Below are positions 1 to 64,000 of a stretch of 64,000 bases of DNA, piece after piece. The DNA lies in assembly GCF_964355755.1 (NCBI RefSeq), contig NC_092674.1, positions 935,001-999,000 of the forward strand, in the 5' to 3' direction. The notes under the pieces were generated by a model that worked only from the letters and a program-made list of their open reading frames with translations, was not told the origin of the DNA and did not search any database. The position numbers and the translations under genes are program-made. The DNA is from Antedon mediterranea (lineage: Eukaryota > Echinodermata > Crinoidea > Comatulida > Antedonidae). Each line of letters begins with the position of its first letter. Positions within the stretch are counted from its first letter, which is position 1.

Positions 1-1689
1 TATTAATTTCATTATTGGTGATAGGTAGTATTTTTATTTAATACAGTTGTAAATGTAAAGATTAATGGTCATAGAATTATATATTTATATAGATTATGTT
101 TATTTGTCATTTTCTTAATTAAGAAATATATATATATTTATATTTATAATGTAATTTATATTACAAGTTAATGGTTAGGACAGTTTAGATTTGGAAACAT
201 TTTTTTTAAACCACTTTGTTTGCATGAGCTCACTATAATTGCATTTTGCCTTGCTTTGCACTCTTATATTATTTATATTTCATTATATATTTATTTGCAA
301 CTATATTTAATAATCTTTCAATTTTTCATTTTTATATTGTTCCTGTTAATAGAACCGTAATAGATCCAGTGATCATCTATTCAATGACATCATTATCACA
401 ATCAATGACATTGTCAACTAACAATTTTCCTATTTTATGTCAAAATTACTATTTCAATATTCGTTCTTATATAGCGCTTATTGCTCATTGCTTCTAAGTG
501 CTTCACATTATTACCCCTGTCATTTTTTGGAGAAAACACGTATGGAAACATACTCCCATAATGCAGCTAGTAGTAATCAGCGCAAAGTTGTGTCTTGATC
601 TAACCAGGTACTCATTTATACACCTGGGTGGAGAGAGGCAAACTTAAGTGTCTTGCCTAGCAATGCTACGAGAGTTGAATTCAAACTCATGCTCAGTAGT
701 CCAACACACTTCAATTCAATTTATTGCGGATTTTACATGAACAATAAAACACACATACATCACACATGCTAGAGCCAGGAGACTCCAACCGCAAACTCAA
801 TCGCTTTCGATGGGATGTCCCAGCCAGCAGTGACACACCTACACAATGCGCCATACACCCTCATGTGTGGCGTAAACATGTTGATACTCATGTTATCCTA
901 TATTATTATCTGCCTGTATATTACTCATGAAATGCATTATGCTTGCAATGATCACCCTAAAGCATGTTTCTCTCTTTTCTTTACTTCTTTTGCTAGTGTC
1001 ACTGGCCAGCAGCAAACACACCATCAAAGGTTTGTGCTTCCTGCTTTCAATATGTCTTGCTTTGCATCACAAAAACAAAATCTGTTAAAAAAAATAAGTT
1101 TTTTATATGATTTTCATGTTTGTCTATTGATATTGTTTCTGAAGTGAAAATTAATGTTTGCAAATTTAATACAATAAAAGAAATAGTTAATATTTAACCA
1201 GGGTTTTCCATCTAGTCGAAGCTGATCATTAGGGACCCAGTATTTAAATAAATAGAAATAAAAATGTATATTGTCCTAAAATAAGTTAAATTTAAGAATA
1301 GATTATGTACACTCTATCTGTCATATACAGTTCCCATTGTTTTTACATGTAGACAAATTTACTCTGTAAAACATTTTAGTAGAAAGGGCAACTTAACGCC
1401 TACATAGAATCTTGTTTATATAAATTAAAATGTCTGATACAGAATTAATTAATTGATGAGAATACACTATGGCCTACTGTATGTGTCTAAACAAGTTTTT
1501 ATCACATGGTACCTTTAATCTACTTTGCTTATATTATAGAATATAAATAATACAATATGTTTCATTGTGACAAAGCAAAAATTATAATATTGTGTATAAA
1601 ACGGCGCTATATAAAAACAATTTATTATTATTGATACAAAATATTACAGAATTTTTAAGAATTTATTGAAATTGTTTTTCTTTTCACAG
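1..1689. other. DOCK intron, 5' edge of window
   Basis: AT-rich non-coding sequence before the first readable DOCK exon. It contains a SINE-like repeat (about 575-720) but no exon I can support. Short open frames at 246-497 and 815-1147 have no recognisable domain and low-complexity composition, so I leave them out. Confidence 0.6.
575..720. repeat. SINE-like dispersed repeat fragment
   Basis: The motif CACCTGGGTGGAGAGAGGCA, followed by a run resembling 'aagtgtcttgcctagcaatgc' and then 'gagttgaattcaaactcatg', resembles the body of tRNA-tailed SINEs of marine invertebrates, in which a box-B-like segment (here gttgaattcaaac) follows. The box-B-like part is degraded. The assignment rests on remembered resemblance only. 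Confidence 0.4.
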
Positions 1690-4600
1690 ATTTACAATAT
1701 GATTATACCTTGACGGAGGAATTTTGTCAGAATCATTTCTTAGTGGGAATCCTGCTACGTGAGGTCGGAGCGACCCTACACGAAGGTCCAGAAGTGCGCC
1801 AGATGGGTATTAATGTCATACGTAACCTTCTCGCCAAACACAGTGCTGATGACCGCTATTCAACAAAGGTAATGAAATAATGCATACAAAATTTCTACCA
1901 AGACTAGCTCCCTCTATCATAGTTTAACTCTCTCTCTCTCACTTGACACGTTTTCTGTCATTCAAACAATAGGTTTTCCATGAATTGTTTCCATATTTTT
2001 CGGTTTTGGGCAGGATGGTTTGTATTGTGCTAAAGTCTTTGTTTTTTTCATTAATTTGGCCATGTACTTATTCTAATTTTATTCTACCAAAACTGGCTAG
2101 CCCCATCTATCATAATTTAAGCATGTACTTATTTCAATTTTCAGCAACATCGAGCCAGAATTGGTACCCTCTATCTTCCATTTGTGTCAATCATTCTGGA
2201 GAACGCACCACGTCTCAACATCCGAGATGTACCGACTACTCCTGGAATTGGGCAGCATATTAACGGAGATGCCTCCATTGTGGAGATCTCTACCGGTCTT
2301 CCTGATGGTCCCCAGCATGAACGCCATGGTAGCATGTCTAGTTCAAAGTCACGCTCACTCAACCGTGACTCAACTGTCCTAGATGCAATCGCTGGAAGAG
2401 GTATGTATTTTAATTTTGTATGCATTTACCTAGGTGATACCTTATATGGTGTTTGTCCTTCATCTCACAAAATGTTTAAATGTATTGTCCTTAAAAACCG
2501 GAAAAATGAATGAAGAATAGGCCATTTAGTAGTTGTAATAAAGGAAATCATTTCCATAGAAAAAAAAATGAAGCAAAATGATGTTTGCACTTATAAAAAG
2601 ACAAAATAAATGGTTAAATTAAACCAATTTAAAAAAACAAAATCAATCTAATTTTTGGTCAAAATGAATAACTATTATGTGACATTAAAATGGCATATTC
2701 AACAAAAAAAGTTTCAGGGGAACAATATATCTTTCATTCCACAGCTGAAAATAGTAATTATAGTATTAGTTGAAATGAGGTGAAAAAGTAATATCTTTTA
2801 TTAAACTTTTTTGTTCAACATTTTAATTGAATAAATTACATTGTTTATTTATTGAAATTTTATTTGAAATCACTGGATACTTAATTTAAATTATAATTTA
2901 TTATAAAATGTTCAAATTGTTTATTTTCATTCATTAAAAAGACCAAAAGCTTTACACTTGTAATATCATGACGGCTCCCACAGGTATTGTTGCTTCATTC
3001 ATTTCATTTTTATTTTTGCTGTTCTTCAAAATAACTTTGACTTTTATTTATTTGAATTTGTTTTCAAAGTTTGCTTTTAATTTCTATTTTTTTTTCAATT
3101 TCGTTTGAATTAAAACTCAATGTGTGTACTGTTAATCTTAATTTAAACTGTTCATTTTTTTTAAACTTTTTTGTTTTGTTTTTATTTTTGCTGTTTTTCA
3201 AAATAACTTTGACTTTATTTAATTTGAAATGTTGTAAATATTGTTTTCTAAGAATTGCTTTTAATTTTTTTTTTTTCAATTTCATTTGAATTAAAACTCA
3301 ATGTGTGTTTGTTAATCTTAAAGAACAAAAAATGTTATAGTTTTTTATTTTGTGTCTTTAACCATTTTTTTTAATGAGTGCCTTTTTGTGTTAAATGTGT
3401 TGTGTTGCAGTTTATTTATCAGCTTGTATGTTCTTATGATGTCAAATAATTAAACAGATTTGGTAACTTATATATATATATATATGTTATAGCAAAATAT
3501 AACTATTTAAATACAGTATTTTTATTCCAATTTTATGTGTATTTGTACATTTTACAAGAGATACATTTTAATGTTCTTTTTTTAAGAGATTATAATTTAT
3601 TGGAACATATGTGTGGGATGCATTCTATTCTAACATGCATGTTTTTATTATAGTACAACATACTATCACATTATATACTAACTCTACTTTTATAGGAATT
3701 AGACATTATTCGCAATCCAACATTAATGTTTTGAACGCATCATCAGACTCTCCAGTTATACGACGCATGAGTTCTTCAGGTTTGTAACGGGCACGTTGAT
3801 TGGTTGTCATGATTGTCGCATGACGTGTCGGCAAGACACTCCCAATGAACAGTGTTTACTCTTAATTCATCAGTGATTTCATATCAAGTTATATATAACT
3901 TCTTATAAATTATTTCAAGAGTTATATATATAAAGACATCAATTCCAAATCATGTATCTTTACCATAAGATAGAGAGTTCATTCGATTTTTCTGATAGAC
4001 ATTTTTGCACTGGACACATCCATACACATACACATTATGACTTAAACTATTGGAAAATTATCCACCATATTGAATAACAAATAATCAATAATCATATTCT
4101 TTATTGCAACTTGGTTTTAATAACAAATTGAAGTTTAAAAAATATACAAATGTAAAAGCATAATAAAACACACACAAACAATAAGAGAAAACACATAAAA
4201 ATACAAAATTGTCAACCAAACTGTAATCTCCACTCCTCACTACATAGACTATGTTAGTAGGGGATATCTTCCTTCCTAGTTAGAAATATTTTATTAAAAC
4301 TGATTAATTAAGAGTAATCTGCTGTAAACATTGGTGTATCTTGGTTTGTCTGTCTTGTTTCATTTTCATCTTGTTGTTGAAGTTTGTTCCAAACACTTCA
4401 TTCTTGTCTTGTCCTGTTTCCGTATCCAGATCATCTTCATATTTGCCTGTTGTCTGTGCTTGCAATCCTCATGAATGTTTATGGTATATATTGGATTGCT
4501 TATGACATTCTGTGTAGCATATTTATGTTTAATATTTTCGCTGATAATTTGCACGATTTCATTTCAAAAGAGTTATTGGTGACGGTTTGATTAAAATCCT

Positions 4601-7600
4601 TGTTCATGAGATTTAAAAGGATGCTGCCTGTATGTTGTCGCTTGTATAAATACTGTCACAAAATTGCACCATTATTCAATTTATGACAGTGATGTCCCTC
4701 TCTTAATTGTTGCAGCATTTCTGATAAGTCTCATGAAGTTTGGTATGTAATGATGTCTTTATGAGGGCTTACTACTACTTAGTACTTTAACTGTTTGATT
4801 AATCATTTTTATCTCTTTAACTTATCATGGAATAACTTTTCTATTTCTAATAGGTTCACCAAAAATGTGGATACCTTAAAAAAACTTCAAACTTACATTA
4901 TTAATTTTTCTACCTTCTTTTGATAGACTGTGAAGAGAAAGGGATCAACATATTAATTTTACTGTTTTGATTTCAGAAAAAAAAGTGTTATTTATTAGAA
5001 ATTCTAATTTAAAGCTTTATGATACTTTAATTTGACATTCCTAATTTTGTTAATACAAACAAATTTATCTTGACTTAAAAAATCAAGAATTTTTAAATTA
5101 TTACTTATTATTATAATTACATCATAAATATACAAAAACAATTACTTTTACCTTTACCCCTTCCCTTCCCCTAGGGCTCAATAACAACGGCGTAGAGAAG
5201 AAGACGCGATCTCAAAGTGAAAAGAATAAATATAGGTTATCATGGAGTCTTCCAGGTTCGATACTCAAAAGCAAATTTCTCATAAATTGCTCATTTAAAA
5301 AAATTAAATCTCACTTGATAACCGCTTCTTATCAATAATAGCATCTGGATCTACTAGCCTACACGTAAATAAATTTGTATATCATATGTATGATATCTTA
5401 GCACTGATAAACAATTTAAAATTTGCATGATGTAATATATGCTTTGAATTGTAAAGATCTAGGACTCTACAAGTGAATAAAGAAAGTTAAAACTCAAGAG
5501 GGTAAAACTCTGTCTACACTATCAAACTTTATGTGACAAAAAAACTGTGATGTGCCCATATATGGACATGATCATGTCATGTCTACCATACTTGGGCATA
5601 TCACTACCATATTTTGGCACGTCACACTTTTTTTGTCAAACTAGTTTGATAGTGTGGACAGAGCTTTAAACTTGGTTCCAACTTGGACCCAACACAACAA
5701 GTGTGTTGACCAATCACAAGCCACAGTTCGAATTATGCATCGCGTTGTGATTGGTCAAGTTTCTTGTGGTGCCTGAATTACTATTTGAAATATGTGGTAT
5801 TTCAAACCTTGAATAAAAACCAAATTGAATCTTTAAAGTACACATCACTGAGTCCTAGATCATAGCGTTTTAGGAGTAATACTTTTTAATAAAAGAAAAT
5901 AGTTTTTAAGAATTGCCGCATGAACACAACAAAAAACGTATCAAGCTAGAAATTTGTAGTATTAAAACCTCTTGCATTGCATGGTTAAACTCATTGTAAC
6001 TTCATCTAATATATCAGTAACTAAGAATGAATTTTACTAAACTTCTTTTTCATTCTCAACATATTAGCCTCAGTCTGACAGAAATGCTCCTTTTTTTTTT
6101 TGTGGACACAAAAACAAGTTAAAAAATGTGCTCATTTTTATTATGGTAAAAACAGCTGTAAGCAGCCATTTATAGAATAAATAGTTGATGTAAAAAGAAG
6201 AATAAAATGTTTAGAAATATTTAGTTAGATGCTCTCAATATTTTTTCCAGAACGGCCAAGTTTTAGTCCGCTTATATCAAACCCGAGTACACCAATTGGA
6301 AGTAGCCTTACATTATCCAAAGAAAACTTAATTGATCTTAAAGAATTGGATAATGTTAAACCGGCTATTAGATCATTGCCAGGTTTGTTGTGTGCTGTAG
6401 TAGATACAAAAGCTTTGATTGCTGTGGCTATTTTATATCGATGCAGAAAACATAATAAGTAGTTGATTTATAAATGACAAATTTCAAACACACGTGTAGG
6501 AAGCCAACCTTTGACCTTCGTTTAATTTTTTTCCATTAAATGTTCTAAATATTTTTACCTAATTGTCAACTTCATCAAAGTATACATGATGCAATAAAGT
6601 GAATTGGTTTATTTAATATAATTAATGATTAATATGAATTAATTTTAACAAAATCTCTGGTCACTAAAAATTTGTCATTTATAATGTAACTTAGTGCAGC
6701 TTAGTAAACTTATCATATCTTCATTTCCATGCAGTTTTTCTAAAACGGTAGCTTTACTATAAATAACTGTTTTTCTTTTAAAAAAAAAATAGCTTTTGTT
6801 ATTCATAATTTAACAAAAAGTAAACTTGCTTAGTCCAGGAAATCATCATCAGCTTGTCTGTCTGTTTGTCTGTCTGTCAGTTATAAAATATATAAGCATA
6901 ATGATGAGCTAACAGGAGAATTTGTATACAATTCTTGTATATTATATTAGTGCTTGACAACCTAATAATTTATTTTTGATAATGCTCTGCTATCGAGTTT
7001 GTTTGTTTTATTCGGTACTCAAGAAATACAACAACAACAAGTTTACTTGCAAACAAATTAAAGACATTTTGCAAAATCATATTTCACCTTTTTCTGCAAT
7101 TAATCTCAAATATACTAAATATTTGCATCAGAGATGAGTAAAAACATCTACCTATTTGAGTTCTTGATTAATAAGAAATATACTATTTTTCGTAGTAATA
7201 TCAGATATCAGTATAATATCGAAAATGTAATTTCCGGTATATTCCTATATATTTTAAAACATGCCCCAACAAAATCTATGCTCCCTGCTTACATTATCTA
7301 TTTCAATTAACATTGCTTATTTCTTAACAACATAACAAGACGTATTTTATTTTGCACGTGAATGTTTTGAGGTATCATTTATACTAATGTTTTTATATTA
7401 ATGTTTTATATCATTGACAGGAATATTTGCATATAACATGAGACTAATTTAAACAAAAATTAATTGATATTATTTGAATAATTTGTTGATAATAAACAGT
7501 TTATATGTACTGGTGGTGTTTATATATATGGAACTAATTTACATAGCATGCACTGTATGTATGGCTGACAGGTTTATATTTGCATACAACTAGGTTTTAA

Positions 7601-10600
7601 TGTTGAGATATGTTATTATACTTCAAAAGTCTAATAATCAGCATATAAAAAGAATTAAAATGAATGAAAATAGCTGCCAACACTAAACTATATATAGCCT
7701 TCATAAAATATGTAGAACTTGCTATCAAAATATGTGCCATATATATATATATATATATGCATTATTACTCTTTAATCTAACTTCTTTCTATCATTTCTTG
7801 TTGTAGGAACTCCAAATTTACCCAACAAACTCGACAGAAGTCACAGTAATTCTAGCACATCTTTGACTAGTACTGTGACCAATGGATCTGCTGTCCCCTT
7901 CCTCGAAAAAGATGACACGCGCCCGGGCAGCATGAGGTCAAAATCTGTTGTCATGTTTGATCGATTGGCAGAAACTGAAATTAAAGATCTACTTATCTGT
8001 CTTCTTTCCATTGTCAAGGATATCAATGAAGGTAGAGCATAAATTTCAACTTTAAGGGGTGGTTGTTTAATCTGAAACATGAAATCTCCAATCTGACATC
8101 CATATATTTGATGCAATATTGAAGGATTTCAACACAATTTTACATGATTTTACTTTATTATTATATATAAGGTAATACACATTACACTGTAGCTGATTAC
8201 AAATCATATAAAACAATGTTCGATTTTCTTCTATATTTAATTGGACTGTTTATTGTTTTTTTTCAGAGGTGATGCTTGGCTGGTGGGCACAGGCGTCAGA
8301 AGATGATACTCTGCAATTTTTTGAATTAATGATGTAAGTAATGACTAAATTAATTGAGTGATGGTATTTAAAAGTTTTATCCAGTTTTTAGTCTGGTACT
8401 GGCGTAGCCCTCTTAAACCATAGGAAGAAGATGGGTGTTGAACTTATTATGTACTGCAAGTACCATACAGACAGACTCTAATACTGCAGGCCTATAATCC
8501 CTATTTAAAGCTCTGTGTACAATGTAAAAAAAATGTGATGTTTCCAAATATGGTAGTGATATGACATCATCATGTCAATATATGGACACATCACATTTTT
8601 TTGTGTAGACATTTGTTAATGTTATGATTTATATTGTAAAATATGTACATGTTGCCTTACAGGACTTGTTTATTTCACTTCCGATACATTGGCAAAAAAC
8701 AGATCATTTCAGCAAGGTAGGTTTCAATTATGGTACTTAGATTTTGTAAACATTATTTTATTGTAGCATTCTGTTACAAGGTTGACAAAACTCAATCAAT
8801 AACTTGTCAAATAAATTTAAGTTTATAAACCATAAATTTAAATATTCGGGAGTATTTTATTTAACTTAATCGTTTTGTGACATTTTTATAGTTAGTTACT
8901 CTTTTATTAATTCAATTCCACTTTATTTAACCATGGTTGTTCTTCCATTAACACATCAAACTATTGTAGTTTATCATAATTAAATATTAACTCAAAATTA
9001 AATTATGCAAATCTCCTAATTACATCAAACTACTCGGCAACATTTGAAATATAATTTTGTTTGTAAAAATAATTTTCAAAAAAAAACATAATAATGAACA
9101 TTCCATGATAACCTTATACGCTCTTGCTTCCTCTAGTAATAAGATAATCCAAAATGCTAATTCAGTCAACTCTCTCAATACGGCACTTTCTGAAAATCGG
9201 AAAAACTCCAAAATTGCATTTTATTCTGAAAACCAGACATATTAGGCCAGCCGATTGGTGTCTTGTATTGGGAGAATTAAACCTTTTGTTTTGCATATTA
9301 TTATTTCAACCATTTGCTTGCTATCATTACCAGGCCGTTCACCAGAAAATTGCACAAAAGCTGCTTTGCTGGTTACTCATACACAATGTAGGAAGTATTA
9401 GCATGCACAAGTAATTTGCATGAAATTTGCATAATGATACATGTGGAGAATTGGGCTGAATGGTTTTGGAAAATTAGACTGTCTAACCTTAATTTAATTA
9501 TTTTGAATAATTAGAATAAAAAACAGATAAAATATTCATTACATATTCAAAATTTGCATGATAAAATGTTTGATATTCCTCCTCTCCCCCAGGCCCCCCC
9601 CCCTTCTCCCCTCCCCACTCTATCTAACTTAAATGCATCTTGTACATGACCATTTGTCTATTTATTTGAAATGTGAATGTCTTTTATAGTATATATTAAA
9701 CCATTTATGTTTATGAAGCTCTGAAACTCTCTAAATTTGGTGTAGGTTATTATATTATTAGTTAAAGTTAGATATATTTTGCACTAAAATAATATCTTAT
9801 ATTCTTTATAAAATATATTTAACAATCTTAATTTATGGCATTTCTGCTGGATTATGGTATTTTAATATGTTAGTAATGTCAAAGGTTAAAGGTTAACATG
9901 TTTAGATTGAAGGTAGATTCACACCTAATACAAATTTGGTTCGGTATTGCTAACAAAATAAAACAAGAAATGAATGTTGGATCAATGTTGGGTTTGGTGT
10001 GAATGCAACTTTAAACCTGACCTTAAGAGGGACCATGTCAAAATTATTGTACTGCAGTTACTGCAGTAGTAACTTTTTAACAGTAACGTATGATTTAGGT
10101 TTTTTCAATGTAATATAGTTTATTGGTCACTGCAATAAAAAAACAGTGTGTATAATTATCCAAGAATTACTTGTAATAATTGCATAAATTGGTTTAGAAA
10201 GAGTAAACAAACTGTCGTACTGTACTGCAGTAACTGCAGTAATTCATTTTGACATGGTCTGTGAGACTATATAGTTACACTTACTTGATAGTTGCACAAT
10301 TAACATTATTCATTCATTGTTTATATTTTCTTTTATGATTTTGTCATCTTGATCAAATCCTTTCCAATGGTAAGCCTATCGACGTCTGCATGTTAGATTA
10401 TCATTGTTTGGTATTCTTGTGTTTGTTTTAACTAACTTTTTCAACTAAGTTCTTTACAAGATAATATCTTGATCTTTATTTGCAGTGAAGATGTTGCCAA
10501 TTCAAAATGAACATTTAAACTGCACACAAACTACTGTAGTGTGTATTGTGGTTTTCAATAAGTTTTAAATATTTATTACATTGTTTCAAGAGGTACCCAC

Positions 10601-13600
10601 TTCTGTGTTGTGCCATTGACTTGTGGTTTCCTATTGGGCTATTTGCCAAATTTTTAATAAATAATAAATATTATAAATTTTACACTTGGTATATTGGTTT
10701 CTGCTTCTGCCATTTAAGCCATGTTCGGTAACTTTCCTGGTTACAGCTCTATAAATGATACGTATTTCCAAATTTGCTATATCCAAATTTTCCAAATACC
10801 AGAAGATAAATTGAATCATACACAATAATAGATGATGGAGGAGGACTATGGCAGCACAGTATACGATAGAAAGACTCAATTGCTACTTTTCAGTTATTCT
10901 AACACCCTCATTCCCTCGTCAATAGCTAATCTGCCTTAAGGATCTTTCACACCTGTTCAGGCACGCTTTCGGTCCGGCACCGGAAGATCAAATCGAACAT
11001 CAAAGTTTTGTTTTAATGACACTTCACGTTGCTATGCACCAGTCAATATGCGCGTAGCCGCATGAAAACAAAATATTTACGTTTTAATTTACCGGAGCTG
11101 GACTGGAACTGTGGCAGAGCAGATGTGAAAGATGCTTTATTCCATGATTTATATTTTTTCTGCTATGTAAACATTGATTAAACGTAAACTGCATGATGTC
11201 TATTTGCTAGCAAAACTATTACTGTTGTTGAGTTAATGTATGCTATCATACAAAGTGACATTGAATGCTGTGCTCTCTGTCTTCTTTTGAAAATCATTTG
11301 CTAAAACTATGTTTCATTCATTACTATTGTTCTTTTTGCAATGCGAGCTTTATTATTGTAAATCTGCTTTATTTGTTAGGTCAAAGTTCATTACTAATGA
11401 ATGTGAATATTTTAGCATCTATAAATTACTGTTGAATTCCTTCTGTTCTTACTCTGTATATCCAATTTTTTAAACAAAAAGAATTTTATTTTTAAAATAC
11501 AAAAAATTCAAAATATCACCGCTTAATTTAATGATTTTAATTTGTCTTATTTCAGGTTTCGCGAAAAATCTAGCTGGAATGAAGAAAAGAGTAAAACATT
11601 ACCTGCTCAGAGACAGCGCCCTCTAGTTACACGTTCAGTCGCCGCAATTGACACAAGTTCATGTAAGTTATTGTTTATAATCTTGTTTTTTTTCTAAATG
11701 TGATATAAGAATCCTACATCTTGTTAATTTAATTCCAAACGTTTGTTTTACTACTTTTGCAGCAGCAACATTTCTTCCACTCACCGATACCGAAGCAAGT
11801 CAAAGAGCAGTTCTTGAGGCAAACATGTCCCATGAAGTTGGTCTCATTGTCTTAGACGTTCTTGGACAGTATTGTATGAATTTTAAGGTAAATAGAAAAA
11901 CAAGATTAGAAGATTCTAACTAATTATTTATACACTACCAAATTTGTGTAACCAAAAAAAATGTGTTGTGCCTATATATGGACATGATGATGTCATATCA
12001 CTACCATATTTGGGCATATCACTACCATAATTGGCACATTTTCAAACTAGTTTGATAATGTAGGCAGAGCTACAAGGTCATGATGACATCATATCATTAC
12101 CATATTTAGGAACGTCACACTTTTTTTTATAGTGTATACAGAGCCTTAAGTGTTGCAAATAAACTAAATAGTTCACAATTGTATTTAAACTAAACTTTTT
12201 TTAAATGTTGTTGCAGAACCAACTTGATGCTAATGATGGTGATAACCCATTAATGCTGAAAGTGAAAGAGATATTTATAACTATCCTGCAATTTGGCCAA
12301 TCAGAGACACTGTACAAGCACACATTTGCATCATTAAGGGCATTAGTAAATAAGGTAAAGTATACTCATAAATACATTCTAATCTTTTACCAATTCCAAA
12401 TTGTGGAAAGTGAAAATGCTTACATCAATATCCTTCTACTAGCAGTTTTAATATACTTACCATCCTTAGATGAGAGCGCATCTTATTGTAAATAGTGAGT
12501 ACAGTGTATTTTTACATTATGTTACTTTCAATGGGCCAGTGGCCATATTCACCATTCACACTTAGGATACAGGAAACACTTCCTTAAGGGAAAATCTTCT
12601 ATCTAAGTTAGTACAATTTAAGGGAAGTACTTATTTATTGAGTTAAGTGAAATACTAAGGGAAATATCTAAGTGTTATTGGTAAATATGGCCACAGAGAT
12701 TCTGAAATAAAATAATGAATGAATATAGCTTATATATATTGCATATGAAAACTACATTAATAACTTTTGCCTATTTAAAGAATTTTAAAATCATTCCGTT
12801 TTTTAAATAATAATTTTATCTAATTATTTCTATATTTTAGTATTAAAATTCAAAATAACTTTATTTTACTTACAGTTTCCAATTGCCATGTTCAAAGGCA
12901 GTTCAACATTGGTTGGTGATTTGTGTGTGGAGATTCTTAAGTGTTGTAATTCACGTGTTCCATCAACACGCAATGAAGCATGTGCATTGCTCTACCTTCT
13001 GATGAGGAGTAACTTTGAGTTTACTGGCCGCAAGGAATTTGTCAGAGTTCATTTACAGGTTGGTTAAGGCCTGAGTCACACTTACAAAAATCTAACTTAC
13101 TAGTCCTTGAGTACAAACATGTGAGATTGAGTTTTCGATATCATAACATAACAATATTACGGCCAATTTACACAGATGAGCGTTAACGGTAAGCTTGTCC
13201 CACATAGAAACTGTGTCTATCCTGCGTTTTGTGTAAATGGTCATAACAAAGAACATAAATTCTATATTTTTCTTTTTCACCAATGTTACCATTTGTCAGT
13301 GTAAATTGGCCTTTAGACTATTTCAAGACTTTGTTTCAGTCGTTCTTCAAATTATGACATCTATACTTTTTGTTTGTAGGTGATAATAGCAGTATCAAAG
13401 CTAATATCTGATGCTGACAGTGGCCGCTTCCAGGAGTCACTGGCAATTGTGAATAATTATGCCAACAATGACAAAGCAATGCAGGTATATAGTGTTTTGT
13501 ACAATAAAATAGCATAAGAAATGATATAATTTAAACGGAAGGTACTGAAATACAATGCTGTGGGTATCAGTGGCCTGAATGTGTGGATCGCAATGGCGAG

Positions 13601-16600
13601 ATACAAAATAAAATAAGCAAAAAGTTAAATGAAAGCAGTAAAGTAAAACAACTAGAAAGAAAGTGTCAATATTATTCTTCTATTTAGGAGCAAACTTCAT
13701 AGTTGAAGGCTACTGCTCCACTGGCTATAGCTGGTGCAATTCCATTTCCACTTGTTTTGTTGGCATACAGTGTGTGGCCCATATAAAAAATATATTATTA
13801 TATCTCTCTTTCTACAGAATTCTCACTTCCCCTCACAAGTTCGTGACCTAACCAAGAAAATTAGGACGGTCTTGATGGCAACAGCACAGATGAAAGAGCA
13901 TGAAAATGACCCAGAGATGTATGTAGATCTGCAGTATAGTCTGGCCAAGTCTTATTCCAGTACGCCAGAGTTAAGGAGAACCTGGTTGGAAAGTATGGCA
14001 GAAACGCACAACAAACATGGCAACTATTCTGAGGTATACAAATGTCTTAATTCTCTCAAAATATCTGATCTTTTTGTTACTATTCCCACTCAATATTCAT
14101 AATAAACATTAAAATGACATACTTTGTAACGTTTATATTTTTTATTTTAGATTATAAAAGGATCCTAATAGAAATAGGCTAATAAGCTTTTTGGGCAATC
14201 CTGGAAAATCTTTTATAAATGTATTTATTTGTAATGTCAATAAATTATTGTTGTATTCTGATTGTTGTTTAAACTATAGGCTGCGTTTTGCTACATCCAC
14301 ATTGCTGCGATATTAGCTGAGTATTTAAAACGAAAAGGTGTCTACCCAAAAGGATGTTCTGTGTTCAAGTCGATCTCGGCCAATGTAGAAGAGGATGAGA
14401 AAGGGGTGAAGGATGATGGTGGGATGCAGGATGTACAGTATACAGAGGTAAGTAAGAAATGGCTGCACATCAAGGAATTAATGGTTGAATTTACCTGAAT
14501 GTCTCCTGTATCAAACAGATTGGCTACATCAGTAATGTAGTAGAGAAGATAAAGAGTGTCTGTAGCAGAGATCTAAAGCTCTGTCTACACTATCGAACTT
14601 TATGTGACCATATATATATGAACATGATGACATCATGTCACTACCAAATTTGGGCACACTTTTTTTGTCACATAAAGTTTGATAGTGTATTAGTATTAAA
14701 ATATGCATGTACATTTAAGTGGTGTATGTGGAAATTGAATTTTGAAAAAAAAAAGAGGTTCAAAGAGTATAAACAACATTTTAATACCAAACCATTCTAA
14801 TTTTTCAAATATATGTAAATGTACTTTCTTTTACAATAGGAGCATTTTGTAGATCAGTTGGAAAAAATTACAAAAGCATTAGAGAAAGCCGAGAGGTTTG
14901 AGCTGATTGGTGAGGTGTACAAGTTGGCTATTCCGTATTATGAGGCTCAGAGAGATTTTACTGTAAGTAAATTTTGAATGAAAAAGTAATTTAATAAAGA
15001 CTCAATAGAGTGTACTGTAAGTAAATGATATATTTTATTAATATACATTTATTTTGAATGAACAAATAAATTATTAAAAAAAACAATAAGGACTCAACAG
15101 ACCATTTTGTAATGTTTTTTACTGTTTTCCGTTTGTAGGGCCTAGCAGCAGCATACGGCCATTTACATCAAGCTTACCAAACTGTCTTAAAGGTTATGAT
15201 GTCACAGAAACGATGGCTAGGAAATTACTATCGAGTTGCTTTCTTTGGAGCAATGGTAAGCGCATTCGTGTTTAGTGCAGCTCTACCCATTCATTGTGCT
15301 GTTAAGTTACTTTAGTGAGAATCAAATTTAAATATGTGATATATTAATAAGAATCGTACTGTTTGTAAAATAAAAAATAGGTAAACAAAATATTTTTTGT
15401 ACTAAATACTTTTGATATACCATTCTGTCACTATCACTGTTATTTAATATTAGCCTCAAAAATAATATGATTGCTTGTTTTATTTGTTAGTATTTTGGTG
15501 CAGATGACGGTAAACAGTACATTTATAAGGAGCCCAAAGTGACAGGTCTTGTAGACATCTCACAGCGTCTAGTTAGTCTTTTTGGAAACAAATTTGGTGT
15601 TGATAATGTGGAGTTAATTCGAGACTCGGGCAAGGTATTTAATGCTTAATTCATCTTTCCACAAATATTCAATTAAATGGCCTCTTCAGACTGTTCTCCC
15701 AGAGGGCCCGTTATGATCAGTGGCTGTGATGTACTAGTACACCACGGTAACCCCCTACCCCTTCTTTAAAGTGCACAGAGCTAGATGTGTACAATAAAAT
15801 GGTTTATAGAAGACATGTTCTACAACCAGAACCATGGTGCGTGTCAGCCTCGAACCCTTGTCGATGTTATGGCTACGTAACTACGGTTCCACTGTTTTAA
15901 CCGCTTGGCCACTCACTAAAGAAAGATACAGAAGTAAGACTGCTTAAATTTGCATTGTACATGTACAATGTTGATACGATGAAATAAAGAGCGCACACAT
16001 GACTCATTTCAGCACATCTGATTGGCTACATCCTTGAACCCATGTTATAATGAATTATAAATTATTTCTTAGGTTGACCAATCAAAGTTAGATGACAAAA
16101 TTGCATACATCCAAATATCATTTGTGAAACCGTACTTTGATGACAAGGATCTTGAAGAACGAAAGACAGAATTTGAACGATCAAACAATATTCGCCGTTT
16201 TGTCTTTGAGACGCCTTACACCAAAGGAGGCAAGGCACATGGATCAGTGGACCAACAATGTATGCGTAAAACAATTCTGACAAGTAAGTGTAAAGTTTAA
16301 ACTTGAAGTTTCTAATAATTATAAGTGTTTTTAAACAAACTTACAGCACAAATTCAACAAAATTGAATTCACAAATTGAATTTTCATTTCACGTGTATTC
16401 ATCATATTCATCACTATTTGTTTAAAAAAAATCAGTTTTACTATTTACCAGCACGTATGCACTATTTACCAGCACGTATGCACTATTTACCAGCACGTAT
16501 GCACTTTCATTTAAATTATATTCATGTTTTTAGTCCTTATTACCAAGTCCTCATTGGGAACCAATGTAAGACATAGAATTTGGTGATTTTTTTCTATAAA

Positions 16601-19035
16601 TTTACAGTTTTGTTGTAAACTATTTAACCCTACATATTATTTAAATATAGCACATTGTCATAAGAAATTAAACATACTAATAAGACAATAAGAATTTGAC
16701 TCTCTAAATGCATATTTTTGTTTGGACAGCCTCACACACATTCCCTTACGTGAAGAAACGTATCAAAGTGATGTACGAGAACCACCAAGAACTGAGCCCA
16801 ATACAGGTTGCCATAGATGAAATGAACACAAGAGTAAAAGAACTGCAACAGGTCACCTCAAAGATATCTCCTGACATCAAAGGACTTCAACTCAAACTTC
16901 AGGGTAGCGTCAGTGTTCAGGTAAAATTGTGTTTAATTGATTTAATAACTAAAGTTCTATCAACACTATCAAACTAGTTTGATGACTCAAAGAGTGTGAT
17001 GTGCCCAAATATGGTAGTGATATGATATCATCATGTCCATATGGGTACATCACATTTTTTTGCAACATAAGATTTGATTGTTTAGACAGAAGTTTAGAAA
17101 TCGCTTTAAGTTCTGGTTTTTAGGAAAAATGAATTAAGATTTATTGGTCTTTTCGAAATTCATGTCGGACTTCATCGCTCAAAAAAAATATTTTTAAAAC
17201 AAATATACAAACTAAAATACTACAATATGAAAGCTTTTATTATTAGTAGTTATCGTTTGCTATGATTTGCTAGGTGAACGCTGGGCCAACTGCATATGCA
17301 GCAGCCTTCTTCGGCAAAAACCAGGAGAAGAACTGGTCTAGTCAACATGTATGGGAACTAAAGCAGGTTTTCAAGTAAGACTAATTTAATTTTTAATTTT
17401 TTATGCATTTACCTAATTTCTCTTTTTAAACATAGTAGAACCCTTCCTTTCAAATACCCAATTTCGGATACACCCATTGAGATACCTCCTTTGAGACACC
17501 CCCATTGAGGGAACACTTTTCTGTGAAATGAATGAAGAGTGGTATGTTTTAACATGATGGCCAACTCCTATTAAAGAGTCTTCCCTAATAAATGGGACAT
17601 TGCTTATTTTCCATACACATCTTACAATAAGTCTTGAGCACTCTTAAGTAGTATGTGTGCTATAGAAATCCATATTATTATTATTATAATATACTTTTTC
17701 CTTGCAGATATTTCTTGATTGCCTGTTCGGAATGCCTTGATGTAAATGCTAAATTAGTGAAATCCGATCAGTTTGAATACCACGAGAAAATGAAGAATAA
17801 CTTTGAAGAAATGGTACAACATATATCAGAACTGGTTGGTGAAAATGTAAGTAGCATTATAATTATTATACAGTATATACGTAGGAAATTGGAATTTGGT
17901 AACCTTGAATTTGCTACTTTTGTGTAATTGTTTTAGTTGGTTGCGACCTTTGAACTCAGGAATTGAAGTTCCTACTGTTAATGTAGGTATCAATAGTTTA
18001 GTTTGAACTAAGGAGTTAAAGTTGGTATATTAATTTTGTAATGATAGTTTTAGTTGGTTACGACCTTTGAACTCAGAGTTGAAGTTCCTACTGTTAATGT
18101 AGGTATCAATAGTTTAGTTTGAACTAAGGAGTTAAAGTTGGTATATTAATTTTGTAATGATAGTTTTAGTTGGTTACGACCTTTGAACTCAGAGTTTAAG
18201 TTCCTACTGTTAATGTAGGTATCAATAGTTTAGTTTGAACTAAGGAGTTAAAGTTGGTATATTAATTTTGTAATGATAGTTTTAGTTGGTTACGACCTTT
18301 GAACTCAGAGTTTAAGTTCCTACTGTTAATGTAGGTATCAATAGTTTAGTTTGAACTAAGGAGTTGAAGTTGGTATATTAATTTTGTAATGATAGTTTTA
18401 GTTGGTTACGACCTTTGAACTCAGAGTTTAAGTTCCTACTGTTAATGTAGGTATCAATAGTTTAGTTTGAACTAAGGAGTTAAAGTTGGTATATTAATGT
18501 AGTTAATGATAGTTTTAGATGTTTGTGACCTTTGAACTCAGAAGTGAAGTTGGTATATTAATGTAGTTAATGATAGTTTTAGATGTTTATGACCTTTGAA
18601 CTCAGAAGTAAGGTTGGTATATTAATGTAGTTTAATATGATAGTTTTAGTTGGTTGCGACTGTTGAGTTTTAATGAAAAGATGGTTCTAGTCTATTAAAA
18701 CACTTGAACTCTTAAGTAGGTAAGTAAGTACAGTAATATAGGTAAATGTGGTGTTATTGGATATACCCTAATGTATAGTTGTGTATTGTTTATTGTTAGT
18801 TATAATCCTTGAACTATTAAGTTGAAGTATACAGATAAGTAGTATTAATGCTATTTTCACTTATCTCAATGACAAATCAAAATGTACTAATTCTGATGGA
18901 TCAATCGCTCTTGTATTTTTGAAAATGAATGATTTCTTTCAGGTTTTGGAAGAGCTTCCATCGATGAAGAGAAAGTCTTCAGCAAGTCAGGTGTTCAGTG
19001 TAATAAGTGATTCAACTGGTAATATAGGTTATTGA
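1690..19035 (+). CDS. DOCK9: Dedicator of cytokinesis 9/10/11-like (zizimin), 3' part
   Basis: DOCK-D Rho-GEF that loads GTP on Cdc42/Rac at membranes. Readable exons: 1690-1868, 2145-2400, 3696-3779, about 5175-5216 (3' end uncertain), 6251-6382, 7807-8031, 8267-8333, 8663-8716, 11556-11662, 11763-11887, 12217-12354, 12876-13058, 13380-13484, 13818-14033, 14280-14447, 14840-14962, 15139-15255, 15491-15634, 16073-16283, 16730-16920, 17274-17374, 17708-17846 and 18943-19035 (stop TGA). All have AG/GT borders and compatible phases. The first exon reads [16 protein letters not shown], typical of the zizimin helical region. DHR2 runs from about 13818 ([13 protein letters not shown]) to 17846; [15 protein letters not shown] across 16900-17300 is the alpha-10 insert with the nucleotide-sensor valine. 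The 6251-8031 exons are Ser-rich linker. The 5' half, including PH and DHR1, lies outside the window. Which vertebrate paralogue is closest cannot be told; an unduplicated gene is expected. Confidence 0.93.
2942..2983 (+). other. Candidate small DOCK cassette exon
   Basis: Between the exons ending at 2400 and starting at 3696, a 42-nt segment is flanked by AAAAAG and CACAG|GTATTG. It keeps phase 1 at both ends and is open in frame (reads ...[13 protein letters not shown]). Vertebrate DOCK9-11 have variable small exons in this linker. The 3' splice site is purine-rich and weak, so this is tentative. Confidence 0.25.
5506..5669. mobile_element. MITE family A copy (CTCTGTCTACACTATCAAAC)
   Basis: The terminal motif CTCTGTCTACACTATCAAAC is inverted at the far end as GTTTGATAGTGTGGACAGAG. 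The interior carries the family signature of near-palindromic TGTGATGTGCCC, GGACATGATCATGTC and ACTACCATA blocks. The copy is about 160 bp, has no ORF, and lies in a DOCK intron. At least nine copies or fragments occur in the window. Confidence 0.85.
5688..5780. repeat. Foldback repeat with CCAATCA arms
   Basis: TTGACCAATCACAA and its inverse TTGTGATTGGTCAA are separated by about 30 bp, next to an AACTTGG...CAAGTTTCTTG context. Similar 'ACTTGG ... GACCAATCA' segments occur near 19735 and 44555. This is a small dispersed inverted-repeat family of unknown class. Confidence 0.55.
8507..8615. mobile_element. MITE family A, degraded copy
   Basis: AAAGCTCTGTGTACA is followed by the internal AAATATGGTAGTGATATGAC and a TATGGACACATCACA block. 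The right terminus is eroded. It lies in the DOCK intron before the 8663 exon. Confidence 0.65.
9911..10012. mobile_element. Small TIR element (AAGGTAGATTCACACC)
   Basis: AAGGTAGATTCACACC at the left is mirrored by GGTGTGAATGCAACTTT at the right, giving imperfect 16-bp inverted ends on a roughly 100-bp element without coding capacity, in the DOCK intron. Confidence 0.55.
10031..10259. mobile_element. TIR element with CTGCAGTTACTGCAG ends
   Basis: About 36 bp at the left (GACCATGTCAAAAT ... TACTGCAGTTACTGCAGTA) is repeated inverted at the right with few mismatches. The termini themselves contain CTGCAG palindromes. At 229 bp and non-coding it is a good MITE candidate. The motif ACTGCAGTCACTGCAGTA recurs near 49890 upstream of MOSPD1. 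Confidence 0.75.
10938..11140. mobile_element. TIR element (AAGGATCTTTCACACCTG)
   Basis: AAGGATCTTTCACACCTG is mirrored by CAGATGTGAAAGATGCTT about 200 bp away. The interior is relatively GC-rich and contains no ORF. A MITE in the large DOCK intron; the superfamily cannot be assigned because target duplications are unclear. Confidence 0.65.
11925..12147. mobile_element. MITE family A, compound copy
   Basis: Starts near TATACACTACCAAATTTGTG and contains two successive 'catatcactaccata' segments. An internal CAAACTAGTTTGATAATGTA end is followed by a further partial copy ending in TAGTGTATACAGAG. This looks like one copy inserted into, or recombined with, another. Confidence 0.65.
12538..12695. 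mobile_element. TIR element (GTGGCCATATTCACC)
   Basis: GTGGCCATATTCACC...CACTTAG is inverted at the other end as CTAAGTGTTATTGGT...ATGGCCAC, giving about 27-bp inverted ends over 158 bp. Body segments such as TTATTGAGTTAAGTGAAATA recur in a degraded relative at about 29930-30055. Non-coding. Confidence 0.75.
13161..13311. mobile_element. TIR element (GGCCAATTTACAC)
   Basis: GGCCAATTTACAC begins the element and the exact inverse GTGTAAATTGGCC ends it 151 bp later. It has no ORF and lies in the intron between DOCK exons 12876-13058 and 13380-13484. Confidence 0.7.
14574..14691. mobile_element. MITE family A copy
   Basis: CTCTGTCTACACTATCGAAC at the left and GTTTGATAGTGTA at the right, with ACATAAAG and GTGACC inner motifs. 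It is shorter than the 5506 copy because of an internal deletion. Confidence 0.75.
15838..15925 (-). repeat. tRNA-derived SINE head (Ser/Leu-type box A)
   Basis: On the minus strand GTGGCCAAGCGGTTAAAACA resembles a Ser/Leu tRNA box A, and GGGTTCGAGGCTG further on resembles box B. The arms do not fold into a full cloverleaf, so this is a SINE or tRNA relic rather than a tRNA gene. Confidence 0.6.
16438..16505. repeat. Three-copy 21-bp tandem repeat
   Basis: Three near-perfect copies of ACTATTTACCAGCACGTATGC lie in the intron before the 16730 exon. Because 21 is divisible by three, they give an artificial repeated reading frame. Confidence 0.85.
16953..17092. mobile_element. MITE family A copy
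   Basis: AACACTATCAAACTAGTTTG at the left end, then TGTGATGTGCCCAAATATGG and GTAGTGATATGATATCATCA inside, with a degraded right end (ATTTGATTGTTTAGACAGA). It lies between DHR2 exons. Confidence 0.75.
17931..18650. repeat. 116-bp minisatellite in a DOCK intron
   Basis: GTTTTAGTTGGTTACGACC recurs at about 17931, 18048, 18164, 18280 and 18396, a period of about 116 bp. The array then decays into shorter copies (GTTTTAGATGTTTGTGACC types) up to about 18650. The units are almost identical, so the expansion is recent. It separates the last two DOCK coding exons. Confidence 0.9.
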
Positions 19036-19045
19036 ATGTGTACAG

Positions 19046-19051
19046 AATAAA
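19046..19051 (+). terminator. Possible poly(A) signal AATAAA, DOCK
   Basis: AATAAA begins 11 nt after the TGA stop at 19033-19035. That is unusually close for the only signal, so a longer 3' UTR is equally possible. Confidence 0.25.
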
Positions 19052-19254
19052 AACTGATTCAGATTCTAATAGCAGTATGTCAAAGGTCAAATTAAACGTA
19101 TCGCATCTGCTATATTTTTAATTAATGAATATAGAGTGCCGTGTTCAAAAAGTCACCATTCATACAAAATTATTCAAACTTTGTTTTACCTAAGATAAAT
19201 ATATTAAGTGATCAGATCGTTTGTCGTATAGAGAATTACTTTTGAAGAAGTAAT

Positions 19255-19330
19255 TCTCTGACGAGTGGGAGTCGAACCCACGACCTCTAGATCATCAGCG
19301 TGGCATTCATGCCTCTCAACCACCGAGTAT
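19255..19330 (-). repeat. tRNA-derived SINE head
   Basis: The minus strand reads CTCGGTGGTTGAGAGGCATG (box A-like) and, 35 nt later, GTGGGTTCGACTCCCAC (box B with its stem). The acceptor arm does not pair convincingly, so I call it a tRNA-derived repeat. Confidence 0.6.
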
Positions 19331-19734
19331 TTGCTGATGGCTTAAGTTATATTTCTGATTATATTGTATTATAATGATATTCAATACTGATGATAAATTG
19401 CACTAAAAAGTTAAATTATTTTTTTATCTTTTCCCAATATTTTTGTATCTTTATGGGAATTCAAATAAAATCTACTTAATTTTATAAATATTGTGTAACT
19501 AATGATTTTATATTGTAATAGAAACAAATACTTTAGCTGTGTAATTTATTGGAAGGTAGAAAAACATTGAAGAATGCTGTACTCGAAATAATGTACTTAA
19601 TGATGTTTTATAATGTGAAGATCTTGAATAACATATACTGTAGTTGTCACATATGTATTTATGTATATTACATTATGTAACACATGGCTATATTTTACAT
19701 TATGTTATTTGAGTTCACAAACCTACCACTTGGA

Positions 19735-19830
19735 CGCGACGTAACCGTACACCTCAGGTGATTTGACCAATCATGATGCGGTGGATCCGATTTGTTGCTT
19801 GTGATTGGTTAACTCACTTGCGCGCATTGC
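19735..19830. repeat. CCAATCA foldback repeat relative
   Basis: CCACTTGGACGCGACG opens it, TTTGACCAATCATGATG and TTGTGATTGGTTAACTCA form the inverted arms, and a CpG-rich stretch (TTGCGCGCATTGCGCATACG) follows. It shares the ACTTGG and GACCAATCA blocks with 5688-5780 and 44514-44650. Confidence 0.45.
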
Positions 19831-21855
19831 GCATACGTTGTTGCATTATTTTGCGCGTACGTCGTTGCGTTGAATAAGTTAATAGAGAAAGTAGCATTAC
19901 TGAAGATCCATCTCAGTGACAGCAGGGAGACATTTTTAGGTGTTCATTGATTTCAAAACTTTTTATTGAATGATTATAAGAAGAATATTTAAACGTTGAA
20001 GAGTTTGGATTGTTTTTATATAAGTATTTATGTGGCAATTCCACATCCAGTGTTGTTTGTATATTTGGATTTATACATGTAATTGTTATGATTTTGGTTT
20101 TCGTTTTGTTGAATATTAGATTTCAATGATGATACATGGTTTGTACGTGAAAATGTGAAAGCCGTTTGTACATGGCTCTAGTATCGGGTATGCTTTGGCA
20201 TCATACTCCTTCAATAGGTATTTTACTCATGTTGAGACCGTATTATACGGGGGCGAAATTGGCGCCCCGTAAATTAGTTGGCTATTTTAATTTGTTTCCC
20301 AGTTTTATTGCAAACGTGCCAATAACCATGAGAGTGGCATATGGGGCAACAATACCAGCGCTTATCAATATTTATTTATTAGTAATTGTTATTTTAAATA
20401 GTATTACAGAATACCATATTATATTGTGGATAGTTATAACAACCATATTTGCTCGTATGCTGACAAAAATTGTAAAATTATAGTATTATTCAACGCCATA
20501 TGATGAGTAGATAGATTTGTTGATATGTACATATTATCACTGATATATCATGACAAATGTATATATAAGAGAAATAGTAATGATTGTTTCACTACGATTT
20601 AAAGTGGATAGAAAGGAAGTGATTCGAGCGTGTTAATATTTTATTATTTATCTAACTTTTAGGTTCAAAATGACGGATGTCAATATATTTAACGCGCAGT
20701 GAAACAGTGATTAAAATCAATAGAAAAACAAGAAAAAGTTGTGTTTTAATTTATTGATGGAATCAGTCAGTGGTTGTAAAGCAAACATCATCACAATCAT
20801 GAAACAAACGTAAAAATAAATATTGTAAAAAACACTACAAAGTCTCATGCTGTATAAACCATTTAATAATAACAATGTTTGTAGTCTACAGCATACAAAA
20901 TTAGCATAATAATAAATTAGCATAATAATATTTCATTGTTCATAATGGCAACTAAAGCTACTTTTTACTTCTGTTTTGTTACGTATGTTTCGGTAATGAT
21001 AGAAAGTCGTGCTTTGGCACTTTTGCACATTTTCGCGTCACAGAAGTGGATGAAAATTAGAATACGCATGCGTCAACACTTTTCGATTCGCGCGAATAAA
21101 TGTGTCTACATATTGGAAAAACAAGCTTACTGGTTCGGAAGATCCGTCGCTGTGATTGGTCTATTAATACGAGAAACAAATTGACGTTGAATTATTCGAG
21201 TTCATGACCATTGTTTACATTGTCACAAAAAATATTGAGGTCATTCCTAGAATATCAGACATTTGACCTACGTCACGACGTCACAATAATGACAATGAGG
21301 TTAACACAAGTTTCTTTCGAAGTTCTAACAAAAGAATTGCAGTAAATATCCGTATTCGCAATAACACCACCACAATGGTTTCACTGACGTACTGTACTTT
21401 TCCTATAAAAACATGAATTGCTTATATTCAAGGTTTACAGTTTATTATCGAATGATGTTTTTTGTTGGACCATCGCGCTAGAAAAATTAATTAACTTTAT
21501 AGCTCACTGGCTAGACGTGACCCGGTTGTCAAAAAGTGTGTAAACAATATACTGTACTTGGTATGTTGTGAAATATCACTTACAATTTGCCCAAATATCC
21601 AAATCAAACTTCTTTCAAGTATTTTCGCTCAACGAAACTTTATAACGCAAACTGATTGTTATATAAATCAAACATTTAATTAAAAGTGTATGGCATGGTA
21701 TAAACGTTGATCTAGTCAACTGATACCAGGGCAGAGCAATTGTAATTTCGCTCTTCCCTGGTGATACTAAGTCAATGACGTCCATGTGTCTTCAGAAGAA
21801 GACGGTTACAAGAATAGTATCAGTAGCAGATTCCCCTTCCTTTCCCCCAAAAGCA

Positions 21856-24800
21856 TCATACACTCCATGATATTCCACGTTTTAACAACTGTTTTTCTGT
21901 GAAAACTTTTGAATGAGCTGTCGTTTCTATATTATCGACAGTTTCTGTAGGCTCTAACGTGTATTCATTTTCAAGTTCATTTATGCTAGTTGGCTTACCG
22001 CCCGTAGAGTTCATTTCAGTTTTTGTAATTTCACTATTTTTTGACAACGAATCGTTGTTTCGTTGCGCGTCCTCGGGCGATTCTTTGAACTCTTTGTAGT
22101 CAGACGATTGCATATTTGTGTTACCTGGAAATGTATTAAGTTTATTGTCGGAAATTGTGGAATTTTGTTTGAAAAAATAATGATTAGGAAGACTGTCATA
22201 CGTATTATACTCTGGTGAAACAGGTTCTAAATCAGATTTCATTAAATGGTTAACATAATTGTCAATTAACTGATCGCCATCGACTTCGCTTTTGGCGCTA
22301 TCTTCTGAGCATGCGCTACTTCGCAGGTCTTTATCAGGCCGACAACGCATTGATATGTAACGTTTTACTGCGCGTGATTCTTCGTCTGTTGCGTTAGCAG
22401 GCGGTGTACTTTCCGATTCATTTTCATCGGGTGCGAAGCCGTTATTGTGAAAAGCTGTTTCATATATATTTTCCATTTTATAAACAATCGTTGCCGACGC
22501 TGCTTCCTGTAATTTAAAATCGTCTGTTGCGTAATTTTCTAACGCTATCTGAATGGTTGGATCTTCAGAGTTTTGATAAACTAAGTTTTCTTTACGTATG
22601 TTGTTCAGATTTGTATGTTGAAGCAGCACTACTGGTATCTGGTATGGCGATTCAACATCTTCATTTTGTATTTTCCTGGCATTTCTCGGTGGAAGTGGTG
22701 GTCTTCTTCCGCTCATTATGGTAAAATATGTGTCACTAATGCTTGTCTTAGTTCTCTGTAAAAAATAGATCGGACGGGTGTAAAAAATAGATCGGACGGG
22801 AGTAACAAATATTTTCAATTTTAAAAACAAAAAAAGAAAGTCTGATCTAACTAAGGAGTGCAATGTACTTTAATATGCAATGCGTGACCCGCGTACACTA
22901 AGATATACGTGCACTTTTACGTGCGCGTACAAATGCTGATGAAAATAGTACGGATTTAGTAGGCACGCGCGCCAAATTTGTATTTTGTAGCGTTCCTAAC
23001 TTTTTACTTTCATAACCATATTTCCTGATATGTACAGTATCAAAATTAATTTGAAAATAAATTTATATCCCAGGTAATTGCAAATGACTCAAATGATTTA
23101 GTTACACATGTGACACGAATATATACGCCACTAGTGCTTCGTGGGACTCGTAAAACGATATTAGACGTCAAAGCCAATTTAATTGATAGTTTTTGTAAAA
23201 TACCGTTATACCTATTACAAAATCTACGTTGATCCATTTGAATAGCTTATTGTTTCTAAATTTCTAAAGGAATTTTTTTGCAACTTTGAATATGTCACCA
23301 TAGCAACATTTTTGTCCACTTTTCGTATACGATTGTTGAGTTTGTAGTAAAAAAAAATTACCTTCCAAGAGTGTTTTCTTTTGCTCCTTTTTGACCTAAA
23401 GTTGATAAAAAAAAGGTAATGTTAAATAATCATACTCTGATATTAGTTCGATCGTGTAAAGAGATATATATAGTATACGTGTTAGAGCATGTGGGATTAT
23501 CCCGTCATTAAACGGAGTGACATATCAGGGAACATAACTGCTGATAAATTTGGGAAACATGCTTAGTGTAGCAATAGTAGTATTGTATTTTAGTATTTTT
23601 TTATAGCATTTGGCTGGCAACAAAGTTCCCTGATATTTCAATATTAACTTCGACGACACATGGTACCAAATCAATCCATAATGATATAAATTACAGTATC
23701 TTTGTAAATATTTATTTTTTCTGAGTTATTTTAAACAGATTTTCAGCTTATTTTTATTTTGAATAACTTATCTTTAGCTTATCATAGACGAATGAGAGTT
23801 GCCCTCAAAATTGTATCATAAATCATAAACTTTAATACAAACCTTTTAATACACAAATGTAATAATTTTGCAACAAGAAAGATAATGAACATAGTCGTAA
23901 GTACCGCTACAATTCCGATGAGGCAAAACACAAACGTCGACGAGAACATCGTTCCTTTATCGGACCTGGATTTCACCGTTGTTGTTAATCTTACGTTCTG
24001 ATCATCATCATCAGCATTGGTGTAGAAATAACTGAACGATTCTGGAACCGAAGACGTACTTTTATCATCGGAATCGGAAAGGTTTCGTGAGGTTAGATTA
24101 CGTTGAATTGGATCTGAAGAAACTGAATTTTGAGTAGAATTAGGTGTGGACAAATTCGGATCCGGTTCAGGAGAAATATTATTTTGATCAGGATTAGAAG
24201 TACGTATTTTTGTAACCGGCTTGCTTCTAGAAGTCGTTAAAAGTTCTTCTTGGATTGTTGACATCTGTATTGTGGTTATTGTTTGTTTATATTTATAAGT
24301 CTGTGAGTCATTATCGGTTGAAACGTCATAATTGGCAGAATGTGATTGCAAGGAGGCATGTGTAGATCCTGTTGTTGATGCCTCCATCATGGAATTCCCT
24401 GCGGTGATGCTTTCTCCTATTTCAGTTTCTGTACTCATTTCCCTGTCATTACTCCTCGTGGGGTCCTCCTCGTAAACTATTATTGTAGTAACTGTGGAAT
24501 ATTCAGTTTCTGGTTCAGTTGGTTTTACTCGTTCATTCCCTGCAAATAAGTAATTTAGTTATAATATATACTAAAATAGAAGTTAAATATCTGTAATATT
24601 TAATGTGATTCATTGCGCCTGACATTATGGTTATTATGCCTATTGTTAAGAAGAGCATGTACGGATAATGCACGCTTTACTTAGTTTATCCCTTCCTTCA
24701 GTCGACCTTTTGTTCTGTTTTGTTTTCCCGATTAAGTTAAAATGAATAGCCGGATCATTTTTGATCAAAATAGACTGTACCTTTTTTATACCACAAAAAG

Positions 24801-25328
24801 AACGAAAATCCGGAGTCAAGGAAGAGGTTAATAAAGTATAAATACTGAATGTATTCATTTACTCAAGTCACGCTGGTCGATAATCATAAATAGATCATAC
24901 CATTTTAATGATGCGATAAGACATCTCACAATATCTTTATGATCTCACAAAATAATCGAAAATCTGCGATTTAATCATACTACTTGAACAATTAGCTCTT
25001 GAGACACCGAGCGAGGATAATACTGTGAATAACCTCGTGAAGGAATTTATAAATTAGGTAGGGTTAATCCATGATTGTTATTCCGATAAAATTAAATGTT
25101 GAATCACGAATTTTCCTTTGATTACTTTTTTTAGTTTAAAAAAATCGGCATTTTAACTAATAAAATCGAACTTAAAATTGAAAAAATAGTCGAAATTCCA
25201 ATGTACGTACCTGTTGATGTAATTGCCATTACTACTCCACGTTGGTCGAAACAGTAAACAATACAAAAACAAAGAAACACATGCAACTTAATTGTTGCAT
25301 GGTTTAACCGATTACTGTGGAACTGCAT
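21856..25328 (-). CDS. Unrecognised single-pass membrane protein, mucin-like ectodomain
   Basis: I do not recognise the family. Exons (minus): 25328-25211, 24539-23843 and 22753-21856, with donors CAACAG|GTACGT and AAAAG|GTTTGT and acceptors TTTGCAG and TTACAGAG; phases fit and give 570 aa. Exon 1 holds a signal peptide (VFLCFCIVYCF core, residues 17-27). Residues about 40-238 are rich in Ser/Thr/Asp with several N-x-S/T sites. One membrane segment (FVFCLIGIVAVLTTMFIIFL, about 242-261) is followed by basic residues. The tail of about 300 aa starts with RRPPLPPR, a class II SH3 ligand, and carries tyrosine motifs such as VYQNSED (pYxN, GRB2-type), IYETA and YDSLPN. A receptor or adhesion-type scaffold is inferred only from this layout. 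The exon-3 acceptor is a CAGAG tandem; only the distal AG keeps the frame. Confidence 0.65.
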
Positions 25329-25329
25329 G

Positions 25330-27107
25330 CTTTCATGCGCCAGAACAACACATCTGCTAATTCCAACAAAATCGCAGATAGAAAATGAAGGAATAAATTA
25401 ACTTGCAGGAATAAATGGAAGATAATGTTCTCTCGATGTGTACGGTATCTCTACTCAAGCTGCGTGTGTCAATGTTTGACCTGAACCAATAGTCGATTGA
25501 GTTGTTGTGACCGCGTTTTTGTAAGATTGGTGTATTTCTAACCTTCTAACCAGGCTACTTCAATTCAGTTTATTGTCACAACGACACGCCTCAATAATTT
25601 TAATCCAAATAACCTTGGACTTTTATAAAACTTTAAAAGAAACAATTTTACTAATAATGGCATGATGTTTACAATCAGTAAAGCACGTAATTTCAAAGAA
25701 ACTTACCAAAAGTTTTACATAAAGTTAATTTAGTAATTAAAAAATGCATTTTCATCTTTGAAAAATTCGGTGAAAGTTCAGAAAAAAATATTAAATCGTC
25801 AACAACCAGAAAAATAAGGAGAAATTGATGAAGCTGAAGAGTTCAATATAAAAAAGGTTTAGAGAGTGCGGGATTTGATTTTCACAAAGCGTGTGCTCCC
25901 CACTTGGACGCGCGCGCGCAACGCAAGAAAGTAAGCGTAAGGCAAGTGAGTTGACAACAGTTTCGGATCATCCATAACGTCGCAATTGGTAATTATCATC
26001 AATCTCAGATATAACCAATCGCAGGCAAATATTTTTGGCACATATTTTCTGAACATTATCTTTTTCAAAAATGTTAACATTTTTCTCCATAGTTAGTTCA
26101 AACATTTTAATTATTTTTGTCTCGAATTATTAGCATTTTCTTATTCCAATTTCTAATCGTATATTAAGGCCACAGATCAAGAATAGTCCGACTCTGAAAA
26201 TAGCAAAAAAAAAACATCATTCTGTTGATAAGATTTTATAATTTCCTCACCCTGGGGTGGTGATAAATAACTTTGCAAACATTTTATACATTTTTATCAA
26301 CCAGCTATGTTACAATGAATCTACTATTGATGTTTATTCCCCGTCGTAAGGGAATTGGCTTAAATCTTGACAGCAGTCACGAAGTGCTTAAGGCGTCATG
26401 AGTAGGTTATTATGTCGTCATGTGTCGCGTGGCCTAAACAATTTATGACAAAAATTCATATCATAGATAAATACCGTAGTGTAAAAGTAGACAACAGAAA
26501 GGAGCTCTGTGGTCAGAATCAGACGAAAGAAAGTTAGAAAAACCAGACCCATGCGGAGTCAGCGGATTTTCAATAATTTTGCCAATGCATATTTTTTCAT
26601 ATAGTGCATTTCTTGGTTAAGTGCTGATAAGCAATGAAGTTCAGTTGAATAGATATATTTTTTCTAACTTAACACTGGATAAATGACAATTATGGTACCG
26701 GAAAGTCAATGAAGTTTCACCAATTATTATAAGTTTTTGGATTAAGAAATCAATCTATGAATTTGTACCGTATTTCATGCCTTGACACTTGAGAAGTGAC
26801 AGACATGAACTAACTAATTTAAACTCATAAAATAAACTATTCTAGATGATAGATCATAATTTTGGAAACTTTTTAGGAATTGATAGATAGAGGGCGGTAT
26901 ATAAATAAAGTTTTCCGACGTTTGTGTCGCTCCCTTTTCTGGCATTTTTATGCTTTTTGGAATTATTTAGAGGCCCACTGCATCTCGCATAATGCCGCGA
27001 CATTATTTATCCGTTTTTAGTATAATCTGGCATAATTTTGTGTTTTTTGAACAACTAAAAAATTAATATAATTAAACAACTGAACAAGCATGGCCATCAT
27101 CCAACCA
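25330..27107. other. Intergenic, no gene seen
   Basis: AT-rich sequence with a short CpG-rich patch near 25895-25960 (ACTTGGACGCGCGCGCGCAA, then GCAAGTGAGTTGAC) that resembles the CCAATCA/ACTTGG repeats. I see no conserved exon or tRNA here. The stretch just left of 25450 should hold the promoter of the minus-strand gene, but no clear TATA element stands out. Confidence 0.5.
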
Positions 27108-27630
27108 ACCCATTGCAGTACAGTTGGTATGCCGTACGTTATTATGCAAATGAGTTGGTTCAGGTGTAGTGGGGAAGATGGTGTTGTTAGTCATTGTGGT
27201 CAACAAGCCACACTGTTGAATGTTGATGTTGTTGATCTTTACATTTGAAGATTATTCAAATCTTGTAAAAAAAAAATTTTCTCTGGGCAGGAACCTAGCA
27301 GATCCCATCATTTAGTTTGAAAGTAATCTCGAAAAGAAGTAGGCCTAAATCTGGAAAAGAAGCCCGCCCAAGAATACTAAAAAATGAAGGAGCAAATTTG
27401 GCTTCAATTGGCCTTAGTGCTGAGGCGGCAAGAGCACACGATAACATCTTTTATTTTCTGTGGCTTTCGCCACCCGATTTTTGATTTTGTAAATATTATG
27501 TTCAGCACAAAAATCAAAATTTGTGTGGCGTGTTGACGGACCGCGAATGACTACAATACCATGTTTCCCACTACCCCTTCACAAACTCATTTGTATAACA
27601 ACGCCGACATACCACCAACGATGAGATATA
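27108..27630. mobile_element. Foldback element with long imperfect TIRs
   Basis: The left arm (GTTGGTATGCCGTACG ... CAAATGAGTTGG ... GTAGTGGG, then GTTAGTCATTG...GGTCAACAAGCCACAC) reappears inverted at 27510-27630 (GTGTGGCGTGTTGAC, then CCCACTACC ... AACTCATTTG ... CATACCACC). The arms are about 110 bp. The centre (about 27290-27510) carries a SINE-tail-like segment ending GATTTTGTAAATATTATG. A second, same-strand copy of the left part starts at 28560. Confidence 0.65.
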
Positions 27631-27660
27631 ATTTTTTTCTAAATTAACACGTAACGAAGA

Positions 27661-27835
27661 GAGTTATAATTCCCTTTTTTCTGACATTAAAGTGTTAGTC
27701 ATTCGCGTCGGTCAACACGCCACACTGTTACATTTTGATGTTGTTAATCTTTTAAATTATATTATACTCAATTAACTTGACTCTCTATATATCTCACTTT
27801 CAAAATAAAAGAAAAACATTTAACATTTATTTTTA
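27661..27835. repeat. Repeat block matching 32591-32760
   Basis: CGAAGAGAGTTATAATTCCC through GTTAGTCATTCGCG...GGTCAACACGCCACAC to TTGACTCTCTA and AAAATAAAAGAAAAACATTT is matched in the same order at 32591-32760. It provides the intact comparison for the TAA insertion site at 29017-29019 / 32588-32590. Confidence 0.75.
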
Positions 27836-27935
27836 AATAAAAATCCGTAGAGGTTCGAACCCCAGCTAGTAGAGCTGGGAGATTCCAATCCAAACGATAG
27901 TTACTAGAGCACTACCCGTTATGCCACAATGTAGG
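27836..27935 (-). repeat. tRNA-derived SINE head
   Basis: The minus strand reads GGCATAACGGGTAGTGCTCT (box A-like) and, after an extended variable part, GCTGGGGTTCGAACC (box B). A shortened relative sits at about 32765-32820. A degraded tRNA-like promoter of a SINE is the likeliest reading. Confidence 0.55.
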
Positions 27936-28078
27936 CCTACACGAGTAATGAACGGTGACAATAGTATAGTCTTATACGGGCTTCATATTACGTCATCTAA
28001 TCGTTACGTCATAAATGTGCATATTCATGACGTAATTTAGAGTAAACGATTCTAGTTTTAACCTTGCTATAAACCAGA

Positions 28079-28350
28079 GGGCCGGATAGCTCAGTCGGTA
28101 GAGCGTCGTGGAACACGATTATCGTGGGTTCAAACACCATGCCGGTCGGTGGAAAAGAGTTAAAGCTATGCGAGATTTAAACGTCCCCCTTTCCACCACA
28201 CATTATGAGGCAATAACATCAAAGCATCTGATGTGTGGTACCCCCAAGGCTGTTAGAGAGCCTTACCGTGCTAGAGGCAAGGGAGCACACCATAATCATT
28301 TTTTTTTGGCTACCCGCCTCTTTTCGATCTCGTAAATTTTATGTTTGGCG
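28079..28350 (+). repeat. tRNA-headed SINE, near complete
   Basis: GCCGGATAGCTCAGTCGGTA GAGC is a good box A and GTGGGTTCAAACACC a good box B 30 nt later, followed by an unrelated body. The tail (GAGCACACCATAATC ... GGCTACCCGCCTC ... CTCGTAAATTTTATG) matches the tails at 27425-27510 and 28880-28960, so the family's 3' end is shared. An internal frame at 28108-28335 is fortuitous. Confidence 0.75.
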
Positions 28351-28559
28351 CCTTCAATTTTAAGAATACCTAAGTTATGTCAGAAAGTATTAGGATCAAA
28401 TAAATAGAAATTTGTTGTGAATTTTTAACTTTGAACAAACGAAAAGGATTTCATGTGTTTGAGCATGAATAAATGATATTGAATTAAGTGAATAATTGAT
28501 AATGAGAAATCAAAACAACTGATACAATGATTAAATGATGAACAATGCAGCCTGAACAA

Positions 28560-29016
28560 GCATGGCCATCTAACCAACCCATTGCATGCTACCCCTATAC
28601 AAATATTGAACAGTTGGTATGCCGTACGTTATTATGCAAATGAGTTGGTTCAGGTGTAGTGGGGAAGATGGTTGTTAGTCATTGTGTTCAACACGCCACA
28701 CTGTTGAATGTTGATGTTGTTGATCTTTACATTAGAAGATTATTCAAATCTTGTAAGAAACAATTTATCCGGGCAGGAACCTCAGATCCCCTCATTTAGT
28801 TTGAAAGTAATCTCGAAAAGAAGTCCATCTGGAAAAGAATTGAAGGAGCACATTTTGCTTCAATTGGCATTAGTGCTGAGGCGGGAAGAGCACACGATAA
28901 CATCTTTTATTTTTCTGTGGCTTTCGCCACCCGATTTTTGATGTTGTAAATGTTATGTCTAGCACAAAAATCAAAATTTAACAGTGTGGCGTGTTGACCG
29001 CGAATGACTAAACACG
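28560..29016. mobile_element. Second copy of the 27.1-kb foldback, interrupted
   Basis: GCATGGCCATC through CAGTTGGTATGCCGTACGTT and GTTAGTCATTGTG...CAACACGCCACACTGTTG repeats the start of 27070-27240 almost exactly, and carries the same SINE tail (about 28870-28960). It breaks at AACACGTAA (29011-29019), where the 3.57-kb element begins; homology resumes at 32588. Confidence 0.75.
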
Positions 29017-29929
29017 TAATAGTAGGGCGGCCAATGTGAGCTTTTTCATCATGGGGGGAATTTTCTGTTAATAGCAGGCAACCATGTGGAATATATCCCT
29101 TATGGGATGACAAAAAAGATAGGGGTGGATGCCGCTCTCAAATTTCAGGTCAAAGGTCATTTTCAAGGTTATAAGGTCAAATATGGTAAAATAGAGGTTT
29201 AAGCTGTTTTCAACAACATATAAGCTAATTAAAAGAAATGTAACCATTATTGGATCATTATTGACATATTGCTGTAGATGGTGAAGTTCATCAATTTTTC
29301 AACTTACAAGTTTAAAGGTCATTTCAAGGTCATAAGGTCAAATAGAGCACAGACCTGTTAATTATCGGTATTAATAATTGAAATAAATATAATTTTCATG
29401 ATAGCCTGGGGCTGATGGTTATAGTGTGGTGTCAAAAAGACCAGAATTGTACTGGGAAGATTTTAAACTTTTTGAGTCACTCCTGGAAGGTGTTCAAGGA
29501 ATGGAGAGGATGAGTCCTAGAGTATCAAAATAACCGAAATTGGAGGCCTACTGGAATGTCTTAAATTTCATTTAAAAACGGAGGTTTGTGGGTGGGGAGT
29601 AATGGGCGGCATGGGCACATGCCAAATATTAGAAATTTTTCTGGGATGGAAGGAGGTAACGCTCTGAGGTGGGTATTTCTTCAAGCACTGATATATAATG
29701 CCTACTGGCCATCTGGGTAACGGCAAACGATTGAATCACAACCACATATGCATGCTTTCTGTAACCACTTCATCTGGCTCTTTAGTTTACATACACATGT
29801 AACAAGTTCCAAACTGACAACTGGGTTAGGGGCTTCCAAACAACCCAATTCATTTAGGCCACATACTGATAGCTCTGCCTGATAGTTGGCTCGTATGTTT
29901 AGGTTCTATGATGTCGGTATTCACCATAG

Positions 29930-30055
29930 GCGAGTTTTTTTTTATTTTAAGTGTAAGTAGAAATACAGGTACTTAAATATTTATTGAGTGAAGTGAAATA
30001 CTTATATTTAAGGGAAATATATATCACTAGTGTTAATGGTATATGGTCACTGAGT
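29930..30055. mobile_element. Degraded relative of the 12538-12695 TIR element
   Basis: TTTATTGAGTGAAGTGAAAT, then AAGGGAAATATATATCAC and GTGTTAATGGTATATGGTCAC, match the body and right end of the 12538 element in order. The left terminus is lost. Confidence 0.5.
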
Positions 30056-31129
30056 CTAGATGGAGGTAGCACCAAAGAGTAGTCGTTATTATACAGTTCT
30101 GCTCAAGAGTACCATATATTTGGCAATATTAAACTTTAGTGTACACTGTACGTGGAAAGTCTTAATCTTAATCAATTCCATTTACAAGGAGTGGATGGGT
30201 TACAAATGATTTCCAGTATGACCTCTTCCCATAACCAGCAAATAATGACGTGCTGCAACCTGTAATGGCATGGAAGCTGGTTAGATTATTCTTAATAGGT
30301 TTTCAACCACTTTATTGTTCACTATACCAGACATCGTCCATACTTTTGAAGGCTACTGTTACAAAGTGCATATCATTAATTAACATCAACTTTCATGTAT
30401 AATTGCAAGCTCTTTGTTATTGACATAAAGAATGTCTAAAAACTTTGTGATATTTGTTCTCCTCCAAACCGATGAGTGTGGCCCAAAACACATACGGAAG
30501 TACAGATTAGTACATTGGGACTATCCTTTTAATCGTGTCACTGCTTTTACCCACCCCTTTCCAATGTAATGATCAAATACAACAAAATAACTTGCATAAA
30601 TACTTGCATAGTCACCAAACGTTTACAGCCATGTTTACTGCATCAGATTCCTATAGTGCATGACCATCATGTTTTTACTGTAAGTTTTCTTCTGGAACAT
30701 CTGTGGGTATTTCAACGCCATCCATCAAGATATGTGAAGTCATATTTGGTTAAAGATATTAAAATTGGGCTATGATCATACTCCAATGGTTGATCAGCAG
30801 ACTTTCTGTCAGTTTTTATATACTTTATCGAAACAGTTGCCTTATAGAAATCCGCAAAGGTTTAGAGCGATGCTTTCTCAGTAGCTCATGAAGTTCTAAG
30901 TTCTACTGTTTTTTTTTCTTTCGATAAGTTGTTATTTTAAATAAAAGATCTTCCTTATCATCTGTCAGTTCGAAAGAATATTGTGTATTATGTGTGATTC
31001 GTGATCAGTCTGACAATGTCATGCAGAACCTATCAATGAATTACAGCGTTTCTTGTTATATACCAATGATTCTATTTTGAATTGATCAATCATCCACTCA
31101 GTGTTTAGAATATTGGTTCTGATAGTTTT

Positions 31130-31730
31130 TTTAAATTTGTTTACCCTTTTAACCTCATTTCTACAACGAATCCAATCGGTTTTTAAATGTGTTGGTGGTT
31201 TCAGAAATGACGACTTTGGTTGGCAAACTATTAAAATATATAATTACTAATTGTGAAAAAGTGGATCTCCTATCAGTCCTTTGTGAAATTCAGGTTTAAA
31301 AAGTCTAAGCTGATGTCCTCGTGTATTTCTGCTTAGATTGCATCTCATTTGAAGGAAGTCTTCCTTGGCTACACCCTCGAAATCTTTTGAAAAATTTCAA
31401 TCAAGTCACCATGAATTCGTCTGTCATACAGGCCAAGAAACTTTAAACGATCTTCATATGAATAAGAATGGATAGCTGCAATTTGATTTGTCGCATGACG
31501 TTGTCCTCTTCAAGTGTGTTTATGTCTTTTTGGAGAAATGGATTTCATACCTGGACACAGTATGTAACGTAATGTTTGTAAATAACGTTAAAACCGTCTT
31601 TATCCATGTGTATAAAGGACTTCTTAATTACTTAAGGAGTTTTATATTTGTTATCACCGTCAGCCATGATAGCATAGAGATGCAAAGGCCTCAAGAAGAA
31701 GTCCCCAATTACCACTCCTTCCAACCTTGA
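31130..31730 (-). pseudogene. Degenerate LINE reverse transcriptase C-terminal fragment
   Basis: On the minus strand, broken frames read in order: an NPFLQKDINTLEE segment (about 31540), SYEDRLKFLGLYDRRIHGDL (about 31430), and NSLPTKVVI...TNTFKNRLDS (about 31170). These match the conserved end of non-LTR retrotransposon ORF2 (CR1/L2/Jockey-like: dominant xNPYLKKDI, YxxRLKxLxLxSLxxRRxRGDLI and WNSLPxxVV..SFKxxLD). Stops and frame changes separate the segments, so it is dead. It lies inside the 29020-32587 element. Confidence 0.7.
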
Positions 31731-32590
31731 TAAAGTCCAATAGTTAGGGTTTTTGAAAACAAAGACTCGATACCCAGGTTTCTCTTTCGAGATTTCTTGA
31801 AACAACAAACTTCAATAAAAACTTGTATCATTGAAATAATTAAAAAAATGTATAAATAATTACATTATAGGGGGTCTCTGACCCAAACAAAAACATCTCG
31901 ACATTAGGTCATGTAGGGGGTCTCTGTTTTCGAAATTTTTCTAAAAACAAATTTCTAAGTTTTATTACATTATTATAGGTAATATTAATAATTTTTCTAA
32001 ACACAAATTTCTAAATATTACTGTATTACATTATTATAGGTAATATTAATATTATAGTAAAAGACCAATCTTTTGGCACATATGGCGTTTCATACATATA
32101 ACACTTGACCTATTTTTTCCGACAAAAATCAAAACGATGACTGGTGGACAACATGAAAAAGACAAATTTACAACAGACTGGGAAAAGCCTATTAAAAAAC
32201 TGTGTTTACTTTACAGAAATATGTGAAAACAACATTTTGAGAAAATGACACTTTTATATTTAATTTCCTATGTTTTTATGTGTAAAATTAAATGTTTATC
32301 TCATAATTACTATAATATGAAGCATCAGTTGATCTTCAGATATACCTTTGTGGATAGATCTGATGATGTAGATGATTTTCCGTGAATAAAAAAAAATCCT
32401 ATATTTTGACCTTGTTTGACCTCTTGACCACATAAACTGACCTTAAAACCCAAAACTGAGGATGGCATCTACCCCTATCGTTTTTGTCACCCCAAAAAGG
32501 ATACATTCAACATGGTTGCCTGCTATTAACAAAAAATGCCCCCCAAACTTTTTATAGAGGACTTTTGTGTATTTGGCCTCTCTACTATAA

Positions 32591-32830
32591 CGAAGAGAGT
32601 TATAATTCCTTTTTTCTGACATTAAATTGTTAGTCATTCGCGGCGGTCAACACGCACACTGTTGAATTTTGATGTTGTTCTTTTACATTTATTATCCTAA
32701 ATTACTTGACTCTCTATTTATCTCTCTTTCAAAATAAAAGAAAAACATTTTATATTTTTTTCGAACCCCAGCTAGAGTATAGCTGAGAGAATCCAAACGA
32801 TAGTTACTAGAGCACTTTGATTTGATTGTT
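32591..32830. repeat. Right remainder of the interrupted repeat, with tRNA-like end
   Basis: Continues the sequence broken at 29019: CGAAGAGAGTTATAATTCC, GTTAGTCATTCGCGGCGG, TTGACTCTCTA, and a tRNA-like minus-strand end with CGAACCCCAGCTAG near 32762 and GATAGTTACTAGAGCAC near 32800. Same order as 27661-27935. Confidence 0.7.
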
Positions 32831-34156
32831 CGCATTTTAAAATTTTAAACACGCGTGCGCGCGTAATTTTGCATGCAACACTTTATTTTTACTCCATATA
32901 AATTTGACCCTTGATATGAATTATCATTTTCTTAAGTTTCAATAACAAATGTCTTTTGGTATATATAATTATGCGTATGTAACGCTGAGCAACTTGGACA
33001 GCACCGAAAACCTTATTACGACATCATCTTCAGATACAGGTCAATGTTCTGATATAGTTATACAATGTTATGTTGAGAAGATTTAGAGATACACGCACAA
33101 CAAAATTCGTGGAAAGAAAGAAGAATAAGAAAAGTAAGAAAAAAAAAAAGATCCTGACAAATAACAAGGGGTTATCTGCGAAGTGCAGATAACCAAAAAC
33201 ATTTTCTCTTGTTTTCCATATTTCAAATTCAGTTCCATTATTGCATCGTAACAGCCCTATTTTTAGTCGCGTGCAACGCAACTTGTACAGCTCACTATGT
33301 CGGTCGGTTGGTCGGTAAAAACTAAGTTTAGCACGCGACTGCAGGCTAGCAGCCATGTATGGCCTTGTTCCAAATGTTCTTACCTCAGCCCCAGTGACCA
33401 TGGTGAGCCGAGGTCCTAGAGTCTTATTTCCGGCCATCGAGCAGCTCAATTTTTTCCAAATTATCTTACCTCAGCCCCTGGTCCTGAGGACACTAATATA
33501 CATTTTTATTTCCTATTTTTAATTATAAGTGCCATTTTCGTACCATGTTGGGCTAAGATCCTGGAGGTACTAATAAATAGGCCTATATTAATTATTTCAT
33601 TTGAAATTAAGTGCCATTTCCGGCCATCGAGCAGCTCTATTTTCCCCAATTTTCAGTGGGGCTGAGGTCCTGAAGACATAAATATATTATTATGATATTT
33701 CCAAACATATTTCAGCTAAAAATCAAAATTTCCGTGGCTGTAGGAGGTTTTGAAATTGGGTCGGGGAGGGGGTAGCTGGTGGGTGGTGTTTGGTTACATT
33801 TGCAATTACCATTTTCGCACCTCAGATATTATTGGGTATTATATTAATTAGTTGTCAAACACACAAAACTAAAAATATAAATTTGTAACGACATGGGATA
33901 AAATTTTTGGCCCACGTTGTGTCAGTTGGGGTTTTACAGACGTTTTTTAAGGGCCACATATTGGGGATTTGGCATTATTTTTCCCAATCTGGCATTATTT
34001 GAAACAGGCTACTGCATAATTTAAATTTTATCGCTGGCAACACTGTTGCGACGTCACACAAGGGCGGCTGCCATAGTTCGGCAGTAGACGTGTTTTGTGT
34101 TGCTTTGTTTTAATACCAGTTTGTTATTAAATTTGTTAACATTTTTTGTCATCAAA
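32831..34156. other. Upstream region of AP1S
   Basis: No gene seen. Two copies of TTCCGGCCATCGAGCAGCTC (33428 and 33618 areas) and several CCTCAGCCCC/GGTCCTGAGGAC segments show a local imperfect repeat at 33360-33680. The last 150 bases before the AP1S start are GC-richer and hold a CRE-like site (34050-34057). Confidence 0.5.
34050..34057. promoter_or_regulatory. CRE/ATF-like site GACGTCAC
   Basis: GACGTCAC lies about 100 bp upstream of the AP1S start codon in a locally GC-rich segment, where a core promoter is expected. It matches 7 of 8 bases of the palindromic CRE. Binding is an inference. Confidence 0.35.
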
Positions 34157-36509
34157 ATGGTATGAAATTTATTTAAAATTATATATTTGATCTGTAGCCA
34201 GGCGCTAACTAGTCTGTTACCTGGCTAGGCCTACTACTAGGATACTTATTATGTAGACGGCTAGGCCTACCTAGTACTAGTGTAGTAGCCTAGCCTAGTT
34301 AGTAGGCCTAGCTAGCCTACTAACTAGTTAGGCTGACTGAGTTACGGGAGAGTCGAGTAGAGAGGGTACAGTAGAAGACCACTACCGGTGCAACACAATT
34401 GGACTAGGCCTAGCCTACACCCCTATAGGGGGCGTGTTCAAGGTATTAAATACATCATCATGGACTGAGATCCGACTAGGCCTAGAATGAAAGAAAGCTT
34501 TAATAATTGGCTAGGCCTAGGAGGTCTATATTCTATTTTAAAGATAGTTTAGTAGGCCTACTAGTACTAATCTATAGGCTAGGCTAGTTAATTAATATTA
34601 ATAATTATTCATATTTTTATAGTTTATTTAATATTAGTTAGGCCTAGGCTAGGGCCTAGTAGTAGGTGTATATTAAGAAACCGAGGAAACGATGAACTCT
34701 TTGTTTTGTCTTTTTTTGTTTGTGTTTTAGATGCAGTTTATGCTACTGTTTAGTCGCCAGGGTAAGTTGCGACTACAGAAATGGTACCAAGCCCACCCAG
34801 ACAAGACAAAGAAGAAGATAACACGGGAACTCATTACAACAGTTTTATCTAGGAAACCAAAAATGTGTAATTTCTTGGAATGGAGAGATTTAAAAGTTGT
34901 TTACAAAAGGTAACTATGATAACCTATGATTACTATTATACAGTACACTATGTCATTTTATGTCAAATTCTTCAGAATAGTGAGTCTGTATTGCTCCAAT
35001 GAGTGAGTAAATATGACCATCAGTAAAAAACTGAAAAGTTTTATTAAAATATTCCAAATTGAATCAAATTCAAAACTACTTGTAATGACTGGAACATGTT
35101 CTTTTATTGGTTGTCTAGAAAACTCAGATTCAGATATATCTGAGTTTTCTGGACACCCTACCTACAGTAGTTTGTACTACTCTCATCATCAACTGTTTTA
35201 TTCTTTGTCTAGGTATGCTAGCTTGTACTTCTGTTGTGCCATTGATAGTACAGATAATGAACTCTTGACCCTAGAAATTATTCATAGATATGTGGAACTT
35301 CTTGATAAATATTTTGGAAGTGTAAGTATTACTTTGTTTTCAATAACCTGGTGTATCATGCACTGTTTTATGATCTGACAATGTTTGACTCACAGTCAGT
35401 GTCCAGTTTGTTTGTTAACAGAAAACACTCTGAATACTATTCTTTTGATTTTTGAAATTAAATTATGAACCCTGAGGGAAATCTGTTTTGAATGTTATCT
35501 GCATAAAAACTATGTAGAAATTTATTTTATTGTATGTAGCTAAATGTGATCTGCATTTACTGAAGGCAATCTTATAACAGTACACTGAGCTCACCTTGAT
35601 CTTATGTCTCTGCCTGCGACAAATATCAACAGTACTGTACATATTCTCTGCGGCGCGCAGTGTCTGTTATAGGGCGTGGACCTGATTGTGTCGCATCCAC
35701 AAATAAACCCTTTGATCTCCTAAGCTCAGTATCCTGTTTGATTACCTTGATTTGCTTAAGCAACTTGAATGAACTACTACTACTACTTTACTTAAAACTT
35801 TATTTAAATTTGTACACAGGTTTGTGAATTGGACATTATATTTAACTTTGAGAAGGCATATTTCATGCTGGATGAATTGATGCTTGGTGGTGAGGTACAA
35901 GAAACCAGTAAGAAGAATGTGCTTAAGGCAATCCAGGCTCAGGACCTTTTACAAGAGGTATTATTTGTACTTTATTCATATTGCATAAAAAATACATTTA
36001 TAACATTGGTAGTAAATACTGTAGTAGCAATGTGAAAAGTAGAGTTTTAAAGGTAGTTTTAAGCTCTGTCTATACTATCAAACTTTATGTGAAAAAATGT
36101 GATGTGTCCATATGGACATGATGATGTCATATCACTACCATATTTAGGCATATCACTACCATATTTGGGTACATCACACTTTTTTTGTCAAACTAGTTTG
36201 ATAGTGTGTAGATAGAGCTTTAGACAATCGGATCATTTAGTTGTCCTACACAAGGAAAACAACCAAAATATAACATACTTTAATCGTATTGTGACTAAAA
36301 CATTGGTTAATACTGTAGTAACAATCTAGAACTATATCAAATAATTTAGACCATTATTTAGGTATTATTTATTATACAAAGAAAGCCACTAAAATATAAC
36401 ACACTTGTTATCGTATTGTGATAATAATTTAAATTTAAATGAATATATATTTGGTTTGCAGGAAGCAGAGGTAAATCGAAGTGTACTGGAGGAGCTAGGT
36501 TTAACATAG
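34157..36509 (+). CDS. AP1S2: AP-1 complex subunit sigma
   Basis: Small subunit of the AP-1 clathrin adaptor, which sorts cargo between trans-Golgi network and endosomes and recognises acidic dileucine signals with gamma-adaptin. Exons: 34157-34159 (start codon alone, ATG|GTATGA), 34731-34909, 35213-35321, 35820-35957 and 36462-36509; all phases fit. The product is 158 aa, the same length as human AP1S1. It reads [19 protein letters not shown], then [49 protein letters not shown] and [16 protein letters not shown], the whole longin-type sigma fold, ending VLEELGLT. The one-codon first exon is what makes the mature start MMQF. Human AP1S1, 2 and 3 are all close, and this is probably the single pre-duplication gene. 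Confidence 0.97.
36060..36222. mobile_element. MITE family A, near full-length copy
   Basis: CTCTGTCTATACTATCAAAC at the left, GTTTGATAGTGTGTAGATAG at the right, and the internal CATATGGACATGATGATGTC and CACTACCATATT blocks. In the last AP1S intron. Confidence 0.85.
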
Positions 36510-37320
36510 TAATACTGTGTAGCTGCAACTCATTTTCCAATCAATTTAGCCTACTACTGCCAATACAAATACAGTAATCAGCAACAGTTTGTTACCATAT
36601 CCAAATGTATTGGTAAATGTGGGTGATATGTATGACTAAATATATGTATAATATGTGTATTACCTTTGTGCTGTATGTTAACATTTACTTATTTCTTTTT
36701 TGCATTAATCTTTTTTATTCAGAAAATATAATTCAATTTTTAGACAAAAAAATATACCTTGTTGAATAACCATATTTAGTGATCATTTTAAATGCTTCAA
36801 ATTTGGATACTATTAAAATGTAACCAAATCAACTTTATATTATTCTTATAGTATATGAATGTTCTCAAATAAATATGTACATTCCTAACCTATATTTAAG
36901 CATAGAGCTAAACATGTGCTGCTATGAAATCCAATAAACATTTTCTTTCCTCTTATCCCATAATTTGGGAAATAACTTTCACAAAACGATATAGATTATG
37001 AATAATAGAAAAAACTGAAATTATCAAAAGACATAAATAAAACAAAAATGTTGTACAACTCGCTTATTGTTGTGTTTTTGTCATAATATATCTCATTATT
37101 AATATTTATGATTAAAAAAATGATGAAAAATTAATTTGAGAGAAAATAGTACATCAGTTGATATTGAGGGCTCACTTTAAAATCTAGCAATTACTAATTG
37201 TCTGATCACATGACTTTGTTTGGGTAATGTGTCATCGTCATTAATATTTATCACGGATCATCGACGTTTGTGAAGTGTTACGTTAGTCCTAGCTAGCAGC
37301 TAGGCTTGGAATATAAAAGT
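36510..37320. other. AP1S 3' flank and WDFY2 promoter region
   Basis: AT-rich 3' UTR-like sequence to about 36960. Then the WDFY2 upstream region contains CATCGTCATT, ATCATCGACGTTTG and a CTAGCTAGCAGCTAG palindromic patch within 70 bp of the start codon. No other gene seen. Confidence 0.5.
36933..36938 (+). terminator. Candidate AP1S poly(A) signal
   Basis: AATAAA about 425 bases after the stop codon, followed by a T-rich stretch (TTTTCTTTCCTCTT). Other A/T-rich candidates occur between, so this is one possibility. Confidence 0.35.
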
Positions 37321-37328
37321 ATGGCGGC
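37317..37328 (+). promoter_or_regulatory. TISU/YY1-like start context AAGTATGGCGGC
   Basis: The WDFY2 start codon lies in ATGGCGGC, the core of the TISU element (translation initiator of short 5' UTR) that also binds YY1. The base just before ATG is T rather than C/G. The same ATGGCGGC core marks the ZRSR2 start. Confidence 0.5.
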
Positions 37329-40300
37329 AGAAATAAGAACGAAATCAAAAACTCGGCGACCAGTATTACTTAATAAACTAGAAGGTTGTGGAGCCATTGT
37401 GACAAAAGCAGTGATTATTCCGAAAGAAGATGGCGTTATTAGTGTATCAGAAGACAGGTAATTCTTAACTCCGTTCTCAAGTCAGTTCAGCTCGCGGCGG
37501 CGGTAGTCTCGGTCGGGGGTCAGTTTAGTAATTGGGGTGGAGTAGTAGAGGGTAGAGTTAGGCCTAGCTAGTTTATCCTAGATAGAGACATGCTCTGCTA
37601 TGAATACTTGAATTAGATGTTTACAATACTGCAGAGACTCCCTCCCATCAGAGTGAGTCTAGGCTAGGCCTCTCTAGATAATTCACTTTCGACATAAAAT
37701 AATTTTTCTTGTTTTAATTTGTCAATTAATTTTGATATGATACTGAACTGACTGTACCAACCAAGATATCGGAATTAATTTTGCTATCAATATTATGGTA
37801 ATATTGTTATATATTATGTAATACGAGTTTACGGATTATTTTAAAAGGTGGTGGTGGCTACCAGCCACACTATATGAGTCTGACTCTGACTACCAGTAAA
37901 CTCGAAGGGAAGTCTGTATTATAATAATAATAAAATACATTTATTTTTTTACTTTTTTGTGAATTTGTTGTAGAACGTTACGTGTGTGGTTGAAGAGGGA
38001 TTCCGGGCAGTTTTGGCCAAGTATATGTCACACAATGCCATGTAAGCTGTCAATCAACCAATCTTATGTAACTAACTTGCGGGTTAATAAATAAATATCA
38101 TTTTTAAAATAGCCTCTTTCTCGATAATATTTGACAAAGATTATAAGAGTATAAATAAAGCATACGTACGTAACATATCCATCAAAGTGTGGGAATTCCA
38201 AAGTGCTAGAGGTTCCTGTGGAAAACCAAAAGAAAATAATCTTAAAAAAATAGCACTAACAAAACCTGCATAACCCACAATTTAAGGCTCACAGGCCGGC
38301 TACATTATTCATAATTTAAAAAAACAACCACTTTCTCTATCGTCTTGACTATTGAAACATACTGTAACACACAATGTTTTCTAATTAAGTATAATTTAAT
38401 AATTTATAGCAAGTTGCTCCACGATGGATTTCAACAAAGAGACACGAAGACTGTTTGTTGGATTAGACAATGGAACCATTTCTGAGTTCTCACTTTCAGA
38501 TGATTATAACAGACTGCTTTTTAGAAGAGATTATTTAGGTAAGATAGATGTTGCTTCTCTAGGATATTTCTTGGTCTGGTTTTAAATAGATGTATTGAGA
38601 ACGGCTGGATGAGTAGGAAGACGTGTCCTTACATACAAATACATTTACGTCGATCAATCAAAATGAATTTATTCCATAAAACCATGGATAAAACTAAGGA
38701 TATAATTACAAATATGTCATTAAAAAGTAAAAGGGAAGTCAAAATAAGCAAAGCTTTTAAGCCGAGACCCTTAAAAACAATAAGGTAATAAGAAGTTATA
38801 TCAAAAACAATTAAAAAAAAAACAAAAAATAATAATAAATTACTTTTACATGATACTCATAAAAGAGAAATGATGAAATGGGATACCAGGGAAGGTTTTT
38901 ACTAATTCAGACCCCAGTTTGTAATGATACTCATAAAAGAAAAATGATGAAATGGGATACCAGGGAAGGTTTTTACTAATTCAGACCCCAGTTTGCAATG
39001 ATACTAATAAAAGAGAAATGATGAAATGGGATACCAGGGAAGGTTTTTACTAATTCAGACCCCAGTTTGTAATGATACTCATAAAAGAAAAATGATGAAA
39101 TGGGATACCAGGGAAGGTTTTTACTAATTCAGACCCCAGTTTGCAATGATACTCATAAAAGAGAAATGATGAAATGGGATACCAGGGAAGGTTTTTACTA
39201 ATTCAGACCCCAGTTTGTAATGATACTCATAAAAGAGAAATGATGAAATGGGATACCAGGGAAGGTTTTTACTAATCCAGACTCCAGTTTGTAATGATAC
39301 TCACAAAAGAGAAATGATGAAATGGGATACCAGGGAAGGTTTTTACTAATTCAGACCCCAGTTTGCAATGATACTCATAAAAGAGAAATGATGAAATGGG
39401 ATACCAGGGAAGGTTTTTACTAATTCAGAACCCAGTTTGCAATGATACTCACAAAAGAGAAATGATGAAATGGGATACCAGGGAAGGTTTTTACTAATTC
39501 AGACCCCAGTTTGTAATGATACTCACAAAAGAGAAAGGATGAAATGGGATACCAGGGAAGGTTTTTACTAATTCAGACCCCAGTTTGCATTAATACAATT
39601 ACAATTGGTTTTCTTTATTTACAACAACAAAAAATACATATTGTATATCACACAAAATGTAAGTACTGTAATGGTTCTTAATAAGGAATAATGTTTAAAC
39701 ATAATACAGGTAGTGTGTATGTTTCATACTTCCTTATTCTGTAAGTAATCTGTCAAGTCACCAATTAAAAAAGCAACTAAAAATATACATTCTTAGAAAT
39801 GGAAATCATATTTTGCTCATGACTAGACTGCTATTACATGAAAAAATGATACTAATGCATCAATTGTCTGTTTGTAATGTAAGTAATTACTGTATAATCT
39901 TTTATATTAATATTTTGAATGTAAGTAATTATAATCTTTCTCTGTTCCCAACTGTGCTAGATACTATTTCTGACCTTAAATTTAATGAAAGAAATACCGG
40001 TAATGGTTTAGACAGTTTATGAATGTTTCATATCTGTGAGTGTGACTTTAACCTGACCCTATGGAAACAAACTTTTGAGCTTATATAGAGTTGTCGTCTT
40101 GCTCTCACCTTATGTAAAGTTTCATTTTTGTTTATTTTTTATCTGTTTTGTTTACTTTATACATAGCTCATCAAAATCGAGTGACCTCAGTAATCTTCTC
40201 TGTGACCTCTGAACTCGTGCTCAGTGTTGGTAGAGATAAGTACTTACAGTGGCATTGTGCTGAGTCTGGACGGAGACTAGGAGGTTATCAACTATCAGCC

Positions 40301-43300
40301 TGGTGCACAGCTTTGGAGTATCCTCTTTTTACAAATTCAACAATAAAAATATTTTACCAATTAGAAATTTAGAATTATTTTATTTTATTTATTTATTTGA
40401 CCAAAAAACCCAATCAAATCAGACAAAAGGCCACTATGACTCAATGAGTCCGTCATTCATACTGTATAAAAATATATTGATGATTAGGAAAATCACTATT
40501 TACAATAAAATGCTATTGCAGTATACAACCCATGTCCTAAACAATTTAAACTAGGTATTTGGCATTTGTTTTTTAGAGTTATAACAAATCACTTAAATAA
40601 AATCAAATAAAGTCTGACTTTATCTGCAGAAGTAAAACCATCTTGAACATTAAGGAAATGGGACAATAAAGTATTTTACAATAATATTGTCATTTTAATC
40701 TTTAAAGGCAATTTATTGCAAATAGAAACTAAGTTTTAATTATATTATTTAGGAAGTATTTGCATATGAAACAAAACAATACAAAACTGAAAGTAGACAT
40801 AATCATTTTTTAAACATATTGTGATGCCATGTTTTATGAATGTACAGTATGTGTGTAGTACTGTATACAGTGTATACATAGCCATACTCTATGTAAATCT
40901 CTATCTTCACTATCAAACTAGTTTGACAAAAAAAGTGTAGTGCCCAAATATGGTAGTGATAGGACATTATCATGTCCATCACATGTTTTGTCACATAAAG
41001 TTTGATAGTATAGACAAGGTTTTAGCCCAGTCATCCTTAAAGATGTATTGTGCCCCTGAAAAAAATATTGTAAAACATTTTTTTTTTTAAATATGCCATT
41101 TAAATATCATGTATAATAGTTATCCACTTTGACCAAAAACTGAATCGAAAAAAAATTATTTACCTGAAAAGGCTGTCATTTAAAGAAAAAAATAGTCAAA
41201 TTGGCTGCCAGCCAATGGGGTTTAGTTGAATTTAACAGTTTATTTTGTCATTTTATAAGTGAAAACATAATTTTTTTTTGTATTTTTGTATGGAAGTGAT
41301 TAACTTTATTAGAACTACAAAATAACCTATTCAAAGTATGATTTAATTAATCTTCATTTTTCATGTTTTTTTGGGACAATACATCTTTAAACATATATAC
41401 ACAATTTTTAATCTGCAACCAATATTTTACATCCATTTCTAGCACTCTTTTGCGGTGTTTTTTCTAAACGCTTTGATAGATTTGATTCAGACTCTAGGCA
41501 TGCGTTTGTTGGTGACTATTCTGGCAATATAACAGTAGTGAAAGTTGAGGACAATGACCATCAGGTCATTACAACACTTAAAGGTCATTCTGGTAAGTTA
41601 GATTTTTATTTGAATAATATCATATTTGATGTATTGTGTCTTTGTTGTTTATTGTCTTAATTATGCCAAGCAAACAAATTTCCATTTTAAAGTGTACCAA
41701 TAACATTTCTTGAATCATTGTCATCTTCAAAGCTAATCGTCGTTAGACATCGCGCATCCCACTTCACTTGTGTTCGCTACTATGTACGTTTTTCAGCAAG
41801 CATGTGTAAAGTTCTGTTTCCTTTTTGATGTTTGCCATCCATGTACCGTACGGTCTTCCTTTTGGTCTTTTTGCATTTGAATATATCATGAAATATTTTA
41901 TTTTATTTTATTCAATCGAAACCAACAGCGATAATTACCGCCACTAAACAGGTTTGATACAAACAAAGCCAGGACTGTTTAAAGCACCTTGATTGGTCCT
42001 AAAATTGATCAAGGGCTTCTGTCGTCCAGTGCCCACCTTGACCAGAGGTCTGAGGCAGATACTAGATGCAGGGGCTGCCATAAGAGTCAGCAGTGCTGAT
42101 TTCAAATGCCTAACGGGACCCCAGCTCCGTATACAGCACCCGTTATTCCCAGATGGTCTCCCATCCAAGCTCTACCCAGGCCCAACGTCGCTTAACTTCG
42201 GTGATCTGACGAGAACCGGTGTTTCAACGTGGTAAAGCCATGTTGAATGTTTTAATTCATACTTACATTATACATTCTGGTATTTATAGGAAGTATACGT
42301 TCCCTTGCGTGGGATCCGCAGCGGAGACTGCTCTTTTCTGGTAGCTTTGATCAATCCATTATTGTGTGGGACATTGGGGGAAACCAAGGTACAGCTTACG
42401 AATTACAGGGACATACGTAAGTAGTTCATATTTGTTGCCAACACTATTTCTTTTGTAAGATACCACTTTTGTTTGAAATATACAGTATATTCTTGTTCAC
42501 AATGAGTATGTTTCTTATTTTTTCTATATTTATTTACCTATTACTTCTACATTATGTGTATTAATTCAGTGGAAAATTACTTCTATTTATTGTCATTTGC
42601 ATATAAAATGAACATAGAAATTATGTTTGCTCTGACCATAGAATAACTAATTTCTATAAAACATACAAAAACAGATAAATAAAAATCTAACAAAAACAAT
42701 TAACTGTTACAAAATATATTTGTATGAGAGATGATGGACCTGTAACGTCTACCGCTACGTAACACCTCAAATACATTATGCATCAAATATAATGTTGACT
42801 ACTTTATATAACAGCAATTTTTCATTTCACTGAACTGTGTAATATTTCAGCGGCAAGGTGGAAGGACTCTGCTACTCAAACCGCAGCAATCAACTAATAT
42901 CAAGTGGTGATGATCAACGATTTGTGTTCTGGAATATGGAGGCTAAAAGACAAGAGGTATTCATAGAGGGCTTTGCATTAAATTTAAATATGTACGTCTT
43001 CCAAGTGCCAAGTAATCTCTGTTTTAATTTAATTTAACATTTTTATTCCTTTTACAGACGCCAGAGTGGGTTGAAAATGACATTTGTGAGAAATGTGCAC
43101 AGCCATTTTTCTGGAATTTTAAGGAAATGTGGAACAAAAAGGAGCTTGGCGTAAGACAGGTAATTGCCACCAAGTTTAATTCATCTTTCCAATTTATGCA
43201 CAAAAACAGGAATGGGTGTCTGGTATAATGTAGAGGAATCTTTTTATTATACAGTTATATTTATAATAAAATAATAATTTATATTTATAGCATCATTGCA

Positions 43301-44003
43301 GAAAATGTGGAAAAGCAATTTGTGATAAATGCAGTTCAGATCGTTCAACGTTACCAGTCTTGGGTTTTGAATTTGAGGTGCGGGTTTGTCGTGATTGCTA
43401 CAGTGAAATAACCGACGAAGAGTAAGTTTCATAACAAACACAATAGATTATTCACACAGCTCATCCTTTACGTCGTTGCTCTGTCTACACAATCAACCTG
43501 TAGGTGACAAACAAATGTGACGTGCCCATATATGGACATGATGTCATATCGCTACCATATTTGGGCATAGCACTAGTTTGATAGTGTAGACAGAGCTTAA
43601 GTGCAATGCATCTTGATACTCAGTTGACTGATATTTGAGGTTTAATTTGCACTCTTTATGTGTTCTTTGTTCTGTTATTATTCTCTTGCAGTCGAGCTCC
43701 TTTAGCCAGCTTTCATGATGCCAAACACTCTGTAGTGTCCATGCACTTAGATGATGTCAAAGGTCAAATGGTAACGTGCGGAACGGATAGAGTAATTAAG
43801 GTAATAAGTTAATTATTATACAAAATATGGTCAAGTTTGAGTGTGTGGTTGACTAGTACTGAAGAATAAAAAGTGCAAATATGGAGAACAGCTTCAACCA
43901 AATTGAACCTAAACAATGATGTTGACTCTAATACTAGATATTTATTCATTAATAATGTTGTTTTCTTTCACAGCTCTGGGATATGTCATCTGTAATTGCG
44001 TGA
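37321..44003 (+). CDS. WDFY2: WD repeat and FYVE domain-containing protein 2
   Basis: PI3P-binding early endosome scaffold; in vertebrates it binds Akt2 and PKC-zeta. Exons: 37321-37457, 37974-38041, 38410-38538, 40167-40317, 41480-41592, 42290-42416, 42851-42956, 43058-43159, 43291-43421, 43692-43800 and 43974-44003. Phases fit throughout, giving 400 aa, the length of human WDFY2. WD blades: [20 protein letters not shown] at the start, [29 protein letters not shown] with [31 protein letters not shown], and the last [14 protein letters not shown] after the FYVE domain. FYVE: CEKC, the basic [16 protein letters not shown] patch and VRVCRDC, with all eight zinc cysteine/histidine positions present. 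The FYVE domain is inserted before the last blade, as in the family. Intron 4 looks U12-type (see that entry). Introns carry a 74-bp minisatellite and a 5S-derived SINE. Confidence 0.97.
38847..39587. repeat. 74-bp minisatellite, about 10 copies, WDFY2 intron 3
   Basis: The unit starts GTAATGATACTCATAAAAGA and ends ATTCAGACCCCAGTTT, with exact 74-bp spacing (38921, 38995, 39069 and on to about 39587). Copies differ at a few sites (GTAATG/GCAATG; GAGAAA/GAAAAA), and the two types partly alternate. Confidence 0.93.
40318..41479 (+). other. Probable U12-type intron of WDFY2
   Basis: The 5' end is GTATCCTC, close to the U12 donor consensus RTATCCTTT and unlike the GTAAGT donors of the neighbouring introns. 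The 3' end has TTTCTAAAC (41461-41469), near the U12 branch-site consensus TTCCTTAAC, about 10-12 nt before a TAG acceptor that lacks a polypyrimidine tract directly before it. The intron is phase 2. This choice of borders is the one that keeps the WDFY2 frame. Confidence 0.75.
40893..41023. mobile_element. MITE family A copy inside the U12-type intron
   Basis: TTCACTATCAAACTAGTTTG at the left, CACATAAAGTTTGATAGTAT at the right and AAATATGGTAGTGATAGGAC inside. Confidence 0.75.
41945..42242 (-). repeat. 5S rRNA-derived SINE (SINE3-like)
   Basis: Minus strand 42242-42127 follows the 5S rRNA sequence along its whole length: CATGGCTTTACCACGTTGAA at the 5' end, TTCTCGTCAGATCACCGAAG, TTAAGCGACGTTGGGCCTGG, GAGCTTGGATGGGAGACC and GGGAATAACGGGTGCTGTA. 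The box A and box C internal promoter regions are recognisable. About 180 bp of non-5S body (to about 41945) follow, so this is a 5S-headed retroposon rather than a 5S gene. Several positions differ from functional 5S. It sits in WDFY2 intron 5. Confidence 0.8.
43477..43602. mobile_element. MITE family A copy
   Basis: GCTCTGTCTACACAATCAAC at the left, GTTTGATAGTGTAGACAGAG at the right, and CCCATATATGGACATGATG inside. In the WDFY2 intron before the 43692 exon. Confidence 0.8.
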
Positions 44004-44513
44004 GCTGTTTGTATCCTCTTCATCAAAGTGTCTAAATTTATCTAAACAGAGGCAGAGATCCTAACATTTAGAAACATATATATTATCATTCCAAAGAACA
44101 ACTCTTGTTAATTTGTTTCTAATTATTGATTACTCATTGAATTGATTCAATAATCTATAATCAATCAATCTTTGATTGAAAATTATGTTTTAGATTATTA
44201 AAAAATTCTTAATATATTACTGATCATCACGGTATAAATAAAATGTAATTTGCTAAAAGAGTTTTTCTGGTGAACTTGTATAGACGTAAATGGTCCGATG
44301 TATTTGTATTCTAGTCTGTGTTCTACAAGTGTCTGTCCCGAAGTCTATGTGTCTTTGTCATTGATTTTATCAAATTATTAAATAATGTAATTGTAATTAT
44401 TGTAATATATCAGAAATATATCGATACACTTTAGTGTGGAATAGTAGGCCAAAGTACAGCATTTAACAGCACAATGTTTACAAATGTTAATTATCTAATA
44501 AACCAGGACAGTA

Positions 44514-44650
44514 GAGGTTGGTTTCCACTTATACGCAATGATGTAGGCACAATGCAAGTTGACCAATCACAAGCGACAGCGATGACAATGATCCATCTCA
44601 TTGGATTAAATTACTTGTCCTGCATCCTAGTGGGAACTAAGCTTAAAGTA
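44514..44650. repeat. Foldback repeat with CCAATCA arm
   Basis: GGTTGGTTTCCACTTATACGC at the left is mirrored imperfectly by the complement of GCATCCTAGTGGGAACTAAGC at the right. GTTGACCAATCACAAGCGAC lies inside and links it to the repeats at 5688 and 19735. The frame read across it at 44474-44686 is fortuitous. Confidence 0.55.
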
Positions 44651-45480
44651 GTCAGGGTGGGGAACAGAGGTCAAAGGTTATTGTAAGAATGATGAGGTGC
44701 ATTGGATAATCTAGTTCAGATTCGTTCAGATCCTCAAAAATATTTGGGATGTGCATGTATTATGAGCAAAAGAGCTGTAAAGAATATAAACATTTTCTTT
44801 GTTATATTTAAATTTAAGAGGGTCGTACATTGACCTTTTATATTTTAATTTCCCCCAATTTATTCCTTTGATCCCCACTTCCTGCACTTAGCTATCTTGT
44901 AGATTAATATATAATACATTAACAGGCACAAAATAAATTCTAAGCTAAATAATAAATTATATAATATGCACTTTTGCGATGCTAATGCTAGGTACAAAAG
45001 CAGCTAGCTAGGTGGCGAGTGAAAACAATAAATCACACAGTAGAATACAATCATCAGAGTGAATGTAATATAAATATATTTTAAGCTTTACATATTTGTA
45101 CTATTTTTTATTAAAGCACCAAGAAATATTTGTTTGTAAATTACGATTTATTAGAATTTTATAATGAATGCGTTGAAAGGAATATTTAAGCAATATTTTG
45201 TTTACGAAAATTATTTTAATTATTGCTATAACTTGTTGCTATTTTTTATTGTTGGTAGCTTATGATGTAATATTTATATTGTTGTTTAGCCAATTCTTTG
45301 TACTGTATATATAATTTGTACTGTATCGTAGGTAAATTGTGTGTTACAGTGTAACTTGTAAATTGTGTGTTACATATGTATCACATGTAATATCTGTATC
45401 ATAGTTTTATGCTCAACCTAAGCGCAACAGGATACAGGCGCCAAATGTGACGTTGTTTTACAGAATTTGTCTATGATACG

Positions 45481-45977
45481 GAACAATTAATCCCATATGT
45501 AGCGATACAGTACAGAATACGGTGTTCATTTTAAAAAAGGTTATGTGATTTGAACAATTAATCCCATATGTAGCGATACAGTACAGAATACGGTGTTCAT
45601 TTTAAAAAAGGTTATGTGATTTGAACAATTAATCCCATATGTAGCGATACAGTACAGAATACGGTGTTCATTTTAAAAAAGGTTATGTGATTTGTACAAT
45701 TAATCCCATATGTAGCGATACAGTACAGAATACGGTGTTCATTTTAAAAAATGTTATGTGATTTGTACAATTAATCCCATATGTAGCGATACAGTACAGA
45801 ATACGGTGTTCATTTTAAAAAAGGTTATGTGATTTGTACAATTAATCCCATATGTAGCGATACAGTACAGAATACGGTGTTCATTTTAAAAAATGTTATG
45901 TGATTTGTACAATTAATCCCATATGTAGCGATACAGTACAGAATACAGTGTTCATTTTAAAAAAGGTTATGTGATTT
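45481..45977. repeat. 71-bp minisatellite, 7 copies
   Basis: ACAATTAATCCCATATGTAG recurs every 71 bp (45481, 45552, 45623, 45694, 45765, 45836, 45907), with nearly identical copies. It lies downstream of WDFY2. Confidence 0.93.
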
Positions 45978-46625
45978 GTATTTTTACTGTTAATAATATT
46001 TATTGAATGATGATTTTATTAATTAAATTTCTTTTCCCAGGGTGTTTTGTAAAACAACTTGTTTCCATCTCGCACATTTTGGAAGAGCAATTCGTATCAT
46101 CATTATCATGATGAGATCAGTGGTCCTCGTGGTCGGGAGTGTTGCCAAATGCCCAGTAGTGTGGTTGATGGTCTGGTCAGTGGTGGTCCAGTGGTCCTTG
46201 TACCCTATTTAGGCCTAATGTCCACTATTTAGATTAATTAGTGGTCTAGAGTATTGTCAACATGTTCACTAGTGTTGTTATTTAGTGGTCTGGTCAGTAT
46301 TGTCCAGTGGTCCTTGTACGCCATTGTCTTCCTTTGTATCCCCATGATGTCCAGTTACTTTAATATTGTATATTTATCTGTTCTTCTAGATTAGGAAGAT
46401 ATTTTATGTATGAGATTTAAAAATTATAAAGATAACTACTTCAGAATCCTATGATCACAATATACGAACCTGTCGAATAAGGATGGAGGTGTCTGTATGC
46501 TTGCTTTCTTTCTACCACCAACTGCTTTATACTGTGAAAACGTAGGAGGCCTAAATGGTTTTACAAAAAGAAATTTATGATTGCTTTTCATGTAGTAATA
46601 AGCATAATTCCATTTTTTGATTTAT

Positions 46626-46631
46626 AATAAA
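46626..46631 (+). terminator. Candidate poly(A) signal downstream of WDFY2
   Basis: AATAAA in TTTATAATAAAGATTC, followed by GTTTGTGAATTTGTCACGTG (GT-rich). It lies 2.6 kb after the stop codon, so its link to WDFY2 is uncertain. Confidence 0.25.
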
Positions 46632-47103
46632 GATTCTAAAACTATTAATAGAGTTTGTGAATTTGTCACGTGCGATCCACATTTTTAATTTCAGTAGGCC
46701 TACATTTAACCAATTATCCTTTAGGCCTAATTCATGTACAGTATAGTAGAAATGTGCGATTTATTGAAAGAAATAATGAACTCACGGCAGCTGATATTGT
46801 AGTCCTTTTATTGAATACGAGTCAATAAAATAAATCAACTGGCCACAAATTAACACAAAAGTTTGAATACACAATGTAACACATTACAGTATTTGTTTAA
46901 CAAAATTATTTGGATAAAAAATTTAATGGACTTTCTATGATAAAATAAAAAAACTATACTACTGTATCTCTTATTTTATATCCAATTGATTGTTGAAGTT
47001 TCTTGCTAATGAGTAATTCATTGTTAGTTAGTCTACACTACAAAACTTTTGTAAGTTGCAAAGTCAGAGTTTGCTACTTCTGAGGGCATTGTTTGTGTTG
47101 CTT

Positions 47104-47255
47104 AAGCTCTGTCTACACTACCAAACTTTATGTGACAAAAATGTATTGATATGATCATGTCATATCACTACCATATTTAAGCATTATCACTGCTATATTT
47201 GGGCACATGACACTTTTTTTGTCACATAAAGTTTGATAGTGTAGACAGAGCTTTA
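47104..47255. mobile_element. MITE family A, best-preserved termini
   Basis: AGCTCTGTCTACACTACCAA...ACTTTATGTGACAAAAA at the left is mirrored by GTCACATAAAGTTTGATAG...TGTAGACAGAGCT at the right, giving about 35-bp inverted ends with one or two mismatches. Confidence 0.87.
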
Positions 47256-47785
47256 CAATTAATTTCTGAAGACTGGCATTTTTCTTATAGTTTGCAGAAT
47301 CAAATGACTAGTTAATTCAGATGTCAAAAACTTCCACTCAATTGACGGGGTAGCGCTAAAAGGCGCACATTCTCAGCTTTTGACTAAATGAACTACTTTT
47401 GATATCTATCAATAGCAGTCGCAATCCAACCCCCCCCCCCCACCCTGGTACATAATGTTTACTATTAAATGATTTTGACTTGCTTATACTAATTTTCAAA
47501 TGCTAAAATATTTTAAAATTATTTCTGACATGTTTATTTCAATAATATACTACACCTCTGTTATGCATTTCAGAGGATTATAGTTTTCAATTTTTTAAAA
47601 CGCTTAAATAAATTGTATACACCTGAAAATAATAAAAAGAAGAAAGCGAAATATGAAAAATATACAGTACTCCACACAATTAACAATTAACATGCATCAA
47701 AAGAAAAATACATTATCAATTAAAAAATAATTTAAGATGAGGTAAAGTGAACAGATAAATCAAGTTTATTGTATCTTGTATGTAT

Positions 47786-47852
47786 GGGTCGGGATGGGAA
47801 TTGAACCCAAGCCTCTCGCACAGGATGCGAGCACCACCAATCTACAGTGTCA
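47786..47852 (-). repeat. tRNA-like repeat fragment
   Basis: The minus strand holds CTTGGGTTCAATTCCCATCC (a clean T-arm with box B) preceded by a CTCGCATCCTGTGCGAG stem-loop like an anticodon arm. Box A is weak. A tRNA-derived repeat or relic is likelier than a working tRNA. Confidence 0.5.
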
Positions 47853-48101
47853 TTTCTCTCTATTTTAATGATATGGTCGGAAATCCTTCTTAACCATACT
47901 ATTATACTCTCACTATTATAACCTCATAGAAATTTCCATTTATAATTATTTGTAAATAAAGTCCTTTTAGATCAAATGTTACGTAACAGGTCCAAAAACC
48001 AGCACTCCTCCACAATTAATAAATATGCTGTGACTGTACTGTTGCTAAGGTTATGATGAATTGCATTGATTGGTTGCTAGGTCGATCAAAGCAACCAATC
48101 A

Positions 48102-50506
<2,405 letters not shown>

Positions 50507-50715
50507 ATACCAAACTGGCGAGTAAATCATGTTTTACTTTTTAAACCTCGCAACGTCTGGTTGAAAAGTCTACTCGGACCAATAATTTCTATTAGCCTAG
50601 GGGTTATTGCGATTTGGACGTTTCTGATTGGCTGTAGCCATGGACTATATTGATTAACACTGTTCTGATTGGTTGTAGCTTTGAATACATCTTCTCGGAA
50701 CTCGTCCTTAATACA

Positions 50716-52420
50716 ATAGCAATTTAGCACAGTGTTTTACTATAATTAAATAGCAATTTAGGTAAATGTCTTTTGAAATGAAATTAAATAAATTATAACC
50801 AATTTGGTTAGAGTAAAACACAATGATAAAGAATAGGAAACATTTAATAATAATTATGATAAATTACATTTACATAGCAATTTAGCACTGTGTTTTACTA
50901 TAACCAATTTGGTTAGAGTAAAACACAATGATAAAGAATAAGAAACATTTAATAACATGATAAATGACATTTAGCAATTTAGCACTGTGTTTTACTATAA
51001 CCAATTTGGTTAGAGTAAAGCACAATGATAAAGAATAGGAAACATTTAATAACATGATAAATGACATTCACATAGCAATTTAGCACTGTGTTTTACTATA
51101 ACCAATCAGATTAGAGTAAAACACAATGATAAAGAATAGGAAACATTTAATAATATGATATATAACATTTACATAGCAATTTAGCACTGTGTTTTACTAT
51201 AACCAATTTGATTAGAGTAAAACACAACGATAAAGAATAGGAAACATTTAATAACATGATAAATTACATTTACATAGCAATTTATCACTGTGTTTTACTA
51301 TAACCAATTTGGTTAGAGTAAAACACAATGATAAAGAATAAGAAACATTTAATAACATGATAAATGACATTTACATAGCAATTTAGCACTGTGTTTTACT
51401 ATAACCAATTTGGTTAGAGTAAAGCACAATGATAAAGAATAGGAAACATTTAATAACATGATAAATGACATTCACATAGCAATTTAGCACTGTGTTTTAC
51501 TATAACCAATCAGATTAGAGTAAAACACAATGATAAAGAATAGGAAACATTTAATAATATGATATATAACATTTACATAGCAATTTAGCACTGTGTTTTA
51601 CTATAACCAATTTGATTAGAGTAAAACTCAACGATAAAGAATAGGAAACATTTAATAACATGATAAATTACATTTACATAGCAATTTATCACTGTGTTTT
51701 ACTATAACCAATTTGGTTAGAGTAAAACACAATGATAAAGAATAGGAAACATTTAATAATATGATAAATTACATTTACATAGCAATTTATCACTGTGTTT
51801 TACTATAACCAATTTGGTTAGAGTAAAACACAATGATAAAGAATAGGAATTTAATAATATGATAATAACATTTACATAGCAATTTAGCACTGTGTTTTAC
51901 TATAACCAATTTGATTAGAGTAAAACTAAACGATAAAGAATAGGAAACATTTAATAACATGATAAATTACATTTACATAGCAATTTATCACTGTGTTTTA
52001 CTATAACCAATTTGGTTAGAGTAAAACACAATGATAAAGAATAGGAAACATTTAATAATATGATAAATTACATTTACATAGCAATTTATCACTGTGTTTT
52101 ACTATAACCAATTTGGTTAGAGTAAAACACAATGATAAAGAATAGGAATTTAATAATATGATAATAACATTTACATAGCAATTTAGCACTGTGTTTTACT
52201 ATAACCAATTTGGTTATGGTAAAGCACAATGATAAAGAATAGGAAACATTTAAAAATATGATAAATGACATTCACATAGCAATTTAGCACTGTGTTTTAC
52301 TATACCAATTTGATTAGAGTAAAACACAATGATAAAGAATATGAAACATTTAATAATATGATAAATTGCTAGCACTGTGTTTTACTATACCAATTTAGTT
52401 TTGGATAAAGAATATGAATT
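50716..52420. repeat. About 101-bp satellite, left array (about 16 copies)
   Basis: The unit contains AGCACTGTGTTTTACTATAA, CCAATTTGGTTAGAGTAAAAC and ACAATGATAAAGAATAGGAA; the first two segments are each other's complement, so every monomer is a potential hairpin. Starts at 50883, 50971, 51080, 51181, 51282, 51383, 51484 and on. Variant AACCAATCAGATTAG recurs 404 bp apart (51103 and 51507), which shows a four-unit higher-order repeat. Confidence 0.92.
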
Positions 52421-52792
52421 TAAAGAATGGATATAATATGATATGATACAATATGATTTTCTCCCAATTAGTAAGACATTTTGGAATACTGCGTGCGTAG
52501 TGCACCTAACAAGATCATGTTCGCTATTTAAAACTCACATTTTAAAACCGTAAACGCATAAATTTGCGGACATACTCGTAAAACACACTTCCAGAGATTT
52601 AATAATTTTAACAGTACTACAAAATCTAAATATAAAGTAGTATAGATTTGTACAAAAAGAGCAGAACAATTAAATTAACTGTCATTACATCTACTGAACT
52701 GTCTCATTACATCTACTGAAAAATTCATCGCGATGAATTTATTTATAATACACCAATCAGATCACACGCAATTAGTATGGAATGCCAGTTTA

Positions 52793-53681
52793 GGCGATGA
52801 TAAAATCGCGTCGATGATGCAATGAAAATTGCGTCGATGTGATGAAAATTGCGTCGATGAATATAGTATTGATGTAATGATGTGATGAACATTGCGTCGA
52901 TGAAAATTGCGTCGATGTAATGAAAATTGCGTTAATGTGATGAAAATTGCGTCGATGAAAATTGCGTCGATGAAAACTGCATCGATGAAAACTGCATCGA
53001 TGAAAAAAAAAATAATTTTCATCGATGCAGTTTTCATCGATGAAAATTGCGATCTCTCTGCCGGTATGATTTGAATATGATGTCATGGATGCTGGACATC
53101 TGGATTTTATGTACTGAACTGGTGGATTAACGGAAGCAATTAGCTAGAAGATATAATGTGTCCGAAAGGACAATAATGGATCCATTGCTAAAATGTGTTG
53201 ACAATAAATCACTAAAATGTTAATCAGTGCATATATTTCAACATTGTTTTAGTGCGCGATCACTGTGCGCTTGTCTATAACGCGCGCTAGCGCAAGCGGT
53301 AAACATGTTTATCATATCAAAATATTCAGAAACCGTCAATTTTTAGCAACATAATAACATTATTAACATCATCATTAACATCATCATTTACTTTACTAGT
53401 AGTCATTTTCATCATTGATTGAATTAAAACCATTTTGAATTTTCATAATCAATTAAATTCATCACATCAATTTTCATCGATGCAGTTTTCATCGACGCAA
53501 TTTTCATCGATGCAGTTTTCATCGACGCAATTTTCATCGACGCAATTTTCATCGATGCAATTTTCATCGACGCAATGTAAATTGCGTCGACGCAATCTAC
53601 ATTGCATCGACGCAATCTACATTGCGTCGATGCAATTTTCATCGACGCAATTTCATCATCGACGCAATTTTTATCATCGCC
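52793..53681. mobile_element. Foldback element with 15-bp repeats in both arms (TU-like)
   Basis: The left arm (52793-53050) is built of a 15-bp repeat GCGTCGATGAAAATT; the right arm (about 53460-53681) has the same repeat inverted (AATTTTCATCGACGC). The outermost GGCGATGATAAAA matches inverted GGCGATGATAAAAA at the right edge. Because 15 is a multiple of 3, the arms give open frames of ASMKI or IDA[IV]F repeats, including a 178-aa frame at 53424-53960, that need not be genes. The layout matches sea-urchin TU foldback elements, whose arms also have 15-bp tandem repeats. Confidence 0.7.
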
Positions 53682-53954
53682 AAAAACTTGTGTAAAACGG
53701 CGTTCCATAAGTGACGAATCGCATATTCGCCGTTTATTGTTGAGGCGCGTAAACAGTGTGCGCAATGCACGTTTTCTTCCCATGACGAGACGAATCGATA
53801 TTCGACTCTTCGTGTGACGAATAATCGCCAAATTATAATTAATATAATTAATTAATGAAATAAGATACGCAGTTGATGTTTGCATCAATTGTTCTTTAGA
53901 ATAAATACTTTCGAAATACAAAACAAAAAATGTGTGGTGAGTGACTATATGTTC

Positions 53955-53995
53955 AATCATGGACCTATAAATTACTAATTTATAGGTCCATGATT
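53955..53995. repeat. Perfect 19-bp hairpin, 3-nt loop
   Basis: AATCATGGACCTATAAATT and its exact complement flank the loop ACT. It is unrelated to the satellite monomer, lies near the middle of the 50.5-59.2 kb block, and has no T-run after it. Confidence 0.85.
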
Positions 53996-54329
53996 CAATA
54001 TCTGTAGCTTCAATTCAAACATAATGTAACAGAAAATTCGAAGCGTAAAAAACGTTCGTTTACACAACACTTTTTTTTATACTTTATTATTGATTATTAT
54101 ATTATACAGGAATACTATTTATTTCCTCATTTCTACCCAAGAATAAACAATTTTTGGATACAAAACTTTATGTGAATTACATTACCAAAATATTAAAATG
54201 AGGATAAAAAAACATCGCGTAAAATACTCGTACTCAAAAGCTTCTGAAATTTGTAGATATATGTCATGAAAAAGAAATTTGACATTCCCAATAAATTTTT
54301 TTGGCAAAAATGTAATATATGAAACATAC

Positions 54330-56170
54330 AATTTACATAGTTTATCATTGTTTTTTATTAGAACCAATATGGTTACACAGTTAAACATAGTGATAAAGAA
54401 TAGATACTTGTTAGGTTACTACCCTACCCTCTAGTTTGAAGCGACATTATAAATTCATCGAGAAAAAAAACGTATCGTATTCAGAAACTTTTGACATTTT
54501 GTATAGATATGTTCAATAAGACAAAACAAATTATAAATTTCAAGACAAATCGATGATTTCCATTATTTGCATTTCAAAAAATTCACACTTATGAAAGACC
54601 ATACATTTTCAACATTTCCTTTTTTCTGTGTACCGAGTTTAGAAACTTTTTGAATACCAGACGTATTTTTTTGTGATACTTTTTCATTTGAATTGTAGTA
54701 TAAAATGTAAAAAATCATACAAGACATGTTATAATAGGTTGCTCTATATACATAACAAAATTAGTTCTTTTTTTTTGGTAAGAATCGCCAATGAAGTAGA
54801 AAGTTATTTCAGATGTAGTGTGCATTTATACGTCATTAATAGTAGGCCTAAAATATAATATTAAATATTATAAAGAATATCAAACATTTTATGTTATGAA
54901 AAATAAACTTGACATATAAGTTTATCATTGTGTTTTACTATAACCATTTTGGTTAAAAGTTAAACACAGTGAGTGATAAAGAATAGAACTGTTTTAGTTT
55001 ATTTAACCCTAACCCTAGTTTGAAGCGATCACATATTTAATATTCATCGCTAAAAATACGTATCGTCTTGAAAAACGTTTGATATTTGGTAGATATGTTC
55101 AATATAGGTTCTTACATCTATAATGCAAAAGAAATATCCTAATAGTTTTATTTTGATTTCTGAGAATCATAAATGAAGTAAAAATGTGTTGGAAATGTAT
55201 TGTCTTTCATAAGTGTAAATGTTTAGAAATGCAAATTATTAAAATCACGAATTTGTCTTGAAACTTTTATTTTTTGTTTGTTTTATAGACGTAAGAACCT
55301 ATTGAACATATTTACCAAATTTCAAATGTTTCTGAATACGATACGTATTTTTTCGCGATGAATTAAGTATGTGATCGCTTCAAACTAGGGTTAGAGTTAT
55401 ATAACCTAAAACAGTGTCTATTCTTTATCATTGTGTTTAACTGTGTAACCAAATTGGTTCTGTAAAACAAGATGATAAACTATGTAACTTGTATTTATTA
55501 TTATTACATTATATGTATCCTATAATGTAATATGAAAAATAAAATGTACATAGTTTATCATTGTGTTGTACTAAAACCAATTTGGTTAAAAGTTAAACAC
55601 AGTGTTAAAGAATGAACTGTTAGGTTATTTAACCCTAACCCTAGTTTGAAGCGATCACATACTTAATTCATCGATAAAAATACGTATCGTCTTAAAAAAC
55701 GTTTGAAATTTGGTACATGTTCAATATAGGTTCTTACATCTATAATGTAAAAGAAATATCATAATTTGTTTTATTTTGATTTCTGGGAATCATCAATGAA
55801 GTAAAAATGTGTTGGAAAATGTATGGTATTTCATAAGTGTACATTTTTAGAAATGCAAATTATTAAAATCACAAATTTTTTGTGAAATTTATATTTTTTG
55901 TTTGTTTTATAGACGTAAGAACCTATTAAACATATCTAACAAATTTCAAAAGTTTCTAAATACGATACGTACTTTTTCGCGATGAATTTATTATGTCGCT
56001 TCAAACTAGGGTTAGGGTTATATAACCTAAAACAGTATCTATTCTTTATCACTGTGTTTAACTGTGTCACCAAATTGGTTCTGTAAAACAAGATGATAAA
56101 CTATGTAACTTGTATTTATTATATTATTACATTATATGTATCCTATTCTTTTCATAACGTTTAGATAATA
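54330..56170. repeat. Palindromic modules with AACCCTAACCCTAG motif
   Basis: A module with AACCCTAACCCTAGTTTGAA, then TTCATCG...ACGTATCG and ATGTTCAATATAGGTTCTTA, occurs forward near 54905-55140 and 55545-55760 and inverted near 55270-55490 and 55895-56115, with a diverged copy near 54340-54500. The forward/inverted pair is itself tandemly duplicated with a period of about 630 bp. Each module is flanked by a half satellite monomer. Confidence 0.8.
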
Positions 56171-56204
56171 AGATATGTTTAATATAATATTTTGCTATGT
56201 AAAT

Positions 56205-57836
56205 AATATCATATAATAAATGTTTCATTATCATTGTGTTTTACTGTAACCAAATTGGCTATAGTAAAACACAATACTAAATTTGTATGTAAATGTATCA
56301 TATTATTATATGTTTCCTATTCTTAATTTGTGTTTGACTGTATCCAGCACAGTGCTAAATATCATTTATCATAGTTAAAATGTTTTACTCTAATCAAATT
56401 GGTTATAGTAAAACACAGTGATAAATTACTATGTGAATGTCATTTATCATGTTATTAAATGTTTCCTATTCTTTATCATTGTGTTTTACTCTAACCAAAT
56501 TGGTTATAGTAAAACACAGTGCTAAATTGCTATGTAAATAATCATTATTATTAAATGTTTCCTATTCTTTATCATTGTGTTTTACTCTAACCAAATTGGT
56601 TATAGTAAAACACAGTGATAAATTGCTATGTAAATGTCATTTATCATATTATTAAATGTTTCCTATTCTATATCATTGTGTTTTACAATAACCAAATTGG
56701 TTATAGTAAAACACAGTGCTAAATTGCTATGTAATGACATTTATCATATTATTAAATGTTTCCTATTCTATATCATTGTGCTTTACCATAACCAAATTGG
56801 TTATAGTAAAACATGGTGCTAAATTGCTATGTAAATAATCATTATTATTAAATGTTTCCTATTCTATATCATTGTGCTTTACCATAACCAAATTGGTTAT
56901 AGTAAAACACAGTGATAAATTGCTATGTAAATGTCATTTATCATATTATTAAATGTTTCCTATTCTTTATCATTATGTTTTACTTTAACCAAATTGGTTA
57001 TAGTAAAACACAGTGCTAAATTGCTATGTAAATGTCATTTATCATATTATTAAATGTTTCCTATTCTATATCATTGTGCTTTACCATAACCAAATTGGTT
57101 ATAGTAAAACACAGTGATAAATTGCTATGTAAATGTCATTTATCATATTATTAAATGTTTCCTATTCTATATCATTGTGTTTTACTATAACCAAATTGGT
57201 TATAGTAAAACACAGTGCTAAATTGCTATGTAAATAATCATTATTATTAAATATTTCCTATTCTTTATCATTGTGTTTTACTCTAACCAAATTGGTTATA
57301 GTAAAACACAGTGCTAAATTGCTATGTAAATGTCATATATCATATTATTAAATTCCTATTCTTTATCATTCTGCTTTACTTTAACCAAATTGGTTATAGT
57401 AAAACACAGTGCTAAATTGCTATGTAAATGTCATTTATCATATTATTAAGTGTTTCCTATTCTTTATCATTGTGTTTTACTTTAACCAAATTGGTTATAG
57501 TAAAACACAGTGCTAAATTGCTATGTAAATGTCATTTATCAAATTATTAAATGTTTCCTATTCTATATCATTGTGTTTTACTCTAACCAAATTGGTTATA
57601 GTAAAACACAGTGCTAAATTGCTATGTGAATGTCATATATCATATTATTAAATGTTTCCTATTCTTTATCATTGTGTTTTACTCTAACCAAATTGGTTAT
57701 AGTAAAACACAGTGCTAAATTGCTATGTAAATAATCATTATTATTAAATGTTTCCTATTCTTTATCATTGTGTTTTACTATAACCAAATTGGTTATAGTA
57801 AAACACAGTGATAAATTGCTATGTAAATGTCATTTA
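56205..57836. repeat. About 100-bp satellite, right array, inverted orientation
   Basis: The same satellite as 50716-52420 read on the other strand: TTTACTCTAACCAAATTGG, TTATAGTAAAACACAGTGCT, AATTGCTATGTAAATGTCAT and TTTCCTATTCTTTATCATTG, repeating about every 100 bp for some 15 copies. Variants TTACTATAACC, TTACTTTAACC and TTACCATAACC mark subtypes. Confidence 0.92.
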
Positions 57837-58781
57837 TCAATACAGTGTCCCTTTGGAAGACGAAAAAAAAATTGGCCATTAATCATAGCCATTTCAGTTT
57901 TTTGTTTATTTTAAAACATACCACACGTGTGTGAAGGTACAGTAGTTAAATAATAGGAATTATACTGCAAATTAATAAAGATCAAATTAAATATACGCCA
58001 TAAAGAATCAGAATATATTGTGGGGAATAGTATTATAAAATTACATAGGGAGATTTGATAAGACATTTTTCGAGTGAAATCCCGATAGCTGAGTTTTATT
58101 GAGTAAGCTTGCAGGAATAACTGTAGGCTATCTTCCTGTGTCCCGTTAGGACCGAGATGTCTGCCCATGTTGCAAGCCGTAATGTCTTCTTTCTTGGGCC
58201 CACTCTGTCACGGCAGTTAGTTTCAAAAGATGATTAAATTAAATAATGTATTAATAATTATTAGGATGGTATTCATTTGAATAAACGCCTCTCCAATAAA
58301 ACATCACTTTGAATAATAACACCCCCCCCCCCACAACCCAACTATCTAATAAACGTCCATCCACATATTTATAATAACACAATTATACTATTTGTAGTAG
58401 AATTCACCGCACTGTTATCTGCAATTTACCAAGCATTTGTTATTCTTTTTTACCACTTTTCATATCTATGAGAGGATTTCATTTGATTATAAATGTTACC
58501 ATATTATTAGAACTAAAAAATTTAACATATATCCCTCGAATAAGCACCTCCCTCAAATGACCTCCGCCTCCCCAAAGGGCCCTACCAAACAATAAAAACT
58601 ATACTTTAAAATGTTATTAATCATCTAAAACACTGTGAAACAAAGTAGTTCAGTTTTACGAATGTCAAGCATTTTCAATAATTGTAACCGACAGAAAATG
58701 TATAAGGAGAACATTATCATTCCGAGAACCATCGTCTACACTTCCTAGAGGGGGAGCGAGCGAAGCGAGCTCACCCTCTAG
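57837..58781. mobile_element. Non-autonomous Helitron-like insertion in the satellite
   Basis: The satellite phrase TTTATCA|TATTATTAAATG is split. After CATTTATCA the sequence departs, and TATTATTAAATGTTTCC resumes at 58782 with no target duplication. The right end is a GC hairpin (GAGCGAGCGAAGCGAGCTC, inside CTAGAGGG...CCCTCTAG), ends in CTAG and is followed by T, as in Helitrons (hairpin, CTRR, A/T target). The left end may be TC at 57837. No Rep/helicase frame. About 945 bp. Confidence 0.75.
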
Positions 58782-58850
58782 TATTATTAAATGTTTCCTA
58801 TTCTTTATCATTGTGTTTTACTCTAACCAAATTGGTTATTGTAAAACACA
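58782..58850. repeat. Satellite remainder right of the Helitron-like insert
   Basis: TATTATTAAATGTTTCCTAT through CCAAATTGGTTATTGTAAAA continues the right satellite array in phase, ending near ACACAGTATATTTTACC. Confidence 0.85.
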
Positions 58851-59239
58851 GTATATTTTACCTCAACAACATCGCCGCAAAATTGTTTATACGTTTATTT
58901 TGATTGGCTAACTAAAGTACGGTCTAATGAATATTGATATCAGAAGATTCCCTAGCTTAGTGAAAAAGTTTTATTACCAAAAATATGCTGATTACGTCAC
59001 TACCGGAAGTTGTAGTCTAGCATGATGCAGACGCAATTGATTATGTACGTTTGTTAAACATATAAAAAGCTGTAAATTACCACAAAACGACAATAGGAAA
59101 GAATTCAAAGAAATGCCCTACGTGTTCAAAATCATTGTTTTAATATAGTCTGTATGTATAACTAACAATTGACCTTGTGGAAGAGCGTATAAATTTAATT
59201 TAAAGTAAAACATGATTTACTCGCCAATTTGGTATTGGA

Positions 59240-59245
59240 TATATA
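59240..59245 (+). promoter_or_regulatory. Possible TATA element upstream of ZRSR2
   Basis: GGATATATAGC lies just outside the right 34-bp inverted end, 114 bp before the ZRSR2 start codon. The mirrored TATATA at 50497 sits at the same distance from the left end, facing MOSPD1. Confidence 0.35.
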
Positions 59246-59354
59246 GCTCGAATACAATGGTGTCGTTGTCGTGTTGTTACGCATAAACGTAAATCACATT
59301 TATTTTTACCACAACCCACACGCCGCCCTCTTGCGAGGAGATACATGAAAATTA

Positions 59355-59366
59355 AAACATGGCGGC
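59355..59366 (+). promoter_or_regulatory. TISU/YY1-like start context AAACATGGCGGC
   Basis: The ZRSR2 start codon lies in a near-complete match to SAASATGGCGGC (11 of 12). In mammals this element directs initiation on very short 5' UTRs and binds YY1 at TATA-less housekeeping promoters. Confidence 0.5.
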
Positions 59367-62125
59367 TTCCATGCAAAAATTAAAGTAAATTTTTGTTTGT
59401 AAATTTCTACCACATTTCAAAAGATTAAATAAATAATAGATAGAAATAGTTCAAAATATTGTTCTTGTAATTAAAATTATAATAATATAAAATTGTAAAT
59501 AATATGCTAAGCTAGAGTTAGTTTTTAGGCCCTCTCTTGCCGCGAGTCTCGCCTGGCTCAGTTTAGGCTGCTGGTGGTCTAGAAAGTAACAATTTACCTC
59601 CAGAGAGCTGGTAGACTAGGTAGGGACCTAGGCCTAGCCTACCTAGCAGTAGGTGGACCTAGCCTAGTACTAAAACTATACCAAGTAAACAAAATGCTAA
59701 AGATTGTTCTTGGAAGACAACATGTTAATATTTCATAGCATATTAATTATAGCAATTCCATCTTTTTTATATTTTCAGTCACAAGCAATACAGAGCTTTG
59801 TTGAAAAAAGAAAAGAGAAAGAGAAAAAGACAAGAAGCAGCAAGACTTAGGCAAGGAGGTAATGTACTTTGATGATCACACCAGGGGGTTGATGGGTAGG
59901 AGGCAGGAAGGTCAGATTTCAAACTCCTGAACCTGCCTCTGAACACCTATTTTTAATTATAGTTGTGCACATCTATGTAATATTAAATTGTGTATTATTA
60001 TGACGAAAAAAATTTTCTACAAAACTTTGTCTACACTATCAAAAATAGAGACAAAAATTACAACAAATTATCATCTTAGACTAAGAGTACATTATTAAAA
60101 TCTAAACTATGTTAAAAATGAATTTATAAAATGGTCAACAATAAATTTTATCTAGGAAAAATACAATAATTATTGAGACACACTTTTAGTTGCTTTATAA
60201 CATTATTGTTTGTATATTTGTAATTTATTAGAAGAATCTTTACAAGGAAAAAGTGAAGATGAAGAAGAAGAAGAAAATGATTTACAAGAACAGGAGGAGG
60301 TTAAAAGGTAAAAAAAACAGTTTTAACAATTTCATTTTTTTTTATTAATCATTGAATGTGTTTGGAATTGATTGCTTTGGCTTATCAATATTTAAATTAT
60401 ATTGTTTATTAATCATTGAATGTGTGTGTCTTACCAATGATTTGTGTTTCTTTAGCCAGCTTCTTTAGTCTCAAATACTTTAGTACCGATATTGTGATAT
60501 ATCTGGATAGGTATCACATACTTCTCTTTGTTGTTTTTGTTTAGGGAAAGGGCTCATTGTGCCTGGCTTCAGAGAGAAAGAGTAGCACAGATTTTATTTG
60601 AAAAGAAAAAAGAACAAGAAACAGAATGGAAAGAACAGCAGAAGGAAGCTGAGGTAATGCTGACATTAAGACAAATAACATTTCTATCATGTGAACTTAT
60701 TTCATAGACAAATGAATAACACAACATAACAATATTTTATGATAATTTCAGAGAAAAATAGAGGAAGAATTGGAACGGCAGAAGGCCATGGAAGAAGAGT
60801 TCCTGAGTAGTAGCACTGCTAAGAAGACAAAGAAAGAGAAATTACTTGAGGTGAAAATGAGGACAAAAGGATAACAAGATTTCTATATCCACTATCAAAT
60901 TTTATTTGTTAATGTATTTTATATGTGTTTATTTTATATACAGTGTTATATTATTATAGGCACTACATCATACATACACATCATCATATCATTATTATCC
61001 TCATCATCATATCATTATTATCCTCATCATCATATTATTATTATCCTCATCATCATCATATTATTATTATCCTCATCATCATCATATCATTATTATCCTC
61101 ATCATCATATCATTATTATCCTTATCATCATATCATTATTATCCTCATCATCATATTATTATTATTATCCTCATCATCATCATATTATTATCCTCCTCCT
61201 CCTCATCATCTTTATCATTATTATTATCATCATCATCATATTATTATTATCCTCATCATCATCATTATCATCGTCATCATCATATCATTATTATCATCAT
61301 CATCATTGTCATCATCATCATTATTATCCTCCTCATCAGCATTACAGGAGATCAGAATCATTGTCAGATTACTCATCATCTTTATCAAAATCATTATCAT
61401 AATCATTGTCTGGTTTTTAGATTAAATACTATCTATTTATTACAATGTATTTCCTTAACTGCTGAAATGGATACTTGGTAAATTACACCTGTATGCAAAT
61501 GAAATGTTCCAGTTATTCACAGCTGATTCCTGTATCTTTTTATAATTAATATCAAGGACCTTTTTTTTTTTTAACCAGTGGCAGAAACTTTATTACTTTT
61601 GTTTCTTTTGTTCATTATATATAGATCATAAAATCTATTCACTGTTGTCTGATGTTCATCGTAAAATTGTTACTATCATCTTTGAATTTACAGTAAAATA
61701 ACATTCGACATAATGTTTTCCCAATAATTAATTTGCACACATTTGGTTTCCTACAATACTTAACATTTCCTTCAGCTTCTGTGAAATTTGTACATTCTAT
61801 ATATTTCCCAGGATGCTTTGCATATTTTAAGTGATGAGGATGATAGGAATGAGGAGAACATGGTAAGTAATTTGATCATTCTTATTTGCTTTAGCCAATC
61901 AAAACTACATTACCAACCCGTCTATTAATTGCAAGCTTTTTTTTTTCTTCAAACGGAGTAAATTCCTTATATTGATTCAGTTAATTTATTTTGCTCTTTT
62001 TTTTTGCTTTTCTCCATTAAATAGAATCAACCAACACATAATCCCGAAGCGCCAAAACATCTGGAAAGGAAACAAGAGGAGTGTATGTTTTATCTTAAAA
62101 CAGGAGCATGTCGATTCGGAAACAG
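59359..62125 (+). CDS. ZRSR2: U2AF35-related splicing factor ZRSR2, 5' part
   Basis: Recognises 3' splice sites, notably in the U12-type spliceosome. Exons: 59359-59384, 59779-59858, 60232-60307, 60545-60653, 60752-60850, 61812-61862 and 62025-62125; phases fit and the last ends in phase 2 (ACAG|GTCAGT). It reads MAASMQKL..HKQYRALLKK with KEKRKRKRQEAARLRQ, the family's basic N-terminus, then a highly charged helix (REDs rich in EEEE, ERVAQILFEKKKEQE, KIEEELERQKAMEEEF). The last visible exon opens the first CCCH zinc finger (ECMFYLKTGACRFGNR, with two of its cysteines). The rest of the finger, the RRM and the second finger lie beyond the window, after a large minisatellite. The family identity is firm. 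Confidence 0.92.
60960..61400. repeat. Compound (TCA/TTA)n microsatellite, ZRSR2 intron 5
   Basis: Degenerate TCATCATCATATTATTATCC-type repeats over about 440 bp. Overlapping open frames across it (Ser/Tyr/Ile/His runs at 60923-61425) are repeat artefacts. Confidence 0.9.
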
Positions 62126-62199
62126 GTCAGTTTTGTAAAAAAATCGTGATTAATTATGAAATTGAAATGCTGATGGTGGTTTTGATTGATATAATGAGT

Positions 62200-64000
62200 A
62201 AAAACCAATATTTTATCTTGTTCTGAAGGTGTTCATGTCATCATCCTTACCCTATTATTAGTACAACACTTTATCTTGTTGTGAAGGTGTTCACGTCATC
62301 CTCCTTACCCTATTATTAACCAATATGTTATCTTGTTCTGAAGGTGTTCACGTCATCATCCTTACCCTATTATTAACCAATATGTTATCTTGTTCTGAAG
62401 GTGTTCACGTCATCATCCTTACCCTATTATTAACCAATATGTTATCTTGTTCTGAAGGTGTTCACGTCATCATCCTTACCCTATTATTAGTACAACACTT
62501 TATCTTGTTCTGAAGGTGTTCACGTCATCATCCTTACCCTATTATTAACCAATATGTTATCTTGTTCTGAAGGTGTTCACGTCATCATCCTTACCCTATT
62601 ATTAACCAATATGTTATCTTGTTCTGAAGGTGTTCACGTCATCATCCTTACCCTATTATTAGTACAACACTTTATCTTGTTCTGAAGGTGTTCACGTCAT
62701 CATCCTTACCCTATTATTAGTACAACACTTTATCTTGTTGTGAAGGTGTTCACGTCATCATCCTTACCCTATTATTAACCAATATGTTATCTTGTTCTGA
62801 AGGTGTTCACGTCATCATCCTCACCCTATTATTAACCAATATGTTATCTTGTTCTGAAGGTGTTCACGTCATCATCCTTACCCTATTATTAGTACAACAT
62901 TTTATCTTGTTGTGAAGGTGTTCACGTCATCATCCTTACCCTATTATTAACCAATATGTTATCTTGTTGTGAAGGTGTTCACGTCATCATCCTTACCCTA
63001 TTATTAACCAATATGTTATCTTGTTCTGAAGGTGTTCACGTCATCATCCTTACCCTATTATTAACCAATATGTTATCTTGTTCTGAAGGTGTTCACGTCA
63101 TCATCCTTACCCTATTATTAGTACAACACTTTATCTTGTTCTGAAGGTGTTCACGTCATCATCCTTACCCTATTATTAACCAATATGTTATCTTGTTCTG
63201 AAGGTGTTCACGTCATCATCCTCACCCTATTATTAACCAATATGTTATCTTGTTCTGAAGGTGTTCACGTCATCATCCTTACCCTATTATTAGTACAACA
63301 CTTTATCTTGTTCTGAAGGTGTTCACGTCATCAGCCTTACCTTATTATTAGTACAACACTTTATCTTGTTGTGAAGGTGTTCACGTCATCATCCTTACCC
63401 TATTATTAGTACAACACTTTATCTTGTTCTGAAGGTGTTCACGTCATCATCCTTACCCTATTATTAGTACAACACTTTATCTTGTTGTGAAGGTGTTTAC
63501 GTCATCATCCTTACCCTATTATTAACCAATATGTTATCTTGTTCTGAAGGTGTTCACGTCATCATCCTTACCCTATTATTAACCAATATGTTATCTTGTT
63601 CTGAAGGTGTTCACGTCATCATCCTTACCCTATTATTAGTACAACACTTTATCTTGTTCTGAAGGTGTTCACGTCATCATCCTTACCTTATTATTAGTAC
63701 AACACTTTATCTTGTTCTGAAGGTGTTCACGTCATCATCCTTACCCTATTATTAGTACAACACTTTATCTTGTTCTGAAGGTGTTCACGTCATCATCCTT
63801 ACCCTATTATTAACCAATATGTTATCTTGTTCTGAAGGTGTTCACGTCATCATCCTTACCCTATTATTAACCAATATGTTATCTTGTTCTGAAGGTGTTC
63901 ACGTCATCATCCTTACCCTATTATTAGTAAAACACTTTATCTTGTTCTGAAGGTGTTCACGTCATCATCCTTACCCTATTATTAACCAATATGTTATCTT
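62200..64000. repeat. 57/58-bp two-state minisatellite, at least 30 copies, open at window end
   Basis: The core TTATCTTGTTCTGAAGGTGT ... ATCATCCTTACCCTATTATT is constant; the unit ends either in AACCAATATG (57-bp unit) or AGTACAACACT (58-bp unit). The two endings follow one another irregularly. A secondary CTTGTTGTGAAGG variant occurs mainly after the second ending. 57-bp units keep a 19-codon frame, the 58-bp units break it, so short repeated frames (62325-62513, 62956-63144) are not genes. It lies in the ZRSR2 intron starting about 75 bp after the 62125 donor. Confidence 0.95.

Follow-up and report, generated by a model that had tools for sequence, protein, structure and literature searches.

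A block of mirrored satellite DNA in the Antedon mediterranea genome is a young, high-copy, non-autonomous foldback DNA transposon. It lies in the 64,000 nucleotides that we analyzed (the window; C5:935001-999000 of the 354-Mb genome). Its ends recur about 60 times across the genome in inward-facing, near-identical pairs, flanked by perfect 7-bp target duplications and, in one case, matched by an empty site. These results bear out the transposon reading of a preliminary description of the locus, which had made that reading depend on the ends not being confined to this one place. They occur about 60 times genome-wide.

The element in the window and its copies

The preliminary description had placed the block at 50507-59235. 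Those ends are real, but the true termini lie 14 bp further out on each side, at 50493 and 59249 (Table 1). Of the 48 positions in each end, 42 are the same in both, including an internal run of 25 identical bases, and the ends are thus terminal inverted repeats. Within them, the two arrays of one satellite in opposite orientation were also described correctly: they are 92 to 95% complementary over up to 395 bp. Being inverted arrays of a 101-bp unit, about 1.5 kb each, they form the long, internally repetitive inverted repeats that characterize foldback elements. An anchor count taken over the left arm together with the interior gives 16 units. The interior holds the inverted modules that had been noted, 16 pairs of 61 to 107 bp with 75 to 97% identity. 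The monomer does form a hairpin; its 37-nt core folds at −13.8 kcal/mol (z −7.4), which 0 of 200 shuffles equaled.

Table 1. Positions of the family-1 element and its parts in the window
Feature	Position	Strand	Basis or remark
Complete family-1 foldback element, 8,757 bp	50493..59249	+ (left-to-right)	Borders are those of most genomic copies
Target-site duplication GAATACA, left copy, 7 bp	50486..50492	.	Direct sequence
Target-site duplication GAATACA, right copy, 7 bp	59250..59256	.	Direct sequence
Left terminus CAGGTATATAAACTATACCAAACTGGC plus family-1 palindrome GAGTAAATCATGTTTTACTTT	50493..50540	+	About 60 copies
Left subterminal single-copy stretch	50541..50793	+	Near-identical in 40 scored copies
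Left satellite array, 15.7 copies of 101-bp monomer	50794..52367	+	
Interior with mirrored modules and degenerate lone monomers; no coding domain	52368..56380	.	Inverted pairs; six-frame scan
GATGAAAATTGCGTC minisatellite	52798..53006	+	Inverted relative to 53468-53675
Inverted partner of the minisatellite	53468..53675	-	
Right satellite array, 14.7 copies of 101-bp monomer	56381..57839	-	Inverted relative to left array
Private insertion of ~940 bp in right array	57842..58781	.	Absent from 8 other copies
Remainder of last right-array monomer	58782..58853	-	Within 58782-59249, 100% identical to C1 and C2 copies
Right subterminal single-copy stretch	58854..59201	-	98-100% identity, 40 scored copies
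Right terminus GAGCTATATATCCAATACCAAATTGGC plus same family-1 palindrome as left	59202..59249	-	

The insertion in the right array is missing from all eight of the other copies compared. Because it is private to the window copy, the standard element is about 7.8 kb. The inserted segment has a G+C-rich hairpin followed by CTAG at its end and is sited between A and T. It could be a Helitron-type insertion, a candidate assignment from these sequence marks, but its 5′ end does not begin with TC. Two further tandem repeats lie near the element: a clean 71-bp repeat at 45483-45980 (7 copies, 98%) and a 57-bp array at 62203-64000 (31 copies, 93%) that has a three-unit period of 172 bp and runs past the end of the window. 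The block had been described as lying between MOSPD1 and ZRSR2. On the right we found one CCCH zinc finger, which is compatible with ZRSR2; on the left nothing was found.

The 22-bp terminal core of this family (family 1) occurs 60 times in forward and 60 times in reverse orientation in the genome, and a reversed control pattern not at all, which rules out chance. Among the matches listed, 54 inward-facing pairs were resolved, spanning 0.55 to 22.8 kb (median, 8.8 kb; mostly 5 to 23 kb). At the 40 best places for each end, copies begin and end at the same base, and in nearly all of them the left 208 bp and the right ~410 bp are 98 to 100% identical; in most scored copies the ends themselves are 99 to 100% identical. 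The last 468 bp (58782-59249) are 100% identical in the window copy and the copies on C1 and C2, and the burst was therefore recent.

Flanks were read for 10 family-1 copies with both ends exact, and every one of these copies has a perfect duplication of 7 bp at its target site (GAATACA, CCTCTAT, ATCGTCT, CACTAAT, GAATATC, TCTCATA, TTAATTG, TGTGGAT, CTGTATG, and ACTGAAG). No clean duplication accompanies the copies whose ends are damaged or altered (C1:24608380, L035, and L036). The target sites show only a weak palindromic A/T bias. The copy flanked by ACTGAAG (L042) is a miniature of 553 bp with two right ends and no array. It sits in a tandem repeat, and the neighboring repeat unit serves as the empty site: the occupied unit reads GCGCACTGAAG / element / ACTGAAGATG and the empty one GCGCACTGAAGATG. 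At C3:19063800-19066000 (L043), another mobile insertion of ~1.7 kb splits the left terminus of a family-1 copy.

Termini and satellites of two sister families

Searching the genome with the outer terminus brought up a second family (family 2), with 54 forward and 55 reverse ends genome-wide and 0 for the control. A typical copy, C3:4295360-4301509, is 6,150 bp long with GCTGTGC duplicated at its flanks, and its mirrored arrays consist of a 106-bp monomer; 7-bp duplications are likewise found in this family. Three loci (L045, L049, and L051, the last at C5:1643600-1646700) represent a family-2 subfamily with the end CAGG...TTGACTATTGAGAATTCTCAAC; GTCCTGC precedes it at all of them, in surroundings that differ. 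This subfamily may form part of a larger repeat.

The outer ~26 bp of each terminus are common to both families and specific to the side of the element (CAGG.. on the left, GAGC.. on the right). The conserved left part is CAGGTATATAAA(C/A)TATACCAAA(C/T)TGGC, and the conserved right part is GAGCTATAT(A/T)TCC(A/T)ATACCA...TGGC. Inside them lies a palindrome of ~20 bp, GAGTAAATCATGTTTTAC in family 1 and TAGTTGAGAATTCTCAAC in family 2, which is the same at both ends within a family but different between families. The 106-bp satellite is related to the 101-bp satellite; its fold into a hairpin is poor (z −0.75).

The family-1 monomer can be written TGTTTTAC-TATAACCAAATTGGTTATA-GTAAAACA and the family-2 monomer TGTTCTCAAC-TATAGTCATTTTGGTATA-CTTGAGCACA. 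The terminus of each family can be aligned with that family's monomer, and the register and the 2-base gap are identical in the two alignments (TATACCAAAxTGGC--xAGT...). The family-2 alignment is significant, with none of 2,000 shuffles as good; the family-1 alignment taken alone is not (322 of 2,000). The arms of the monomers score 11 to 16 against the terminal palindrome within a family and 6 to 8 across families, a comparison of two families that was framed after the data were seen. A random 60-mer would contain an exact 8-bp arm with a probability of 0.2 to 0.4% per family. This within-family match is the best evidence that the satellite may be a multiplied end-recognition sequence, and on such sequence comparisons the monomers are most likely reiterated, putative transposase-binding sites. 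The earlier proposal that the monomers are reiterated copies of the terminus gains support, mainly from family 2, whose terminus and monomer changed jointly. As a pair of young sister families, the two amount to a natural swap experiment: each transposase should bind the monomers of its own family and not those of the other.

Allowing up to 3 mismatches, there are 1,945 family-1 and 2,084 family-2 monomers in the genome, and 99 of the 100 listed monomer places for each family are inside or beside an element of that family. The arrays illustrate cleanly how a satellite can grow inside a transposon: of about four thousand monomers, hardly any have escaped. They are present in nearly all of the larger copies read, in both families; counting the lone monomers of the interior, there are 9 to 24 units on the left-arm strand and 14 to 92 on the right-arm strand. 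When copies are compared, monomers from corresponding arms are 98.5% alike, whereas left and right monomers of a single copy are 94.4% alike. Therefore, transposition carries the arrays along, and the two arms change length separately. Gene conversion between the arms is unsupported by these values, since the arms are more alike between copies than within one. In the 22.8-kb copy on C4 (L025 to L027, C4:31170850-31194050), a near-perfect palindromic element of ~7.2 kb with the ends TATGGCAAGCCTCAGCTGTC occurs twice in direct order, and about 2 monomers separate the two occurrences. It is apparently another foldback family that inserted into the array and was duplicated with it.

Proposed transposition and the source of the transposase

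Five pairs of neighboring elements were found, and in all five the right ends face each other, 7, 11, 17, 21, and 80 bp apart. Two pairs join family 2 to family 2, and three join family 2 to family 1. A perfect 7-bp duplication flanks each of the two partners in four of these pairs; in the one at C1:15786460 the sequence is CAATCGA for both, giving CAATCGA-element-CAATCGA-element-CAATCGA. In the fifth pair, on C2, the family-1 partner is flanked by a perfect 7-bp duplication and the flanks of the family-2 partner mismatch. A 12.6-kb family-2 locus on C1 that might be taken for one element with four arrays is instead two elements, right to right, sharing one duplication. By simple arithmetic, a 354-Mb genome holding about 100 elements should contain by chance about 0.003 pairs separated by no more than 100 bp, and if orientation were free, five of five right to right would arise about once in 1,000. 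These head-to-head insertions suggest that a complex bound at the right end may guide the incoming copy; Drosophila P elements can insert beside resident P ends. Head-to-head insertion at right ends is also a signature of self-targeting that can be counted, and it can be searched for in other foldback elements.

We think it probable that these families are non-autonomous foldback transposons moved by a transposase supplied in trans, with the satellite monomers as putative reiterated binding sites. The transposase would recognize both termini and insert the element through a 7-bp staggered cut, as the duplications and the one empty site indicate. The side-specific outer ~26 bp, common to both families, are what would be expected of a part needed for cleavage, and the family-specific inner palindrome of ~20 bp is what would be expected of a part needed for sequence-specific binding. 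The monomers, which have the arms of the terminal palindrome around a CCAAATTGG-type core, would then be binding sites multiplied into tandem arrays that have opposite orientations in the two arms. Such arrays may raise the local concentration of transposase; they move along with every copy that transposes and vary in length within an arm, and the complex bound at the right end would direct incoming copies head to head just outside it. We infer from the patterns described above that the monomers may serve as binding sites, that a bound complex may attract incoming copies, and that the transposase, as discussed below, may belong to the P superfamily. More tentatively, the element may be self-homing: its satellites would be family-specific docking arrays for the transposase, coevolving with the terminal palindrome, and a right-end transposase complex would direct head-to-head insertion beside the element. 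If this is true, a single DNA code would govern end recognition, satellite sequence, and choice of target. The two families bear on the long-standing question of why foldback elements keep long, costly internal repeats.

The satellite could also be a passenger in a mobile foldback element, an AT-rich repeat grown by unequal exchange whose likeness to the terminus is due to chance or to descent without function. The nonsignificant family-1 alignment fits this, as does the length of the arrays, which varies freely (reaching about 92 right-arm units) and without apparent consequence. The 553-bp copy transposed with no array, and the arrays are therefore not essential. However, the two families share outer termini, yet their palindromes and monomer arms differ in the same way; the low chance expectation for an 8-bp arm in each family and the retention of arrays in nearly all larger copies also make a mere passenger rather unlikely. 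The right-to-right pairs might for their part reflect not right-end targeting but aberrant events, in which the ends of two sister copies were used or an inverted duplication occurred. P-type transposases make hybrid-element events, which would provide a route, and two of the pairs are of the same family. We doubt this explanation, because intact 7-bp duplications flank both partners in four of the five pairs and one partner in the fifth, three pairs join different families, and partner lengths differ. That the block is immobile, and that what separates the divergent genes is a host satellite or a conserved bidirectional promoter, is hardly conceivable. It adjoins a gene, with one CCCH exon on the right, but about 60 dispersed near-identical copies with target duplications refute this view.

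As for the enzyme that would act in trans, no transposase bearing the family termini was found. There were no transposase frames in any copy read, and no match to a P (PF21787), MULE (PF10551), or hAT (PF05699) domain was found inside a located element, the distance check for hAT covering 24 of the 59 matches. MULE matches were neither in nor close to an element. A six-frame Pfam scan of the interior of the window element gave only a weak pentapeptide-like match, to the minisatellite, and no transposase domain. Copies of 13 to 23 kb were considered as the autonomous partner and rejected, those examined being long through array growth or nested inserts and not through genes; a long copy on C10 has about 92 right-arm-strand units. 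Loci of the P superfamily (L039 and L059 to L064) were scanned for 7- or 8-bp duplications together with inverted ends and were also rejected: only the family at C1:2823415 was resolved, and its ends differ. A transposase combining THAP and TNP-like RNase H domains with the termini described here was not found in the located elements or at the P loci examined, which lack these ends; because the partner may lie elsewhere, the P superfamily stays a candidate.

The resolved P-element family of the host has recent near-identical copies at C1:2823415 (L039), C3:37950354 (L040), and C8:6208861 and an intact 794-amino-acid (aa) frame with a TNP-like RNase H domain. Its C1 copy lies within a gypsy-like gag frame and is flanked by the 7-bp duplication CGGACAC. 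It resembles the foldback families in the length of this duplication (one copy read) but differs from them in its terminus, CTGAGACAACAATC, in its terminal inverted repeat, CTGAGACAACAATCAAAGAG, and in having no satellite arrays; by sequence it is not their partner. Target duplications are usually 8 to 11 bp for Mutator elements, 8 bp for hAT elements, and 8 bp for P elements. In the foldback families the duplication is always 7 bp, outside both the hAT and the Mutator lengths and equal to that of Galileo, a member of the P superfamily, and of the host P element. Because of this fit we favor the P superfamily over Mutator, as a lean and not as an assignment. That a Mutator (MULE) transposase mobilizes the elements seems improbable to us, although most foldback elements are assigned to Mutator in the literature (PMC4079207) and the genome has intact recent MULE copies. 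Five MULE-domain loci (C2:1382286, C2:15352026, C3:9339044, C5:1627366, and C11:21020252) have the same 651-aa frame length and the same score and are probably a recently active Mutator family. Against Mutator stand the constant 7-bp duplication, the same length made by an intact P element of the host, and the absence of MULE domains in or near an element.

Comparison with known foldback elements

Drosophila FB and sea-urchin TU elements have long inverted repeats built of short tandem repeats, and FB duplications are about 9 bp. In general description the elements studied here share such tandem-repeat inverted arms, and the resemblance to foldback elements noted at the outset holds structurally. 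The accompanying statement that no described family of this kind was known is too strong as a claim of a new kind, since both Galileo and Tetris have internal tandem repeats in long inverted repeats.

Galileo of Drosophila makes 7-bp target duplications, and many of its copies lack a transposase (PMC3573991, PMC3688188). Its inverted repeats are long and, in some subfamilies, contain tandem repeats (PMC3573991, PMC3688188). A terminal segment of ~40 bp is conserved between its families, the inner part being family specific, and its tandem repeats contain demonstrated sites for the THAP domain of the transposase (PMC3688188). The families here are like Galileo in their 7-bp duplications, in the tandem repeats within their inverted repeats, and in having shared outer and family-specific inner termini. 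By analogy, Galileo is the closest known precedent in how the element would work. Its tandem repeats, however, are about 210 bp long and few (two or three copies in the D. mojavensis F subfamily), compared to 9 to 92 units of 101 to 106 bp per arm, with hairpin monomers, in the families here. Galileo has a transposase and none was found here, and the likeness is one of description. Right-to-right self-insertion was not found for Galileo in the literature examined.

Tetris (TIR-220) of Drosophila virilis is a non-autonomous, modular foldback element with tandem repeats of ~220 bp inside its inverted repeats; the repeats are thought to derive from a terminal domain, and the ends are shared with a miniature element (PMC4079207). 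Being likewise non-autonomous and modular, with tandem repeats in inverted repeats, it is by analogy the closest in build. Tetris differs in its 8- to 10-bp duplications and few complete copies, and its repeats have escaped into free satellite arrays, whereas 99% of the listed monomers here are in or next to elements. A foldback transposon of this sort is not categorically new. What is new here is the scale and hairpin form of the monomer, the covariation of terminus and satellite in two sister families, and the right-to-right self-insertion.
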